Shown here: positions 1-64,000 of the stretch, piece by piece
Layout of the letters: every line of letters begins with the position of its first letter
Position numbering within the stretch: the first letter of the stretch is position 1
Assembly (NCBI GenBank): GCA_947458405.1
Contig: CANGZW010000006.1
Coordinates: 1 to 64,000 of the forward strand
Origin: Leptospiraceae bacterium
Lineage (GTDB): Bacteria; Spirochaetota; Leptospiria; Leptospirales; Leptospiraceae
Length of the DNA stretch: 64,000 nucleotides
Direction: 5' to 3'
The notes under the pieces: model-generated
Database searches by the model: none
The model's input: the letters and a program-made list of their open reading frames with translations, nothing else
Told to the model about the DNA's origin: nothing
Made by a program: the position numbers and the translations under genes

Positions 1-421
1 GGTTCGTTTCAGTTTAAAAGGTAAGTTTTTTAAGTAACTATAGAGTAATACAATACCCCGGAGGTTTAGAGAGCGGAGCGACCGTCCGGGTTTCTCTTCT
101 TTTTTGGTTACTTTTTTCTGCTCTTTACACAAAGAGAAGAAAAAAGTAACAGAGAGATTTGAGATTAAAGAAAAATTTTAATTAAAAAAATTAGTTTTTT
201 GAATTTATTACGAACTCGCTGAGTAGTTACAATAATTTAATCAATTATACAATTATAACTACTATTTTTTTGACAATTAATTAATAAAAGTCGATAATTG
301 CTTTAAATAATATAAATAAGGCATTTAGATTTAAAGCCATCAGTATTAACATCAATTTAGTTATGACTAATTTAAAAATAAGAAACCTACTTTACTTAGA
401 ACGAGTTATCAACCATTCATT
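1..421. other. Left-edge gene-free region with hairpins
   Basis: No convincing coding sequence is visible in this stretch. The first 150 bases are distinctly less AT-rich than what follows and hold two adjacent inverted repeats, listed separately. From about 160 to 400 the DNA is very AT-rich and without obvious structure. It could carry the downstream region of the broken lipoprotein gene that ends at 422. Confidence 0.6.
57..150. repeat. Tandem hairpin cassette, possible dispersed repeat
   Basis: Two inverted repeats lie side by side. The first pairs CCCGGA (57-62) with TCCGGG (85-90), with further GGT/ACC pairing inside. The second is a long imperfect stem: GTTACTTTTTTCT (107-119) pairs with AGAAAAAAGTAAC (138-150), and inside it CTCTTT (121-126) pairs with AAAGAG (131-136) around a four-base loop, with one mismatch. 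The composition differs from the flanking AT-rich DNA. This arrangement resembles short intergenic repeat units, but no second copy was noticed in this window, so the repeat status is an inference. A terminator is an alternative. Confidence 0.45.
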
Positions 422-808
422 CTAAAAACTACAAGAGTAGTACATAGCAGAGCAAATCGCCAGATTAAGAGTAGCTTGTGTACAGGCAGTTGTAGAGGAA
501 TTTGTGAGACGAAATAAAAGAGTGTGGGAACCGGAAGCAACAGTATAGGTGATTGATTTAGAATTGGGAGATACACTAGTATAAATAGTTCCATCCCAAA
601 GAATGTCGTACGTTTTACTGGAATTACTGGAATTGATAAAATAGACTGTCGCTGTAGAATATTTTTCGCAATCCTATTTAGTTTGGGATTGTACAAATTG
701 AGTAAGAAGTGCTGTTTCCTGTGCTTTATGATTTGCTTCTTTATCAGCCCTAGTATTATTAAAAAAATCTGTACTACAACTCCCCAAAAACAACACGATA
801 TAGAACAT
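422..808 (-). pseudogene. Lipoprotein gene interrupted by an in-frame TAG
   Basis: Reading leftward from the ATG at 808 gives a short signal peptide MFYIVLFLGSC with lipobox LGSC, then a polar stretch ending at QSQTK and a TAG at 674-676. The same frame continues for 83 more codons, starting DCEKYS and ending YYSCSF, before the TAG at 422. The second part looks like a small beta-sandwich: alternating Ser/Thr/Val stretches such as TVYFINSSNSS and SHTLLFRLTNSS, with four cysteines. Both halves read as plausible secreted lipoprotein sequence, so a nonsense mutation in one gene is the simplest reading. A sequencing error, a start after the stop, or amber readthrough are alternatives. The family is not recognised. 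No strong ribosome-binding site precedes the ATG. Confidence 0.55.
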
Positions 809-881
809 TGGAAAATAAATTATTTCAATTTTTATTACTGTTTATTTCTAAAAATTAATTTAATTTTTATCCTATAATCTC

Positions 882-3062
882 TTACCTTAGAGGTAATTTT
901 ATCTCAAAAATTGTACTACCCTTCTCTGATATAAATGAAATACTTCCCTTGTGCTCGCTAACTATTTGTTTGGATATATGAAGACCTAGACCCGCCCCCT
1001 CTCCCGCTTTTTTTGTGGTAAAAAAAGGTTCAAATATCTTTGGTTGTATCTCAGGAGAAATTCCCTCTCCATTGTCCTGAAAACAAATCTGAATTTCTCC
1101 TTCTTTCGCTCTTACTGAAATGGAGATATCACCCTCCCCTTTTACTGCCCCTATTGAATTCGATAAAATATGAGTCCATAGTAGCACCAATCTTTCGGGA
1201 TAGCATTCTATTTCTGGTATAACATCAAATTCTTTTGTAAGGTTGATACCCTTTCGGATATAATTTGAATAAATCGTTAGAGCGGATTCTATTGTATCGA
1301 TTATACTGGCTTTTTTTAGAGTTTTAAAGGTCGTATCTTCTGAGAGACTTTTCAATGCAGAGACAATCTTGGTTGTTTTGGAAACGGATGTTGTAATTAT
1401 TTTGGATTTTTTTAGAATACCTTTTTCTTTTTCAATATATTTTAAGATTACGGATATGTTTTCTTTTTTCCATAAAATGTCGTACGACTCAGAAAAATTA
1501 GTAATACCTAGAGGAAGAAGTGTTTCTACAATTTCTTCTGCCATTGAAATATTTCTATCTTGGAGAGTTTTGAGGATAGATTTCTTTAATGATCTAATTT
1601 CTTTGAGTGTCAATTCTTCTGAATCTTCATTATTCAAGATAGAATCCAATGCTATTATTTCTAAACTATTTAAATTATTATATACCATGGAAGCAAGACT
1701 CGATGAGTCAGAGAAACTCAATTGGATATTTTCTGCACTGGCTTTGATAGCTCCTAAAGGAGTATTCATTTCATGGGCAATCCCATCTACAAGTTGACCG
1801 AGTGCCGCTAGCTTTTCAGAGCGAATCAATTTTTCTTGGGAATTTTTGAGGTCGTTCAGAGCGGCTTCCAATTTAAGTTTAGATTCTGTTATTAGATTTT
1901 TTTCTTCTGTTGTGATTTCTAGTGCCTTGATTGTAGTATTCAAATTTTTTACCATATGATTAAAGGATTTGGCTAAATCAGAGAACTCATCGTGGGTTTT
2001 GATTTGGATTGTGTAATCATAATTTCCTCTGTCGAGTTCAGTTACTCCTTTTTGTATCACTTTTAGAGGAGAAGTAACTTGTCTTGAAATCAATAGGGAT
2101 AGAAAAAAAGATAAAATAAAACCTGCTATAAAAATACAACTTGTGATAGTCATTATACTTTTATTGAATTCAACTATTTTATTCATGTGAACCATGAGAA
2201 TTATATAACCTGTAATCTCATTTTGTGAGTTTAGAATTGGTTGGTAAATATTTAGAAAATCTCCATTTTCTACTCCCTTAGTCGAATAGCTATAGGTAAA
2301 ATTTTTATCATATTTATTATTATAATATTTTTCAAAAATAGAATTTTCGAGACTTGATATAAAATATATTTCATTTGGAAGACTAGTTGTATCCCCTTTA
2401 TTTACAAAATTTAGATCAAATTTTAAACTTAATTTATCAATAATAAGAGAATTATCATTAATATAACTATTATTTTTATTAATAATTTGATTATCAATAA
2501 TAGCTGTGAAATTATTTCCTATTATAAATTTTGCTATTAACTTATTATTTATGTATAAATTCCCATTCTCTATTAATACTTTGTAATAGCTTTCGAAAAT
2601 TTTAAGCTGAAATTCTTTTTCATGCTCTATTTCATTCCAAACTAAAAAAATTTTCCCATTTCGATTTTTTATTTCAAATGATAGCTCACTACTATCAAAC
2701 CAAAATAAATCAGATTCTGCTATTGTTCCATCAATTATATAATTATATTTATTTTCATTTTTATTATAATTTATAGTATATAACCACTTAATACTTTTAT
2801 CATTCTCAAGAATATCTCTAAATACCCTTAAATATTGCTTATAAGATTCGTTTTTTTTATAGTTTTCATAAGTAATGTTCTTATGAATATCTCCATCAAT
2901 CATCGAGGAAATACTCATTATTAATTGCTTTTTTCCCTCTAAAAAACTATTGAAGTACAGTTCTCCCAAATAAGTATAAGTTACATACCCTAATACTAAA
3001 GAAATCAATATACTTTGAATTGTAACCCCGATAAGAATCTTATTTTTAACTGAAAAAAACAT
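882..3062 (-). CDS. Membrane sensor histidine kinase with HAMP domain
   Basis: Two-component sensor kinase of 726 residues that should autophosphorylate a histidine and pass the phosphate to an unlinked response regulator. A transmembrane helix at about 8-32 and another at 303-325 bracket a large periplasmic sensor region. HAMP follows (326-380), then a coiled-coil linker. The H-box is AHEMNTP with His430. The N-box has Asn635, the G1 box is DNGEG (663-667) and the G2 box GAGLGLHIS (688-696), so the ATPase domain looks intact. About 110 residues separate the H-box helix from the second dimerisation helix (near 555-575), an unusually long insert. The gene lies 18 bases downstream of uvrA, probably in the same transcript. 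No receiver gene is adjacent, so the signal and partner are unknown. Confidence 0.9.
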
Positions 3063-3080
3063 TGTATTACTCTAAACTCC

Positions 3081-5897
3081 CTACCCCAAAATCCCCTTCA
3101 AATACTGCCCTGTATATGAATTTTTAATCTTTACAATTTCTTCGGGAGTTCCCGTGCCTACCACATAACCTCCCCCGTCTCCCCCTTCAGGTCCCATATC
3201 TATGATATAGTCAGCACACTTGATAACATCTAAATTATGTTCAATAACTATCATGGAGTTTCCTTTTTCCATGAGTGTTTGTAGTACTTTCAATAATTTC
3301 TTAATATCATCAAAGTGAAGCCCGGTAGTCGGTTCATCCAATATATAAAGTGTCTTACCTGTGGGACGTTTAGAAAGTTCTGTGGCTAGTTTTATTCTCT
3401 GTGCTTCTCCCCCGCTAAAAGTGGTTGCTGCCTGTCCGAGTTTTATATAATCGAGTCCCACTTCACTTAAAGTATCTAACTTTCGTTTGAGCGATGGTAT
3501 ATTTTCAAAAAAAACAACCGCTTCTTCTACTGTCATGTCCAATACATCAAATATATTTTTTGTTTTGTATCTCACTTCTAGGGTTTCTCTGTTGTAACGT
3601 TTTCCCCCACATACATCACACACCACATAGACATCTGGTAAAAAATGCATTTCGATTTTTAAAATCCCATCTCCCTCACATTTTTCACACCTCCCTCCTG
3701 AAACATTAAAACTAAATCTTCCCGGTCCATATCCTCTGAGTTTGGCATCTTCGAGTCCAGTGTAGAGCTCTCTGATGGTTGCAAACAATCCAGTATAAGT
3801 GGCAGGATTTGATCTTGGGGTTCTCCCTATAGGAGATTGGTCTATACTGATAACCTTATCGATATACTTCATTCCCTCAATTTTTTTATGTTTACCACTC
3901 ACAACTTTAGCACGCATGATTCTAGCCGCCAATTCATTGTGTAAAATTTCATTTACTAGTGTAGATTTTCCACTACCCGAAACCCCAGTCACAACCGTAA
4001 GACACCCAAGAGGAAAGTTTACATCCACATTTCTCAAATTATTCTCAGAGGCACCAATAACTTTTAAAAATTGACCATTTCCCTTTCTACGCTCTTTGGG
4101 GATTTCTATAGAAATTTTACCAGATAAATACTTCCCCGTGACAGAATTTTTATTCTTTTTTATTTCTGAGGGAGTTCCTTCTGCTATCACACTCCCCCCA
4201 TGCACCCCCGCACCGGGTCCCATATCAATTATGTAGTCTGCTTCCTGCATGGTTTCTTCATCATGCTCAATGACCAAAACTGTATTACCTATATCCCGCA
4301 GGTCTTTGAGTGTATTGATCAGTTTTGTATTGTCTCTCTGGTGTAGTCCAATAGACGGTTCATCCAGAATATAGAGGACTCCCATGAGCCTTGAACCAAT
4401 CTGGGTCGCCAATCGTATTCTCTGTGCTTCTCCACCTGAGAGAGTTCCAGCACTTCTTTCTAAAGTGAGATACCCCACTCCCACATCATTTAAAAATTTT
4501 AGTCTTTGGATAATTTCTTTTAAGATAGGTTTCGCGATTATATCATCCGATCCTTTTAATTTCAAATTGCTGGAAAAATGGAGGGCTTTTTCTACACTTA
4601 GTGATACATAATCATAGATACCCAGTTTGTCTACTTTTACAGAGAGACTCTCAGGTTTGAGTCTTTTTCCTTCGCAAGAGGGACAGGGGTGATTTGTCAT
4701 AAAGGACTCATAATATTGTCTCATAGCATCCGACTTGGTTTCTTTGTATCTTCTGCGTAAATTCGGTATTACACCCTCAAAATATCTAGAAAACTCTCGG
4801 TGGGAATCTTCTTTTCTGAAGTCATAATCAATATTAATACTCGAATCGCCATACAGAATAATTTTTTTTGCAGTTTTAGGTAAATCCTTCCAGGCAGAGT
4901 TGATATCAAATTTTAGGCTTTTTGCTAACGCATGGATAGTAGCCATATACCAATATCCACCCGACTTTCCCCAAACCTCCAGACATCCATCAATGAGGGA
5001 AGTCTCGGGATCATTTACGATCAAATCCTCATCAAATTCCATAAGAGTTCCCAAACCATCACATTTACTACAGGCGCCTTGTGGAGAATTGAAAGAAAAA
5101 ATACGGGGTTCCAAATCGGGTATGGATATATTTTCACAATTAGGGCAACTCAAATTCTTGGAAAAAAAATAATCCTTATTCATATCATTGATGATGATAT
5201 TACCGTTACTCTCTTTTAAGGCAATTTCTACCGAATCACTCAGTCGACTACGTATTCCATCTTTGATAACAATTCTATCCACAACTATGTCTATTGATGA
5301 TTTAATATTTTTTTTGAGTATCACTTCTTCTTCAAGTGATACAACTTCTCCATTTACTCTTACCCGATTAAATCCATCTTTTCTTGCTTTTAAAAATACT
5401 TCTTTGTGCTCTCCTTTTTGAGAACTAATTACAGGGGAGAGAATCATGAGCTTAGCCCCTTCACCGAAATGTAAAATCCGTTCTATGATTTGATCGGTGC
5501 TCAAATTGGAAATAAGGGCACCACATTTATAACAGTGCGGCTTTCCAATTCTGGAGTACAATAATCTAATATAGTCATATATTTCAGTGACAGTGCCTAC
5601 TGTTGACCTCGGGTTACGATGAGTAGTTTTTTGCTCTATAGAAATGGCAGGACTCAAACCCTCGATTAAATCCACATCGGGCTTGTCCATTTGTCCCAAG
5701 AATTGCCTTGCGTAAGATGACAGACTTTCTACATATCTTCTCTGACCTTCTGCATAGATGGTATCAAAGGCAAGGGAAGACTTACCCGATCCGGATAGAC
5801 CTGTAATGACAACTAATTTGTCCCTAGGAATATCTAAGTTTATATTTTTAAGATTATGAGCCTTCGCTCCTCTAATTTTAATATGTGTCAGTGACAT
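3081..5897 (-). CDS. uvrA: UvrA, nucleotide excision repair ATPase
   Basis: DNA damage-recognition subunit of the UvrABC excinuclease, acting as a dimer with UvrB in the cytoplasm. At 938 residues it has the usual family length. Both ABC ATPase modules are visible. The first has Walker [10 protein letters not shown] near residue 33 and signature [12 protein letters not shown]; the second has GVSGSGKST and signature [12 protein letters not shown]. Cysteine pairs for zinc are present in the N-terminal half (CYKCG; CPNC) and in the C-terminal module (CEKCEGDG followed by CDVCGG). The start is the ATG at 5897, giving [11 protein letters not shown]. It is divergent from the flavin reductase gene across about 80 bases. 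Confidence 0.97.
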
Positions 5898-5928
5898 CTC
5901 TACCTCTCATCTCTCATTTTTTTTTAAA

Positions 5929-5957
5929 TTGACAGTAGGTCGAGAGAATTCTAAAAA
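5929..5957 (+). promoter_or_regulatory. Candidate sigma-70 type promoter for the flavin reductase gene
   Basis: TTGACA (5929-5934) is a perfect -35 hexamer, followed after 17 bases by TAAAAA (5952-5957). The ATG at 5978 lies about 20 bases downstream, with a purine-rich ribosome-binding site (GGGAGAAAG) between. The match of the -10 hexamer is only partial, so this is a prediction from sequence alone. Confidence 0.4.
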
Positions 5958-5977
5958 TTTTACAGGGAGAAAGAAGT

Positions 5978-6454
5978 ATGCCATCCACAGAAGATTTTAA
6001 AAAAAGTTTAAGTAGGTTTGCGTCGGGTGTGACAATAGTTACCTATTCCGATGGGAAAATCAAAGGGGGAATAACCGTATCCAGTTTTTCCTCACTCTCT
6101 ATGGATCCTCCCCTTATTTTATTTAATATTAATAAGTCAACTCCCAGTCATGAAAAACTAATAAGCTCTTCTCACTTTGCAGTACACATACTCTCTACTA
6201 CCCAGGAGGAACAATCCAATCAATTCAGTAGCTCAAAAACGGATAAAAATGAAATACTAAACTCCATCTCCTCGGAAATGATCAGCTCTTGTCCAATCCT
6301 ACCCGGTTTTTTATCTTTGCTTGTCTGTGAAAACCACAAGAGCTATGATGGAGGAGATCACACTATATTTTTGGGTAAAATTATTTCTGTAAAGACGGAT
6401 GAAGCCCGAGAACCACTTCTCTATTATAATAGAGCTTATCATACTCTAAAATAA
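5978..6454 (+). CDS. Flavin reductase-domain protein (HpaC/RutF-like)
   Basis: A 158-residue protein matching the flavin reductase-like domain, an FMN-binding split barrel that uses NAD(P)H to reduce free flavin for a partner oxygenase. Typical features are the start FKKSLSRFASGVTIVT, the segment GGITVSSFSSLSMDPPLILF, which forms the flavin-binding barrel strands, and SHFAVHIL further on. The C-terminal GGDHTIFLGKI is the usual GxHxIxxGxV motif. Length is normal for the family. No oxygenase is adjacent, so the partner is unknown. The start is set by the strong GGGAGAAAG site upstream. Confidence 0.85.
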   Translation: MPSTEDFKKSLSRFASGVTIVTYSDGKIKGGITVSSFSSLSMDPPLILFNINKSTPSHEKLISSSHFAVHILSTTQEEQSNQFSSSKTDKNEILNSISSEMISSCPILPGFLSLLVCENHKSYDGGDHTIFLGKIISVKTDEAREPLLYYNRAYHTLK

Positions 6455-6480
6455 AATATTTTGATTCCAATTAAAATATT
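6455..6480 (+). terminator. Weak AT-only hairpin after the flavin reductase gene
   Basis: AATATTTT (6455-6462) pairs with AAAATATT (6473-6480), extended inward by a wobble pair and an A-T pair. The stem is made only of A-T pairs and has no clear U-tract, so termination here is uncertain. Confidence 0.25.
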
Positions 6481-6618
6481 ACGATAACAATACTTATAGG
6501 AAAAGTAGAAAATCAAATCCCTTCAAAGGTTATATTATTGCAAAATCAAAAAATATTTGCAGATAATTTAATACCTTTCACTTTAGGGGCACATTGAAGA
6601 GTTCTTTAGGGGGAATTT

Positions 6619-7890
6619 ATGTATATCACATCAAAAGGTCTTGAATTCAATAATTTAAAGGAATTCTCAAAATTTGCATTGGATAATAATCTCATTGGTT
6701 TTATCCAACTCACAGAAGCAATCAAGGATAAGACCGGTAACATTCTCATCAAAGAACAAGTGAGCATCAAAGAATCAGCCATGAAAAAATTGGAAAGTTT
6801 GGATGGACAATACGAACCATACTTTAAGGTTCACATGAACAATGATATGCTAGACAGATTAGGCCTAGCAATTGCCAAAAAAGTTACACCCTATATTGAT
6901 GACTCAAAAAATGAATTTATCAAGCATCTGTTTGACAAGAGTTCCTCTATTATCAGTAATTATACATCTTTTATACAAAGTTCGTTTTACGAAACTAGAA
7001 TCTTACTTATTTTCTATAGATTAATGGTAGAAAGACCTGAATTTTTTGAATATAGCATTGAACTAGCCCTCCTGACACTGGGAACGATCATTCAAAAACC
7101 CCACCCCATGAAATTCATCCATCGCCACGCTTTTTTGGGTGGTTTCTTTATAGATATGGTATTTTCAGAATCGGATTATTGGAAGCAGCCTTATTGCATG
7201 GAAGCGGACATGATACAGGTTTCCAAATTAAGTTCAATCACCGCTCAAAACGTTGGGTTATCCGATGAAATTGCACAGGCCATTGAAGGAAATATTCTAC
7301 CGGAAGTATCTACAGATTCAAAAATAACTCCCATTGACTATGAAGTTCTCAAACGAAATTCTCTCTTATTAAAAGTGGACCGGGGAGATTCCGATTCATC
7401 CGAAACTGATGCCCTTAGACCGGAAGCAGTTCATCTTTTGACGGAAGCCATGAAGATAGCCCGATTTATCAAAGAAACAAATAAAAAACTCGAAAATTCA
7501 AAAGAAGATATTGTTGAGCAATTATTAGTCATGTTTACATACAACACTGAAAAAGGAATTTTCTTAAAAGAATTAGCTTATCCTTTAATTGCAAGATTCA
7601 AAGAATTCAAATCTACAGTTGCCAGAATTCGCAAAGTGGCTGAACTGGAAAACAGATGCATCAATCCCCCTTCTGCTTGGGCATATCCAAAACCAAAAGC
7701 TACACAAATATTATGTAAAAATAAAATTTACACATGCAAGCATTTTGTAGGTGGCTGGGATATTAGCATTGTCAACCCCCAAACTGCCTTGGGGTATCTC
7801 GGATTACCACTGAACCCCGGTTCTTATCCTAAATGTAAATTAGAAAAAGAACTTTCTGACAATGGGGACTCCAAAAGGCAGTCTTATTAG
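6619..7890 (+). CDS. Conserved hypothetical protein, possibly a degenerate HD-type domain
   Basis: A soluble 423-residue protein whose family I do not recognise. It starts at the ATG after a good GGGGGAA site. The middle (about 100-300) is mainly helical and holds HPMKFIHRHAFLGGFF (162-177) followed by GLSDEIAQAIEGN (213-225). That order is faintly like an HD/HD-GYP phosphodiesterase core, but the canonical HD pair is not there, so catalysis should not be assumed. The C-terminal 80 residues are rich in Pro and aromatic residues and contain cysteines (CINPPS, ILCKNK, YTCKHF, YPKCKL). No signal peptide or membrane helix is evident. Its stop codon abuts the stop of the convergent HAD gene with no spacer. 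Confidence 0.7.
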   Translation: MYITSKGLEFNNLKEFSKFALDNNLIGFIQLTEAIKDKTGNILIKEQVSIKESAMKKLESLDGQYEPYFKVHMNNDMLDRLGLAIAKKVTPYIDDSKNEFIKHLFDKSSSIISNYTSFIQSSFYETRILLIFYRLMVERPEFFEYSIELALLTLGTIIQKPHPMKFIHRHAFLGGFFIDMVFSESDYWKQPYCMEADMIQVSKLSSITAQNVGLSDEIAQAIEGNILPEVSTDSKITPIDYEVLKRNSLLLKVDRGDSDSSETDALRPEAVHLLTEAMKIARFIKETNKKLENSKEDIVEQLLVMFTYNTEKGIFLKELAYPLIARFKEFKSTVARIRKVAELENRCINPPSAWAYPKPKATQILCKNKIYTCKHFVGGWDISIVNPQTALGYLGLPLNPGSYPKCKLEKELSDNGDSKRQSY

Positions 7891-8610
7891 TTAAGTCTCT
7901 CTCAGAATCGAAAATATCTCTGATAGGTTTCTAATTGTAGGAATTTCAGGAATGTTCTCATTTCTGATTATAAATGCCCTCCATCCTAAACGATGGGGAG
8001 TATAGTAATCAAGCTCTGGCTTATCCCCAATATAAACCAACTCATCTGCATTACAATTTGCTTTGTTCTGAGCTTCTATAAAAATTAATTCGGAAGGTTT
8101 TTCATAACCAAATTCTGCAGAAATAAGAATAGGAGAAAAATATTGGGTCAAATTTTTTCTTTCCAAAAGTCCCCTCAGTCTTAAATCCCAATTTGAAATA
8201 ATTCCGAGGCTTATATTTAATTTTTTTGCCATGTTTAGTAATTCAAAAAAAGTCGGTTCGATTTTCCATAGGTTCTCATCATCGAATCTTTGAAAGATTT
8301 CCTGGAATACAGGTTCATCCGGTAGATCGGAGTCCTCACCATTGACTATCTTCAGGAAGTTATGAATTAATTCTTTCCACCATCCGTCCTTTTTATCGGG
8401 GTGAATACTATACCGGTCCCTATAATTTGGATCCGATTTTTGATTCATATCCGTCCATGATTTTGAAAAAGCATTTTTTAGTATTGTTGGATCTAAATTT
8501 CTCTTCAATAAACCATTCGTTTCCAAAATCTGTAGATAAATACTCCCGGGTGGAATATTGAGATACAGAAGAGTATCTCCTACATCAAGATAAATCTTTT
8601 TAATTTTCAC
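7891..8610 (-). CDS. HAD-superfamily hydrolase
   Basis: A 239-residue cytoplasmic haloacid dehalogenase-type phosphatase, of the HDHD3/REG-2-like or phosphoglycolate phosphatase-like branch. Motif I is YLDVGDTLL near residue 8, where the first Asp is the nucleophile and the second the general acid. Motif II is the Ser in IISNWD, motif III the Lys in GYEKPS, and motif IV the acidic pair in YIGDKPELD. A helical cap sits between motifs I and II. All catalytic residues are present, so it is probably active, but the substrate cannot be read from sequence. It is convergent with the preceding hypothetical gene. Confidence 0.88.
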   Translation of the reverse strand: MKIKKIYLDVGDTLLYLNIPPGSIYLQILETNGLLKRNLDPTILKNAFSKSWTDMNQKSDPNYRDRYSIHPDKKDGWWKELIHNFLKIVNGEDSDLPDEPVFQEIFQRFDDENLWKIEPTFFELLNMAKKLNISLGIISNWDLRLRGLLERKNLTQYFSPILISAEFGYEKPSELIFIEAQNKANCNADELVYIGDKPELDYYTPHRLGWRAFIIRNENIPEIPTIRNLSEIFSILRET

Positions 8611-8733
8611 TTAAAAATCCTCATATTCATTCTATAACAAACTGTCTCCCAGTAAACTAATCTAAGAATCCATGTATATTTAACAGTTAAAAAAATCAAT
8701 TTACCCATTTTATATACAAACATTAATAGGGCT

Positions 8734-9684
8734 ATGATAAGAAAATACATTGTAACCGGTGGTGCGGGACTTATTGGCTCAAATGTGATTGGTGAACTAA
8801 ATAAAATGGGAGAACAGGATATTTTAATAGTGGATCACTTGGGAAATTCAGAGAAATGGAAAAATCTTTTGGGGCTTAAGTTTAACGATTATCTAGAGAA
8901 AGATAAATTTTTAAACATGATCCTTGAGAAAAAATTTGATGGATATACTCATCTGATTCACTTGGGAGCATGCTCATCTACCACAGAAACTAATGCCACT
9001 TATCTCATCGAAAATAATTATCATTACACACAAATTTTAGCTACCTATGCAATATCCAAGGCAATTCGTTTTGTCTATGCTTCTAGTGCGGCAACCTATG
9101 GATTGGGGGAAAATGGGTATGACGAATCCAATCTTGAAGCCTTGTCCCCACTAAATATGTATGGATATTCCAAACACCTATTTGACTTATATGCCCATAA
9201 AAATAAATTTTTGGATAAGATTACCGGCTTAAAGTACTTTAATGTTTACGGTCCGGGAGAGTTTCATAAGGGCGATATGCGAAGTGTCGTATTAAAAGGT
9301 TATGAACAAATTAAATCCACAGGCAAATTGACTCTTTTTAAATCCTATAAAGAGGAATATAAAGATGGTGAACAAAAAAGAGATTTTCTCTATGTAAAAG
9401 ATGCCTCTCGAATAACCATTCATCTCTTACACAATCCTTGCTTTGGACTTTTTAATGTGGGAAGGGGTATTGCAGAATCTTGGATAGATTTAGGGAAGGC
9501 ATTATTTAAATCTTTAAAACTGAAAGAAAACATTGAATTTATTGATATGCCTCTCTCCTTAAAACCAAAATACCAATATTTCACAAAGGCGGATACTTCA
9601 AGATTGATTTCTACAAATTATGAAGGGGGTTTTAACGATCTCGAAAGCTCCATTCAGGATTATGTTTCATTTTTAGAGAAATAG
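8734..9684 (+). CDS. hldD: ADP-L-glycero-D-manno-heptose 6-epimerase
   Basis: Extended short-chain dehydrogenase that converts ADP-D-glycero- to ADP-L-glycero-D-manno-heptose for the LPS inner core. The N-terminal NAD(P)-binding motif TGGAGLIGSN is at residues 8-17. ILIVDHLGNSEKWKNLLG is characteristic of HldD rather than of other sugar epimerases. SSAATYG supplies the catalytic Ser, and YGYSKHLFD the YxxxK pair. FNVYGPGEFHKGDMRSV is another typical HldD segment. At 316 residues the length is normal. It heads a plus-strand group with a GHKL ATPase and a glycosyltransferase. Its presence indicates a heptose-containing LPS. Confidence 0.95.
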   Translation: MIRKYIVTGGAGLIGSNVIGELNKMGEQDILIVDHLGNSEKWKNLLGLKFNDYLEKDKFLNMILEKKFDGYTHLIHLGACSSTTETNATYLIENNYHYTQILATYAISKAIRFVYASSAATYGLGENGYDESNLEALSPLNMYGYSKHLFDLYAHKNKFLDKITGLKYFNVYGPGEFHKGDMRSVVLKGYEQIKSTGKLTLFKSYKEEYKDGEQKRDFLYVKDASRITIHLLHNPCFGLFNVGRGIAESWIDLGKALFKSLKLKENIEFIDMPLSLKPKYQYFTKADTSRLISTNYEGGFNDLESSIQDYVSFLEK

Positions 9685-9747
9685 AATTTAATTTTTCCTT
9701 TTGAATGCAAAAATTGATATTTTTTTTTCTCAAACATAACTTCAATC

Positions 9748-9776
9748 TTGACAGGGAAAAGCCTTTGTAGTAATTC
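9748..9776 (+). promoter_or_regulatory. Candidate promoter upstream of the GHKL ATPase gene
   Basis: A perfect -35 hexamer TTGACA (9748-9753) is followed after 17 bases by TAATTC (9771-9776). The preferred ATG at 9784 then begins only 8 bases beyond the -10 box, which would imply a very short or absent leader. The weak -10 match makes this tentative. The same TTG could be misread as a start codon. Confidence 0.3.
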
Positions 9777-9783
9777 TTACACC

Positions 9784-10458
9784 ATGTCTTCTGAAATGAT
9801 ACTAGTTGATGACAACATAGAACTGGAAAAGGATAACTTATCTTATATCCAGATAAAAACCTACAGGATTTCTCAAGAGCTTGAGCAAGTTATTCATGAA
9901 TACTTGAATACCATTTTTGCAAAAAGTGAGAGGCCCGGTATAGTTCCCCTTGTTTATACAATTCTTAAAGAATTGGGTATCAATGCCTGCAAAGCAAATC
10001 AAAAAAGGGTGTTCTTTGAAGAAAAGGGATATGATATCTTAAACCAAGATGATTACTCCAAGGGTATAAAAGAATACAAAGCCTCCTTTAGTGAAAGCAT
10101 GGGTGTAGAGTATGGGCCTAAATCAAAAGCAAAGGGTTATTTTTGTTTAATTAGATTTGAATATACCAATGGTGGTATTACAATTACAGTAACCAACAAT
10201 ACACCTATCACCAAACAAGAAGAGAAGTCCATTCGAGAAAAGTTAGCCAAAGCAATGGGATATGATGATTTAGCTATGTTTTACATGGACAATGCAGATA
10301 ATACGGAAGGTGCAGGTCTCGGGCTTGCATTGATTATTATTATGCTAAAAGGGGAAGGAATTGATCCTAACTATTTTAGGATTTCCATCTCCGGAGAGAC
10401 AACAACAGCAAGATTAGAAATACCTTTAAGCTCTGAATTTAAAAGTAAAAGATCGTAA
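9784..10458 (+). CDS. Stand-alone GHKL-fold ATP-binding protein
   Basis: A 224-residue protein with a histidine-kinase-like ATPase fold but no phospho-acceptor domain. The N-box is LKELGINACKAN, and the G2 box is TEGAGLGLAL. The G1 box is altered: VTNNTPIT replaces the usual DxGxG, so the adenine-contacting Asp is missing. It is a paralogue of the protein at 21706-22518, sharing the N-box, the NNxP element and the TEGAGxGL motif. I prefer the ATG at 9784 to the in-frame TTG at 9748, which overlaps a perfect -35 hexamer. It overlaps the next gene by one base (TAATG), implying translational coupling. The role is unknown; an anti-sigma or signalling ATPase is possible. Confidence 0.75.
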   Translation: MSSEMILVDDNIELEKDNLSYIQIKTYRISQELEQVIHEYLNTIFAKSERPGIVPLVYTILKELGINACKANQKRVFFEEKGYDILNQDDYSKGIKEYKASFSESMGVEYGPKSKAKGYFCLIRFEYTNGGITITVTNNTPITKQEEKSIREKLAKAMGYDDLAMFYMDNADNTEGAGLGLALIIIMLKGEGIDPNYFRISISGETTTARLEIPLSSEFKSKRS

Positions 10459-11231
10459 TGCCCCCAGTCACAGCCTGTGTTATCACTCTAAATGAAGAGG
10501 ATAACATCAGGCGAATCTTAGATAGTCTATCCTCCTTAGATGAAATCATAATCCTAGATTCAGGTTCTAATGATAAAACTTTAGAAATTGCAACAACTTA
10601 TCCAAAAGTAAAAATTGAGTATAGAAAATTTGATACCTATATCAATCAAAAAAATCACTGCATCAGTTTAGCCAACAATGATTGGGTTTTTTCATTGGAT
10701 GCTGATGAATGTATTACAGAAGAATTAATTAATGAATTAAATAATTTACCTGAAACAATCTGGATAAATAATAAAGGTATAGAATTTCCGAGACTTACCT
10801 TTTATCTCGGAAAATGGGTATATCATGGGGGTTGGTATCCAAATTATCAATTACGTTTGTTTCATAAAAACTCAGGAAAATTTAATGGATTTTTAGTACA
10901 TGAAAGAGTTTCACTCATCGGAAATATATTTAGGGTCAAGTCCCCAATCCTTCACTACTCCTATAAAAATATTTCCGATCATCTAAAGTTTATTGATACA
11001 TATTCAACTCTCACTGCAATTGAGAAATACAACAATGGGAAAAAAACGGGAGTTACATTTTCTATTTTAGAAGGTTTTTATAAGTTTTTTCAAATGTACT
11101 TTATAAAGTTTGGTTTTCTAGATGGTAAAGTTGGAGTGATAATTGCTATTTTAGGAGCATATTATAATTTTTTAAAATATATAAAACTTTATGAATTATC
11201 AATTCAAAATAAAGATAAAAATAATTATTAA
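10458..11231 (+). CDS. Family 2 glycosyltransferase, LPS core (WaaE/KdtX-like)
   Basis: A 257-residue GT-A glycosyltransferase that probably adds a hexose to the LPS inner core at the cytoplasmic face of the inner membrane. The N-terminal VITLNEEDNI starts the Rossmann-like nucleotide-sugar domain, LDSGSNDKT follows, and SLDADE is the metal-binding DxD-type motif. The segment with GKWVYHGGWYPNYQLRLF followed by VHE is typical of the WaaE/KdtX subgroup. It overlaps the GHKL gene by one base and lies two genes after hldD, which supports a core-LPS role. The exact donor and acceptor are not deducible. Confidence 0.87.
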   Translation: MPPVTACVITLNEEDNIRRILDSLSSLDEIIILDSGSNDKTLEIATTYPKVKIEYRKFDTYINQKNHCISLANNDWVFSLDADECITEELINELNNLPETIWINNKGIEFPRLTFYLGKWVYHGGWYPNYQLRLFHKNSGKFNGFLVHERVSLIGNIFRVKSPILHYSYKNISDHLKFIDTYSTLTAIEKYNNGKKTGVTFSILEGFYKFFQMYFIKFGFLDGKVGVIIAILGAYYNFLKYIKLYELSIQNKDKNNY

Positions 11232-11248
11232 ACTATCTCTATTATTTG

Positions 11249-12181
11249 ATGAGTAAAAATAAAACCTTTGAATATAGAATTAAAGCAGGTGAAAATGGAT
11301 TGGAAATTATTGATTTTCTCACAAATAAATTTACTTATCTTTCTTCAAATGAATGGATATTTGAGATTGAGAATAAAAATTTAGTTGTTAAAGATAAAGA
11401 AATAAATCCCCATTATAAATTATGTGAATCTGACGTAATACAATTTATTAGAAATTCATACTCCGAACCTGATGTTGATAAAAATTATGAAATAATTTAT
11501 GAATCTGAAAACTTACTAATCATAAATAAACCGGGAAATCTTCCCGTTCATCCTGCGGGTAGGTACAAAGAGAACACCCTTCTAAGTTTACTAACAGATC
11601 ATAAAAAATATGAAAATTTATTTCCTGCTCATAGACTTGATAGAGAAACTTCCGGTATTCAAATATTTGCAAAAAACAAAATAACAGCTTCTGTTATACA
11701 AAAACAATTTGAGGAAAGAACTATTTATAAGGAGTATATCGTATATATACATGGTATTTTTCCTGAAATGATAAATGCGGTAGGTTATTTAAAAAAGGAT
11801 GAAAAATCAAGAATTAGGAAGAAAAAATCATTTTCTACCAACTTCACAGAAAAAAGTACATTCAGTGATACTATTTTTAAAAATATACTACAAGTAAATA
11901 ATATTTCAAAAGTTTTAGCCATTCCGAAAACAGGTAAAAATCATCAGATTAGAGCTACATTGTTTAGCCTTGGTTATCCAGTATATGGTGATAAAATATA
12001 TGGAAAAGATGAGAATTGTTTTTTAAAATTTATCAATGGTGAAATTGACTTGGAATTCAAAAGGCAGGCACTACATTCATATTCAATTATTATTCCAGAG
12101 AGTAATATGTATCCTAAAATAGAAATTGTAGTACCCGAACCTTTAGAATTAAAAGAAATTTTCAGGCAGGTTGAAAAATAG
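11249..12181 (+). CDS. RluA-family RNA pseudouridine synthase
   Basis: Isomerises uridine to pseudouridine in rRNA or tRNA. The N-terminal 70 residues look like a weak S4-type RNA-binding domain. The catalytic motif is HRLDRETSG, with the nucleophilic Asp at residue 131. IYKEYIVYIHG and KNHQIRATL are further RluA-family motifs. NKPGNLPVHPAG precedes the catalytic loop, as in RluA/RluC/RluD enzymes. The in-frame TTG at 11246 is directly followed by ATG at 11249, which I take as the start. The target position in RNA cannot be told. The 3' end overlaps the convergent DUF35 gene by 20 bases. Confidence 0.9.
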   Translation: MSKNKTFEYRIKAGENGLEIIDFLTNKFTYLSSNEWIFEIENKNLVVKDKEINPHYKLCESDVIQFIRNSYSEPDVDKNYEIIYESENLLIINKPGNLPVHPAGRYKENTLLSLLTDHKKYENLFPAHRLDRETSGIQIFAKNKITASVIQKQFEERTIYKEYIVYIHGIFPEMINAVGYLKKDEKSRIRKKKSFSTNFTEKSTFSDTIFKNILQVNNISKVLAIPKTGKNHQIRATLFSLGYPVYGDKIYGKDENCFLKFINGEIDLEFKRQALHSYSIIIPESNMYPKIEIVVPEPLELKEIFRQVEK

Positions 12182-12497
12182 GCCCAGTTCCGGCTTCCAT
12201 GTGCTTAAATTTTACGGGGTCTCCAATCTTGATATTATCTTTATCAGCGCCTTCAATGATTGTTAAAATTTTAAGACCTTCTTTTAATTCGACAATCGCT
12301 AAAACATAGGGAGCACGATTAGCTAAATGTCCAAATCCAATCATAACAACAGTAAAGGTATAAATAATCCCCTCCCCTTGGAAGGAGTGATTTTTTAAAT
12401 CTTCACTTCCACAATTCGGGCAAATAAAACTCGGTTCCAACATATAAAAATGACAGGATCCACATTGTTTTCCATCTAGGCTTATAATATCATTCAT
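12162..12497 (-). CDS. DUF35 zinc-ribbon/OB-fold protein, thiolase partner
   Basis: A 111-residue protein of the Zn-ribbon plus OB-fold family (DUF35/ChsH2-like) that pairs with thiolases or related acyl-CoA enzymes. The N-terminal ribbon is CGSC followed by CPNC (residues 12-31). After it come the OB-fold strands, with GEGIIYTFTVV and APYVLAIVEL. Its start overlaps the stop of the thiolase gene by 4 bases, the usual genetic linkage. It may tune specificity or assembly of that thiolase, by analogy with known DUF35-thiolase complexes. Confidence 0.88.
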   Translation of the reverse strand: MNDIISLDGKQCGSCHFYMLEPSFICPNCGSEDLKNHSFQGEGIIYTFTVVMIGFGHLANRAPYVLAIVELKEGLKILTIIEGADKDNIKIGDPVKFKHMEAGTGPIFQPA

Positions 12498-13660
12498 TCA
12501 AAATCTCTCTGCAGAATATTCACTACACATACCGCACCCGGACCACCTAAAACATGTGTTAAAGCAGTCCTTGCATTTTTTACCTGTCTTTCTCCAGAGG
12601 TTTCCCTCAATTGATAAACCATTTCTACTACCTGTCCTACACCGGTAGCACCTATAGGATGCCCTTTTGCTTTTAAGCCCCCTGAAGTATTTACGGGCAA
12701 TTTTCCACCTAATCTTGAGTGACCATCTAAAGTAAATCCACCACCCTTCCCCTTTTCAACAAATCCCAGGTCTTCAAGGTTAATAATTTCAGTGATCGTA
12801 AAACAATCATGGCATTCAAGTACATCGATATCTTTTCTATCCACTCCTGCCATTTTGAATGCCTGAAATGCGGCCTTTTCAGTTGCAGGAAAAGATACAG
12901 AATCTCTCTTCATCGATAGGGTAAAATAATCTCCCCCCTGTCCAGTTCCCTTCACCAAGATTGGTTTTTTGGATATTGATTTAGCTTTTTCTCTTGTAGT
13001 TAAAATTACAGCAGTAGCCGCATCGGTCACAAGAGACATATCATGAAAACCAAAGGGGGTAGTTACTATTCTTGCATTTAAAATATTCTTTAAGGGTATG
13101 ACTTTTTGTTTGTGGGCAAATGGATTTTTACTTCCATGGAAATAATTTTTTTCAGCTACCACGCCCAACATTTCTCTGGTTGTGCCAAATTCATGCATAT
13201 GTCGAATAGCATTCAAGGCAAAACCAGATGGACCCGAAACACAAAATCCCCCTTCAAATTCACTATCCTGACCTCGTGATACAATCTCCATAGTTGTTGT
13301 GGGATCTTTTGTATTCATCTTTTCGACACCAAACACAAGGACTGTGTCATATGCACCACTAGCGATCGCATCAAATCCTGCCTTAAATGCCAATCCACCC
13401 GAAGCACAGGCTCCCTCTAATTTCATAGCGGGTCTATCGCCCAAGCCCAAAACGGTGGCAACATATGAGCCCATGGTGTTTTGATTGTTGAATTCCTGCC
13501 CGGCATAATTTCCAACAAAAACTGCTTGGATTTCTTTTCTATCTATTCCAGAATCTTGTATTACACCATTTCCTGCTTCAGAGACTAAATCCCGTAACAT
13601 CCTTTTGGAATGATTCCCATGAACTGTCTCGTAAGCGCCGATAATTGAAACTTCTCTCAT
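12494..13660 (-). CDS. Thiolase-superfamily acyl-CoA acetyltransferase (SCP-x-like)
   Basis: A 388-residue thiolase of the type encoded beside DUF35 proteins. It probably carries out thiolytic cleavage or condensation of acyl-CoAs. The nucleophilic Cys85 lies in EGACASGG. HDCFTITEI and GHPIGATG carry the active-site His residues. The C-terminal GGPGAVCVVN is of the SCP-2 thiolase type rather than the CxGGG of classical FadA. It lies between the DUF35 gene and an SDR reductase gene on the same strand, with very small gaps, so the three form an operon. The substrate chain length is unknown. Confidence 0.9.
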   Translation of the reverse strand: MREVSIIGAYETVHGNHSKRMLRDLVSEAGNGVIQDSGIDRKEIQAVFVGNYAGQEFNNQNTMGSYVATVLGLGDRPAMKLEGACASGGLAFKAGFDAIASGAYDTVLVFGVEKMNTKDPTTTMEIVSRGQDSEFEGGFCVSGPSGFALNAIRHMHEFGTTREMLGVVAEKNYFHGSKNPFAHKQKVIPLKNILNARIVTTPFGFHDMSLVTDAATAVILTTREKAKSISKKPILVKGTGQGGDYFTLSMKRDSVSFPATEKAAFQAFKMAGVDRKDIDVLECHDCFTITEIINLEDLGFVEKGKGGGFTLDGHSRLGGKLPVNTSGGLKAKGHPIGATGVGQVVEMVYQLRETSGERQVKNARTALTHVLGGPGAVCVVNILQRDFE

Positions 13661-13664
13661 TGTA

Positions 13665-14426
13665 TTACATCCCTATTGCGGCACCGCCATCTACACGAAG
13701 AACAGTACCGGTTATATACCCTGCATCCTCTCCCAAATAAAATTTAGCAGTCCCGGCAACATCATCCGGTGTAGCTAATTTTTTAAGGGGAACCATTTCG
13801 CTTAGCTTCTTTTTAATATCATCAGGCAAAGCATCTGTCATATCTGTTTGAATAAATCCTGGGCATATTGCATTTACAGTTACTCCCCTTCCGGAAAATT
13901 CCCTTGCGGAAACTTTAGTCAAAGCAATTACACCAGCCTTTGATGATGAGTAATTTGCTTGGGCCGCTTGACCGATTAATCCCGAAACTGAAGATATATT
14001 TACTATCCTACCCGTAGGGGATTTTAAAATTAATTTAGAGGCAGATTTGGTCATCAAGAATACACCTTTGAGATTCACATCAATAACCATATCCCAGTCT
14101 GCTTCTGTGATTCTCATGAGAAGATTATCCTTTAGAACTCCAGCATTATTTACTAAAAAATCCAATCGACCAAATTCAATTTTAACCTGGTTTATGGCTG
14201 AAATACAATCTGCTTCTTTAGTTACATTGCAGGCTACACCTAAAGTTTTGACATTATAAGTGTTTTTAACTTCTAGAGCGGCTTTTTGGACTGCTTCTGG
14301 ATTCAAATCCAAAATAACAATATTAGTTCCTTCTTTTGCAATACGATTTACTATTGCTCTTCCCAAGCCCCTTGGTGATGCAGAACCAGTAACTAATGCT
14401 ACCTTATCTTTAAAATATTCTGCCAT
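13665..14426 (-). CDS. SDR-family 3-oxoacyl reductase (FabG-like)
   Basis: Short-chain dehydrogenase of 253 residues, probably NAD(P)H-dependent 3-oxoacyl-ACP/CoA reductase or the reverse 3-hydroxyacyl dehydrogenase. The cofactor motif is [12 protein letters not shown] near residue 14. NNAG follows at about 92, the catalytic Ser is in NISSVSG, and the pair YSSSK supplies Tyr and Lys. The C-terminal [11 protein letters not shown] is typical of FabG. Its 3' end is four bases from the thiolase start. Linkage to a thiolase suggests a beta-oxidation-like or PHB-type pathway rather than the main fatty-acid synthase, which is an inference. Confidence 0.88.
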
Positions 14427-14465
14427 ACGATTTCCTATATTTTTTATAAAATTAATGTTATTTTA

Positions 14466-15650
14466 TTAAATGTATATTGTACTATCAATTAAATTTATTC
14501 TTAAAGATTGTTTGCAATCCTTATCTTTAGAAACAAAAGTTAAATTCATATCTTTAATTACTTCATAATCAAAAAACAAAAATCCTACACAGGTTGAAGA
14601 ATCATTACAGAAAGTCTGAGTAGTGATCAAAGTATCGGGTAAATTATCATCTCCTTGAAGATAGATATCGACCGCATTATAATAGATTAAGGTTAGAAAG
14701 CTACTAGCATTTGCCGAAATTATCGTTCCAAAAAAATCTGACGACACTAATGATATTGTTGTGCCTGAATCATTCACCTTCTTAGAGTCAAATTTACCAT
14801 CAGAAAAATCTTCTTTCATATAAGACACAACTGAATCGATATCATCTGCTGTTACAACTCCATCCGATTTCCCATCCATATCCGCCACAGTTCCAGTTGT
14901 AACCCCACCTTTAGAATCAGCAAGTGAAATGATTGCACCTAATCTCATTGTGGATTTTTCAGTGGAGGGTTCGATTTCCTCTAATAGAGAAGTTTCTCCA
15001 TAAAAAAAAGATTTTCTCACACTCACATTTGCAAGTAAAATTAGATTTGTTGTTTCACTAGTTGGATTTTGTAATCTTAAGGCTACAAACCTTCTTTCAG
15101 CAATAGTCGTAAAAGGTGATACATTTAAAAATTTATATACTCCGTCCACCCCGCGACTTGACGATGCAAATGATACGGGTTCTTTATAGATAGCACACAC
15201 ATTTCTACTTCCCAACCAGCTTATTGTAGTTGTTACTTTTGTTTTTGGTATTAACGAAGTCATATAAGAATTTTGAGAGGGTGTTACCACCAAACAAATA
15301 GGTGTTCCAATACTTATATAAGAAACCATATACTGACCACCTGAATCGGTACTTCCAGTTCCAAGGATTGTAGAAAGTGGATTAATTGTACTTCCAGTAA
15401 CACATGATCCAGAAGAAGGAACTGTGGTGACAGTAACATTTCCAAAGGCTACAAAACCGGGAGCTGTGACTACTCCTTTGACAATCATTCTATCTTTGTG
15501 TAAGGATAGTCTACTGTATAAAATAGCAGTTAAATTTTCATCTACTTGTTGCCTGCCACAAGAAAGAAGTAATACTAAAAAGATAGATATTTTTGCGATC
15601 GATAGATAGAATTTATTTAGTTTAATATCAATAGAACGAATAATATTCAT
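14466..15650 (-). CDS. Hypothetical lipoprotein
   Basis: A 394-residue putative lipoprotein. The N-terminus has a long basic segment, then a hydrophobic stretch (about 20-30) ending at lipobox LLLSC. The mature part is rich in Ser, Thr and Val and looks all-beta. The segment VTAPGFVAFGNVTVTTVP resembles carboxypeptidase-regulatory-like/Ig-type repeats seen in secreted proteins. Near residue 270 TVADMDGKSDGVVTADDI is a single dockerin/EF-hand-like Asp-rich loop. No family is recognised with confidence. It lies alone between fabG-like and acyl-CoA ligase genes. Confidence 0.75.
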   Translation of the reverse strand: MNIIRSIDIKLNKFYLSIAKISIFLVLLLSCGRQQVDENLTAILYSRLSLHKDRMIVKGVVTAPGFVAFGNVTVTTVPSSGSCVTGSTINPLSTILGTGSTDSGGQYMVSYISIGTPICLVVTPSQNSYMTSLIPKTKVTTTISWLGSRNVCAIYKEPVSFASSSRGVDGVYKFLNVSPFTTIAERRFVALRLQNPTSETTNLILLANVSVRKSFFYGETSLLEEIEPSTEKSTMRLGAIISLADSKGGVTTGTVADMDGKSDGVVTADDIDSVVSYMKEDFSDGKFDSKKVNDSGTTISLVSSDFFGTIISANASSFLTLIYYNAVDIYLQGDDNLPDTLITTQTFCNDSSTCVGFLFFDYEVIKDMNLTFVSKDKDCKQSLRINLIDSTIYI

Positions 15651-15745
15651 AATATATTCATTACTTACACTAAAGGTTGGAATATCTAGTAAATTTCATT
15701 GTTGGAGTAGCATTTGCTAAGAAAATTAATTCTAAAAAATATAGT

Positions 15746-15784
15746 TACTCTAAATATTTTCCTAACTTGAAAATATTTAGAGTA
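15746..15784 (-). terminator. Terminator hairpin after the acyl-CoA ligase gene
   Basis: A perfect 16-bp stem pairs 15746-15761 with 15769-15784 around a seven-base loop (core ACTCTAAATATTTTC and its complement). It sits 11 bases beyond the stop of the leftward acyl-CoA ligase gene. The U-tract is modest. Confidence 0.6.
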
Positions 15785-15794
15785 TTATTGGGTC

Positions 15795-17717
15795 TTATTT
15801 ATAAACTTCAGCTATTTTATCTTTATACTTTTCAGTGATAACATGTCTCTTTAATTTCATTAAATTAGTCATCTCATCCCCTACTTCAAACGGTTTGGAT
15901 ATTATAAAAAATGGTGTTACCTGTTCAAAGGATTTAAATCCATTTTTAGCACTATTTAAATCTTTGATTTCTTTTTTGTATAGATCAAATACTTTAGGAT
16001 TCTGAATCAGTGCATTGTCATCGGATTCCGGGATTCCATTGTCCTTAGCCCACTCTCTCAGGTAATTAAATTCAGGCACGATTATAGCTCCTAAATTTTT
16101 TTGATCCTGTCCGATAACCATAATCTGACCAACATATTTAGATTCGGAAATTTTGTTTTCTATTGGTACAGGTTCAACGTTTTCCCCACCCAATAGAACT
16201 ATGGTCTCTTTAGCACGTCCGGTGATTGTTAGGGTATCTTTAAAGTTAATCATACCCAAATCTCCGGTATCCATCCAACCATCCTTGAGAGCTTTCGCAG
16301 TTGCTTCTGGATTTTTATAGTATCCCTTCATAACCTGCGGTCCTCGAACAAAGATAATCCCTTTTACGCCCCTAGGACCCTCTATACTGCCATCTAAATC
16401 TACTGTGGTAATTACATTACCATCAAATCCTCTCAATTGTAATTCTGTACGGGGAGCGACGGGACCAACAGATCCCATCACCATTTTATCCCATGTTCTA
16501 CAAGAGATAACAGGAGCAGTTTCAGTCATACCGTACCCTTCTATTACGTTCAAACCAATATCATTAAAAAAAGCATCCACATGCCTTTGCAATGCACCAC
16601 CACCGGATACAGTTGCTTTTAAGTCTCCACCGGTAGCTTTTCTAATATTCGATAAAACAACTAAATCAAATAATTTGTATGGGAAAAAGAGTACTATTAC
16701 CTGAAGTAAACTAAAAATTCCCCTAAATAAAGATAAAATTAAATTTCTTCCTTCGTAATCTACTTCATTCCCAGAAATAAATCTTGTCGCTTTGTGGTAA
16801 TTTTTGGAAAAAAAGTAAGCTGTATTAAAAAGAGCTTTTCTAAATGGAGTGGTCTGTTTAGGATCATTAATTCTGGAATAGATACCCATATAAATACTTT
16901 CCCATAGTCTAGGAGCAGAAGCCATAAACGTGGGCTTACACTTTTGAAAATCATCTCTCATATCCCTTACATTTGTAAAATATGTGGATCCTCCTACATG
17001 CACGGAACCATACATAAACACCCTCTCGAAAATATGCCAGACAGGAAGAATTGACATCATTCTCTCTTCAGATCCAATCTCAATTACAGGCAAAACATCT
17101 GTTAATTGAAACAACATGTTTTTATGAGAAAGCATAACTCCCTTAGGTTGCCCTGTTGTTCCTGAAGTGTAAATCAAAGTAAATAAATCACCATCTTTAA
17201 TTTGAAGAATTCTGGTTTCTGCTTTTTTAGAACCACCTTCTCTTAATTTTTTCCCTCTATCAATTAAATCCTGTAACTTTAAAGCACCTTCTGCTTTAGA
17301 TTTTGGATCCATAACGACTATTGTTTTTACATTGGGGAGTTTTGGTCTGACTTTGTTTAGTTTTTCTAGCATTTTATCATGTTCAACAAAAACTAATTTT
17401 GCTTCGGAATGATTTAAAATGTATTCTAACTCAGTTTCTGTAACATCTGTTCCACGAGGAACATTGGCCGCACCCGCAGAGAGAACACCACAATCAACAA
17501 TTGCCCACTCAACTCTATGATCTGCCATCAATCCAATGTTTTCACGGGCATTAACTCCCATATTTATCAACTCTTCTGCAAGAGCCATTCCAGTCTCATG
17601 AACAAATTTAAAAGAAGCGGGTTGATATTTTTTCTTCTCATCTTTTGAATAAAAAGCGCCTTTCTCCCCGAATTTTTGGGCCGCCTCTTTATAAACTTCC
17701 GCTAAATTACTAGCCAT
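15795..17717 (-). CDS. Long-chain fatty acid-CoA ligase
   Basis: AMP-forming acyl-CoA synthetase of 640 residues that activates long-chain fatty acids for degradation or lipid synthesis. The P-loop is YTSGTTGQPKGVMLSHKN (about 190-207). EGYGMTETAP is the acyl/adenine-binding motif, and GWMDTGDLG with TGRAKE the C-terminal adenylation motifs. It is closer to the eukaryote-like ACSL/FAA branch, with an inserted hydrophobic segment LFRGIFSLLQVIVLFFPYKL near 335-355 that may sit at the membrane. I choose the ATG at 17717 (MASNLAEV) with AGGAG eight bases upstream, rather than the TTG six bases earlier. Confidence 0.92.
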   Translation of the reverse strand: MASNLAEVYKEAAQKFGEKGAFYSKDEKKKYQPASFKFVHETGMALAEELINMGVNARENIGLMADHRVEWAIVDCGVLSAGAANVPRGTDVTETELEYILNHSEAKLVFVEHDKMLEKLNKVRPKLPNVKTIVVMDPKSKAEGALKLQDLIDRGKKLREGGSKKAETRILQIKDGDLFTLIYTSGTTGQPKGVMLSHKNMLFQLTDVLPVIEIGSEERMMSILPVWHIFERVFMYGSVHVGGSTYFTNVRDMRDDFQKCKPTFMASAPRLWESIYMGIYSRINDPKQTTPFRKALFNTAYFFSKNYHKATRFISGNEVDYEGRNLILSLFRGIFSLLQVIVLFFPYKLFDLVVLSNIRKATGGDLKATVSGGGALQRHVDAFFNDIGLNVIEGYGMTETAPVISCRTWDKMVMGSVGPVAPRTELQLRGFDGNVITTVDLDGSIEGPRGVKGIIFVRGPQVMKGYYKNPEATAKALKDGWMDTGDLGMINFKDTLTITGRAKETIVLLGGENVEPVPIENKISESKYVGQIMVIGQDQKNLGAIIVPEFNYLREWAKDNGIPESDDNALIQNPKVFDLYKKEIKDLNSAKNGFKSFEQVTPFFIISKPFEVGDEMTNLMKLKRHVITEKYKDKIAEVYK

Positions 17718-18152
17718 TACCAATTCTCCTTTGCTCTTTTTTATTTCCCAATGTATTATTAATAAATTAAAATATTATAATCACTCTAATTTAAAGTTAA
17801 AACTTGTGGAATTTTAATGCAACAATAATCAACTCATAATAAAAAAAAGATAGTATATTTTATATCACTTAATATTAATATTCAACTTATTATTTTAATT
17901 AATAAATTACCAAAAATTATGTTAGTTATTTTTCTATTAATAATCGACAAGTTACTAAAAATATCATAATTAAATAAAAGTGGAATATATATTTCTTACG
18001 TATATAAATACATTCAAAAAGATTATCAATAAATTTTCTAAAATAATGAATAAAATCTCTAATTTTAATTTTCATGGAAAACTTGAATTTAAAAAAAAAT
18101 TCCATTGAGAATTCATCCTATTATAAAAATTATGTTAGACATCGGGGAAAAA
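17718..18152. other. AT-rich divergent intergenic region
   Basis: About 435 bases between the leftward acyl-CoA ligase gene and the rightward ECF sigma factor gene. It is extremely AT-rich, with repeated TTAATA and AATTAAT tracts and no reading frame that looks coding. It should hold both promoters, but I cannot name convincing -35/-10 pairs. Any ECF autoregulatory promoter is not recognisable from sequence alone. Confidence 0.5.
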
Positions 18153-18716
18153 ATGACCAATAAGGAGAGAGAATTAGTTCTATTAAATAAGATCCGTTCC
18201 GGAGACAAATCCGCCTATATGGAATTAATCCAACCATATACAGAAAGGCTCCTGCGAAAAGCAATAGCCATGACTAAAAATGATGATGATGCAGAGGATG
18301 TCTTACAGGATGCTCTTATCTCTGGATTTCGCTCTATCGGAAATTTCCGGGCTGATTCAGGTGTCTATACTTGGCTGTACAGAATCGTAATTAATAAATC
18401 AAAAGATTTTTTGTTAAAAACTAAAAATCGCGGAGAAAAGCCAATTTCGGAGGGAGAATATCTAATTCTTGATGAAAGAATGGGATATGAAAAAAAATTA
18501 GAACTTAATGACGAGTCGGATTATCTAATTAAAAAGATTAACTTATTGGACGATGTCTTTAAACAGGTAATAGAGCTAAGATACTTTGAAGAGATGTCTT
18601 ATGCAGAAATTGCCACTGTTTTGGAATGTAACATTGGAACCGTTAAGAGTCGGCTGTTTAAGGCTAAGGAAATTTTGAAACATATGATTTTAAATGATGA
18701 AAAGGGAGAAAAATAA
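18153..18716 (+). CDS. ECF-type RNA polymerase sigma factor
   Basis: A 187-residue sigma-70 family protein containing only regions 2 and 4. Region 2 shows AEDVLQDALISGF and YTWLYRIVINKSKDFL, which contact core RNA polymerase and the -10 element. Region 4 has FEEMSYAEIATVLECN and GTVKSRLFKAKE, the helix-turn-helix for -35 recognition. I choose the ATG at 18153, preceded by GGGGA, over upstream in-frame TTG (18105) and ATG (18132) codons. Its stop directly abuts the GTG of the next gene, a membrane protein that may be its anti-sigma factor. Confidence 0.9.
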   Translation: MTNKERELVLLNKIRSGDKSAYMELIQPYTERLLRKAIAMTKNDDDAEDVLQDALISGFRSIGNFRADSGVYTWLYRIVINKSKDFLLKTKNRGEKPISEGEYLILDERMGYEKKLELNDESDYLIKKINLLDDVFKQVIELRYFEEMSYAEIATVLECNIGTVKSRLFKAKEILKHMILNDEKGEK

Positions 18717-19259
18717 GTGCTACTTAAAAGATTTTTTAGATGGTTTGATGCGAGCTTGAGTGATAATATGGATGAAAGCAATGATGATCGCTCCATTGAG
18801 TGTAGCCTGGTGAGAAGTCTTTCCGATCTCAGAAACAAAGAGATGTCTCAAAAGAAGCTCTCCTCCAAATTTAATGAGAAATTACTTCTCGAATTGTCTA
18901 GAGTGGAACAGGATCCATTAACTTTCAAGCGAAAACTGGAGAACTTTTTACAGAAGCCAAAAACAAGGTTTGCATTAGTTACTGTATCAGTCTTTGTGTT
19001 GGGTTTAGTTTTCTTTTCTAATTTTACCTTTCAGAGAAATATAATTACCAAAATAGATAAATTCGATTTATCATTAGAGACTGCGATGGTCGAGGATGAT
19101 GAATTAGACGAATTGGACGAATTAGATGTAATTACTGACCTAAAAAAAGGCCAGGAGGACATAGACCTATTACGAAAACTAGAAGAATACTATACCGTCC
19201 ATGGTAATATGGAAAAAGCTGACAGAGTTCATTTTAAATTAGAAACTATATCTAAGTAA
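18717..19259 (+). CDS. Putative membrane-bound anti-sigma partner
   Basis: A 180-residue protein beginning at a GTG that immediately follows the sigma factor stop codon. The N-terminal 80 residues are polar and cytoplasmic in character. One transmembrane helix lies at about 82-103 (RFALVTVSVFVLGLVFF). The outside part contains a short acidic repeat, DELDELDELD, encoded by tandem near-identical codons. Position and topology fit an anti-sigma factor, but no zinc-binding HxxxCxxC motif is present, so the assignment rests on context alone. Confidence 0.65.
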   Translation: MLLKRFFRWFDASLSDNMDESNDDRSIECSLVRSLSDLRNKEMSQKKLSSKFNEKLLLELSRVEQDPLTFKRKLENFLQKPKTRFALVTVSVFVLGLVFFSNFTFQRNIITKIDKFDLSLETAMVEDDELDELDELDVITDLKKGQEDIDLLRKLEEYYTVHGNMEKADRVHFKLETISK

Positions 19260-19473
19260 AATTACGTAGTCTCAAGCAGCTTCATACATTTTTATGGGCT
19301 TTTTCCTAGCCCTATACTTTCTACTCAATATATTTCCTCAATGTGATTATAATATCTATCCGTTAATATAATTATAAATGATAAAATTATTTATTTAAAA
19401 ATAGTGCCAAAAAATAAGATTAATATTAATATAATTACTCCTAAAAAAATATGCATAAATAGGGAAAGGTAAA

Positions 19474-21663
19474 ATGCCAGAAAATGAGTCAACTTCCACA
19501 TCTACAAAAACTATTTTAATAAAATCACCCCAATCATTAAACTCATTCACAGCAACTGCAAAGAGTATTCTAGATGAATTAAGAGAAAAACACAAAGCAT
19601 TAGAACAGGGTGGACATAAGAAATTACATCCATTAGAATTAATAGCCATAGATAAGTTAGGAGAGGCACTCCTAAAATATACTAATTTAAGTGAACAAGC
19701 CAAATCAAATCAAGCAGTTGACCAGGCTCTGGCTCACATTCTTGATTTAAAAGGAAAAGGCAAAGAAAGCTATGCATATATATATCCTTTTTTAATAAAA
19801 AGTGCAAATAAAGTTGCCTCAAAGATTGCCTTAGTCTCCCCCCAAACAGCTAGTAGTATAGACGTGGGACCCTATCGGGATGCATGTTTTGAATTTTCAA
19901 AACCTATGATAGATTTAATTCTTTCTAATCGAGCTAAAAAATCCAAAGAGTTAGATGACAATAATCCCGGTTCCATTTTATTTCAAAAGAATAAAAGCGG
20001 AAATGATTGGCTGTATCCGGAAAGATTTTCTCTTGAATCTGAAATTTCTTCTCTTGTAAAAACTGGATTTAAACCATACACAGCCGTCCCAATTAAGGAT
20101 TTCATAGATGATTTTATAGAATATGGTAACATAAGAAAAAATTTAGAAGAGATCACACCAAAGTATCATATTATTATAGATGAGCTACAAGTCAAAGAAG
20201 ATGGATCCTATGCCAGACAACCAGAAATGGTTAACCATTATAGAGCACAGGCTGATGGCTTAGAAAAATTCGCTATGATTTATTTACCAAAATTATGTGA
20301 TGAAGGTGCGGCAGGATTTAGACCTAAAGTTCAGGAATTCAAATCAACTCACATTGATGGTGCACAACCGGGCAGAAAACAAAGTAGAGAAAAAGTAAAA
20401 GCATTAATTGGACTTGTAAAGGATTTTCCATACAGCCAAGTAAATTCTGAACTTTCCAGGTCTGTAAAAGAAACCTGTGATGAAGCGTTAAAAATTTTAG
20501 AAAATCTTATTTCTAAAATGGATAGTTTAATAGATAGAAAATACAGTAATATTCAGGATCAATTATTTAAATCTGTATCCAATAAGATTTCCGAGCATAC
20601 TAAAAATAATATGACCCTTCTAGTTCTAAACACAGAAAAGGAATTAAATTCTTCGGGAATCAAAGAAGCTGATAAATTAGAAAGCATAAAAATCAAATTA
20701 AACGAGGATATTTTAAAGGCTTTTGGAAACAAAGAAGGCCGGGATGAAGAGGGAAATATCGTAACCTATGTTGTAGATCATACCATCATGGCTTCTGTAT
20801 TACATAAATATGGAATGAGCTCAAAATTATCACCCAAAGAAAAAATCGAATATGAAGTAGCCAAACTGATCAATGATGAATTGGTAGCTTCAAAAAATAA
20901 AAAATTAAACATTAACATCAAACCTGATATTGTTGCAAAAATGACCCAAGACCTTCTAAAAAAAGACCAGAATCCAGAGGGTGAATCCAATACTAATGAA
21001 TTTTTAAGTTCTCTCAATCCTGTTGCAGGTATAATAGGATTTATGGTTGTAGTACTATGTTCTGCAGTTATGTTTTTTATAGAGAATGATTTAACTTATA
21101 TAATGATGGGTTTTCCAGTGGGAATAGTTGTCGGAGTAATTGCCGCAAAATTTATTAAACCTAAATCAGGGGAAGTTAAAACGGAAAAGAAGGCTGGCTC
21201 AGGAAAATCAGAAGATTCAGCCGACGCAAAGACAAATCAAATAGTCAAGGCAGCCAGTAAGTTTATTTATCCCTCCAGTTTTAACGCTGCAACTGACAAG
21301 GTTTATGATAGAGCATCTATGATGAAAAAAATAGAAAAGCACTTAGGAGAAATTAAAAGTGGCGCTCCCTTACTTGCAGGAGAATCGGATCCTAATAAAA
21401 TTGCATCAGCAATTGAGCATGCAATGATGAATAATTCCATAACCATTGCAATCCCTGATAATTTAGTGCCCAAAAACAAACCATCCTCATATATCATCAG
21501 TAAAAGTGATTTTAAGGCTCCTACTTTTAGAAATCAACTCTCTGATATCTATAGAGAGCAGATGGAAAAGAATAAGATGAATAAAGAATTAGTTGCTTAT
21601 TATAAATTTTTAATCAATGTTTTAGAAGTAGAGTACCACAAATACTTATCTAAGAAAAAATAA
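19474..21663 (+). CDS. Large membrane-anchored hypothetical protein
   Basis: A 729-residue protein of unknown family. The first 500 residues are hydrophilic, mostly helical, and lack a signal peptide. Two transmembrane segments follow at about 515-535 (AGIIGFMVVVLCSAVMFF) and 540-560 (TYIMMGFPVGIVVGVIAAKF). The remaining 170 residues start with a Lys/Ser-rich linker and continue as a helical domain. This arrangement puts both large domains on the same side, presumably the cytoplasm. It lies 214 bases after the sigma/anti-sigma pair on the same strand, and has its own terminator. It may be a regulon member, which is an inference. Confidence 0.7.
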   Translation: MPENESTSTSTKTILIKSPQSLNSFTATAKSILDELREKHKALEQGGHKKLHPLELIAIDKLGEALLKYTNLSEQAKSNQAVDQALAHILDLKGKGKESYAYIYPFLIKSANKVASKIALVSPQTASSIDVGPYRDACFEFSKPMIDLILSNRAKKSKELDDNNPGSILFQKNKSGNDWLYPERFSLESEISSLVKTGFKPYTAVPIKDFIDDFIEYGNIRKNLEEITPKYHIIIDELQVKEDGSYARQPEMVNHYRAQADGLEKFAMIYLPKLCDEGAAGFRPKVQEFKSTHIDGAQPGRKQSREKVKALIGLVKDFPYSQVNSELSRSVKETCDEALKILENLISKMDSLIDRKYSNIQDQLFKSVSNKISEHTKNNMTLLVLNTEKELNSSGIKEADKLESIKIKLNEDILKAFGNKEGRDEEGNIVTYVVDHTIMASVLHKYGMSSKLSPKEKIEYEVAKLINDELVASKNKKLNINIKPDIVAKMTQDLLKKDQNPEGESNTNEFLSSLNPVAGIIGFMVVVLCSAVMFFIENDLTYIMMGFPVGIVVGVIAAKFIKPKSGEVKTEKKAGSGKSEDSADAKTNQIVKAASKFIYPSSFNAATDKVYDRASMMKKIEKHLGEIKSGAPLLAGESDPNKIASAIEHAMMNNSITIAIPDNLVPKNKPSSYIISKSDFKAPTFRNQLSDIYREQMEKNKMNKELVAYYKFLINVLEVEYHKYLSKKK

Positions 21664-21666
21664 GAT

Positions 21667-21693
21667 AAATGCCCTTCTAACTTGGGCATTTTT
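21667..21693 (+). terminator. Intrinsic terminator
   Basis: AAATGCCC (21667-21674) pairs with GGGCATTT (21684-21691), followed by T residues. It lies just after the stop of the 729-residue protein gene and before the convergent GHKL gene, so it probably ends the rightward transcript. Confidence 0.75.
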
Positions 21694-21705
21694 ATTAAGG
21701 AAGTA

Positions 21706-22518
21706 TCAATCGTCATCATCATCCATTGTGTGTTCTTTTGGTTCTTCATTCTTTTTAGAAAAAGTCTTATAGTTATAGGTAAATGCTTTTCGAAGTTCTT
21801 CTGCACTGATATTTTTTTCTTTCAACTCTCTATCAAACATTTCTCTCTTGGAAATATAATTTGCACTGAGAGGGATTTCAATTTTAGCCGCAGTTTCCTT
21901 GTATTTCTCACTGGAATATAGGCTGAAACTATGTTTATTGATGCCTGACTGGTCTAATAAAATACCAACCATAGTTAGCCCCATTCCTGCCCCTTCAGTG
22001 CTATCTCCATGCTCCATAAAAAAATCTATCAAGGATGAAAAGCTAGTAGCCTTATGGAATTTATCCCTGATTCTATTTTCTTCTTCTGGCAAAAGGGGAA
22101 AATTATTCTTTACTTTGATATTTAACACATCGGGTGAATAATAAAAAGTTGCCATTACGGGTAGATCATGTTGCACAAAAATTGGCTTGAATTTTAGTAT
22201 CTTATCCTCACGCAGGTTTTCCTTAAATAAGGAAATTCCTTTTTCATAATCTTCTGGATTTTCTATGCTCAATCCATGATTTTTAAATAGAGCCCTTTTT
22301 ACATTTGCTTTGGTGGCATTTATAACGAGCTCTTTTGCAGAGGAATAGCAAATCTCCATTAAATCAATTCTATTCGTTTTTTCTAAAATCGTAGAACAAA
22401 TTAGCTTGAGAATTAACTCACCATAGTCACTCAGAACGTATGTTCGCATGGTTATGATTTTGTTTTCTTCAACAGCCTTTGCAATAATCTCTTTTAATTC
22501 GGATTCAGTTTTTCTCAA
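21706..22518 (-). CDS. Stand-alone GHKL-fold ATP-binding protein (paralogue)
   Basis: A 270-residue paralogue of the protein at 9784-10458. The N-box is AKELVINATKAN, and the G2 box is TEGAGMGLTM. As in the other copy, the G1 position reads VKNNFPLL rather than DxGxG. An N-terminal helical region of about 50 residues precedes the ATPase fold. The C-terminus carries an extra charged tail with a run of Asp residues at the end. There is no H-box or membrane segment. It is followed by no obvious partner; the neighbouring genes are divergent or convergent. The function is unknown, perhaps a signalling ATPase of the RsbW/anti-sigma type. Confidence 0.72.
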   Translation of the reverse strand: MRKTESELKEIIAKAVEENKIITMRTYVLSDYGELILKLICSTILEKTNRIDLMEICYSSAKELVINATKANVKRALFKNHGLSIENPEDYEKGISLFKENLREDKILKFKPIFVQHDLPVMATFYYSPDVLNIKVKNNFPLLPEEENRIRDKFHKATSFSSLIDFFMEHGDSTEGAGMGLTMVGILLDQSGINKHSFSLYSSEKYKETAAKIEIPLSANYISKREMFDRELKEKNISAEELRKAFTYNYKTFSKKNEEPKEHTMDDDDD

Positions 22519-22658
22519 AGTTTTTGTCCAGATTTAGTTATTTTTAAAGAAGCTACCCCTAAGATAAAATATGTCAATGATTTTTTATTCGACAATCAAA
22601 AAGCATTCTTTTTCATGTCCATAAAAGGGCGAAATATCCGCCCAATATAGGAGAATCT

Positions 22659-22817
22659 ATGAAAAAAATTACCAGTGTATTAGCAATGATCAGCTTAGCA
22701 ATGTTACTAGGCTTTTGTGCCGGCACAGACGAAAAAGCTACAGAACCTGCAGCACCTACAAAAGCAGCTGAACCTGCAAAAGCACCTGAACCAGCTAAAG
22801 CACCTGCAAAAAAATAA
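22659..22817 (+). CDS. Small Ala/Pro/Lys-rich lipoprotein
   Basis: A 52-codon gene starting at an ATG preceded by a strong ATAGGAGA site. The signal peptide is MKKITSVLAMISLAMLLGFC with lipobox LGFC, and lipidation would fall on Cys20. The mature 33 residues are almost entirely Ala, Pro, Lys, Glu and Thr in an imperfect repeat (AAPTKAAEPAKAPEPAKAPAKK in total is split as AAPTKAAEPA then KAPEPAKAPAKK). Such a sequence would be extended, like a short tether. A small hairpin (GGGCG 22627-22631 with CGCCC 22639-22643) precedes the ribosome-binding site and a clear terminator follows, which supports an independent small transcript. Confidence 0.82.
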   Translation: MKKITSVLAMISLAMLLGFCAGTDEKATEPAAPTKAAEPAKAPEPAKAPAKK

Positions 22818-22832
22818 GCAAGACAAACCATT

Positions 22833-22861
22833 AAGCCGTAAGCCAATGTTTACGGCTTTTT
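22833..22861 (+). terminator. Intrinsic terminator after the small lipoprotein gene
   Basis: AAGCCGTAA (22833-22841) pairs with TTACGGCTT (22850-22858), followed by T residues. It lies 15 bases after the lipoprotein stop and just before the convergent hydrolase gene, so it may serve both directions. Confidence 0.8.
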
Positions 22862-22869
22862 CTCACCTT

Positions 22870-23766
22870 CTACTTTACACTCCTTAAAAAACTATTCAAA
22901 TTTTGATTAAACCAATCGGGTCTTTCTCTGTGTACCCAGTGATTTGCTTGTATCCTATTTATTTTTAAATTTCTGGCAATGGTATCAACATTATCATAGA
23001 CCTCAGGGGTTATAGCTAAGTCATCTTCGGGGATAAAAACTGAGATTGGAAGCTGAAGGGGAATACGGGGAAGCTGAGGAGCTCCGTTTTTAAAAATCTC
23101 CCTATACAAATTGATTGTGTGGACCGTACAGGACTTTATCTCCTCAGGTGTTAGTTTATACATTGAATCCGATTCGGGTAGTCCACTGTTCTTCATTAGA
23201 AGAGACCACATATCGGTAGTGAAATTTTCCCAAACAAACTCAGGAATAAAAGGAAATTGGAAAAAGAAAATATAGTATGATTTTAAAAATTGTTGCATAC
23301 CTTCAAAAACTGCCTCTGGTCGAAAAGCTAGGATCTTTCCAAAAATATTTTTGTAAAAAAGCATAGGATGTGGACAGGCAACTGCACTAAAAGATAAGAC
23401 TCTTTTTTGATTCTCTGGAGCTGATATGTAACTCCAAAAAATAAGACTTCCCCAGTCATGTCCGACCAAGTGAACCTTTCCCTCTTTTCCGACCAACTCA
23501 TCTATCACTCTATCGGTATCCCGAACCAATTCAGTCATTCGATAAGACCTCTGCTCGGCGGGTATGCTGGATTTACCCGCACCTCTGATGTCAAATGCCG
23601 CTACTCTATAATTTTTTGAAAAAAACTGTAACTGTTTTTCCCAGGAAATGTGGGTATCCGGGTAACCATGTAAAAAAAGAATGGTTTCTGCATCCTTTGA
23701 CGGTAAATCCGATTGTACCAAATATAGGTTTACTCCCTCACTGGAAGCCACAAGTCTTGAATTCAT
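22870..23766 (-). CDS. Alpha/beta hydrolase, epoxide-hydrolase-like
   Basis: A 298-residue alpha/beta-hydrolase. HGYPDTHISW carries the oxyanion-hole HGxP motif, VGHDWGS the nucleophile elbow with Asp, and NHWVHRERP the catalytic His. An Asp nucleophile and the HGYPD element are typical of soluble epoxide hydrolases and haloalkane dehalogenases. The acid is probably the Asp in IPEDDLA. A cap domain with several aromatic segments lies between strands 6 and 7. The 3' end of the upstream PP2C gene is 10 bases away, suggesting cotranscription. The substrate is unknown. Confidence 0.85.
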   Translation of the reverse strand: MNSRLVASSEGVNLYLVQSDLPSKDAETILFLHGYPDTHISWEKQLQFFSKNYRVAAFDIRGAGKSSIPAEQRSYRMTELVRDTDRVIDELVGKEGKVHLVGHDWGSLIFWSYISAPENQKRVLSFSAVACPHPMLFYKNIFGKILAFRPEAVFEGMQQFLKSYYIFFFQFPFIPEFVWENFTTDMWSLLMKNSGLPESDSMYKLTPEEIKSCTVHTINLYREIFKNGAPQLPRIPLQLPISVFIPEDDLAITPEVYDNVDTIARNLKINRIQANHWVHRERPDWFNQNLNSFLRSVK

Positions 23767-23776
23767 TTAAATACTC

Positions 23777-24547
23777 CTATTTTACTATTTCTGCCAGAAC
23801 GACTGTGATATTGTCAACACCGCCGTTTTCATTGGCAGTATCAATCAAATTCTCAATTGCGTTAAAGTTATTATTAGATGATTCTAAAATACTTTGTATT
23901 TCCAAGTCACTCACCATGCCCGTCAATCCATCACTGCAAATCAACAATTTATCTCCCACTTGAAGGTTGACTCTATAAGAAATAGGATTCAAATCATCTG
24001 TGGCACCTATCGCCTGTGTTACTGCATTTTTTTGGGGGTGAAAATGAGCCTGATCAGGAGTTATCATTCTTAATTTCAATAATTCTGTTACTAGATTTTG
24101 ATCTTCAGTAATCTGTGTGAGCTCTTTATCTCTGTGCAGATATAATCTTGTATCCCCAACCTGAGTGATATATAAATTTTTTTTGAAAAAATAAGCGTAA
24201 GTGGCCACAGAGCCCATTCCTATCATTTCTGGGTGCCGTTTTGTATATTTTTTGCACTCATGGATTGCTTCTTTAATAGCTAAATAGGATATTTCATCTG
24301 CATCCGAACCGGTTTTATTTTCAATGGCGATCGTCATTGCAGTATTGATAACAAATTCAGAGGCTTTCTCCCCTGCTGCGGCTCCACCCATCCCATCTGC
24401 GACCACTAAAAAAATTCCATCTGTTAAAAATCGGGGGTCATCAATATCCCCTAATTTTTTTTTCCCTACATCTAGGATTAAAAAATTATCTTCATTGTTT
24501 AGTCGAACTTTTCCTGTATGCGTTTTACCGAAGGCAATTAATTTCAT
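23777..24547 (-). CDS. PP2C-family serine/threonine phosphatase
   Basis: A 256-residue PPM-type metal-dependent protein phosphatase that would dephosphorylate Ser/Thr residues. Motifs in order are RLNNEDNFL, VVADGMGGAAAGEKAS, QVGDTRLYL, LLICSDGLTGMVSD and NGGVDNITVVL; their Asp residues bind the two metals. There is no membrane or sensor domain. I start at the ATG at 24547 (MKLIAFGKTHTG), as PP2C proteins of this group usually begin close to this motif; an ATG seven codons upstream is also possible. No kinase gene is adjacent. Confidence 0.9.
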   Translation of the reverse strand: MKLIAFGKTHTGKVRLNNEDNFLILDVGKKKLGDIDDPRFLTDGIFLVVADGMGGAAAGEKASEFVINTAMTIAIENKTGSDADEISYLAIKEAIHECKKYTKRHPEMIGMGSVATYAYFFKKNLYITQVGDTRLYLHRDKELTQITEDQNLVTELLKLRMITPDQAHFHPQKNAVTQAIGATDDLNPISYRVNLQVGDKLLICSDGLTGMVSDLEIQSILESSNNNFNAIENLIDTANENGGVDNITVVLAEIVK

Positions 24548-24710
24548 AGGAAAAAGTCCCTTGGGCATTTAATACTCATAAATTTATTTTTTGACATCGC
24601 CCCAAGTGTTAAAAATATTTTTATTTTAACAAGTAAATAATCTATTTTTATAGATGAAACAAAGTTTTTTAATGAAAGTATTATCACTCTCTCAAATTCT
24701 GTAGGAAATT

Positions 24711-26321
24711 ATGACAAATCCTAATCCAAAAGAAAAATGGGCTTCCAAACTCGGACTTATTTTAGTGGTTGCATCCAGTGCCATAGGTCTCGGAAATTTT
24801 TTAAGATTTCCGGGGCAAGTTGCCAAAAATGGAGGGGGAGCTTTTATGGTTCCCTATCTGATAAGTTTTTTGATCTTAGGGATTCCGGTTTGTCTCTCAG
24901 AATGGATCATGGGAAGAATGGGAGGAAAAAATGGACATAGCTCAGTCAGTATTTTTAGAACTCTTCTCGGCGATGGAAGGATTTCTAAAATTTCCGCGAC
25001 TATTGCAATATTGGTCCCTACGTTAATTTATGTTTATTACGTTTTTATTGAAGCATGGTGTTTGTCATACGCTATCGATTTTTTAATTGGAAATATTAAT
25101 CTAAGCCCAGAAAATTTATCCCCCCAGAGTCCAGAATATTCCTCAGAGATTGTAAAAAACTCAACGAATTATTTTATAAATCTTACAGGAGCAAGTACTA
25201 CAGGAAAAGCATTTGAAACTAAAATTATTCCTTATACTTTGCTTTGTTATTCTTTAAACTACTTTATTGTTTATAGAGGTTTATCAAAAGGGCTTGAAAC
25301 ATTAGCTAAAATCTCGGTTCCATTAATGCTAATTTCATCGGTATTTGTATTAATTAGAGTATTGAGCCTGGATGGTATCTCAACCGGTTTGGGTTATATG
25401 TGGAATCCAGATTGGGCTTCTCTCTTAAAAGGGGAAGTTTGGGTTGCCGCGGCAGGTCAAATATTTTTTTCATTATCGGTTGGCTTTGGGATTGTATTAA
25501 TTTTTACAAGTTATTTAACAGATAAGGATGATGTAACCCTTTCAGGTATTACAGCAGCATCATTGAATGAAATGGTGGAAGTTGTGTTTGGGGGAATGAT
25601 TACAATCCCTGTGGGGTTTTTATTTTTAGGAATGAGTGTTGCTAGTTTTGGTGTATTTGGAATGGGATTTATCGCCCTTCCATCAGTTTTTACTCTCATG
25701 CCGGCAGGAAGATTTTTCGGAATGGCGTGGTTTTTTATACTATTTTTAGCAGCGCTCACATCTAGTGTTACAATGTTACAACCTGGCATTAATTTTTTAG
25801 AGGAAGGATTTCACTTTAAAAGGAAAAACTCTATTACATTATTATCTTGTATTACATTTATTTTAACTATGGGAATCATTTATTTTAACCATGATTTTAC
25901 GGCTTTGGATGTTACTGATTTCTGGGTGGGAACAATGCTGATCTATATCTTAGCAACCATACAAGTATTAATTTATGGATGGAAAATAGGTCCAGAAAGA
26001 GCAAGATTGGAATCAGAAAAAGGGGCAATTTTAATTCTTCCAAAATTTTTTGATTTTATTATTAAATATATTACTCCTTCTTTTCTTTTGGTAATATTAA
26101 TTGTTTTTATTAAACAAAGCTTTTTTGAGTATTACAACAAAATGAATCCATACTACTGGGAAGAAAATGCAAAACTTTTAGGAGTAGATCTAGTTTCAAG
26201 TGTCGAAAAAGCTCGAATTTCATTGGGTGTTTTTGTTGTTTTAATAATTATTTTCATATTAACATATCTTATGGTAAATTTTTCTATAAAGAAAAACAAA
26301 GGAGTTACAAAATGGAATTAA
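24711..26321 (+). CDS. Sodium-dependent NSS-family amino acid symporter
   Basis: A 536-residue inner-membrane transporter of the neurotransmitter:sodium symporter (SNF) family, expected to import an amino acid with Na+. TM1 has the unwound-helix motif SSAIGLGNFLRFP, which lines the Na+ and substrate sites. About 12 membrane segments are visible. GQIFFSLSVGFGIVLIF corresponds to the TM6 substrate-binding region. The next gene, overlapping its stop, encodes a MetS-like small subunit, placing the transporter in the MetP-type branch. The substrate could be methionine or alanine, by analogy only. It is preceded by TAGGAAA. Confidence 0.92.
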   Translation: MTNPNPKEKWASKLGLILVVASSAIGLGNFLRFPGQVAKNGGGAFMVPYLISFLILGIPVCLSEWIMGRMGGKNGHSSVSIFRTLLGDGRISKISATIAILVPTLIYVYYVFIEAWCLSYAIDFLIGNINLSPENLSPQSPEYSSEIVKNSTNYFINLTGASTTGKAFETKIIPYTLLCYSLNYFIVYRGLSKGLETLAKISVPLMLISSVFVLIRVLSLDGISTGLGYMWNPDWASLLKGEVWVAAAGQIFFSLSVGFGIVLIFTSYLTDKDDVTLSGITAASLNEMVEVVFGGMITIPVGFLFLGMSVASFGVFGMGFIALPSVFTLMPAGRFFGMAWFFILFLAALTSSVTMLQPGINFLEEGFHFKRKNSITLLSCITFILTMGIIYFNHDFTALDVTDFWVGTMLIYILATIQVLIYGWKIGPERARLESEKGAILILPKFFDFIIKYITPSFLLVILIVFIKQSFFEYYNKMNPYYWEENAKLLGVDLVSSVEKARISLGVFVVLIIIFILTYLMVNFSIKKNKGVTKWN

Positions 26322-26419
26322 ATAGGGAAGGTTTAATTATAATGGTTACATCAATTTTTTGTGCCACTGGATTTTGTATTTTTTGTATTACTAAATTTTT
26401 AAGGAATAACCCCAAATGA
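26312..26419 (+). CDS. MetS-type small subunit of the NSS transporter
   Basis: A 35-codon gene with ATG at 26312, overlapping the symporter stop by 10 bases and preceded by GGAG (26301-26304). The protein MELNREGLIIMVTSIFC, then ATGFCIFCITKFLRNN, is a single transmembrane helix with a short acidic N-terminus and a basic C-terminus. This matches the size, topology and gene order of the small subunits (MetS type) that accompany bacterial NSS transporters. Its stop overlaps the pirin start (ATGA). It is too short for most automatic gene calls. Confidence 0.8.
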   Translation: MELNREGLIIMVTSIFCATGFCIFCITKFLRNNPK

Positions 26420-27300
26420 ATATAAAAAATTTTAAAACTGTAGAAGCGGTAATACCCTCATTATTTACTTTAGAAGGAGAGGGATTCGAAATTAATAGAG
26501 CCTTCCCCACTCCTCAGTGGAATTACTTTGATCCATTCTTACTTTTGGATGAAATGGGTCCCGCTGTTCATGCCCCCCACTCTGCAAAGGGTGCCCCCGA
26601 TCATCCCCACAGGGGATTTGAAACTGTAACTTATCTGCTTGATGGTGAATTTGAACATAAGGACTCCGCGGGTAACTATGGAAAAATTAAAAAAGGGGGA
26701 GTTCAATGGATGACAGCTGGAAGTGGCGTAGTACACTCTGAACTACCTTCCTCGGATTTTCAAAAAACGGGGGGAAGATTGCATGGATTTCAGCTTTGGG
26801 TAAACCTGCCTGCCTCTCATAAAATGAGAGCCCCGAGATACCAGGAAAAAGATCCCGAAGATATACCCTTTTATTCAGAAAATGGCTTTAAAGTAAAAAT
26901 AATTGCCGGGAGTATTTATGGAGTTGAAGCAAAAATAGAGACAATAGTTCCTTTTATTTATTGGCATTTTATTATTGAACCTAATATTCAATTGGAAATA
27001 CCAACCCCAAATATTAATGATAAATATAATATATTTTCGTATATAATATCAGGAAGTGGAAAATTTGAACAAAATGGAAAATTGTATAACAAAGGAAATT
27101 CGGTGGTTTTTAATAAAACCAATGATGATATTTTACATGTTGAATCTGGAGTTGATGGTGTGGAATTTTTAATTTTAGGTGGAATTCCAATTGGCGAACC
27201 AGTGGCTAGATATGGACCATTTGTGATGAATACAAAAGAGGAAATTTATCAGGCATTTGAGGATTATCAATCAGGAAAGATGGGAAAAATTTCTCATTGA
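26416..27300 (+). CDS. Pirin-family bicupin protein
   Basis: A 294-residue pirin-like protein with two cupin domains. The N-terminal cupin shows HPHRGFETVTYLLDGEFEHKDS and GAxSGVVHSE-type residues (AGSGVVHSE), which give the three His and one Glu that bind Fe(II). FQLWVNLP is also characteristic. The C-terminal cupin includes IFSYIISGSGKFEQNG. Some bacterial pirins are quercetinases, others affect metabolic regulation; the role here is open. It starts inside the stop of the MetS-like gene. A strong hairpin follows the stop. Confidence 0.9.
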   Translation: MNIKNFKTVEAVIPSLFTLEGEGFEINRAFPTPQWNYFDPFLLLDEMGPAVHAPHSAKGAPDHPHRGFETVTYLLDGEFEHKDSAGNYGKIKKGGVQWMTAGSGVVHSELPSSDFQKTGGRLHGFQLWVNLPASHKMRAPRYQEKDPEDIPFYSENGFKVKIIAGSIYGVEAKIETIVPFIYWHFIIEPNIQLEIPTPNINDKYNIFSYIISGSGKFEQNGKLYNKGNSVVFNKTNDDILHVESGVDGVEFLILGGIPIGEPVARYGPFVMNTKEEIYQAFEDYQSGKMGKISH

Positions 27301-27315
27301 TTACTAGATAAAAGA

Positions 27316-27350
27316 ATACAGACAAATTATTAGGTATAATTTGTCTGTAT
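27316..27350. terminator. Bidirectional terminator between pirin and lipoprotein genes
   Basis: A perfect 14-bp stem pairs ATACAGACAAATTA (27316-27329) with 27337-27350 around a seven-base loop. T-rich sequence lies on both outer sides. It stands between convergent genes and is likely shared. Confidence 0.75.
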
Positions 27351-27357
27351 ATTATTT

Positions 27358-27786
27358 TTATAAAGTTGGGATTGTTATTGTATACCAGTCGGTTACTAGG
27401 ATACCAACAGGAACATCACAGGTACTAAAGAAGTTAGTTTTAGCCCTTCTTGCATCCCCTACTCTATTTTGAGGAAAATTACAATAGGTAGTGTTCACTT
27501 TTAAGCTGGTACAGGTGATTAAGGTGTCATACTGTGCTTCAGTTTTTAAATTAGCATCACTACACATATTATCTGGATTGAACTGAGTTTGAAATCCAGC
27601 ACCTATACATTGATTCATAATGGCTACTGCAGTGGCACATTTATTTCGAGCTACACTTCTTGTTTGAATAGCCGTCAAAGCGTAAGAATTTAGAGATGTT
27701 CTGTCCCCAGCAGTTGGTCCTTCAGAACAATTCCACAAATTAAGTGTTACGAGGATTATTATTAATAAGTTTAATTTTGTTTTCAT
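27358..27786 (-). CDS. Cysteine-containing hypothetical lipoprotein
   Basis: A 142-residue putative lipoprotein. The signal peptide MKTKLNLLIIILVTLNLWNC ends in lipobox LWNC. The mature protein contains six more cysteines (in NKCATA, NQCIGA, DNMCSD, ITCTSL, TYCNFP and STCDVP), consistent with disulfide-bonded pairs in the periplasm. The family is not recognised. It lies 11 bases after the porin-like gene and is probably transcribed with it. Confidence 0.75.
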   Translation of the reverse strand: MKTKLNLLIIILVTLNLWNCSEGPTAGDRTSLNSYALTAIQTRSVARNKCATAVAIMNQCIGAGFQTQFNPDNMCSDANLKTEAQYDTLITCTSLKVNTTYCNFPQNRVGDARRAKTNFFSTCDVPVGILVTDWYTITIPTL

Positions 27787-27797
27787 TTGAATTCTCC

Positions 27798-29366
27798 TTA
27801 GAACTTCGCAACTATTCCGATAATTATACCGTTTTGTCCATGTGCCGCTTTACCGTTTTGATCAATAAAAGCATTACCCAATCCCCAATCTCTTCGTAAG
27901 TCAACTTTAATAAGTAAGTTTTCAGTATAACTATATGTAGGAGTGATAGTTAATGTTCTGATCTGACCCAAAGAGGAAGCATTTCTCAATCCTAATGAAT
28001 CTTTTACTTGTAGGTCATATCTATCTCTAGGTGTAAGATCAAATAAAGGTGAATTTACTACCAAGGCTCCACCGTATCTAGAATCATCTATATTTTCATA
28101 TCTAAGTGCTGTTGCAAACTTAGAAGTAAACTCGTATTTCATCCATAGTCCGTAGGTATTGTAAATTTTAATTGTATCTCTTGTATCGCCTCTCAGATAT
28201 ATATCTTTGGTTCCGTCACTATTTATGTCGAGACCTAAAAGTTTGTTGTCTCCCAACAGATAACCATAAGCACCATTGATTGTTTCGCCCTTTCTTTGAC
28301 CAAAAGTCCAATCCAATAATACTGTTAACTTAGAGGTAGGATTGAAAATAAATGACATGTGGTTGATAAACCAATTGTCCTGTCTAAAAGAACTCGTTCT
28401 ATTGGGAATTGTATATCCGGGCGTTCCTAAAGCAGTTGAAGCATAATTTGTATAGTAAGCCTGACCATAGGTATCTAAATCTGTAGGACGGGCTCTTAGG
28501 TTATCATCGCCATATAAAGTGTTCCATACCCAGGTCATTTTAGGATTTACTTCTCCTTTTACCTGTGTGCCCACTGTTTTCATAGGATTAGGCCCATCCA
28601 CGTAAGCATGTTGAGATGTGCTTGTAAGAGACGCTGATGGAGATGCTGTAGAGGTTGTAGCAGTGAGAGCGGGATCTCCATAAGGAAGAAGTCCTTGAGC
28701 TCCAAACTGTTGTCCTACGCTACCTGAACCTCCTGTATAACCTGTTCCCATTGCACTGTTATAGAGATAAAGACCTGCACTCCATTTGTCTGTAATCGTG
28801 TATGTCGCTCTTGCTCCTGTATGGATAAAAGGGATTGTGTTAAAGAATATGTAGCCAATGGTATAACTCATGTTATCTTTTGAGTCCAAGACCTCGTTAC
28901 CTATATGTGTTGCCATTTTACCCACATCCACTAGTAAGCCTTTTCCAATAGGAAAATACATGGATATATAGCCCTGTTGTAACAACTGCATATTATGAAT
29001 AGAGTTAGTTGTCTGATAAGGTCTCTCTTGGTACATTAGGTTTTGACCATTCTGTAAATCCATTCTAAAGCCCCAGGGACTCACCCGATCGGGTACTTTT
29101 TCAATTGATAGTTTAACAGCATTGACAGCGAATTGCTTATTGTATGTATGAAAGGTTCCAGCAGTGTCCTGTGTTCCACCCTGCCTGTTATTCATTGTGT
29201 AATTGTAATACACATCTACGTAACCCGATAAGTTTACCGTATCATACCATTTATTTTCTGGGGTTTTTTCTTCATCTTTACCTTTGACGATTTTATCATC
29301 TCCCATTAGGATACCGACTGATGAGAAGAATACTAAGAATGCAGAAGCTATTGTTTTTTTAAACAT
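27798..29366 (-). CDS. Outer-membrane beta-barrel porin-like protein
   Basis: A 522-residue exported protein with signal peptide MFKKTIASAFLVFFSSVGILMG. The mature start NLSGYVDVYYNYTMN and repeated amphipathic strands, with a final GIIIGIVAKF ending in aromatic Phe, are typical of outer-membrane barrels of the BBP2/OmpL-like putative porin family. A low-complexity Thr/Ser/Ala stretch (near residue 225-245) probably forms a surface loop. It is preceded by a long leader containing a palindrome that resembles a Fur-family operator. Metal or oxidative-stress control is possible but not shown. Confidence 0.85.
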   Translation of the reverse strand: MFKKTIASAFLVFFSSVGILMGDDKIVKGKDEEKTPENKWYDTVNLSGYVDVYYNYTMNNRQGGTQDTAGTFHTYNKQFAVNAVKLSIEKVPDRVSPWGFRMDLQNGQNLMYQERPYQTTNSIHNMQLLQQGYISMYFPIGKGLLVDVGKMATHIGNEVLDSKDNMSYTIGYIFFNTIPFIHTGARATYTITDKWSAGLYLYNSAMGTGYTGGSGSVGQQFGAQGLLPYGDPALTATTSTASPSASLTSTSQHAYVDGPNPMKTVGTQVKGEVNPKMTWVWNTLYGDDNLRARPTDLDTYGQAYYTNYASTALGTPGYTIPNRTSSFRQDNWFINHMSFIFNPTSKLTVLLDWTFGQRKGETINGAYGYLLGDNKLLGLDINSDGTKDIYLRGDTRDTIKIYNTYGLWMKYEFTSKFATALRYENIDDSRYGGALVVNSPLFDLTPRDRYDLQVKDSLGLRNASSLGQIRTLTITPTYSYTENLLIKVDLRRDWGLGNAFIDQNGKAAHGQNGIIIGIVAKF

Positions 29367-29602
29367 TGACTTATACTCCTTCCTTTTTTATATAACTATG
29401 CCTATGCAATAGGCGTGCCAGTTAGTAAAATTGAAAATAATTCAATAAATAATCAAAGTTTCGCTTCTTTAACCAATTTTCTGAATCATAATACGCATAA
29501 TATTTATACGATTCAAAAAAAAATGTTTATATTTTAAGCACTAAGAGATGAATTTAAACAGAGTGATTTTATTTTTAAGGAGAGAATTGGTATATTCCAT
29601 AT

Positions 29603-29623
29603 TATTTAGAATAATTCTAAATA
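29603..29623. promoter_or_regulatory. Candidate Fur/PerR-family operator
   Basis: Perfect palindrome TATTTAGAAT-A-ATTCTAAATA. Its core TTAGAAT-A-ATTCTAA has the 7-1-7 geometry typical of boxes bound by Fur-family repressors, and closely resembles PerR boxes. It lies about 237 bases upstream of the porin start codon and downstream of the RND gene terminator, so the porin/lipoprotein pair is the likely target. The binding protein is not encoded in the window. Confidence 0.5.
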
Positions 29624-29740
29624 TATGAAATGAATTAATGCTCAGATTGATTTTTTTAGATTAATAGAAGAAGAAAATTCATCAAATAGGGTAAAATATA
29701 AACTTAGAATTGTCTTTTTTAAATTTTTAAATATGATTAA

Positions 29741-29784
29741 TTAGTGATACAGAGAAAATATTTTAATTTTCTCTGTATCACTAA
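29741..29784 (-). terminator. Strong hairpin after the RND efflux operon
   Basis: A perfect 19-bp stem pairs 29741-29759 with 29766-29784, with a six-base loop; the core is AGTGATACAGAGAAAA and its complement. It starts three bases beyond the stop of the leftward RND gene. AT-rich DNA follows. Confidence 0.7.
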
Positions 29785-29786
29785 AG

Positions 29787-32700
29787 TTAAATCTGTGGAA
29801 TTTCTTCCTCTTTTTCCTTAACTAGTTGAATATATAAAGAAGGTAGTACGGTTAACATTAATATCAAACCAGATGTGAGCCCCCCAACAATTACTGTTGC
29901 CAGTGGTCTTTGAACATCAGATCCTACCCCTGTACCAAACATAGCTGGAATTAGTCCGAGAAGAGCTAGAAGCATAGTCATTAAAAGGGGTCTAAGTTGT
30001 ATTTGAGCGGCTTTAAGAGCGGCCTCTCTAATTGAAATACCTTCATGTGACTCTCTGACATGATTCACTCGAGATACGAATAATACCCCTGAAATAGTAG
30101 CCACACCGAAAAGAGATATAAATCCAATACCAGCAGATACATTAAAATAATATCCCCTAATCATCAATGCTACCATTCCTCCAATTAATGAAAAAGGAAG
30201 GCAAGCCATTGCTACCATTACATATCGAATATTATGATAAAGTAAATAGAGTACACCAAAAATAATTGCTATCGTTAATGGTATCACAATTGCTAATTGT
30301 TTACCAACCCGACTCAGATTTTCAAATTGCCCTCCCCACTTTATAAAATATCCAGGGGGAAATTTAACTTTTTCAGCAATCCGCTTTTGAGCTTCTGCCA
30401 CAAATCCTCCCTGATCCCGTCCCCGAATATTCGTTCTGACAGTTATGTTTCTTCTACTTTCCTGTCTAAATATGAGTGTGGGTCCTTCTATTAAGCTAAT
30501 TTCAGCGAGTTGAGCTAGTGGGATTCTCTCTCCTTTAGGGGAAATGACTGGAATATCTTCAATAGATTTAATGGATGCTCTATAATCGGCAGAATATCGT
30601 ACTACAATTCCAAATCTCCATGCACCGTCATAAAGGGTTGAAATACGAGAAGCACCAATTGCCGCTTCAATTACTTGCTGTATTTCAGAGACATTTATCC
30701 CGTATCTAGCGGCAACCTCCCGTCTGATATTTATAGTAAGCTGAGCCTGTTCTCCCTCTTGTTCAATCCCATATTCACTAGCCCCCGGAATTTCCTTAAT
30801 AATTACTAGGATTTCTTCTGCTAATTTCCTCATAATTTTTAAATCATCACCCACTACGAATATAGCTAAATCGGCGATTGTACCCATAATTGCTTCACTT
30901 AGATTATCCATAATTGGCTGAGAAAAGCTAAATCTAACCCCGGGGAAATTCGATTCCATATCATTTCTAAGTCGTAGTAATAATTGTTGCTTTGATATTT
31001 TTTCTTCCCATTTATTATAATCTCTCAGTCCTATAAATACTTCTAATCGGTTGGGACCGAGTGGATCGGTACCATCATCATTCCTACCCAATTGAGAAAG
31101 TATTACATCTACAGGTTGATTCTTCGCTATTAATTCTCGCATTAATTTGAGATACTTTCTTGCTTCCTGTAAGTGAACACCAACGGGAAAGAAAGCTCTC
31201 ATCGTAAAACCACCCTCATCTAACTCAGGAAGAAATTCAGTTCCAATTACTTTTATCCCTATCCCACTTATAAATATTACAATAGCAAATGCAACGGTTA
31301 CAGTTTTCTTGGAATTATTAATAAACATGGGAATAAACTTAGTATATTTCACTGTGAGCCATTCTACTATTGGATTATGCCATTCAATATGCTCAAGATC
31401 ACCTGCTTCAAATCTCTTTTTATAAACTATTGTCATAAGTACTGGAACTAAAGTAAGTGCTAAGAGCATGGATCCACCGATTGCGTAAGACAAAGTAAAT
31501 GCCATTGGAGAAAACAATCGTCCCTCAATTCTTTGAAATGTAAAGATAGGGAGATATGCTAAAATGATAATACTAATAGAAAAGAAGATTTCTTTTCCAA
31601 CTTCAGCAGCTGAGTGAAGAGTAAATGAATCAATACCCATTATCCTTTCTTGGGGCTCTGAATCTCTATATCTTCTCATTAAGTTTTCTACTATTACAAC
31701 CGATCCATCTACAATAATACCAAAGTCAATTGCTCCTAAAGATAAGAGATTTGCAGTAACTCCAGTTAATTTCATTATAATAAAAGCAAATAACATTGAT
31801 AAAGGTATTGTTAATGCTACAATTAATGCCGCTTCAAAACTACCCATAAAAAATACTAATACTAGTAGTACAATCGCAATACCTTCCATTAGAGTAAAAC
31901 CAATAGTTCTTAGAGTATAACTTACCAAGTCTCCTCTGTCGTACGAATTTCTTAGCCTTACTCCTTTTGGTAAATATTTTTCATTTATTTCAGCGACTTT
32001 ATCCCTTATTTTTTGCCCCATTTCTTCTGTATCACCCCAACGTCTCATTGCGACTAAGCCCTGAATGCTGGAATCTACATCAATATCCCCGAGACCATCT
32101 TTATAATCCTGAAAAGTATACCCCAGGGCTCCAGTAGGTAATGAAGGAAACTCTTCCACGGTGCCGATATCCCTAACAAAAATTGGTACCCCATTGTTTT
32201 CTTTTAATACAATTGTCTCAATATCCTTAATGGTTCGTATTGCACCCAAACTTCGAATAGGAAAACCAATCTCTCCCTGTCTTAAAATATTTCCTCCGGT
32301 ATTGAGGTTATTCGCCTGAATTGAATCAATGACATTAGCAAGAGTTAATTTATATTGTATCAATTTTTCTGGATCAGTTATAACGTGATACTGTTTCATT
32401 AGACCACCGAATGTAATCACATCTGCAATACCGGGGATACCGAGTAGTTTAGGCATAATTACCCAGTCTTGTAAAGTACGTAACTCCATGGGAGTATGGT
32501 TTTCTGTTGTCTCTACCACATAGCGATAAATTTCACCCACAGGTGAGCTCAAAGGACCGAGCTGAGGCTCTACTCCAGGGGGTATATCTGCCTCCCTAAC
32601 TTTTTCTAACAGTCGGGTTCTTGCAAAATAGTCATCTGTGCCTTCTTCAAATACAAACTGAAATACAACTAAACCATTGATTGTTCTTGAACGTCTTACA

Positions 32701-32939
32701 ATTACCTTGGGTATTGCGTTTAAAATCCTTTCTATCGGAAGAGTTACCCTTTCCTCCACTTCACCTGCCGCTCTACCCGGAAATTTTGCGATCAATCTAA
32801 CCTGGGTATCAGCTATATCAGAATAGGCTTCTTTTCTTAAATTAAACCAAGCGATTGTTCCAAAGACAAATATTACAATACCAAAAATAATTGTTGCGGC
32901 TTTATTCTTTAAAGATAATTCAATGAGTTTGTTTATCAT
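29787..32939 (-). CDS. Heavy-metal RND efflux pump, CzcA/CusA family
   Basis: Inner-membrane proton antiporter of 1050 residues that exports metal ions through a tripartite complex. It has the RND layout: TM1 near 12-31, a large periplasmic loop, TM2-6, a second loop and TM8-12. TM4 contains [17 protein letters not shown], with the two Asp and one Glu typical of CzcA-type heavy-metal pumps. [18 protein letters not shown] is a conserved N-terminal loop motif. The operon supplies an outer-membrane factor and a membrane fusion protein. The metal (Zn, Co, Cd, Cu or Ag) cannot be decided from these motifs. Confidence 0.93.
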
Positions 32940-33712
32940 TATTTGTCCTTTCTTCCAAAATCAAAGAGATAGCCCACTTGGAGAAGTAGCTGTGGATTTC
33001 TATAGTCCCCTTTTCCGACCCCCATTCCTAATTGCACCCAAAACCCATCCAAATAAAAGTCAAAAGCTCCACCGATATAATTCTGACTTAAATTGGCTTC
33101 TTGACGGGTATTATATAGGTAATTTAGAACCAATGCTAAATCGGGGTTTGTGGAGGCTATATTTGCCCGTATGAGCTGATCGGTATAGGTGGTTGGTTGG
33201 TTTTGGTAGCCTGGAAAATCAAATCTATTATAATTGTTTTGGCCCCCTGCTCCACTTTGAGGATCAAATGGATTCACATGAAAAGCTCCAGCAACGAGAG
33301 AAAATCCATAAATGACATGGGCTGTTTTATAAATCGAATATCCCAAATCTACTTGAAATCCATTCCAATTTGGTTTGTAATACATTCCTGAGCCCCTAAC
33401 TACAAATCGATCAAAATAATAACCTGCATTGAGATTAATACTTCCGGGGCTACCCGCGGACGCACCCAATACTAAAAATTTTTCTTCCCTACCATTTTTA
33501 ATAAAATCGGGCTCTGTTTTTTTACCTGCTCTTTCTGATTTATAAAAATTATCTCTTTTTTCATCCATATAATTTTTATTTCCATTGAGATACTCTTTAT
33601 TAGATTCTACAGTATCCTCAGAATAAATTGATACTTGTACTACGAATAATATAAAAATAAAGTAGTGCTTTTTATTAATAAGACTCGAAAATTTCGATAA
33701 TGAATTTGTCAT
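32939..33712 (-). CDS. Hypothetical barrel-like protein within the efflux operon
   Basis: A 257-residue protein encoded between the fusion protein and pump genes, overlapping the pump start by one base. The start is taken at ATG 33712, one base after the fusion protein stop; an in-frame GTG at 33727 is an alternative. A hydrophobic N-terminal segment ([16 protein letters not shown]) looks like a signal peptide. The rest alternates aromatic and glycine residues, as in outer-membrane beta-barrels, for example [18 protein letters not shown], and ends [12 protein letters not shown]. No metal-binding motif is seen. Such a fourth component is not part of a standard Czc system. Confidence 0.72.
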
Positions 33713-33713
33713 T

Positions 33714-34733
33714 TTAATAACCGACACTCAATCCTTTCAAGAGTATTGTTCCAGAAATTACTACTTCTTCATTCCATGTCAATCCACTCACTACTTCAAC
33801 TTTCTCACGATCGGAATTTCCTAATATCACGGTTTTTTTCTCGAATATACCCTCTTCTTTTTTAACAAAAATATACGCCTGACCTTCGCTCATAAATATT
33901 GAAGTAAGAGGTATCACAAAAGAAGAGCCCATAGCTTCTCCAAACTCTACGTGAGCAAACATCCCCGGCTTAAAGCGGTTTTCTTTGTTTGGCATGGAAA
34001 TTCTAACCTTTACAGTTCTTGTGGTGGGATCTACGTTATCCCCGACAGCCTCTGATACCCCATACAATTCAAGTTCAGGGAAAGACGTTAGCTTAATTCT
34101 GACCTTCCTGCCTTTTTCCATCACATTCAAATCACCCTCAGGAACATCACAAATTAGCCATACTACGTTATCCCTTACCCTATCGAGTTCTACAGGGTTG
34201 AAACCAAGAGCTCTGAGTTTCCCTTCTGTTTCAGCTAACTCAGCTTGGGAGTTACTGGCTTCTGTTTCAATTTCAATAATATCTTTCTCAGTAGCCACTT
34301 GGTTGACATACATGTCTTTCAAGCGTTTTAAGTTTTTAGAGGATCGTGTTACAGCGTTTCTACTGTGGACATATTCCGCGTATAAACTGTTCAATTCTGG
34401 AGATTCAAATAACACAATCTTACTGCCACCCGCCAAAGAAGATGTAATACTCGCTATAATTCTAGCAGGAGCTCCGACTGTAATAAAATTGGAACCTTTT
34501 TCGATTTTAGCAGTTTTGATTCTATCTACACCCACACTTCCAACGGGAAATTTTACTATTTTTCCGCCTTCCAAGATTTCAGGTTTCACAAAAGCATATT
34601 TTTTTTCTTCTTCTTTAGTTTTATGCTTGGAATAAAAAATATCAGCACCAATTAAAATTACAACTACAGCAATGATGTAGTACTTTTTTGATTTTACAAA
34701 TTCTAAGATTTTATTTATTTTTTCGTTTTCCAT
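33714..34733 (-). CDS. RND efflux membrane fusion protein (CzcB/CusB-like)
   Basis: A 339-residue periplasmic adaptor joining the RND pump to the outer-membrane channel. One N-terminal transmembrane anchor lies at about 19-35 (IIAVVVILIGADIFYS). A beta-barrel/lipoyl half (GAPARIIASIT) precedes a helical hairpin, with SELNS-like and TEKDIIEIETEASNSQAEL coiled segments. The C-terminal part has VRISMPNKENRFKPGMFAHV, a typical adaptor beta-barrel signature. It lacks the N-terminal His-rich or Met-rich metal-binding extension of some CzcB/CusB proteins. It starts three bases after the outer-membrane factor gene. Confidence 0.9.
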   Translation of the reverse strand: MENEKINKILEFVKSKKYYIIAVVVILIGADIFYSKHKTKEEEKKYAFVKPEILEGGKIVKFPVGSVGVDRIKTAKIEKGSNFITVGAPARIIASITSSLAGGSKIVLFESPELNSLYAEYVHSRNAVTRSSKNLKRLKDMYVNQVATEKDIIEIETEASNSQAELAETEGKLRALGFNPVELDRVRDNVVWLICDVPEGDLNVMEKGRKVRIKLTSFPELELYGVSEAVGDNVDPTTRTVKVRISMPNKENRFKPGMFAHVEFGEAMGSSFVIPLTSIFMSEGQAYIFVKKEEGIFEKKTVILGNSDREKVEVVSGLTWNEEVVISGTILLKGLSVGY

Positions 34734-34736
34734 TAT

Positions 34737-36047
34737 TTACTCCACTTCCGGTTGAATTACAATTATTGATTTTCCGGTTACATAGTTTAATCTTTCAAAG
34801 GATTCTGCCCGTTCTGTTTTTAGTTTTAAAATATTTACTATAGTATTGCGATATGTTTCAAAAAAATCCGCAAACTCTATGATTGTGAGGTATCTCTTTT
34901 GGTAGTTTGAAATCATAAGAGCAGCCAAATTTCCATAATCTTCTGTAAATTTCCCTTTAAATTGATTATAGATTTTATTTTTTTCTACTGCTCTGGTTAA
35001 CTCAATTACCACTTCGTTTTCCACTGTGATACGTTGATTTTGTAATCCGCTTCTTCTTTCTAAAATTGCCTTTTCTGCCGCTTCAATATTACCCTGATTT
35101 CTATCAAAAATAGGAACATTTAATTGTGCAGTAAAACCAAAGTAATTGGGAATATATGTCCCTGCCCTATTGTAAACAGGACCGAAGGAAAGATCTGGAA
35201 TTGCGTTTGCTTTTTGGAGGGCTAAGTTTGCTTCTTCATACTTTACACTCTGTATTGCCGCTTTTAAGTCAGGTCTATATTCAATTGCTAATTCTAAAAC
35301 TTCATTGGACTTATAGATCTCAGGATTTATGCTGTCTAATTTCTTCTCGTCTATGACAGGTATAATATTTTTCCCATAGATAGAATCCTCATTCAGAAGA
35401 ACTCGCAAGGAAGACTCTTTTTCTTTGATTTGAACTAATATTTCCGTTCTTTCCTGTTCCAAAAAAAACAGGAGAGCTTTGATACGTAGTACCTCTGACA
35501 AAAGAAGGGTTCTATTAAGATAAGCTCTTTCTGAATAATCAACTGTCTTACGTAAAGACTCCGTACTTTTATCATAAAATTTAAGGGCATCTCTCAAAAA
35601 ATAAATAGATAAAAAATTTGATCGGAGTTCTAATTTTAAGGCTCTTAAAATATCAGAAAATCTCTCTTCGCTGATTTTAGTATTGATTTCAGCTACTCTA
35701 ATTCTCTTGTCAATTTTCCCGCCCAATAAAAACAATTGCTGGATTTGAACTACTGTTTGCCCATTTCTAGTAAAATCTAAAATTCTGTCTGTCTTATCAT
35801 TAAACGTATTTTGCTCTAAGAAAATATTTGGATTTGCATAGAGTCTTGCTTGAATAATCAATGCCCGCTTTGTCTCTATTTGAAACTTAGCGGCCAACAA
35901 CAAAAGATTGTTTTTCATAAACAAAGATTCAGCTTCCATCATAGTAAGGTATTTACTATCTGGATTTTGTTCACTGCCTTGAGAATAAAGAGGAGAAAAC
36001 ACTGAATGTAAAAATATATATATAATTATTATAATACTATGGTACAT
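34737..36047 (-). CDS. TolC/CzcC-family outer-membrane efflux channel
   Basis: A 436-residue outer-membrane factor forming the exit duct of the RND complex. The signal sequence lies in the first 25 residues (IIIIIYIFLHSVFSPLYS). Two repeated halves contain long coiled-coil segments. PNIFLEQNTFNDKT and IPDLSFGPVYNRAGTYIPNYFGFTA-type strands (given here in parts) form the barrel; NVPIFDRNQGNI is the hallmark motif of CzcC-like proteins. It heads the four-gene operon. A further start is unlikely, because the first hydrophobic segment begins right after the ATG. Confidence 0.9.
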   Translation of the reverse strand: MYHSIIIIIYIFLHSVFSPLYSQGSEQNPDSKYLTMMEAESLFMKNNLLLLAAKFQIETKRALIIQARLYANPNIFLEQNTFNDKTDRILDFTRNGQTVVQIQQLFLLGGKIDKRIRVAEINTKISEERFSDILRALKLELRSNFLSIYFLRDALKFYDKSTESLRKTVDYSERAYLNRTLLLSEVLRIKALLFFLEQERTEILVQIKEKESSLRVLLNEDSIYGKNIIPVIDEKKLDSINPEIYKSNEVLELAIEYRPDLKAAIQSVKYEEANLALQKANAIPDLSFGPVYNRAGTYIPNYFGFTAQLNVPIFDRNQGNIEAAEKAILERRSGLQNQRITVENEVVIELTRAVEKNKIYNQFKGKFTEDYGNLAALMISNYQKRYLTIIEFADFFETYRNTIVNILKLKTERAESFERLNYVTGKSIIVIQPEVE

Positions 36048-36092
36048 AGACCTATCCTGTAAAAGTAAGGAAATTCAAAAAAAAGTTTTAGG

Positions 36093-36410
36093 TTATCTAG
36101 GTGGGGGTAAATACAAGAGGGAGTACGACATTAAAAAACAAAAGGGAAGTAGAGATAAAATTAGTATAAAGACAGAAATCTGTGGCAATATATAATTATG
36201 AAAAGAGAATGTACGGAGAAAAAGATCAGCTTCTGCATCAAATTCAATGTAAGACTTGACTGCTATTGCAACTGAGTAAAACTCCTCATCCATCTCTACA
36301 ATTTGTTTGTTATGAGATGAAAATTCCATGGAATCCAGATATGCCTCTACCGGTACAATGACCGAAGCCACCGATATCAGAATAACCATAAAGTTCATGA
36401 AAAATTTCAT
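36093..36410 (-). CDS. Small membrane protein of unknown function
   Basis: About 105 residues from the ATG at 36410 (MKFFMNFMVILISV); a longer reading from 36497 adds a 29-residue aromatic N-terminus that I think is not translated. One hydrophobic segment is at the very start, and may be a signal peptide ending near VEAYL. A second transmembrane helix near the C-terminus (ISVFILILSLLPFCFLMS) is followed by a proline-rich end. The middle contains acidic residues. No family is recognised. It follows the operon on its right by about 110 bases. Confidence 0.5.
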   Translation of the reverse strand: MKFFMNFMVILISVASVIVPVEAYLDSMEFSSHNKQIVEMDEEFYSVAIAVKSYIEFDAEADLFLRTFSFHNYILPQISVFILILSLLPFCFLMSYSLLYLPPPR

Positions 36411-36518
36411 TCTTACATAAGAATTTGGTCTCAAAAAAGGGTCAACTAAAAAAGAGCATGTAAAAAAATACAGTCTATAATAAAATTTATAATACAAAAG
36501 ATTATGTTACATATATCA

Positions 36519-36950
36519 TTATTTATGTAAGACTTTAGTTACCTGCCCTCTTCTAAAAATAACAATGATTTGATTATCGGGAGAGGACTTTTTAGAATAC
36601 TTAGATATAGGTCTTGAATATATAAAGTATTCTTTCCCGCCGCCATCAATACTTTTTTCTTCCGGCTCACCAAGGAGTTCTAAAACATAAAGTTTGGATT
36701 TGGTGTCTAAAAGGTCATTCAATTCCTGTCGAATGTATAGATTCCCTGTTTCAATGTTTGTATTTGGGAGGACTGATCTTTTTTCGGATTTGTCCTGCAT
36801 TTCTTTGCATTTGATTTCATCAGAAAAAGTTTCCATGCAGGATTCAAATATATTGGATGCTATTTCTTTTTTTTGAATGGTTTGATCTGCACACTTGAAT
36901 TGAATAACAAGGATCAAAACAAAAAAGATTGGATAATTTATAGCTCTCAA
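36519..36950 (-). CDS. Lipoprotein with BamE/SmpA-like domain
   Basis: A 143-residue putative lipoprotein: the signal peptide MRAINYPIFFVLILVIQFKC ends at a relaxed lipobox IQFKC. The mature C-terminal half, with LYVLELLGEPEEKS, then GKEYFIYSRP and QIIVIFRRGQVTKV, has the helix-then-strands pattern of the SmpA/OmlA (BamE-like) fold, where a G-x-P element starts the sheet. It starts within the stop codon region of dsbD (4-base overlap) and so belongs to the upstream operon. The function is inferred only from fold-like pattern. Confidence 0.6.
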   Translation of the reverse strand: MRAINYPIFFVLILVIQFKCADQTIQKKEIASNIFESCMETFSDEIKCKEMQDKSEKRSVLPNTNIETGNLYIRQELNDLLDTKSKLYVLELLGEPEEKSIDGGGKEYFIYSRPISKYSKKSSPDNQIIVIFRRGQVTKVLHK

Positions 36951-38248
36951 TTTTTTTTTAGATTCAAAAAATTTATAAATTCATCTGAATCCCTTGTGAT
37001 TCCAAGGTGAGTGGAAAGAATTTTATCATTTTTATCTAATATGGCATAGTATGGAATCCCGTTGGTTCCAAATTTTTTCTCTTCAAATTCTTGGTTTGCA
37101 TCATCTTTTTCGGTTCCCCTATCCGTAAATAATTCTACAAGAATATACTTAGAAAGTTCTTTTTTAACTTCCTCTGTGTTTAGCACATTTTCTTCCATAT
37201 ACCTGCAATTCGTACAAATTACACCTGTAAAATTTACCAAGATTGGTTTTCCTGATTCGATTGCCTTACTCTTGGCTATGTCGAGATCTTCTATCCAAAC
37301 TAAATCTGTATTTTTATCCGAAAAATTATTTTGTTTGGGTGGCAGATATGCTTCCAATTCCCCTAAATTAGATCCTGTGATACCAAAAGTTAAATATATG
37401 ATAAGTGATACAAAAATAATAGAAAGGGTAATTTGATATTTGGATATTTTTTTAATTTGATTGTAAAAATTTTTAATATCCTCAAAAAAATCTAAGGTAT
37501 ATAGTGTATTTATTACTAAGAGAATTATTGTAATACTTAAAAAGATTTCTCTCGAAAGAATATTAAATCCCCAAATTAAGTCTGCATTACTAAAAAACTT
37601 TAATGAGGCTATAATTTCAAATATACCTAAAATTCCCCTAAATTTAGCATTCCACTTTCCATTTTTAGGAAGTCTTTCTAAAATCATCGGAAACATAGAT
37701 AAGAGTGTAAATGGAATGGAAAATGCAAGTCCATACCCAAACATTCCTATAAGTGGAAAAAACCATTCTCCTTTGGAGGCAGTGACCAATATACTTCCCA
37801 CAAAAGGCATTGTGCAAGTAAATGTTGCAATAGAGATTATAAATCCTTTTATCAAAATAGAAAAATAACCCGATCCGGAAACATTTTCAAGTTTGCTATA
37901 AAATAGAACCAAAGAGGGAGGCAGTAAAAAATCAAAACCGATTAGAGCATAGGCAAAGAATAAAAAAATGATTCCAATGCTAAAATTTAAAAAAGGATTG
38001 GTGGCTAATTTTGTAATACCAGAAGCCCCAAAAAAAATCGAGAATAGAATACCTAAAACAGAAAAAGTAAATATGATTCCGACAGAATAAATTACTGATT
38101 GCAATAAATAGTTTTTCTTTTTTTCCCCTTCTTTAGGTGTGAAAGCTGATACAGTGAAGGGAATCAAAGGAAACACACATGGATTTAAAAGAGACAACAA
38201 TCCAAAACCAAATGATATCCAAAAATAAGAAAATATACTTTCAAACAT
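36947..38248 (-). CDS. Thiol:disulfide interchange protein, DsbD-like
   Basis: A 433-residue inner-membrane protein that moves electrons from cytoplasmic thioredoxin to periplasmic partners. The CcdA-like membrane domain shows NPCVFPLIPFTVSAF in the first helix and FTCTMPFVG in a later one, with the two redox Cys residues. About eight membrane helices are visible. A C-terminal thioredoxin domain has VNFTGVICTNCRYMEENVL-type active site (CTNC). The N-terminal periplasmic DsbD-alpha domain of classical DsbD is absent, so it is a short form. It overlaps the symporter gene by 8 bases and the following lipoprotein gene by 4. Confidence 0.88.
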   Translation of the reverse strand: MFESIFSYFWISFGFGLLSLLNPCVFPLIPFTVSAFTPKEGEKKKNYLLQSVIYSVGIIFTFSVLGILFSIFFGASGITKLATNPFLNFSIGIIFLFFAYALIGFDFLLPPSLVLFYSKLENVSGSGYFSILIKGFIISIATFTCTMPFVGSILVTASKGEWFFPLIGMFGYGLAFSIPFTLLSMFPMILERLPKNGKWNAKFRGILGIFEIIASLKFFSNADLIWGFNILSREIFLSITIILLVINTLYTLDFFEDIKNFYNQIKKISKYQITLSIIFVSLIIYLTFGITGSNLGELEAYLPPKQNNFSDKNTDLVWIEDLDIAKSKAIESGKPILVNFTGVICTNCRYMEENVLNTEEVKKELSKYILVELFTDRGTEKDDANQEFEEKKFGTNGIPYYAILDKNDKILSTHLGITRDSDEFINFLNLKKN

Positions 38249-39536
38249 TTTTCACCTTCCTTTTGTTTTCAGATTCCTGAATCAGTGTTGCCACTACCAT
38301 ATCTCCAGTAACATTGACAGTCGTTCTGAACATATCTAATATGCGATCCACTGCGAAAATAAGTGCAATACCCTCTGTGGGAACTCCTATCGAGTTTAAA
38401 ACTATCACTAACATCACCATACCCGCACCGGGAACTCCAGCCGATCCAATACTTGCGAGTACTGCAGTTATCACTATGGTTGCCTGATCGGATAGGGTTA
38501 GTTCCATTCCCATAGCACCCGCTATAAATACCGCCGCCACCGACTGATAAAGACTGGTTCCATCCATATTTACTGTGGCACCAACAGGTAATACAAAACT
38601 GGCGACTTCATTGGAAATGCCCAATTCCTTTTCACAGGCATCCATTGTCACTGGTAAGGTTGCTGAACTCGAACTTGTCGAGAAAGCTACCATCTGAACG
38701 GGAAGAATTTTACGAAAGAATGTAAAATATTTTTTGCCGGCAAGAATTACAATTGCTCCATATATAACATAGACCATAATAGCCAGACCTATCAATACAG
38801 ATAAAGAATATAATCCCAGGGCTTTGAATAAATCGATAGCATTTGCAATACTATCCCCCGCAAATTCTACAATTAAACTTGAAATCAATGCAAACACTCC
38901 CAAGGGAGCAAATTCCATTATAATATCTATCATCTTTAAAATAACTTCATTTAAACTTTCAAAAAGAATTCGAACCCCATTTACTTTTTCTACGGGCGTC
39001 ACCACCATAGCAATTCCAAATATCATGGCAAAAACTATGACTGGTAACATTTGTGTGTTATCACTTGCAGATTTAAAAATATTTGTGGGGATCATATCTA
39101 CAAAAAATTGCATGGGATGAGCCTTGGACTTTATTTGCTCTGAGGCATCAGCTGTTTTTTTGGAAACATTTTCTGCGTACTTAGCCCGTATTTCTTCCCT
39201 TTTAGTAGCAGAAAGTGCTTTTCCCGGATCTATAATATTCACAATAAACAACCCGAGTAGTACAGCAACAAATGTCGTTGTGATATAGATAGCAATAGTT
39301 TTTACCCCAATACGTTTAAATGTATTTATATCTCTTAGACTCGAAACTCCACTCACAAGGGAAATAAAAACAAGGGGAACCGCCATTACTTTTAACATAT
39401 TTAAAAACATGAGACCAATAGGCTTAATCCAGGTAATTGCAAAGGATCCCATACTGTAATATACCAAGAGAAGCCCAAAAATTGCACCAAACAGAATGCC
39501 CGATAAAATTTTTACATGTAAGGGGATTTTTTTCAC
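38241..39536 (-). CDS. Na+/H+-dicarboxylate (glutamate/aspartate) symporter, DAACS family
   Basis: A 431-residue inner-membrane carrier of the dicarboxylate/amino acid:cation symporter family (GltP/GltT/DctA). Hallmarks are the Ser-rich hairpin FSTSSSSATLPVT, the NMDGTSLYQ motif for Na+ and substrate binding, the second hairpin GSAGVPGAG and the C-terminal DRILDMFRTTVNVTGD, which contacts the substrate carboxylate. Eight transmembrane helices are expected. DRxxDMxRTTxNVxGD suits acidic amino acids as well as C4-dicarboxylates, so the ligand is not settled. It overlaps the receptor-channel fusion gene by 4 bases, suggesting they share a ligand. Confidence 0.93.
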   Translation of the reverse strand: MKKIPLHVKILSGILFGAIFGLLLVYYSMGSFAITWIKPIGLMFLNMLKVMAVPLVFISLVSGVSSLRDINTFKRIGVKTIAIYITTTFVAVLLGLFIVNIIDPGKALSATKREEIRAKYAENVSKKTADASEQIKSKAHPMQFFVDMIPTNIFKSASDNTQMLPVIVFAMIFGIAMVVTPVEKVNGVRILFESLNEVILKMIDIIMEFAPLGVFALISSLIVEFAGDSIANAIDLFKALGLYSLSVLIGLAIMVYVIYGAIVILAGKKYFTFFRKILPVQMVAFSTSSSSATLPVTMDACEKELGISNEVASFVLPVGATVNMDGTSLYQSVAAVFIAGAMGMELTLSDQATIVITAVLASIGSAGVPGAGMVMLVIVLNSIGVPTEGIALIFAVDRILDMFRTTVNVTGDMVVATLIQESENKRKVKNV

Positions 39537-42500
39537 AGAGTTACCTCTTTTTTATGCTGACTGTCATCGTCATCATCTTCAATTCCTAAGATTGCGTATA
39601 ACTTTAATTTAAATTTCTCAAACCAAGATACCTTTTTAGGGGGAGGCTCAGCCATAGCTTCCTGTTTTTTGTTTTGTAACACATCTGTCCTTTGCGTCAT
39701 AACTTTCTTAACATTTCTTAAGATTTCAGGGTGCTTTTCCAGAAAAGGATCCACATCTTCTTTGGTAATTTCATAGACTATTGAATAGGAATCCGCCACT
39801 ATATTTGCGGTTCGAACTGCTCCTGTGAGTAGCCCCATCTCCCCAAAGAAATTTCCGGCTCCCAAACGGGCTACATTGAGAAATCCCCCTTTTTCTAGTG
39901 GTACCTGAACTGTAAATACCCCTTCAGAAATTACATACATGGTAAATTTTTGTTCTCCTGCTTTAACTACCATTTCTCCCGGCTGAAACTCTAATGCTTT
40001 TACTTTATGACTTAAATCTTTTTTCTCTTCGGGGGTAAATGTTTCGAATATGTCAATTTCCCTTACCAATGCAAGTGGTGTTTTAGCATCTTCCGTATCC
40101 TGTTTTTGGCCCTTGAACAAATGCAATTCCTGTCTCTGGAAGGCTGGAGAAATCCCCGCCCTATGCAGATGTATCCAGACATTTGACCATACAGATTTTC
40201 TGACTGCATTTTTCTTGGTGTAATCCTTAAAACAGTAGCCAAAAAGATAATCGGCAGCATACTCCGAATATTCATTAAACCTTGCATATGGCTCGGGTTT
40301 TGTCAGGACTCCGTCACTACTCATAAGTGCGTCTAATAATACCTTTACAACCCTACGGGGAGGAACGGATGGATCAATGTGAATAGTAAACCACATTTCT
40401 ACAATACCATCGGGCAGACTATAATTGTAAATGGAAGCCTCACTGGCAACACTATTGGGAATACTCAAAACTATTCCTGCACGGGTCGTGAGTCGCGTAG
40501 TACGCCATGTTATATCGACAACCTTACCCTCTTCCATACTGCCTATTTTTATCCAATCCCCAACCCTAAATGGTCTTTCAATGTTTATGGCAATCCCCGA
40601 AAATACATTGGAAATATTTACCTGAATCGCAAGACCTATAATCATAGCTACAACACCGGATGTTGCTAATAGACTAGTAATTTTTTGGTCATACACAAAT
40701 GCTATAATACTAAAAAAAGTAAGCATATAAATTACAAAATTTAAGAATTTTCTTACAACAGTCGGAATTTTATGATCTGTTTTAAATTCTAATGGTAACC
40801 ATATAAACTTTTCAATAGATTGAGTTAAGGTAACTGCGGGAACAATCCACCAAAATAAATCATATGCGGAAAGTGTTATTTTTACCATAGTAATATTATT
40901 ACTTTCGATAAATGAATCTATGAATTGTATTTCAGATGAACTTAAAGTAAGATAAGCAAGAATGGTTTGTACCATCCAAAATGTAGTAGCATATCCCTTG
41001 TAAATTTTTAGACTCGATAGGATTCCAATCATAATCATTCCAATGATAGAAACAACCATTATAAATAAAGAAAGTGTATATGGCAAAAACCTTCTCATGG
41101 AAATCTCATCTTTTTTGATTCTCACGCCCATATTAAATCTTGAATAATCTATGGATGCGGTTCGAAGTCCGATAAATCGGGGAGAACCGAGAGTGGTTTT
41201 TTCTAGAATATCTTGAAAAAACCACTCGGAAGCAATTTTAAACCCACTATAGGGACTTAGAATTTTTTTATTGTGTATGTCATAATTTTTGCCATGATAT
41301 TTTGACATACCTACTGTATCAATTACGTAGATTAAATTTTCACGTGTCAATGTTTTATGAAAAAAGCTAACACCCAACGCATTTTCTTCTAATACATATT
41401 TAACAGGCAATGAATTTGACTTAAAAGTTCCCTTTACGTGATACAATTTATAATGCATAAGATCTTCTTTTGAAGTTTCTGTATCAATAGGTTTTTCCAA
41501 TTGTACTTCAGATATAGAGTTAACAAATTCTATATCCTCGGGTCCAATATTACCGCTGTATCTAAACCATAGGTAAAAATCTAAATTATATGTTAAATTA
41601 GATATACTTAATTCGCTTATATCGTTAATTTCTATTCCGGTATAAACTACGTTTGTTTTATACAAATATTTGTTATCAAAATACAAAACCCTTTCCGTTT
41701 TTAGAGCATTTTCTAAATCAAAAATTTCATTTATATCCTTCACAACCTGAAGCTGTGTTAAGGCAGAGATAATATTTTTATTTTTATAGACACCGATAGA
41801 CACCGGTTTGGGAGAGTCGCCGTTTTCAAAATAGTTTAATCCTGTAGCCCCCTCGACTGCCTGCCCAACTGAATCAAGAGATTCCAAATAGTCTTTAATT
41901 TTAAGTCTTTCTCCTTCTACTTCCTTCTCATTACCAGTTATGTCTGTATTTTTGATCGATTCCACCAAGAGCATTATACTATCATAGGCATATACAGATC
42001 TCCAGTCCGGCTCAATTGGATAGGATTTGATATATAATTCTTTAAAATACTGAGCCTTTTGATTAGCATTGTCAAAAATTAAAGGTGTGGTAACATAAAT
42101 ACCATTAGAATAATATCCCGGAGTTTCTTTTTCTCTTTTGGTCTGAGAAAGTGCATTTAAAAATCCAGAAGAGGCAAAAGAGTCCGGTGCAATCAATGGA
42201 TTGAGTATCCCCGCATCTTTGAGTAATTTTAAAAATATTGCCCCGTTTGCACCACTCATAGATAAAAAAATCATTTGTTTATCATTTTGAGTCTTAAGAG
42301 TCTCAATGATATCTTTCATCTCTTTTAATTTGGTGGTCTCATCTGACTTAAAGGAAAAGGATTTTGTTACCCCCAAGCCTACTTCTCTGGCAGTTTTTAT
42401 AAATACTTCTGCCAGGTATTTACCATAGACTTCCTCTTCACTGATGATTTTGATTTGGTCTTTCTGGAGAATTTTTTTGATGTAATTCGCCAAAAATCTA

Positions 42501-42979
42501 CCCTGTGAATTGTCGTTAAATATAACCCTATAATACCATTCATTATCCTTAGTTAATTCAATATTAGTAGAAGCGGGAGTGATGGCGGGAATTTTATTTT
42601 CTTTGTACACAGGAGCCCCTGCATTTGAACAGGCACTGCTATTATGTCCAATAACCGCCACAGCTCTGCCATTTTTTACAATTTCTTCCGCTTTTTCTTT
42701 GGCTAGTTCAGGGTTATTTTGATCATCATAGATATCTAAAACAATTTTTCTACCATTGACGCCCCCCATTTTATTGAGAGGCTCAATAAATAAATTTATT
42801 CCATTCACATATGCCTTGCCATTCGCCCCAGATTCTCCCGACATAGGGCCCACAACAGCTATATGAATACTCCCTTGTGTATAAATCAGGTAAACTTTTA
42901 CGAGGGTATATATAATAATGCATAAAGAAAAGAATAAGATTAATATAGATTTTATATTTTTTACTGAGAATAACTTCAT
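39533..42979 (-). CDS. Periplasmic-binding domain, MscS channel and cyclic-nucleotide-binding domain fusion
   Basis: A 1148-residue membrane protein. Residues 10-34 are an N-terminal anchor or signal. About 37-405 is a type-1 periplasmic binding domain of the LivK/branched-chain amino-acid type (HIAVVGPMSGESGANG, DDQNNPELAKEKAEEI, VIGHNSSACSNA). About 440-625 is a beta-rich module including NLTYNLDFYLWFRYSG and IDYSRFNMGVRIKKDE just before the first membrane helix, reminiscent of pentameric ligand-gated channel ectodomains. Helices follow at about 632-655, 663-682, 700-720, 745-763 and 766-798. The last is the MscS pore helix, with SGVVAMIIGLAIQ and PFRVGDWIKIG, then the MscS beta-domain TRAGIVLSIPNS. 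Residues 985-1095 form a cNMP-binding domain, with FGE (1045-1047) and Arg1056. Predicted ligand- and nucleotide-modulated channel. All domains appear intact. Confidence 0.9.
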   Translation of the reverse strand: MKLFSVKNIKSILILFFSLCIIIYTLVKVYLIYTQGSIHIAVVGPMSGESGANGKAYVNGINLFIEPLNKMGGVNGRKIVLDIYDDQNNPELAKEKAEEIVKNGRAVAVIGHNSSACSNAGAPVYKENKIPAITPASTNIELTKDNEWYYRVIFNDNSQGRFLANYIKKILQKDQIKIISEEEVYGKYLAEVFIKTAREVGLGVTKSFSFKSDETTKLKEMKDIIETLKTQNDKQMIFLSMSGANGAIFLKLLKDAGILNPLIAPDSFASSGFLNALSQTKREKETPGYYSNGIYVTTPLIFDNANQKAQYFKELYIKSYPIEPDWRSVYAYDSIMLLVESIKNTDITGNEKEVEGERLKIKDYLESLDSVGQAVEGATGLNYFENGDSPKPVSIGVYKNKNIISALTQLQVVKDINEIFDLENALKTERVLYFDNKYLYKTNVVYTGIEINDISELSISNLTYNLDFYLWFRYSGNIGPEDIEFVNSISEVQLEKPIDTETSKEDLMHYKLYHVKGTFKSNSLPVKYVLEENALGVSFFHKTLTRENLIYVIDTVGMSKYHGKNYDIHNKKILSPYSGFKIASEWFFQDILEKTTLGSPRFIGLRTASIDYSRFNMGVRIKKDEISMRRFLPYTLSLFIMVVSIIGMIMIGILSSLKIYKGYATTFWMVQTILAYLTLSSSEIQFIDSFIESNNITMVKITLSAYDLFWWIVPAVTLTQSIEKFIWLPLEFKTDHKIPTVVRKFLNFVIYMLTFFSIIAFVYDQKITSLLATSGVVAMIIGLAIQVNISNVFSGIAINIERPFRVGDWIKIGSMEEGKVVDITWRTTRLTTRAGIVLSIPNSVASEASIYNYSLPDGIVEMWFTIHIDPSVPPRRVVKVLLDALMSSDGVLTKPEPYARFNEYSEYAADYLFGYCFKDYTKKNAVRKSVWSNVWIHLHRAGISPAFQRQELHLFKGQKQDTEDAKTPLALVREIDIFETFTPEEKKDLSHKVKALEFQPGEMVVKAGEQKFTMYVISEGVFTVQVPLEKGGFLNVARLGAGNFFGEMGLLTGAVRTANIVADSYSIVYEITKEDVDPFLEKHPEILRNVKKVMTQRTDVLQNKKQEAMAEPPPKKVSWFEKFKLKLYAILGIEDDDDDSQHKKEVTL

Positions 42980-43379
42980 GGCAATTTACTTTGAGACTCT
43001 TTCCTTATCTTTTTTTTTATATGATTTCACAAGCCTAAAAAATAGGGACTCTGTAAGTAATATCGAGTATATAAGCTAAAATTCTATTGAAGTTTTATTT
43101 AAAAATAAAAGATTTTTACCTCTATTTATTCACTAAAATAAAAATTATTAAATTTTACCTCAAAAACTCTTTTGAAAAATCTAAAAAACTTTAGAAAAAT
43201 AAAATTTTTATCATTATTTTTTTTATATAATTTTAGTAGTACACCGACTTATTATGTAAGATGATTTTAAACTATTAATTCTTCTTTTTTGCTAGTTTGA
43301 ATTATATTTTTTTAAATAATTAATTAATTTAGTCATTAATATATTGACTAAATTTTTGAAGTTTATACATTAATCATAA
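42980..43379. other. Divergent intergenic region
   Basis: About 400 very AT-rich bases between the leftward receptor-channel gene and the rightward PAS protein gene. No gene is visible. It contains the inverted repeat at 43326-43354. Promoters for both flanking operons must lie here, but I cannot fix them. Confidence 0.5.
43326..43354. promoter_or_regulatory. Inverted repeat upstream of the PAS sensor gene
   Basis: AATTTAGTCA (43326-43335) and TGACTAAATT (43345-43354) form a perfect 10-9-10 inverted repeat ending 25 bases before the ATG. The nine-base spacer suits either an operator for a dimeric regulator or an mRNA hairpin in the leader. A functional role is inferred from position and symmetry only. 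Confidence 0.4.
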
Positions 43380-44867
43380 ATGGCAAGCCAAAAGTATAAA
43401 AATATTCAGAGTTACCAAATTGAGAAAAAAATCTCAATTTTAGAAGACTTAACTTTATATTTCCTCAAATTGAGAAACGATCTTTTTACATTGGGAGTTA
43501 ATAGTCACCTAGATTCCATTGAAATTAAGAGAATCATACTTCTAAACAAGCTGACATTTGTATCCATTTTTTGTATAACTACACTCAGTATCTTTTTTTA
43601 TATTATAAAATTTGAAGCCACTTCTTATTTTTTGCTCTCTCAAAGCTTTTTATTAATTTCCGTCTACATATTCAACTATTTTCAAAGACTTAACCAAGCC
43701 AAAATTGTTTATCTATTAGCCAACAATTTAATCGTTTTTTGTCTTACATCAACTTTTTCAATGGAATCCGGAATTCTCTTTTTTTATATTCCCATAATTT
43801 TACAAACAGGATTATTATTCAACGAAAATGAAAAAAACATGCAAGTTGGTGGAATCTTAATCTCAATCATTTGTATAATATTTCTTGAAGCTACAGATTA
43901 TTCTCTCATGAGTGCAAATGGTATCACAAATGATTTGATCCATTATTTAAATATATACTCACTTTTAACAATATCCATCCTATCTGTTTATCTTATTTCT
44001 CTAGTAGTTCAAATAAGAGGCTCCTCTTATTCAATGATAAGAGAGAATGAAAAATTACAAAAATATTTAGTCAAAGAAATCATAAATAGACAAAGTGCAT
44101 TTGAATCTTTAGATTTTTCTGTAAAAATGCAAAATGAATTAATGGATAATATTCAATCAGGCATTGTTATCATAAATGACAACGGAGATATTATTAAATC
44201 TAATAAATTATTTGAAGATATGTTTAATTTTAAATTGGTAAATTCAACTAATAATATATTTACTTCTCTCCCGAATATCTATAAAAGTTGTGGAAATTAT
44301 ATAGGGGAAATTAAAGAAAATATACAAATGGTTCAATCGGGTAATACAGACTATCGTGAACTAGAATTTTCACGAATATTAAGATTCTCTAAAGAATATT
44401 TTTCCTTAAAAATCTCAAGAATTGGTACAAATAACTCATCAATTCATGGAATTTTTTTAATGCATAATAATATCTCCGAACTGAAAAGAGCAAAAGAAAG
44501 ACTGGATTATATTCGTAATTTTAGTTTAAATCTGAAAACTAGAATTCCTGACATTATGTTAAATTTATCTTCTGATGGAAAAATCTTAGATTTTCATTCT
44601 GAAGTAACCTCAAGTATGTATATATCCTCAGAGGCTATGGTTGGAAAAAATATTGCAGATTTAGATTTACCGGATGAATTTTTAAATGAATTCAATCAAA
44701 CATTAAAACAAGTATTAGAATCTGGAAATTCACATAAAATTCAATATAATTTTAATTTTGACTCAATATATTATTCATATTCAGCAACACTTTTACTTTC
44801 AGACACAAATGAAGTGATGATTTTAGTGAAAAAATTAGATGAAAAGGACAGTAATAACGTTATATAA
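43380..44867 (+). CDS. Membrane PAS-domain sensor without output domain
   Basis: A 495-residue protein. A cytoplasmic N-terminal helix is followed by about six transmembrane helices (residues 58-235), then a coiled-coil linker and two PAS-like domains. The first PAS (about 255-370) begins MDNIQSGIVIINDNGDIIKSN, here split as MDNIQSG and IVIINDNGDI. The second (about 385-490) includes IMLNLSSDGKILDF. No HisKA/HATPase, GGDEF, EAL or phosphatase domain follows; the protein simply ends after the second PAS. This arrangement resembles a sensor kinase that has lost its catalytic part, or a stand-alone sensor working with a partner. It precedes ileS by 47 bases on the same strand. Confidence 0.78.
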   Translation: MASQKYKNIQSYQIEKKISILEDLTLYFLKLRNDLFTLGVNSHLDSIEIKRIILLNKLTFVSIFCITTLSIFFYIIKFEATSYFLLSQSFLLISVYIFNYFQRLNQAKIVYLLANNLIVFCLTSTFSMESGILFFYIPIILQTGLLFNENEKNMQVGGILISIICIIFLEATDYSLMSANGITNDLIHYLNIYSLLTISILSVYLISLVVQIRGSSYSMIRENEKLQKYLVKEIINRQSAFESLDFSVKMQNELMDNIQSGIVIINDNGDIIKSNKLFEDMFNFKLVNSTNNIFTSLPNIYKSCGNYIGEIKENIQMVQSGNTDYRELEFSRILRFSKEYFSLKISRIGTNNSSIHGIFLMHNNISELKRAKERLDYIRNFSLNLKTRIPDIMLNLSSDGKILDFHSEVTSSMYISSEAMVGKNIADLDLPDEFLNEFNQTLKQVLESGNSHKIQYNFNFDSIYYSYSATLLLSDTNEVMILVKKLDEKDSNNVI

Positions 44868-44914
44868 AAATATGGAAATTTAACCCCCTTTCTGCATAGT
44901 GGTAGCAGTCAGGT

Positions 44915-47641
44915 ATGAAAAACGAACAAAAAGAAAATCTTTATTCAAAAACAGTAAATCTTCCGGAAACTTCTTTTCCTATGAAGGCAGATCTATCCAA
45001 AAGAGAGCCTCTCCAAATTAAGAAATGGCAAGAGATAAACATTTTATCTCTTATGAATCAAAAAAAGTCAGATAAATCCTTTATTCTTCATGATGGTCCT
45101 CCCTATGCGAATGGTAATTTTCATGTAGGACACGCACTCAATAAAATACTCAAAGATATTATTATTAAATCAAAAAATCTCTCCGGTTATAAAACAGAGT
45201 TAGTTCCCGGATGGGATTGCCATGGTCTTCCGATTGAAGTACAGGTATTAAAAAATTTGGATAAAAAAGCGAGCTCTACTTCTCCCGCAGAACTCAGGCA
45301 AAAATGTAGAGACTATGCCAATGAATTCGTAAATAAACAGGGAGAAGATTTGACACGATTTTTATGTTTTTGGGAAAAAGATAAAAAATATCTTACTATG
45401 TCCAAAGACTTTGAATCAAAAATCATCGGTGTCTTCGGAGAGCTTTTTGAAAAAGGTTATATCTATAAAGGCAAAAAACCCGTGTATTGGTGTATTAGCT
45501 TAGCCACAGCACATGCCGAGGCCGAGATTGAATATGCCCCACACGTATCACCATCTGTTTATGTAAAATTTCCCATAGTTGGCGAAAAAGATTCTTATTG
45601 TTTAATATGGACAACTACTCCCTGGACACTTCCTGCAAATCTCGCAATATGCTTCAATGAAAATATACGTTATTCCTACTATAAAACCAATACTAATGAT
45701 AAACTAATTCTGGCCGATGAACTTGCAATTAAAGTAGAAGAGACTACTGGAATAAATTTTGAAAAAATAAAATCTATCAGCAATGATGAAATCAAAAATT
45801 TAAAATTCAATCATCCTTTTATCGATAGAATATCTATTCCATTATTTGGAGATCATGTTACTTTAGAAGCGGGCACAGGTTGTGTGCATACAGCCCCCGG
45901 GCATGGTATGGATGATTATAAAGTAGGCTTAAAAGCTGGCCTGGAACCCTTCTCTCCCGTAGATGATAGAGGGCGCTATACTGATGAATTCTTACCAATG
46001 AAAGGTATCCAAATATTTGAAGCTAACCCCAAAATTATAGAATTATTAAAAGAGAAAAATCTTTTATTGTATCACACTGATTTCTCACATTCCTATCCAC
46101 ATAGTTGGAGAAGCAAAAAACCCCTGATTTTTAGAGCTACTCCCCAATGGTTTTTTTCCATAGATGGACAAAATTTAAGGGAAAATTCTCTAAAAGAAAT
46201 AGATAAAGTTAAATGGATACCTGAGTGGGGTATCACAAGAATTCGCTCAATGGTTGAATCCAGACCCGATTGGTGTTTATCGAGACAAAGAAATTGGGGA
46301 GTTCCTATTCCTGCATTTAAATGTAAGACATGTCAAAATACAATTATGACCAAGGAAACCATCAGTCATTTCATAAAACTTGTAGAGAAAGAAGGGATTG
46401 AAATTTGGTACAATTTACCCGCTAAGGAATTGATCCCCCCTAATACTCAATGTCCGAATTGTAATGGAATTGAGTTTGATAAAGAAAATGATATCTTAGA
46501 TGTTTGGTTTGATTCTGGTGTGTCCAATTTTGCTGTTTTTGGTGATAGCAAAGATAAACCCCCAGCAGATTTATACCTTGAAGGAACCGATCAACATAGG
46601 GGTTGGTTTCAATCAAGCCTCTGGCCTTCCATGGCATTACGTGGATTTCCCCCCTATAAATCGGTATTAACTCATGGGTACGTCCTAGATGAGAAAGGGC
46701 ATGCAATGTCCAAGTCTTTAGGAAATGTTATAAATCCAACAACAGATATTATCAATGTATATGGTGCTGATATATTGAGACTCTGGGTCTCATCTCAGGA
46801 TTTTAGAGATGATGTAAAGATTGGTTCTGAATCCATAAAAGTTGTGAGTGATCAATATAGAAAAATTCGTAATACATTTAGATATCTTTTAGGAAATTTA
46901 GTCGGTCATAAGGATTCTATGAATCTTTCCTATGAGGAATTAAATGATATAGATAAATTTTATTTACACCAATTGGCTATTTTAAATGGGGAAATTCAAA
47001 ATGCTTATGAAACTTTTCAATTTCATCAGATTTATCAAAAAGTTTTAAGATTTTGCACTGTTGAACTATCCCAAGATTATTTTGAAATCATAAGGGATAG
47101 ACTTTATTGTGATACTAAACAGTCTAAATCCAGAAGATCCTCCTGTACAGTTCTTTCCCATATACTAGAAAATTTGACTATACTCCTATCCCCTATTTTA
47201 AGCTTTACTTGCGAAGAAGTATGGGAAAATTATAAAAAAGAAAATTCTGTCTTTTTAGAAAATTTCAGAAATATTAAGAATTTTGAAAATCCCGAAATTG
47301 AGAAAAAAATATCTCCTCTATTTCAAATAAAAACTTTAGTGCAAAAAGCTTTAGAACAAGCCAGACAAAATGGAAAAATTGGAAAATCATTAGAAGCTAC
47401 CGTTTATATTCATTCAGAAGAAGAATTTGTTATCACGAAAGAGGAAATGGAATTCTTTTTAGTTGTATCACAAGTCGAATATGGTAAACCAAGTCAAGAA
47501 TCAATTTCGTCAATTCAATCTGAAAATTATAGCATAGAAATCGTACTACCAAAAGAATCTGAATGTCCGAGATGTTGGAAACACACTAGAGATAAGAGAG
47601 AAAATGGACTTTGCAATAGATGTGATGAGGCTATAAAATAA
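44915..47641 (+). CDS. ileS: Isoleucyl-tRNA synthetase
   Basis: Class I aminoacyl-tRNA synthetase of 908 residues, joining isoleucine to its tRNA in the cytoplasm. The HIGH motif is in [18 protein letters not shown] near residue 60, and the KMSKS loop appears as AMSKSLGN near 600. The editing (CP1) domain carries [12 protein letters not shown]. The C-terminal zinc-binding region is [10 protein letters not shown] followed by CNRC, as in bacterial IleS. Length is normal. It overlaps the STAS gene by one base (TAATG), so the two are translationally coupled. Confidence 0.97.
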
Positions 47642-48003
47642 TGACAATTTCTTTTAAAAAATCAAGAGACTTTATAATTATACAATTAAATGGCTCATTG
47701 GATACAAAACTTATCAGAGAAGTTGAAGAAGATTTTGAACAAATCTTAAGTCAGTATCCAACCATGAATATTTTATTAAATATGAAAGAATTAAAATATT
47801 TATCCTCATCGGGACTAAAAACAATCATTTCCCTTAGAAGCGTTTTAAATGACTCTAATCTGGAGTTAAGAATTTGTAATATGGGTAGACCAGTTAGAGA
47901 AGTTTTTGAAATGACTAAAGTACTACAATTTTTTAAAATTTATCAGGATGAAGAATCTGCATTATTAGCAATAAATGAATTAGACTTAGAAGATATGGAT
48001 TAG
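47641..48003 (+). CDS. STAS-domain anti-anti-sigma factor-like protein
   Basis: A 120-residue single-domain STAS protein, similar to SpoIIAA/RsbV anti-sigma factor antagonists. Strand-helix motifs are IIIQLNGSLDT, ILLNMKELKYLSSSGLKTIISL and RICNMGRPVREVFEMT. The Ser in LSSSGL is the usual phosphorylation site of a cognate RsbW-type kinase. Two GHKL proteins are present elsewhere in the window and could be partners, but this is speculation. It starts one base inside the ileS stop codon and overlaps the convergent lipoprotein gene by four bases. Confidence 0.88.
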   Translation: MTISFKKSRDFIIIQLNGSLDTKLIREVEEDFEQILSQYPTMNILLNMKELKYLSSSGLKTIISLRSVLNDSNLELRICNMGRPVREVFEMTKVLQFFKIYQDEESALLAINELDLEDMD

Positions 48004-48620
48004 TTTACCTCAAATTCTATAATATTATTTACTGGAGTTATCACTCTAAATCTCTCTTTTTTTTGCGTCATACATGAATTTTTTTTAATATAAAAAACAA
48101 AAGAATAAACATGTTTTGTAGATATGCTTATATCATAATCCTGAGGATAAGATCTATAATAATTAGGATACATTGTATTCACACCACCGATTCCAAATAC
48201 TATAGGATAGCTCTGAAAACCACCCTGTTTGGTGTTTGCAATTGTGATATTACTATAATAACTAAACTTAGGTATTAGTTTTTCAGATCTACATTCAAAA
48301 TTAAATTCCAAAAATTCTGGTAGTACCCTTGTATCAGGAATAATTTGAAATAGGAATATATCTTTTTCTGTAGTACTTAAAAGAGAAATCTCCTGCCAAA
48401 GGGAAACTCTCCCCTTTTCTCCACTTACTGAAATAGCATTTTTTAGGTCATTTTTTAGCCTATCGAGTCCTGATGCTTCCAATTTCAATAAATTTACCTT
48501 AAATCCAATACCATAAAAATATTCCTCACTGATTCTATTTGTAGTACCTATGTATTTAAATTCATTTGTATTACAATTTAATAATAAAAGTATAAATAGT
48601 AGGAGAATTTTAATTATCAT
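48000..48620 (-). CDS. Hypothetical lipoprotein
   Basis: A 206-residue putative lipoprotein. The signal peptide MIIKILLLFILLLLNC ends in lipobox LLNC. The mature protein is rich in beta-type segments with few recognisable motifs; a Tyr/Pro-rich stretch (GVNTMYPNYYRSYPQDYD) lies near residue 148-165. The C-terminal part holds one Cys (KNSCMTQ) and another sits in FECRSEK. No family is recognised. It overlaps rnhA by 11 bases, so it is in the same transcript. Confidence 0.75.
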   Translation of the reverse strand: MIIKILLLFILLLLNCNTNEFKYIGTTNRISEEYFYGIGFKVNLLKLEASGLDRLKNDLKNAISVSGEKGRVSLWQEISLLSTTEKDIFLFQIIPDTRVLPEFLEFNFECRSEKLIPKFSYYSNITIANTKQGGFQSYPIVFGIGGVNTMYPNYYRSYPQDYDISISTKHVYSFVFYIKKNSCMTQKKERFRVITPVNNIIEFEVN

Positions 48621-49002
48621 CTAAGGCTAAATTAGCAAGCTCATCGGCTCTTTTATTTAATTCTCTTTTAATATGACGAATTTCAATAGATTCAAAAAAT
48701 GGCTTAAGCCGAAATACTTTTTCTTTTAATGGGATTAAATCGGGGTGCTTTGTTTTATATTCCCCTTTAAATTGTTTTACAACTAATTCAGAATCCATGT
48801 AAATAAGGAGATTTTTATTTTCTAATTCTTTACATTTCTCGAGGGCTCTCAAAAGTGAAATCCACTCTGCTACATTATTTGTTGTTTTCCCAATTCTTTC
48901 AGAAAGGAATCCTATTTCTGTTTTATTAAAAAGGATACTTACCCCGATACTTGCCGGACCCGGATTTCCCCGAGATGCGCCATCACAATATATTTCTAAC
49001 AA
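48610..49002 (-). CDS. Ribonuclease H type 1
   Basis: A 130-residue RNase H-fold protein that degrades the RNA strand of RNA:DNA hybrids. Motif YCDGASRGNPGPAS carries the first catalytic Asp. The second catalytic residue is the Glu of NNVAEWISLLRALE, the third the Asp of YMDSELVVKQ. The final Asp lies in NKRADELAN. All four acidic residues are present. It lacks the basic protrusion of E. coli RNase HI and looks like the short bacterial/archaeal RNase HI type. It starts at ATG 49002. Confidence 0.92.
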   Translation of the reverse strand: MLEIYCDGASRGNPGPASIGVSILFNKTEIGFLSERIGKTTNNVAEWISLLRALEKCKELENKNLLIYMDSELVVKQFKGEYKTKHPDLIPLKEKVFRLKPFFESIEIRHIKRELNKRADELANLALDDN

Positions 49003-49240
49003 ATTCTTTTTCCTTTCTTTCCAATTTTAGGTAAATATAAATAATTAATAGACGTTTCTTAAATCGGGAGAGGTTTAAAATAAAAAAAAATGGGAATGTG
49101 CAGAGGTGTACACATATCCCAAATTATGAGCAGAGGAAGGTATCGTTGCGTGATTTCCATTTCTCTCATTGCAAAATTCATACCTACTTAAAATCATCGA
49201 AATTTCCTCATATTTTGAGATTTTCTCTTTAGATTTTATC

Positions 49241-49268
49241 TCATTATGAGAAAATTTTCTCATAATGA
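49241..49268. promoter_or_regulatory. Perfect 28-base palindrome
   Basis: TCATTATGAGAAAA (49241-49254) is directly followed by its exact reverse complement, with no spacer. A palindrome without a loop is poorly suited to an RNA hairpin and better suited to binding a dimeric protein. It lies 239 bases upstream of the rnhA start, so the target is not clear. Confidence 0.4.
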
Positions 49269-49392
49269 TACCCTTAGCATAAAGTTTTCGTTCTCTTATG
49301 AATACATGCAAAAGAAATATCCGCTCTCAGGAAGAGATTTACTAGTGAGATTTTAATTTCTAAGTTATTACAAATCTGAGGGATAATGGCAA

Positions 49393-49431
49393 AAAAAGGC
49401 TCACCTACACTTTGGCAGAGTGAGCCTTTTT
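49393..49431 (-). terminator. Intrinsic terminator of the Hsp20 operon
   Basis: AAAAAGGCTCAC (49393-49404) pairs with GTGAGCCTTTTT (49420-49431), a 12-bp stem. Read on the minus strand it is followed by a run of seven T. It starts seven bases beyond the last Hsp20 stop codon. Confidence 0.88.
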
Positions 49432-49437
49432 CTCAAA

Positions 49438-49794
49438 TTACTCAGTTCTTACTTCTATTTTTTTGGTGGTAGGGTTTGTGTAGGGAAGATTCAATGTTAC
49501 CCTTCCATTTTTTATTTTTGCACTTACCCCATCAATATTGATCGGTTTATTGATCGTAAACTTTCGGACGTACTGTCCGATCTGGTATTCCTTATGAACG
49601 ACCTTGTAGCCCTCAGGTAAAAAAAAGGATGGCTCTCCTTTAATAGTGAGAATGTCTTTTTCAAAGGAGATATCTACCCCTTTCTCATCGACTCCGGGAA
49701 GATCTACTACCAAGATAGTTTCTGTAATTCCTTCGTAAATATTTACGTTGGGGGTATAGGTTTCTTTTTTTGTTTGCTCTAATGTTGAATTCAT
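49438..49794 (-). CDS. Hsp20/alpha-crystallin small heat-shock protein
   Basis: A 118-residue small heat-shock protein, an ATP-independent holdase that binds unfolding proteins. The alpha-crystallin domain runs from about residue 20 to 110, with VDLPGVDEKGVDISFEKD, LTIKGEPS and a late strand KNGRVTLNLPYTNPT (the usual GVLxLxxP position reads GRVTLNLP). The N-terminal arm is short. The C-terminal tail has KKIEVRTE. It lies 15 bases after a second Hsp20 gene and shares its CIRCE-controlled promoter. Confidence 0.92.
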   Translation of the reverse strand: MNSTLEQTKKETYTPNVNIYEGITETILVVDLPGVDEKGVDISFEKDILTIKGEPSFFLPEGYKVVHKEYQIGQYVRKFTINKPINIDGVSAKIKNGRVTLNLPYTNPTTKKIEVRTE

Positions 49795-49809
49795 TCTTAT
49801 CTCCTATTA

Positions 49810-50253
49810 TTATTCTGATTTTACGTTTATTTTTTTAGCTTTTTCTTCATCAGCCTTGGGAAGTTTTACCGAAAGAACTCCATTTTTAAGGTTTGCGGTA
49901 ACTCTATCGGAATTGATCTTAAATGGGAGCTCAAAGGATCTCATAAACTCCGATCCAAGCAATTCCTCTCTGATTAAGGAAACTCCTTCTTTTGGTTCTT
50001 TCTTTGGATTTCCTTTTAGAAGAAATCGATTTTCCACTACACTCATTTCAAAATCTGAGGTATCAATTCCCGGAAGAAAGGCGGTTACAAGTACCTCTTC
50101 CTCATTTTGGTATAAATTTACGGATGGATATGAGCCATAATGATTCACTCCATTCCCTTTCATGATCCTTGAGGATAATTCTTCCTGTATGCGATCCAAA
50201 TCTGCCCATAAATTTATCCCAAATCTGTTTTTATCAAAGTGATTTAAAAACAT
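49810..50253 (-). CDS. Hsp20/alpha-crystallin small heat-shock protein
   Basis: A 147-residue Hsp20 protein. I set the start at ATG 50253 (MFLNHFDKNRFG), which has AGGAG seven bases upstream; an in-frame start six codons earlier would overlap the CIRCE element. The alpha-crystallin domain has AFLPGIDTSDFEMSVVENRF and KNGVLSVKLPKADE, the consensus GVLxxxLPK motif. The C-terminal KKINVKSE is the usual IxV-like anchor region. It is the first gene of a two-gene heat-shock operon under HrcA-type control. Confidence 0.94.
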   Translation of the reverse strand: MFLNHFDKNRFGINLWADLDRIQEELSSRIMKGNGVNHYGSYPSVNLYQNEEEVLVTAFLPGIDTSDFEMSVVENRFLLKGNPKKEPKEGVSLIREELLGSEFMRSFELPFKINSDRVTANLKNGVLSVKLPKADEEKAKKINVKSE

Positions 50254-50264
50254 CTCTTTTCTCC

Positions 50265-50291
50265 TTAGCACTCTAATTTAGTGAGTGCTAG
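50265..50291. promoter_or_regulatory. CIRCE element (near-perfect copy), HrcA operator
   Basis: TTAGCACTC (50265-50273), nine bases, GAGTGCTAG (50283-50291). Only the last base differs from the consensus TTAGCACTC-N9-GAGTGCTAA. It directly precedes the AGGAG site of the first Hsp20 gene, within 12 bases of the start codon. Confidence 0.88.
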
Positions 50292-50297
50292 TATTTA

Positions 50298-50324
50298 TTA
50301 GCACTCTATATATTAGAGTGCTAA
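50298..50324. promoter_or_regulatory. CIRCE element (perfect copy), HrcA operator
   Basis: TTAGCACTC (50298-50306), nine bases, GAGTGCTAA (50316-50324) is the exact consensus. It lies 33 bases upstream of the near-perfect copy, so the centres are about three helical turns apart on the same face. The perfect copy also encodes the last codons and stop (Leu-Ala-Leu-stop) of the upstream hypothetical gene on the same strand. Confidence 0.95.
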
Positions 50325-51161
50325 TATGGAAGAATGTTCTCTGTAAAGATTTTTTTTTCTTAAATTAAGATTTTTTTTAGATTCCTTTAGTATGGCACGA
50401 AAGTAACTTTTCAAATGTTCGGGATGGGAATTCATGTCGCTCATTAGATAAATCAACTTACTCTGAAAATCAGAATCTTCTCGGTAGGGAGCCAAGAGTC
50501 CAAAATGACGATATAAAAATCGATAAAATTGAATTTGGCCTTTTGCATTGTAGTACGGAGAAAAAAAGGTATGAGCATGTGATAAATCATGCAATGTAAA
50601 TTCAAAGGCATCCCTCGAACCCAAGAGTTCTCCCTTTTTAGCAAAATCAAAAGATAGAGTAACCACCCTCTTTCCAAGAGACTGTAATCTTAACATTTCT
50701 TTGGGAGTAAAAGGAATTTTATCGAGAACAATATCATATTTCCCAATAGACCATTCCAATAAACAAATTTTGATTTCTTCTTTTAATTTTAAAAATCTAA
50801 TTTTTAATAGATATTCCCTAATCGTAACACAGCTAGTTGTATTTATAAATAGAACTTTTAATTCATCTGGAAGGATTTCAATCGGAGTAGAGTTTTGATT
50901 GATTAAAAACTCCGAATTTTCTATGATTTTTTGATATTTATTTATTTCTCTTTCTTGTATTGCAAAATTTTTTACTCTTCGATTTAAATAAATTAAAATA
51001 AAAAGTAGTACAGCTTCCCAGTCTGCAATTTTTTTTTGTGAATAAAAATCTTCGAGTGTACTAATTAATTTTTCAATTTGTATTGCTTCTTTTGAGAGTT
51101 CTTCAGTCGAAATTAAGACTTTTTTAAATTTTCCCTGTAATTTATTCCCTATGGAAGGCAT
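50313..51161 (-). CDS. Conserved hypothetical protein
   Basis: A 282-residue cytoplasmic protein of unknown family. It is mainly helical, with no signal peptide or membrane segment. Features worth noting are EFTLHDLSHAHTFFSPYYNAK near residue 190-210, here split as EFTLHDLSHAHTF and FSPYYNAK, and SDMNSHPEHLKSYF near 245; the clustered His/Asp/Glu residues could form a metal site, though no known motif is matched. The 3' end overlaps a CIRCE element by 12 bases. Its promoter is separate from the Hsp20 operon. Confidence 0.65.
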   Translation of the reverse strand: MPSIGNKLQGKFKKVLISTEELSKEAIQIEKLISTLEDFYSQKKIADWEAVLLFILIYLNRRVKNFAIQEREINKYQKIIENSEFLINQNSTPIEILPDELKVLFINTTSCVTIREYLLKIRFLKLKEEIKICLLEWSIGKYDIVLDKIPFTPKEMLRLQSLGKRVVTLSFDFAKKGELLGSRDAFEFTLHDLSHAHTFFSPYYNAKGQIQFYRFLYRHFGLLAPYREDSDFQSKLIYLMSDMNSHPEHLKSYFRAILKESKKNLNLRKKNLYREHSSILAL

Positions 51162-51246
51162 ATAATTTATATTTTTTTAGTCATTTTTACTTGCGTTTTG
51201 TGACACCTGTGTATGATATTAGAGTATATTAATATTCGAGGAAAGA

Positions 51247-52863
51247 ATGGCAGATTTTATTTATAGTGACCCCTATCCCACAGGTGAAGATACAACACCT
51301 TACAAGCTCCTGACAAATGATTTTATCAGTACGCTCCCATTTAACGACAAGGAGATTTTAAAAGTTGAACCGGAAGGACTGACTTTTTTAGCCGAGCAGG
51401 CAATGAGTGATGTTTCCTTTTTCTTGCGCCCCGGTCACCTCGACAAGGTTTCTAAAATTTTAGATGACCCAGAAGCTACCGACAATGATAAATTTGTGGC
51501 AACTGCCCTACTAAGAAATTCAGTGATTGCAGCAGATATGCAACTCCCAACCTGTCAGGACACAGGTACAGGAACTGTGGTTGGAAAAAAAGGGGAATTA
51601 GTTTTTACCGGTGGGAATGATGCTGAATTAATTTCGAGAGGAATTTACAATACCTATAGTAACCGAAACCTAAGGTATTCCCAGGTAGTTCCCATAACTA
51701 TGTATGAAGAACAAAATTCAGGCTCCAATTTACCTGCACAGGTGGATATCTATTCCACACCGGGAGATGAGTATAAATTTCTCTTTTTAGCCAAAGGGGG
51801 CGGATCTGCCAATAAGACCTATTTATTCCAAGAAACCAAGGCTCTCTTGAATCCAACCTCTCTGGAAAACTTTATTACAGATAAAGTAAACAATTTAGGA
51901 ACATCTGCCTGCCCACCCTACCATATTGCTGTGGTTATTGGTGGAACCTCTGCTGAAATGACCCTAAAGACAGTAAAATTAGCCAGTGCTGGATACCTTG
52001 ATCATCTCCCTACCAAAGGCGGAAAAGAAGGCTATGCATTCCGAGACCTAGAATTGGAAGAAAAAATGCTCAAAGCCGCTAGAGAGACCGGAATTGGTGC
52101 TCAGTTTGGAGGAAAATATCTTGCCCATGATTTTAGAATTGTGAGACTTCCGCGACATGGTGCCTCCTGTCCTGTTGGGTTAGGTGTAAGTTGCAGTGCT
52201 GATAGAAATATCAAGGGAAAAATCACCAAGCATGGTATTTACCTTGAGCAATTGGAGTACAATCCCGGCAAGTATCTCCCCAAGGAAGAAAAGCTCTCCA
52301 ATTCGGGAGAAGTTCTTCATCTGAATTTAAACCAACCCATGGATGAAATTAGAAGAACCTTAAGTAAATACCCCGTAAAAACAAGGGTAATGCTGAGTGG
52401 GAAATTAATTGTAGCCCGTGATATCGCCCATGCTAAACTAAAAGAGCGTTTGGACAAAGGGGAAGCACTCCCCGAATACTTCAAAAATCATCCTATTTAC
52501 TATGCAGGTCCCGCAAAGACCCCTGCGGGAATGCCCTCTGGATCCTTCGGACCCACAACAGCAGGAAGAATGGATAGCTATGTTCCCCTCTTCCAAGAAA
52601 AGGGATATTCCATGATCACCCTAGCCAAGGGGAATCGATCAAAAGTTGTAACCGAGAGCTGTCATAAAAATGGTGGTTTTTACCTGGGTTCAATCGGAGG
52701 ACCTGCGGCACTTCTGGCAAAAGAAAATATAAAAAAAGTCGAAGTTGTGGATTATCCCGAACTGGGAATGGAAGCTATTTGGGGCATTGAGGTAGAAAAT
52801 TTCCCTGCCTTTATAGTAGTAGATGACAAGGGTAATGACTTCTTTCAGATGTTAAAACACTAA
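51247..52863 (+). CDS. Class I (iron-sulfur) fumarate hydratase
   Basis: A 538-residue fumarase that interconverts fumarate and malate in the TCA cycle. It has both halves of class I enzymes fused. The N-terminal domain includes [18 protein letters not shown], with one [4Fe-4S] Cys. Other cluster or substrate-binding residues lie in [19 protein letters not shown] and [18 protein letters not shown]. The C-terminal beta domain shows [19 protein letters not shown] and [16 protein letters not shown]. Length matches E. coli FumA/FumB. It is strong evidence for an oxidative or reductive TCA branch. Confidence 0.94.
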
Positions 52864-52876
52864 ATACCGCAAAATA

Positions 52877-52908
52877 GAATTTTAGGGGCAGGTTTGCCCT
52901 TAGAATTC
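52877..52908 (+). terminator. Hairpin after the fumarase gene
   Basis: A 14-bp stem (52877-52890 with 52895-52908) with two G-U wobbles and a four-base loop lies 13 bases after the fumarase stop. The trailing T-tract is interrupted (CTTAATTATTTT), so efficiency is uncertain. Confidence 0.55.
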
Positions 52909-52989
52909 CTTAATTATTTTACATAAAATCCAATAAACTACTTTTATAAAAACTTTCTACCATCACTTTGGGAGTTACGGAGAAATACA

Positions 52990-55002
52990 ATGGCATACGA
53001 TGCAATTTTTCAACCAATTAAGATTGGTTCAATTACTCTTCCCCATCGAATCATTATGGGATCAATGCACCTAGGTCTGGAAGGAATGCCAGAAACAGCG
53101 GAACGAATGATTGCTTTTTATGGCAGAAGATTTGAGGGAGGTTGCTCTCTCATTACAACCGGTGGAATTTCGATCAATCATGCCGGAAAAGGAAGCAATA
53201 TATTTTTTAATTTCCAAAAAGATGAAGACTGCAAAGAGCTAACGAAGGTAAATGATGGCCTCAAAAAAAAGGGAATTTTGTGTGCCCAGCTCTTTCATGC
53301 AGGAAGATATTCATATCATAGAGAGTTGGTAGGTCCCTCTCCAATTAGAGCTCCCATCAACCGTTTTGTGCCACATGAATTGACAGAAGACGAAGCCTGG
53401 GCAACCATCGAAGATTTTGGGAATGCGGCACTCATAGCCAGAGAATGCGGGTTTGGTGCTGTTGAGGTTATGGGCAGTGAAGGTTATCTTATCAATCAGT
53501 TTTTCTCAGGAGTCACAAATCATAGAAATGACTTTTTCGGGGGAAACCATGAAAAACGAATGAATTTTGGTCTTGAGGTGATGAAGAGTATTCGAAAAAA
53601 AGCGGGCAAAGATCTCCCCGTGATTTATAGAATGTCTGGTATTGATTTAATTCCCGAAAACCCAATCTTAGAAGAAGTCATACAATTTGCAGTGCGTCTA
53701 AAAGAAGAAGGGGCTGATGCCTTAAATATTGGTATTGGCTGGCATGAATCCAGAGTTCCGACCATCAGTATGCTTGTACCTAGGGGTGCTTGGGCAAAAG
53801 TTGCAAGTCACTTCAAAAAAGGAGTGCCCGGAATTCCAATAATAGCCTCCAATCGTGTAAATACTCCAGATACTATCCTTAGAATCTTACAAAATGGGGA
53901 AGCAGACATTGTTAGTATGGCACGCCCAATGCTTGCCGATCCGGATTTTATAAATAAAGTGTATCACAACCAACCCAATAGAGTAAATACCTGTATTGCA
54001 TGTAATCAGGCTTGCTTGGATCATACATTCAAGGAATTGATGGTGTCCTGCTTAGTAAATCCAGAGGCAAATAGAGAGCTAGAGTTTTCTAAAATTCCAG
54101 AACCTAAAAAAAGTAAAGTTGTGGTTGTGGGCTCGGGTCCGGGGGGAATGGAAGCGGCAAGAGCGGCATCCAATTTAGGACATCGCGTAATACTAATTGA
54201 AAAATCCAATGAATTAGGTGGACAATTAAATTTAGCGGCTGTAATACCAGGAAAGTTTGAATTTAAAGAAACAGTTAGGTATTACAAAAATGAGCTTAAC
54301 TCTTTGGAAGTGGATATCAGATTAAATACAAATTGCACTATTAAACTTCTTGAAGAAATAAACCCGGATGCAGTGATTTTTGCAACTGGAGTAAAACCCA
54401 GAGAATTTAAAATTCCAGGACTTGAAAAGAAAAATGTGGGAACCTATTTAGAATATTTATCAGGTAATTTTTCCCCCGGTAAAGAAGTAGCAGTCATCGG
54501 AGGCGGGGGGATTGCTTGCGATTCAACACATAAATTAATTGAAGGGCATGATCCGAGTATTGAAGATTATTTTACAAAGTACAACGTAAATAGTTACAAT
54601 AATGCTGTAATACAAGATATAAAACCGGAACGAAAGGTTTCAATTTTGAGAAGATCTGGAAAGATCGGTTCGGGATTGGGTCAAACTACAGGATGGGCAT
54701 TATTACAGGAGCTAAAGTCTGCTGGAGTTGATTTTTACACATCCTTGAATTACAAAGAAGTTAGGGATGAAGGGCTGGTAATTGAATTAAAAAATGGTGA
54801 AGAAAAAGTTATACCTTGTGATACTATTTTAATTTGTGCCGGTCAAGAAAAAGAAAATTCATTAGCTAAAGAATTTTCTGACAAATATCCCGAGAAGAAA
54901 GTTTTTGTAATTGGAGGAGCGAAAGATGCCTCCGGTATAGATGCAAAACGCGCCATTTTAGAGGGAAACCTTGCGGCACGAGAAATTGGACAAAAGAGTT
55001 AA
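52990..55002 (+). CDS. fadH: 2,4-dienoyl-CoA reductase (NADPH)
   Basis: A 670-residue FMN/FAD/[4Fe-4S] enzyme that reduces 2,4-dienoyl-CoAs during degradation of unsaturated fatty acids. The N-terminal Old Yellow Enzyme TIM barrel (about 1-330) has LFHAGRYS and GFGAVEVMGSEGYLINQF. The Fe-S motif CIACNQAC (Cys335, 338, 342) and VSCLVNP (near 354) follow. An FAD/NAD(P) domain has VVVVGSGPGGMEAARAA and AVIGGGGIACD. This order and length are those of FadH. It fits the acyl-CoA ligase and thiolase genes elsewhere in the window. Confidence 0.93.
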   Translation: MAYDAIFQPIKIGSITLPHRIIMGSMHLGLEGMPETAERMIAFYGRRFEGGCSLITTGGISINHAGKGSNIFFNFQKDEDCKELTKVNDGLKKKGILCAQLFHAGRYSYHRELVGPSPIRAPINRFVPHELTEDEAWATIEDFGNAALIARECGFGAVEVMGSEGYLINQFFSGVTNHRNDFFGGNHEKRMNFGLEVMKSIRKKAGKDLPVIYRMSGIDLIPENPILEEVIQFAVRLKEEGADALNIGIGWHESRVPTISMLVPRGAWAKVASHFKKGVPGIPIIASNRVNTPDTILRILQNGEADIVSMARPMLADPDFINKVYHNQPNRVNTCIACNQACLDHTFKELMVSCLVNPEANRELEFSKIPEPKKSKVVVVGSGPGGMEAARAASNLGHRVILIEKSNELGGQLNLAAVIPGKFEFKETVRYYKNELNSLEVDIRLNTNCTIKLLEEINPDAVIFATGVKPREFKIPGLEKKNVGTYLEYLSGNFSPGKEVAVIGGGGIACDSTHKLIEGHDPSIEDYFTKYNVNSYNNAVIQDIKPERKVSILRRSGKIGSGLGQTTGWALLQELKSAGVDFYTSLNYKEVRDEGLVIELKNGEEKVIPCDTILICAGQEKENSLAKEFSDKYPEKKVFVIGGAKDASGIDAKRAILEGNLAAREIGQKS

Positions 55003-55115
55003 TTGTTAAATTTATTTAATATATTATCTATTTAAAATTTATAGAATCTAAGAGAAATTGTGCTAATCATAAGATTATTACAGTTCTCTTGGATTACCAA
55101 ATTGAGATAAAAAAA

Positions 55116-55754
55116 CTAATCAATGAGAGAGTCTTTTGCTTTGGTATAAATTAAATCTTCTTTGGTATCAAATTCTGGAAAGAATTCAAAAAATAATTTT
55201 CGCGGAACTACTCGATATTTCCTGGGTTTTGCTTTTAAATAAGACTCTGTAAATGGGATATTGGGAAGTTGATGAAAATTATATCTATCTTCAAACCCAT
55301 AAAAATCAAATTTATTGAATTTATTGGAATGCTTGATAACATACTCCTTAATGTAAACCCAATCCAGCTTAAAGTGAACCCTTGTTCCCCGGAATGCAGG
55401 TGATCGTTCAATTAAATTGACAAGTCTATTGAGTGGACACTGTAAATTATAATAAGGAGTCACATATACCAAAACAAATCGCATACTTAGACCCATTGAT
55501 TCCCAAACAACTTCATCACTTTCCAATTCTTTTTCACTTTTGATATCATCTAAAATATTGATAAGTTCAGGCTTTAATTTGGTATTTTTTGACACAACTA
55601 TATCATTTACGGCACCAAATTCTCCATAATACAACCATTGGTATAAATCTTGGAGCTCAAAGAAAGGATTTTTAGTTATAAAACTTTGAACACTAAATAC
55701 CCTTTGGTCATTAGTTATATTTGTTCCCGGTTCTGTTGAATTTGTTGGTACCAT
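55116..55754 (-). CDS. Conserved hypothetical protein
   Basis: A 212-residue soluble protein with no signal peptide or membrane helix. It is rich in aromatic residues, with a Lys/Arg-rich segment AKPRKYRVVPRKLFFEFFPE near its C-terminus. PFFELQDLYQWLYYGEFG and FKLDWVYIKEYV are typical of a globular helical fold. No domain is recognised. It follows der on the same strand by about 34 bases and could be the last gene of the midasin-like/smpB/der operon. Confidence 0.65.
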   Translation of the reverse strand: MVPTNSTEPGTNITNDQRVFSVQSFITKNPFFELQDLYQWLYYGEFGAVNDIVVSKNTKLKPELINILDDIKSEKELESDEVVWESMGLSMRFVLVYVTPYYNLQCPLNRLVNLIERSPAFRGTRVHFKLDWVYIKEYVIKHSNKFNKFDFYGFEDRYNFHQLPNIPFTESYLKAKPRKYRVVPRKLFFEFFPEFDTKEDLIYTKAKDSLID

Positions 55755-55788
55755 AGTGTTTTAATAATCGGTAAGATCTAAAATCTTC

Positions 55789-57135
55789 CTAAGTCTCAAC
55801 TTGTTTTCTTTCACGAATTTCTAATACGATAGGAACTCCTAATAGTTCATATTCTTCTTGAATTTGCTTTTTTAGAAAAGATACAACATTGGGTTTAAAT
55901 AAATCCTCATGATTTACAAATATTATCAATTTAAAGGGAACAGATGAAACCTGAGTCACATAAAAAATTTTAGGACGCTTTTTTCCAAAAGAAGCGATAC
56001 CATTGTTTTGAATCCAATCTCTTAGCTTAGTACTTAACTCATGAGTACTAACTTTAACATGTGATTTTTCATATAAATCCACACACATATCCAATAGTTT
56101 ACTAGTTCTTTGTTTTTCTGTTGCGCTGATACTAATAGCAGGAATATCTACTACAGAGTACATCCTAGAAATCATCTTTTCCTTATACTCAGCAAATGTA
56201 TTAGAATGCTTTTCTTTTATAAGATCCCATTTATTCACAGCAAATAAAGAGAGCTTTCCCTTCTCTCGAATTATTGAAAATATTTTTTTATCATATTCTC
56301 CGAGCCCCTTGGTTGCATCGAAAATATGTATTACAATATCACATTTTTCTATTGTTTTCATTGCTCTTGAAAATGAGTAAAACTCAATCGGATCATCGGA
56401 ATTTTGACCCTGTTTTCTAAGTCCTGCGGTATCTATTAATTCTATTAATCTATTCTCATGTTTTATGACAGAATTCACACTATCTCTTGTAGTACCTGCT
56501 AACTCACTAACTGCAGAACGATTTACTCCTGAGATTGCATTTAGAAGACTTGATTTTCCCGAGTTTGGTTTTCCTACGATAGCTATCTTTATTTCTGGTT
56601 TCTCAATATCTCTTGCTGGAAAATCCCTAATAAAAAATAGAATTTTCTCATTTAATAATTTTAAGTTCCTTCTTCCTAAAGCTGAAATTGGTAGTACTTC
56701 CCCTATTCCCTGCTTATAAAAAAACTCTAAATCAAAATCCTCCTCAGGATTATCCGACTTATTTACGCAATGCAATACATTTTTATTTACAAATCTTTTA
56801 TCTTTTTGGAATAGAGAGATGAGCTTAAAATCATAATCACGAATATCACGTTTATCCATCAAAAAGATGATTACATGCGATTCGAGGAGTTGTTGAAAAC
56901 TCAATTCAATAACAGATGCTGATAAATCATCTATATTCTCAATATCTAACCCTGGAGTATCACATATATTATATAAAATTTTACCTTCTTCATCTTCCAC
57001 AGGGTAACGTATTATATCTCTTGTAACTCCTGGAAAATCATAAGTGATAGCAATTTTCTTTTTTAGAATGGCATTAAATAGAGTTGATTTTCCTACATTT
57101 TGCCTCCCAACTATTGAGACTATAGGTATTTTCAT
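55789..57135 (-). CDS. der: Der (EngA) GTPase
   Basis: A 448-residue tandem-GTPase essential for maturation of the 50S ribosomal subunit. The first G domain has [17 protein letters not shown] and NKSD; the second has [21 protein letters not shown] and NKWD. The C-terminal KH-like domain includes [14 protein letters not shown]. Length and order are as in other bacterial Der proteins. Its start overlaps the smpB stop by four bases. Confidence 0.96.
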
Positions 57136-57611
57136 TTATTCCTCATTTTTAGTGCTCTATCAATTTCTATTTTTGCTTCTCTTTTCTGAATCGTATCACG
57201 TTTATCATATAATTTTTTAGGTTTTCCTATTGCAATTTGAACTTTTACAAATTCTTTTGGATTAAAATAAGATCTAACTGCTACAACTACTAATCCTTTC
57301 TCTTTAATCATTCTTTCTAATCGAATAATTTCTTTTTTCTTGAGGAGTAATTTGCGCTGTCTAATTTCGGGATGATTAGCATATCCACCATTTTTATAGG
57401 GAGTTATATTAAAACCCTCTAAAAATATTTCTCCATTCTTAATTCTAGCAAAAGCATCGGTAAGATTTGCCCGTTTGTCCCGAAGACTTTTTACTTCAGA
57501 ACCGGTTAAAACAATTCCTGCTTCAATAAATTCAATCAGCTCAAAATCAAATTTAGCTTTCTTATTCGTAACTATTTCTTTATACTGACTTTCTTTATTA
57601 TCTTTAGACAT
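57132..57611 (-). CDS. smpB: SmpB, trans-translation tmRNA-binding protein
   Basis: A 159-residue SmpB, which delivers tmRNA to stalled ribosomes. The OB-fold motifs are [20 protein letters not shown] (split at the A as needed), [17 protein letters not shown] and [17 protein letters not shown]. The C-terminal basic tail contains [20 protein letters not shown], typical for the family. The tmRNA gene was not seen in this window. It lies 11 bases downstream of the midasin-like gene. Confidence 0.95.
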
Positions 57612-57622
57612 ATATGTTTAAC

Positions 57623-60600
57623 TCAAATTGTATGATTGGTTAGAATCAATTTTGACAATTCACTCCCCAATAAATTAGGCATATTCGTAAAATTATCCCC
57701 CGTAATTTGAATTGAGTCATGAAATATTTCCTCAGCAATGTATCTATTCCCCAAGCCAACACCCAGTAGAATATAAGATTTATTAATACTTTTTAAAACA
57801 TATTCTTTTAATTTTCTATTTTCAAAAGAAGAAAGTTCCTGTTCTACTGTTGATTTACCCCTCTGTCCCCTGAAATCAGAAATCATTACAACGATACGAG
57901 TGCTTGAATCAGGAGAAAAATATTTCTCTAAATTTTCAAAGAGTAAATATTCATGTACGCTATCTCCCTGCCAATCAGTTGTGAGAGAGTCAAAAATCTC
58001 TTCTTCTTTATTAATTGAATACTCATCTTCAAAATTCTTTAAATTGATTAAATCTATATGATCTTTTTTATTTAACCGATCGCTATATGTATAAATACTA
58101 AAATCAACATCATGATCATTTAGAATTATCGAAGACGTAATCAGAGCACTCAAAACAACCACAGAATATTCAAAATTAAATATTCTTCTGGATTTTGATA
58201 CCAGAAATACAACCTCAACACCCTTTAATTTCTCTGTTTTTTTATCAATAATTGTCTTATCAAAAACTTTTGTATCACCTCTACCATTTTTAAAGGAAAT
58301 ATATTTTCTAGCATCTATTCTTCTACCTTGGTGTTGGTAAACTCGTGTAATATCAATTTCCGGATCAAATAGCTTTTCTAAATTCATTTCCACGCTTTCC
58401 AATTCCTTTCCAAATATTTCCATATACTCTTTTCTAGTAACTGTCATACTGTACGACCATAGAATCTTTCTTTTGGCTAGAAATTGTTTATATAATTCCT
58501 CCGTTCTGTATCCCCAGGCTCCCCCGCCTCCTGCAGGCTCCCCCTGTCCCATATTTCCTCTAGTATCTTTACCATACCAGGCATCCGCACCTTCTTTTGT
58601 ATTCCCACCTGTCTCCGGGGTGTTAATTTCGATACCTTTCTTTAGAGGATTTCCACTTGCCTGTATTTTTGCCTTTCCTGTTAGTGGATCTCTTTTGTGT
58701 AACTCAGGATCCCACCATATTTTTTTTTCAATATTACTGCTTAGGGTTAGAGTTTTTTTTTTATCTTCTAGCTTTTCAAAAAAATCTTCTTCTAACTTAA
58801 AAGACTTTAATCCATTCTCCAAAAATTTCAAAATATCCATTCTTTCTTTAGGATCATAAATTTGATTAATATAAGATATCTTACAACCAATTATAATAGA
58901 ATTAAAGTCTTCTGTTTGCATATTTTTAGCTATAAATTGCGCCCAAAAAACTAAATTTGAAGTTCCAAAAATATAAGGATTTAAATTTGCAGATCCTATT
59001 ACCCGCCTATGTGAAAGTCCTCTAATTCTAACATGGAATTGTGTTAACAGATTTGTTAAATTAGAAACAGGTAAATAATACTCCACAATTTGACGAAGGG
59101 AAGACTCTTCATTAAATGTTGGATAGAGCACCGAAGTGAAACGATTCCTAAATGCTCTCGATATTGTAGTGGTAGATTTAGATTTTCTAAATTGTTTATA
59201 GGCAAAGATTATTGAATTATTTCCTAATACCAATGGCTTTGTGCTTCCACTTTCAGGAGGCAACAAAATAGATCTTGCATCATCTGTTAACATATTTAAC
59301 TTTTCCACTAACTCAGCCCCCGCAGATTCTAATGATGTAATACAAATTATACTATCATTTTTAATTCCACGGGTGAGCGGACCATCTAACCATTCTATTT
59401 TATTGTTAATTGGCTTTAATGAACCGAGAATATCTGAAGTGTGAATTCCCTTGCATAAATTCACAAACTCTACTTCATTTCCAGTGATACAAGTTACAAA
59501 TTCCTGTAGATATAATGAATCATCCTCGTCTGAATATTCAATTAAGATATTCTCTTTGAGTTGTACAGAGGTTATTATTTTTTCTAAAAACCCTAAAATT
59601 TCTGGAGTTAATGGTCTTGATAATAGTAGTTTTTTTATTTTTTCAGGATTCTTAACTATAATTTGCTTATCATTGCAATATAAATATTCTTCATTTACAT
59701 ATAATTTGATATCTGTTATTAATGGCACCGATTTACTATTTAACTCAGAATGAATCAAATCTTCTTGGGATTTTCTATCTTCCGGATTTCTAAAACAATC
59801 TGAATAAAGGGCTAAGACTTCTCTCAGTAAAATTGATTTATCATTGACATTGAATTCAGACAACCGAAAACATAATTTTTTTAAAGTTCTCAAATTGAAG
59901 TGATATTTTTCTAGGTCACCTTTTCCTAAGTTACCCAATAATATTCTTTTTTCAGTTTCTAATGTAATACGTATACAATTTTTAATTAATGACTCTGTTA
60001 ACTCAGGAAATAAATTTTTCAAAATAAAATAGAGTTCATCGGGGGGATACGGATCAACATAAACTACTGCAAAGTTTTTTGTAATTTCAAAGGGTAATGA
60101 TTTTCTTCCTTCAAAGCCTTCCGAAGGATTTTGGGTAGCAATAAAAGAAAATCCATCTGTTTTTGGGATTTTTTCGCCGCCCCCCTCCATGAGGTCTAGA
60201 TAGGATGACTCATACAAAGTAGAAAATCTTTTGATGACACTAGTTGATGCTAAATTCATTTCATCAGCCACAAAAGGAATTCCTTCCTGAAGTGCATTTA
60301 CTAATGGTCCATTTACCCACTCAAAAGCATTTCCACTCATCAATAGGCGATAGGATCCAATCAAATCCTCGGGTAGGGTATCTTCATTAAAGCTAAATCG
60401 TATAGTGGGATAATTGCGAAGGGAGTTGATATAATAGATTAATGCATTTTTTCCTACACCTGCATCCCCTATCAATAAAACGGGGAATCCTTCTAGTAGA
60501 GGATATAAGATATTCCTAAGATTACTTTTGGTAGTTTCTGTTTCAACTAAATTGGAAGTATGTATTATATCGTTGTATTTCTTGTTACTTTTCGGTACTT

Positions 60601-60628
60601 TTATACCGGCTATATTTACTGTTTCCAT
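57623..60628 (-). CDS. Midasin-like AAA-AAA-VWA protein
   Basis: A 1001-residue soluble protein combining two AAA modules and a VWA domain. Module 1 (about 35-300) has Walker A GDAGVGKN (54-61), FEWVNGPLV, Walker B VADEMN (120-125) and sensor IATQNPSEGFEGRK. Module 2 (about 380-515) has DILGSLKPINNKIEWLDGPL, the arginine-finger motif SRAFRNRF and no Walker A, so it looks ATPase-dead. A Gly-rich linker (670-706) precedes a VWA domain with RIDARKYI (770-777). The MIDAS motif, normally DxSxS, reads VSKSR, so the metal-binding Asp is missing. The order and the DGPL/RNRF motifs are those of midasin (Rea1), not classical MoxR plus separate VWA genes. It precedes smpB. Confidence 0.82.
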   Translation of the reverse strand: METVNIAGIKVPKSNKKYNDIIHTSNLVETETTKSNLRNILYPLLEGFPVLLIGDAGVGKNALIYYINSLRNYPTIRFSFNEDTLPEDLIGSYRLLMSGNAFEWVNGPLVNALQEGIPFVADEMNLASTSVIKRFSTLYESSYLDLMEGGGEKIPKTDGFSFIATQNPSEGFEGRKSLPFEITKNFAVVYVDPYPPDELYFILKNLFPELTESLIKNCIRITLETEKRILLGNLGKGDLEKYHFNLRTLKKLCFRLSEFNVNDKSILLREVLALYSDCFRNPEDRKSQEDLIHSELNSKSVPLITDIKLYVNEEYLYCNDKQIIVKNPEKIKKLLLSRPLTPEILGFLEKIITSVQLKENILIEYSDEDDSLYLQEFVTCITGNEVEFVNLCKGIHTSDILGSLKPINNKIEWLDGPLTRGIKNDSIICITSLESAGAELVEKLNMLTDDARSILLPPESGSTKPLVLGNNSIIFAYKQFRKSKSTTTISRAFRNRFTSVLYPTFNEESSLRQIVEYYLPVSNLTNLLTQFHVRIRGLSHRRVIGSANLNPYIFGTSNLVFWAQFIAKNMQTEDFNSIIIGCKISYINQIYDPKERMDILKFLENGLKSFKLEEDFFEKLEDKKKTLTLSSNIEKKIWWDPELHKRDPLTGKAKIQASGNPLKKGIEINTPETGGNTKEGADAWYGKDTRGNMGQGEPAGGGGAWGYRTEELYKQFLAKRKILWSYSMTVTRKEYMEIFGKELESVEMNLEKLFDPEIDITRVYQHQGRRIDARKYISFKNGRGDTKVFDKTIIDKKTEKLKGVEVVFLVSKSRRIFNFEYSVVVLSALITSSIILNDHDVDFSIYTYSDRLNKKDHIDLINLKNFEDEYSINKEEEIFDSLTTDWQGDSVHEYLLFENLEKYFSPDSSTRIVVMISDFRGQRGKSTVEQELSSFENRKLKEYVLKSINKSYILLGVGLGNRYIAEEIFHDSIQITGDNFTNMPNLLGSELSKLILTNHTI

Positions 60629-60784
60629 AATAGTAATATTTAGAAGTAAATTTCTTGGGCAATCTTTTTAATTTGAGAATTCCCTTTACTCTTTCAAAAA
60701 GTATTTTAATTTTTAATGTTATAATTTTTCTTTTGAACTAAATAGGTTTGAAAATAAGGGCTCTCGATTCATCTTGAAAAAACT

Positions 60785-61153
60785 ATGAAAACTATTAATT
60801 ACTCTCCTTCTGATAAGTTAAAATATTTTGTGTTAAGATTCACATCGTTTGTAACATACGGAATCCTTCTATTGCTATTCAATTGTGGGTTAGATGATAG
60901 ATATCCCCCAAAAGGAAGTTTTTGTGATATCATGGAAAGACCCGCTCCCTGTATGGATGTGAATTTCCGAGAAAAATTTATCATTTTAAATGGGGAAACT
61001 ATCCCACTGAATATGATTACAAGAGTTGAATACAATTTTACTTATGAAAATAAAAACTATGAGTTAGGTGTCTTAGGAGAACACAGATATCATATTAAGG
61101 AATTAGGAGTGGAGAATGTAAAAGAAAAGATATTTCACAGAAGAAAAAAGTAA
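60785..61153 (+). CDS. Hypothetical lipoprotein
   Basis: A 122-residue putative lipoprotein. An unusually long N-terminal polar stretch (about 13 residues) precedes the hydrophobic segment FVTYGILLLLFNC, where LLLFNC serves as lipobox with Gly next. The mature part is short, with CDIMERPAPCMDV suggesting a disulfide. The C-terminus is basic (KEKIFHRRKK). No family is recognised. It is divergent from the midasin-like gene. Confidence 0.7.
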   Translation: MKTINYSPSDKLKYFVLRFTSFVTYGILLLLFNCGLDDRYPPKGSFCDIMERPAPCMDVNFREKFIILNGETIPLNMITRVEYNFTYENKNYELGVLGEHRYHIKELGVENVKEKIFHRRKK

Positions 61154-61154
61154 G

Positions 61155-61349
61155 TCATGTAACCCAATGCTTAGCTTCTTCTCCTGTAATTGTATCAAAA
61201 GTTTTATTACATTTCTTACATGTAAAATCAACTTTTATAGGTTTTGCTGAAATTCCCATAGAAATTAAGAAAATCGACCACCCGCTATAATCAGGTGTTT
61301 CGGTTATATCATGTGATTTTCTATCATTTCCACAGGGGCAAGTCTTCAT
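61155..61349 (-). CDS. Small zinc-ribbon-like protein
   Basis: A 64-residue protein with an N-terminal CPCGND motif and a later CKKC, spaced so that four Cys could bind one zinc ion. Between them lies WSIFLISMGISAKPIKVDF, a moderately hydrophobic stretch. Its ATG overlaps the stop of the cytochrome oxidase subunit IV-like gene by one base (TAATG), so it is probably the last gene of the oxidase operon. No family is recognised. An assembly or copper/heme role is possible but unsupported. Confidence 0.72.
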   Translation of the reverse strand: MKTCPCGNDRKSHDITETPDYSGWSIFLISMGISAKPIKVDFTCKKCNKTFDTITGEEAKHWVT

Positions 61350-61951
61350 TAAAAGGATTTTACCACAGCAATACGTGTAAATATATCCGCTGCACTAAAT
61401 GCAATCAATAACATCAAAAAGAAAAATCCTGAACCAAAGATGACTCTATTTAATAGATTATCATACTTTAGATGCATAAAGAATGCCAATACAAAACTAG
61501 CTTTGATTGTTGCAACCAACATCGCTATCACTGTATTCATTGCACCAAAGTCAACTTGTGCAACTGCAACTGTGATTACAGTTCCTAATAATAATATCAG
61601 GAGAACTCCCACATAAACAGAAATCGGAATAATGTGGTGCTTTCCATGCTCATGATTTCCATCCTCATGATGATCTTCTTTCATTGCCGAGCCCGGATTT
61701 TCAAATTTATCTATGGCTTTTTGGGCTTCTTCTAAGGCAGGGAGAAGAGGTGATGGTTTCCCTCCATCCTTATTATCCTTTATGAAATTTTTAAGTATTC
61801 CTTGCTGGACTACTAAAGAATAAGCATTACCAGCAAATACACCTACGGCCGCAGTTATAACTGTGGGTGGTGCCAATCCAAATCCAAAGAAAGGCACAAA
61901 AATACAAACTAAACTAATAATATACAGACTATATAAAACAACTTGTTCCAT
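61349..61951 (-). CDS. Cytochrome c oxidase subunit IV-like protein, extended
   Basis: A 200-residue inner-membrane protein. The C-terminal half contains the prokaryotic COX4/CyoD pattern IAMLVATIKASFVLAFFMHL, with three membrane helices. The N-terminal half adds two further helices (SLYIISLVCIFVPFFGFGL and VITAAVGVFAGNAYSLVV), and a histidine-rich linker DHHEDGNHEHGKHH joins the halves. Normal subunit IV is about 100 residues, so this is roughly doubled. It lies 12 bases after the subunit III gene. Confidence 0.82.
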   Translation of the reverse strand: MEQVVLYSLYIISLVCIFVPFFGFGLAPPTVITAAVGVFAGNAYSLVVQQGILKNFIKDNKDGGKPSPLLPALEEAQKAIDKFENPGSAMKEDHHEDGNHEHGKHHIIPISVYVGVLLILLLGTVITVAVAQVDFGAMNTVIAMLVATIKASFVLAFFMHLKYDNLLNRVIFGSGFFFLMLLIAFSAADIFTRIAVVKSF

Positions 61952-61963
61952 AATTCTTCCTTT

Positions 61964-62692
61964 TTATCCTACTAAATATAGCAAGGGAAATAAATAAATC
62001 CAAATTAAATCTACAATGTGCCAGAAAAGTCCAACACCTTCTACGGGTGTAAAATATTCATCGCCAAATTGATTCTTTGCAGTCTTTATCGTTACCCATA
62101 GAATTAAACATGCACCAATGATTACGTGAAAACCGTGGAGTCCGGTCATTACAAAATAGAATCCAAAGTACAATGGAGCAATCTTTTTTAAATGCTCTAC
62201 ATCGGACAATGCAGGAGTAATCTTTTCGATAGGCATAGCATTCACAAAGTCAGCTACTTTTTGCTGAAACTCTGGATTGTTAAAGTACTTACCGGGAACC
62301 AGTCCTAGGTGTATCTTGTGTGAGTATTCAAAATATTTTATTACCATAAAAGTCAATGCACAGACAATGGTAAGTAATAAGGCAATGACAGCTTGTTTAG
62401 GTTTATTTTTTTGATTGTAGTAAATTCCCAAAGCCATGGTAAAAGAGCTTGTTATCAATACAACTGTATTGATCGAACCCATCTTTACATCTAAATAAGA
62501 GCTTCCCACATGAAAAATGGGGGCATAGATTGATTTATAAATGAGGTAGGCTACAAAGAGCCCACCAAACATTAAAATTTCAGTCACCATAAACAACCAA
62601 ACCCCTTGTTTGGCTGAGTCATACTGGTGATTTAAGCTATTAAAATGATGGGCATGGTGAAAATGCCCATCTTCTGTTTTAACGGTACTCAT
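61964..62692 (-). CDS. Cytochrome c oxidase subunit III
   Basis: A 242-residue subunit III with about seven transmembrane helices. [22 protein letters not shown] is the conserved N-terminal helix (Glu in MVTE; the quoted segment is the start only), and [17 protein letters not shown] carries the conserved His of later helices. [17 protein letters not shown] is the typical C-terminus. The gene overlaps coxA by 14 bases and belongs to the aa3/caa3-type operon. Confidence 0.92.
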
Positions 62693-64000
62693 AAGGACCT
62701 GCTGTTACAGTTGGAGTGATTGGAAAATTGTCATGAGGAGGCGGAGAGGAAGCCTGCCATTCTAGAGTTTTACTTCCCCAAGGATTTGCACTTGCTTTTT
62801 CTCCGGCGAGTAAACCATGGATAATTGCTACTAATGCTACAAGAAATCCAAAACCGATTAACCAAGAACCTACTGTTGAGATTTGATTTAAAGGTTCGTA
62901 TGCTGGATGATACTCAAAATATCTTCTAGGCATTCCCATAGCTCCTAAAATAAACTGAGGGAAGAAAGTTACATTGAATCCTGTAAATACAAATACCCAA
63001 GAAATTCTACCGAGTGTGTCATTTGTCATTTTACCAAAGAATTTTGGGAACCAATAGAAAATTCCACCAGTAAATGCCATCAATACCCCTCCTACCATTA
63101 CATAATGGAAGTGGGCTACAACGAAATATGTGTCGTGAAAATGCACATCCATTCCAGTAGAAGCAAGCCAAACACCTGTCAAACCACCAATTGTGAATAG
63201 GAATAGAAATCCAATCGCATAAAGCATAGGAGCATCTAATCTTACACTTCCTTTATACATGGTAGAAATCCAATTGAAGAGTTTAATAGCAGTTGGAACC
63301 CCTACTAACATTGTAATTACTGAAAAAAGAATTCCAGCAAACTCAGACTGACCACTAACAAACATGTGGTGTCCCCATACCAAGAAGGAAACTGCCGCGA
63401 TTGCTAAACTTGAGTAAGCAATGGCTGTGTATCCAAAGATAGTTTTTCTGGAGAAGGTAGACATAAGTTCACTTACTATGCCCATTGCAGGAAGGATCAT
63501 AATATAAACAGCCGGATGTGAATAAAACCAAAAGAAATGTTGAAATAATACAGGATCTCCCCCTAGGTTTGGATCAAAGATTCCCACACCTAAAGTTCTT
63601 TCTGCCGCGATTAAGAGTAATGTAATCCCTAAAACTGGAGTAGCTAAGATCTGTATAATGGATGTTGCATAGATTGCCCATACAAATAAGGGAATCTTGT
63701 TCATTGTTTGCCCAGGAGCTCTAAGTTTGTGGGTTGTGACTATAAAATTCAATCCAGTTAAGATAGAAGCCATTCCCATTGTAAATGCACCGAGAACAGC
63801 CAACACCACGCTAGTTGAAGTTTTAATACTATAGGGAGTGTAAAAAGTCCAACCAGTATCAATTTTTCCAAGAAAAAGAGTAGAGGCGGCGATTGCGGCA
63901 CCCAAGAGGTAAACATAGTAACTAGCTAAATTTAATCTAGGGAAAGCAACATCTTTGGCTCCGAGCATAACAGGTAAAAGAAAATTACCGAATATCGCAG
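62679..64000 (-). CDS. Cytochrome c oxidase subunit I (partial, 5' end beyond the window)
   Basis: The open frame continues past the right edge: [19 protein letters not shown] reads through the first ATG at 63968, so that ATG is internal. The visible 440 residues contain most of the heme-copper core. [18 protein letters not shown] has the CuB His and the cross-linked Tyr (HPxVY), GHHMFVSG the CuB His pair, and [17 protein letters not shown] the heme ligands. It reduces oxygen at the inner membrane and pumps protons. The first three or so helices lie outside the window. Confidence 0.96.

Follow-up and report, generated by a model that had tools for sequence, protein, structure and literature searches.

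The window analysed here is a 64,000-nucleotide stretch of a Leptospiraceae genome. On its minus strand, a single open reading frame at 39533-42979 runs from ATG to TGA without internal stops and encodes a protein of 1148 residues. From the ORF, Pfam and full-length homologues, the order within this chain is a type I periplasmic binding protein (PBP-I) domain, a Cys-loop ligand-binding domain, a five-helix MscS pore and a cyclic-nucleotide (cNMP)-binding domain. Pfam matches above the cut-off were obtained for Peripla_BP_6 at residues 37-349 (E 6.5e-39), MS_channel_2nd at 789-854 (E 2e-16), MS_channel_3rd at 864-944 (E 5.2e-6) and cNMP_binding at 997-1083 (E 1.8e-16). A first-pass annotation of this DNA had placed a LivK-type binding domain, an MscS pore and a cNMP domain in one 1148-residue protein and had proposed a Pfam search; the uninterrupted frame agrees with its coordinates and domain limits, and the three parts were matched in the order that it gave. 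The chain starts with a hydrophobic helix (residues 6-34; 42878-42964, minus strand), predicted to be an uncleaved anchor or a signal peptide. A lipobox is absent from this N-terminus, which differs in this respect from the relatives L012-L015 described below. The next gene on the same strand encodes a sodium:dicarboxylate symporter of the SDF family (38241-39536), which overlaps the channel stop by GTGA, and it is likely co-translated with the channel gene in the window. When neighbourhoods were compared between genomes, the symporter was not kept next to the relatives of the channel gene. A conserved operon partner was dropped as a candidate, as the neighbours vary across genomes with the exception of a tandem copy lacking the cNMP domain.

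The periplasmic binding domain (residues 37-400; 41780-42871, minus strand) is defined by Pfam, fold and conservation. It has the two-lobed Peripla_BP_6 fold and the ligand-binding Ser/Thr of the LivK group of type I PBPs. S115, the equivalent of LivK Ser79, occurs in all 29 rows of the fused-family alignment with a residue at this position, and T138 occurs in 20 of 30 rows. The full-length structure model of the window protein reached a pTM of 0.57 with low confidence in the pore region, and its top 50 Foldseek matches were PBP-type folds, the closest PDB folds being leucine-binding proteins. Position 266, equivalent to LivK Glu226, is variable in the fused family, so ligands may differ among its members. 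The adjoining SDF symporter points to a dicarboxylate as ligand, which we rate as a weak lead since the symporter is not conserved beside the relatives.

The LivK-type domain had been recognized correctly in the first-pass annotation but does not make up the ectodomain alone, and the domain that follows it (residues 404-623; 41111-41770, minus strand) was overlooked. Neither Pfam nor NCBIfam names this middle domain in the window protein, and a direct HMM profile search of it against the PDB gave chance matches only, with no pentameric ligand-gated ion channel (pLGIC). Homology was therefore tested via PBP-pLGIC intermediates and via the fold. Proteins of a sister family (L012-L015, 689-830 aa) align with the window protein over its residues ~28-559/650, beyond which their chains run on into another membrane domain, which matches Pfam Neur_chan_memb in L013-L015 (E 1.2e-8 in L015). 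A profile of the ligand-binding domain (LBD) and membrane region of the PBP-pLGIC relatives finds ELIC, GlyR and GABA-A chains from E 2.7e-18, and judged by these matches L012-L015 are genuine pLGICs, namely PBP-fused Cys-loop channels. With the PBP removed, BLASTP of the middle domain against pLGIC ligand-binding domains gave 24.8% over 218 aa with an E-value of 1.6e-20, computed in a four-sequence subject set. In hhalign, the middle domain scored 98.8% against pLGIC ectodomains (E 8.9e-17), compared with at most 9.6% for 30 column-shuffled controls, and E reached 1.2e-24 with 31 fused members. The closest pLGICs (L143-L148, 734-796 aa), encoded by giant sulfur bacteria and Desulfobacterota in genomes that also hold the fused family, share 31-38% identity with the window protein in the middle domain. 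One of them, L144, matches Neur_chan_LBD (8e-4) and then Neur_chan_memb (2.2e-3), both weaker than the Pfam cut-offs.

As the full-length Foldseek search had returned PBP-type folds, the fold of the middle domain was read from a separate model. Residues 401-661 were predicted from fused-family rows only, with neither templates nor pLGIC rows as input, and reached a pLDDT of 82.8. The top 50 matches of this model among solved structures were all AChBP or GABA-A receptor (E ~4e-9, probability 1.00), with a modest TM-score of ~0.59 by target (AChBP) and an rmsd of ~6, so that the overall arrangement is imperfect. Sequence comparisons and predicted fold agree in identifying residues ~404-623 as the ligand-binding domain of a Cys-loop (nicotinic-type) receptor, and the window protein has in this the nicotinic-type beta-sandwich typical of pLGICs. 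The domain is kept in every full-length member across phyla, and Y446, G448, W471-F472-R473, N487, D554 and G557 are invariant in the fused alignment.

The pro-loop proline has been described as the only absolutely conserved residue of the Cys-loop superfamily (PMC4795631). Comparison of motifs with the pLGIC relatives located the lost pro-loop site at residues 520-536 (41372-41422, minus strand): the P-x-D motif is present in 10 of 10 PBP-pLGIC relatives and in none of 34 fused members, and Pro 525 of the window protein is not conserved (11 of 31 aligned members). The protein lacks the four-helix pore of pLGICs as well, with no Neur_chan_memb match and an MscS pore instead. The loss of P-x-D coincides with the exchange of the pore, as expected if the ectodomain no longer touches a pLGIC pore. 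The fusion point lies directly after the final ectodomain strand, which is the boundary between ectodomain and membrane; the PBP/Cys-loop ectodomain is cut at a natural boundary and set on a different pore. Sequences that mix pLGIC fragments with unrelated ones have been treated as possible assembly errors (PMC4795631), which may explain why such fused proteins escaped notice.

Five YnaI-like membrane helices are predicted beyond this boundary (residues 634-656, 658-692, 696-734, 740-762 and the pore helix 768-797; 40589-41080, minus strand). The first-pass annotation had reported the MscS pore and beta domain, but not the four helices ahead of the pore helix. In phmmer, residues 638-921 align to residues 13-297 of E. 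coli YnaI. M779 and L783 occupy the hydrophobic gate positions of MscS; among 31 aligned members, G782, A784, N788 and N791 are invariant and L783 is found in 30. The MscS beta domain and the C-terminal alpha/beta domain follow at residues 789-944 (40148-40615, minus strand) according to Pfam. The cyclic-nucleotide-binding domain (CNBD; residues 975-1105, 39665-40057, minus strand) is supported by Pfam and conservation and carries an FGE...RT phosphate-binding motif. The FGE (1045-1047) and Arg 1056 had been called intact; they are present here, and none of the 26 aligned relatives that have a CNBD deviates at these positions, which include the phosphate-binding pair E1047 and R1056. The protein thereby shows the features of bCNG channels, an MscS pore with beta domain and a C-terminal cNMP domain with the phosphate-binding Glu/Arg. 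The layout of the C-terminal half (residues ~624-1148), apparently a complete five-helix channel of this type, recurs in several stand-alone bCNG proteins from the same search, which have five transmembrane helices and ~500 aa. With 26 class III nucleotide cyclase matches (PF00211) in the 3.9 Mb genome (G000), a cyclic-nucleotide second messenger is likely present in the host, and its cyclic-nucleotide system is apparently rich.

The family was recovered by an alignment-based scan of genome contigs, while a scan with the single protein gave no match. Full-length relatives share the domain order at 42-53% identity. They were found in Leptospiraceae (L008/L055 and L009/L056, with L010/L058 and L011/L079 interrupted by contig ends), in Thiomargarita, Thioploca, Parabeggiatoa, Halobeggiatoa and other Thiotrichaceae, and in Desulfobacterota (L064, L077, L083). 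Copies on contigs of 4.8-8 Mb comprise, by Pfam, PBP, MscS and cNMP domains in L160-L162 and PBP and MscS domains in L163 and L164. The first-pass annotation had called for a comparison of homologues and had named, as grounds for abandoning its claim, a frameshift or assembly join, or homologues in which the parts never share one chain. Neither applies, as the order is conserved in spirochaetes, giant sulfur bacteria and sulfate reducers, and same-order full-length homologues on independent assemblies of several phyla, some on these large contigs, exclude a frameshift or join. The ligand-binding domain was detected in 31 of 43 genomes in the family of the sulfur bacterium carrying L060 (maximum 16 matches per genome) and in 38 of 291 genomes in the class of L083, counts that take in pLGIC-type proteins, from which the fused proteins are separated by ORF length (~970-1200 aa against 730-830). 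Among 393 genomes of the window's own phylum, the fused form was seen only in G000 and a single genus of the same family. A tree places the fused rows on one side of a branch with a support of 62/53 and weakly favours a single origin of the fusion; at such support, a single swap is not proven. The copy L011/L079 (G029) has an in-frame TAA within the ligand-binding domain and ends at a contig edge, and may be decayed or contain a sequencing error. The longest branch among the fused rows belongs to L081 (8247-11684), a divergent protein of full architecture; around its ectodomain/membrane junction, at about residues 518-650, several helices are predicted within a long run of hydrophobic sequence.

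In several sulfur bacteria, a second gene of 968-1012 aa lies immediately upstream in the same orientation and encodes PBP, Cys-loop and MscS parts without a CNBD (L062, L065, L067, L068, L072, L073, L149, L164). These CNBD-less copies form one clade with a support of 80/78, or 100/100 without L149. The tandem copies suggest heteromeric channels of CNBD-bearing and CNBD-less subunits, with the CNBD-less copy as a candidate subunit.

Taken together, we consider it rather probable that the protein is a ligand-sensing ion channel created by a natural domain swap, in which the periplasmic half of a PBP-fused Cys-loop receptor was joined, presumably in this direction, to a complete bCNG-type channel with solute and cNMP gating. 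The PBP-I domain would sit on top and the nicotinic-type beta-sandwich below, joined to the five helices, the MscS pore and the cytoplasmic cNMP domain. The PBP would bind a small solute, probably amino-acid-like, and its closure would be passed to a ring of Cys-loop domains, which would pull the first membrane helix and thereby bias the MscS pore; from the inside, opening would be set by cAMP or cGMP bound to the cytoplasmic domain. That an outside ligand and an inside cyclic nucleotide both gate the pore, as proposed before, is reasonable from this anatomy and likely. Since Cys-loop rings are five-fold and MscS rings seven-fold, the ectodomains must either form a rebuilt ring or need no classical one. 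The fuller version, in which a Cys-loop ectodomain freed from its pentameric pore drives a heptameric MscS-type pore under joint control of periplasmic solute and cNMP, with CNBD+/CNBD- heteromers in giant sulfur bacteria, is held more tentatively and falls somewhat short of an even chance.

The absence of the pore-coupling pro-loop from all 34 fused members would also fit a Cys-loop domain that is a mere spacer or oligomerisation collar, with the PBP as sensor of a receptor-modulated bCNG gated mainly by cNMP, and the key residues retained in PBP and CNBD agree with this. However, the residues from Y446 to G557 that are invariant across phyla exceed the needs of a spacer, and we regard this explanation as unlikely. 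Channel-independent roles have been reported for some MscS-like proteins (PMC6261518, PMC4440785), and together with the tandem copies lacking a CNBD they lend some credit to a non- or weakly conducting transducer that signals from the periplasmic receptor to the cytoplasmic cNMP domain. The strong conservation of the pore helix (G782, L783, A784, N788, N791) and the lack of an output domain behind the CNBD make it the most improbable of the readings considered. An MscS-family safety valve gated by osmotic pressure or tension, with outer domains that only tune the threshold and chemical ligands that are not the main trigger, would account for the conserved gate positions M779/L783 and the YnaI-like helix arrangement, but hardly for a large conserved periplasmic receptor, an intact CNBD and up to 16 LBD matches per genome in the giant-sulfur-bacteria family, which is more like chemosensory receptors; it is improbable, if less so than the transducer.

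Ionotropic glutamate receptors carry a PBP-type ectodomain on an ion channel, and an analogy to them had been drawn for the window protein. It holds for the PBP ectodomain on a channel, in concept only, as the second ectodomain and the pore family differ, and it implies no common pore ancestry. The nearest known relatives are instead the PBP-I-fused prokaryotic Cys-loop receptors (ART-LGIC) described in 2004 by Tasneem et al. (PMC549065). With these, the window protein has the N-terminal order of PBP-I and Cys-loop domain in common, at the 31-38% identity in the latter given above, whereas their four-helix pentameric pore is swapped for a five-helix MscS pore and a cNMP domain, and the pro-loop motif is gone (0/34). 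The bCNG channels (Caldwell et al. 2010, cited in PMC4560390) resemble its C-terminal half in their five helices, MscS beta domain, cNMP domain, ~500 aa and equal order, but the window protein adds a periplasmic PBP and Cys-loop ectodomain of ~600 residues, and the cNMP domain has been lost from some of the tandem copies. YnaI of the five-helix MscS family corresponds to the pore part only and has neither ectodomain nor cNMP domain. By membership, the protein belongs to the bCNG-type channels, with a new ectodomain, and not to the Cys-loop receptors, since two defining features of the latter fail, although its ectodomain descends from such a receptor. The first-pass annotation had also stated that PBP-receptor fusions and MscS-CNB fusions are known separately, as they are in the form of PBP-pLGICs (PMC549065) and bCNG channels (PMC4560390), and that it knew of no described protein with the exact order. 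In our literature search, which covered few subscription papers, we likewise found no description of it, nor any report of a Cys-loop ectodomain on an MscS pore. As it recurs in spirochaetes, in giant sulfur bacteria and in sulfate reducers, the arrangement appears to be a genuine class of ligand-sensing channel that has not been described before.

In animals, Cys-loop receptors mediate fast synaptic signalling, and the way in which the ectodomain acts on the pore has long been studied. Closely related ectodomains that share a genome but sit either on their own four-helix pore or on an unrelated MscS pore amount to the decisive experiment, run by evolution. With the coupling loop lost together with the pore change, coupling rules and tolerance of symmetry (five-fold against seven-fold) become directly testable. 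The up to 16 domain matches in one genome suggest a large, unstudied set of receptor-channels in giant sulfur bacteria.

SBP_bac_5-like peptide-binding genes adjoin the PBP-pLGIC genes in L144, L145, L147 and L148 (Pfam-confirmed in L145), and in L150 such a gene (4511-6088) lies between two PBP-Cys-loop-MscS genes, suggesting these proteins as a possible shared sensory partner. Tasneem et al. described PBP-II proteins as separate neighbours of pLGICs, not fused to them (PMC549065). In the spirochaete genomes G010, G117 and G055, four loci (L050, L051, L052, L054) encode a pLGIC followed by a C-terminal SBP_bac_5-like domain in one chain, confirmed by Pfam for L051 as Neur_chan_memb and then SBP_bac_5, which gives the pLGIC a second receptor, placed on the extracellular tail.

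Follow-up and report, generated by a model that had tools for sequence, protein, structure and literature searches.

The window, by which we mean the whole stretch of 64,000 nucleotides that was analysed, belongs to a 3.94-Mb draft genome whose named relatives are Leptospiraceae or Leptospirales MAGs and one Turneriella MAG. Its reverse strand carries a gene for a protein resembling eukaryotic midasin, followed by smpB and der (Table 1). The spacing given in the preliminary description stands: smpB lies 11 bases downstream of the midasin-like ORF and overlaps der by 4 bases. Conservation of the midasin-like ORF across 36 genomes rules out chance. A neighbouring stretch of the window (55116-55754, reverse strand) encodes a 212-aa protein that has no Pfam match and whose position downstream of der (or plsY) is conserved within the family. 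A PADLOC search for defence systems gave no match.

Table 1. Genes, domains and motifs of the midasin-like locus, in positions of the window
Feature	Position	Strand	Basis or remark
Midasin-like 2xAAA-VWA protein, 1001 aa, ATG start	57623..60628	(-)	ORF; profiles, fold, family
AAA1 core (aa 20-195), ATP-binding	60044..60571	(-)	AAA_5; profile against midasin AAA5, 130.6 bits
AAA1 Walker A GDAGxGKN (aa 54-61)	60446..60469	(-)	Asn replaces Ser/Thr in 27/27
AAA1 Walker B FVADE (aa 119-123)	60260..60274	(-)	Invariant, 29/29
AAA1 lid (aa 196-300), midasin lid AAA_lid_7	59729..60043	(-)	PF17867 over cut-off
AAA2 core (aa 336-500), Walker A/B lost	59129..59623	(-)	Profile against midasin AAA4, 86.7 bits; motif counts
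AAA2 arginine-finger segment SRAFRNRF (aa 490-497)	59138..59161	(-)	R494 and R496 in 29/29
AAA2 lid (aa 501-610)	58799..59128	(-)	Model; AAA_lid_7 also matches here in G015, G016, G019 and G028
Linker (aa 639-712), predicted disordered, candidate pore-docking segment	58493..58714	(-)	43% invariant
VWA-like domain (aa 755-1001), NorD/midasin-MIDAS type fold	57626..58366	(-)	Fold match
Former MIDAS DxSxS (aa 811-815), now S-K-S-R-R	58184..58198	(-)	Motif counts
smpB	57132..57611	(-)	NCBIfam equivalog; adjoins midasin-like gene in the window's family only
der	55789..57135	(-)	NCBIfam equivalog; 4-base overlap with smpB

Pfam matched AAA_5 twice in the 1001-aa protein, along with the midasin lid AAA_lid_7 above cut-off. 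Together with a VWA domain confirmed by fold, these matches bear out the earlier view of two AAA modules and a VWA in one chain. The two modules are unequal, and the chain has neither the six tandem modules of midasin nor the single module per chain of the MoxR, NorQ and CbbQ homohexamers. Its VWA is fused in the same chain rather than encoded next door as a separate protein of the MoxR type. An AlphaFold model, computed from 29 sequences and no templates, reached a pLDDT of 78.9 and a pTM of 0.60, at which the relative placement of the modules is only moderately sure; confidence was low at residues 629-722. The best PDB matches of the model in Foldseek were dynein and midasin rings, reached through the tandem modules, and S. 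pombe Mdn1 (6or5) aligned with it over 626 columns at an rmsd of 5.3. In the model, both modules carry a helix-2 hairpin insert before Walker B (strands 91-95/102-106 and 402-407/410-415), and both inserts align with those of NorQ and midasin. The clade of MoxR, dynein and midasin marked by this insert has been defined previously (PMC7159879), and homology places the protein firmly within it.

Active-site residues differ sharply between the modules. Members share the AAA1 Walker A consensus GDAG[VIST]GKN, and the acidic DE pair of Walker B and the TQN sensor are invariant. AAA1 has lost its own arginine finger, since the residue preceding the finger-loop Phe is Y, H, N or L, and Arg in 0 of 29 members. 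The second module was described at the outset as ATPase-dead, and indeed all 29 members lack both the P-loop and the acidic pair at Walker B of AAA2, which keeps the finger consensus SRA[F/L]RNRF. These invariant residues indicate a division of labour in which AAA1 would be catalytic and AAA2 would give the finger. The Walker A Asn, found in place of the usual Ser/Thr, is constant in all members; because of it, hydrolysis by AAA1 is not certain. Rea1 completes its AAA4 site with a finger supplied by AAA5 (PMC6286127). By analogy with this polarity, AAA2 would complete the AAA1 site within one chain. Where AAA2 meets the next AAA1, both the nucleotide site and the finger are missing, which points to about three chains per ring. 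The DGPL and RNRF motifs that the preliminary description likened to midasin are present, RNRF in AAA2 only. NorQ-type proteins encoded in these genomes share DGP[LM] and RxRF, so these motifs on their own are not diagnostic of midasin.

Between the AAA modules and the VWA lies a glycine-rich linker of about 75 residues, which differs from the long linker and D/E-rich tail of midasin. It is the most conserved segment per residue (43% invariant at 639-712 versus 21% for the whole protein), and AlphaFold predicts it to be disordered, with a pLDDT below 50. Two known systems offer parallels: the MIDAS loop of Rea1 is disordered, highly conserved and binds in the ring pore (PMC6624252), and a finger of NorD is inserted into the NorQ pore (PMC13036017). 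The VWA itself is assigned by fold, since sequence searches returned neither a Pfam match to VWA families in any of the 29 members nor a credible PDB profile match. Modelled alone, the C-terminal part reached a pLDDT of 83 and matched the NorD VWA first (E 4e-12), the midasin MIDAS domain next (E 4e-9) and integrins later. The C-terminal domain thus has the VWA fold, of the NorD/midasin-MIDAS type, with DxSxS lost in 27 of 27 members and replaced by [N/S/A]-K-[G/S/A]-R-R, in which K812, R814 and R815 are invariant; the degenerate MIDAS reported earlier is thereby confirmed. T/S890 and D918 are kept. VWA domains without the aspartates have been reported in other MoxR systems (PMC7159879).

The family occurs in 36 of 48 genomes of one Spirochaetota class (22 of the 30 good genomes) and, at E 1e-25, in none of 345 other Spirochaetota genomes. 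A pattern scan of 84,980 species returned only this spirochaete group and one MAG labelled Hydrogenedentota. As far as searched, the midasin-like AAA+/VWA remodeller is confined to one bacterial class, and among viruses and plasmids the search met only single MoxR-type or CobS-type modules. Several individual records deserve mention. The gene found in the Candidatus Hydrogenedentota MAG J094 (L075:3-2864) sits on a contig that fits that of G041, a genome assigned to this spirochaete class by the whole-genome set, and the label looks wrong. The copy in G020 (KatS3mg129; L079:10001-13010) is disrupted by several stop codons and frameshifts, and two other genomes of that genus, G009 and G010, have no copy, which may reflect loss under way or sequencing error. 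The viral contig L135 holds the usual two-gene form, with a MoxR-type AAA gene at 1875-2810 followed by a VWA gene at 2985-4016 with an intact DTSGS.

Likeness to midasin, as proposed in the preliminary description, is supported by per-module profile scores, the midasin lid and the fold, with the core tree joining AAA2 only. Midasin is also the top whole-chain sequence match (E 5e-83); such whole-chain values are inflated by summing six repeats and were set aside as proof in favour of per-module scores. In profile searches, both modules score nearer eukaryotic midasin than any other solved protein. With its lid, AAA1 reaches 130.6 bits to yeast midasin AAA5 versus 61.2 to CbbQ, and AAA2 reaches 86.7 bits to midasin AAA4 versus 35.6 to NorQ. 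The midasin lid is matched in 26 of 29 members, and across 393 Spirochaetota genomes PF17867 exceeds its cut-off in 24, always within the midasin-like protein.

The same modules can also be read as an ordinary MoxR or NorQ/CbbQ descendant in which two modules and a VWA were fused, the likeness to midasin being convergence or a set of shared ancestral traits. The AAA1 core without its lid is nearly tied, at 43.8 bits to the best midasin module versus 41.3 to NorQ, and the top fold match of the VWA is NorD. The tree of AAA cores, in which lids were excluded and midasin was represented by budding and fission yeast (S. pombe) modules only, partly truncated, sets AAA1 outside midasin and weakly with MoxR-type sequences. 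In AU tests, placing AAA1 with all odd midasin modules was rejected (p 0.006), and AAA5 alone was borderline (0.0585). However, profiles that include the lid prefer midasin, with margins of 69 and 51 bits, none of the 14 control genomes has the midasin lid, AAA2 joins midasin in the same tree at 93/92, and a single clade of both modules with midasin was not rejected (p 0.23). Moreover, several of these genomes carry NorQ-type genes next to norB-like ones, which marks the midasin-like protein as a separate one; a NorQ role for it was rejected on this ground. The midasin affinity of the AAA modules is therefore probable, and a plain MoxR-type descent appears doubtful. A more specific ancestry follows the alternation of midasin modules: the best AAA1 scores fall on odd modules, and AAA2 scores best on the even module AAA4 and carries the even-type segment D-[ILM]-[LI]-G-x-x-[KR]-P. 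The protein might be a living relative of the two-AAA unit that built the single-chain midasin ring, with three chains making up today's bacterial ring and a triplicated pair in one gene giving the six modules. The AU rejection of an odd-module origin for AAA1 counts against this scenario, which is rather improbable and is kept only as a possibility.

Gene context bears on two further readings, both concerned with what the protein acts on. In six genomes of the window's family (f1), representing four genera, the midasin-like gene stands beside smpB-der, and its spacing to smpB ranges from a 4-base overlap to a gap of 11 bases. G011, which belongs to another family, has the gene about 9 kb away from der. 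As midasin acts on pre-60S (PMC6286127), such an arrangement could befit a bacterial midasin proper that works with Der and SmpB on the 50S, either in its assembly or in rescue. Yet the linkage is absent in G004 of the window's own family, and across the order, including the whole of family f2, smpB and der are paired with no midasin-like gene beside them. Partners outside the family, f2 and f3 among them, are a gamma-carbonic-anhydrase-like gene, ribBA, guaA or unrelated genes. All eight good class genomes without the protein retain smpB and der, and the protein has lost the MIDAS metal motif on which Rea1 depends for its UBL clients. The preliminary description would have yielded to two findings combined, namely closest relatives of the MoxR/CbbQ type and an unconserved smpB-der linkage; the former is not what the searches returned, and the latter holds outside the family. 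Local gene order is what speaks for the proposed role in ribosome assembly or rescue; beyond this the role finds no support, and the reading is improbable. In f2, the gene directly downstream in 14 genomes encodes a gamma-carbonic-anhydrase-like LbH protein (at L041:10875-11537, for example, and in the same place in 13 other genomes), often followed by ribBA, and in three f2 genomes, all of one genus, it overlaps the midasin-like gene by 4 bases. Among 30 good genomes, 19 carry both genes, 3 the midasin-like gene only, 1 the gamma-carbonic-anhydrase-like gene only and 7 neither (Fisher p 0.0004, uncorrected for kinship). Together with the insertion of iron by NorQD (PMC13036017), this co-occurrence would be consistent with a chaperone of the MoxR-VWA type that matures an enzyme, perhaps a gamma-carbonic-anhydrase-like metalloprotein. 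Nevertheless, f1 and f3 show no linkage between the two genes, the midasin-like gene occurs without its putative partner in G003, G005 and G012 and the reverse holds in G010, and the genomes without both fall in few clades, so that the correlation may amount to one or two losses. We consider this chaperone role unlikely. Upstream of the f2 gene, in divergent orientation, lie genes for an aminotransferase and a prepilin peptidase, which recur in G002 of f1; this recurrence suggests that the midasin-like gene came to lie beside smpB-der at a later stage. A link to aerobic respiration was discarded, as COX1 is nearly universal in the class and uninformative.

The reading we favour, and hold to be probable, is that of a single-chain AAA+/VWA remodelling machine with midasin-type modules and lid, a composite active site and a ring of roughly three chains. 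ATP would be bound and hydrolysed by AAA1, and the dead AAA2 would contribute its arginine finger in cis, so that each chain has one active site between its modules. About three chains would then assemble into a pseudo-hexamer with three active sites. The linker and VWA may dock at or inside the ring pore, much as Rea1 uses its MIDAS loop and NorD its finger, and ATP hydrolysis could exert force on a client gripped by the metal-free VWA surface. The domains, the motif losses and retentions, the fold and the distribution are what was observed; the ring stoichiometry, the docking and the force we infer. The most likely type of client is a protein complex found within the class, among which the ribosome is one candidate only, and an improbable one.

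Three known systems come closest to the remodeller. It shares with midasin (Mdn1/Rea1) the closest AAA modules by profile, a midasin-type lid, the AAA-linker-VWA order in one chain, the finger polarity and a conserved disordered segment tied to the VWA. Unlike midasin, which has six modules in about 4900 aa, a 1700-aa linker, a D/E-rich tail and a MIDAS metal motif, the bacterial protein has two modules in 1001 aa and lacks these other elements. Midasin, a giant machine, also has a ribosome role, in human cells stripping factors from immature ribosomes; for such a role the neighbours of the bacterial gene offer no general support. NorQ-NorD and CbbQ-CbbO share the AAA+ with helix-2 insert, and NorD is the VWA partner nearest in fold; they differ in having one active AAA per chain, a homohexamer and a separate VWA, whereas the present chain combines two unequal modules with the VWA. 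The dynein heavy chain shares tandem AAA modules in cis and gives the top Foldseek matches, but it has six modules, no VWA and hardly any sequence match save weak ones around the lid.

No description of a bacterial midasin was found in the open-access literature, and the literature searched describes no prokaryotic counterpart of the six-module midasin and dynein chains. What appears new is a variant of the AAA+/VWA remodeller with midasin-like modules, one predicted to be catalytic and one to give only the finger, and a fused VWA. The loss of the metal motif suggests that AAA-VWA machines may be able to work without a MIDAS metal. If the proposed mechanism is true, two midasin-type modules with a fused VWA would offer a compact system in which to study how AAA-VWA machines generate force, and a bacterial protein of two modules would bear on how single-chain rings arose.
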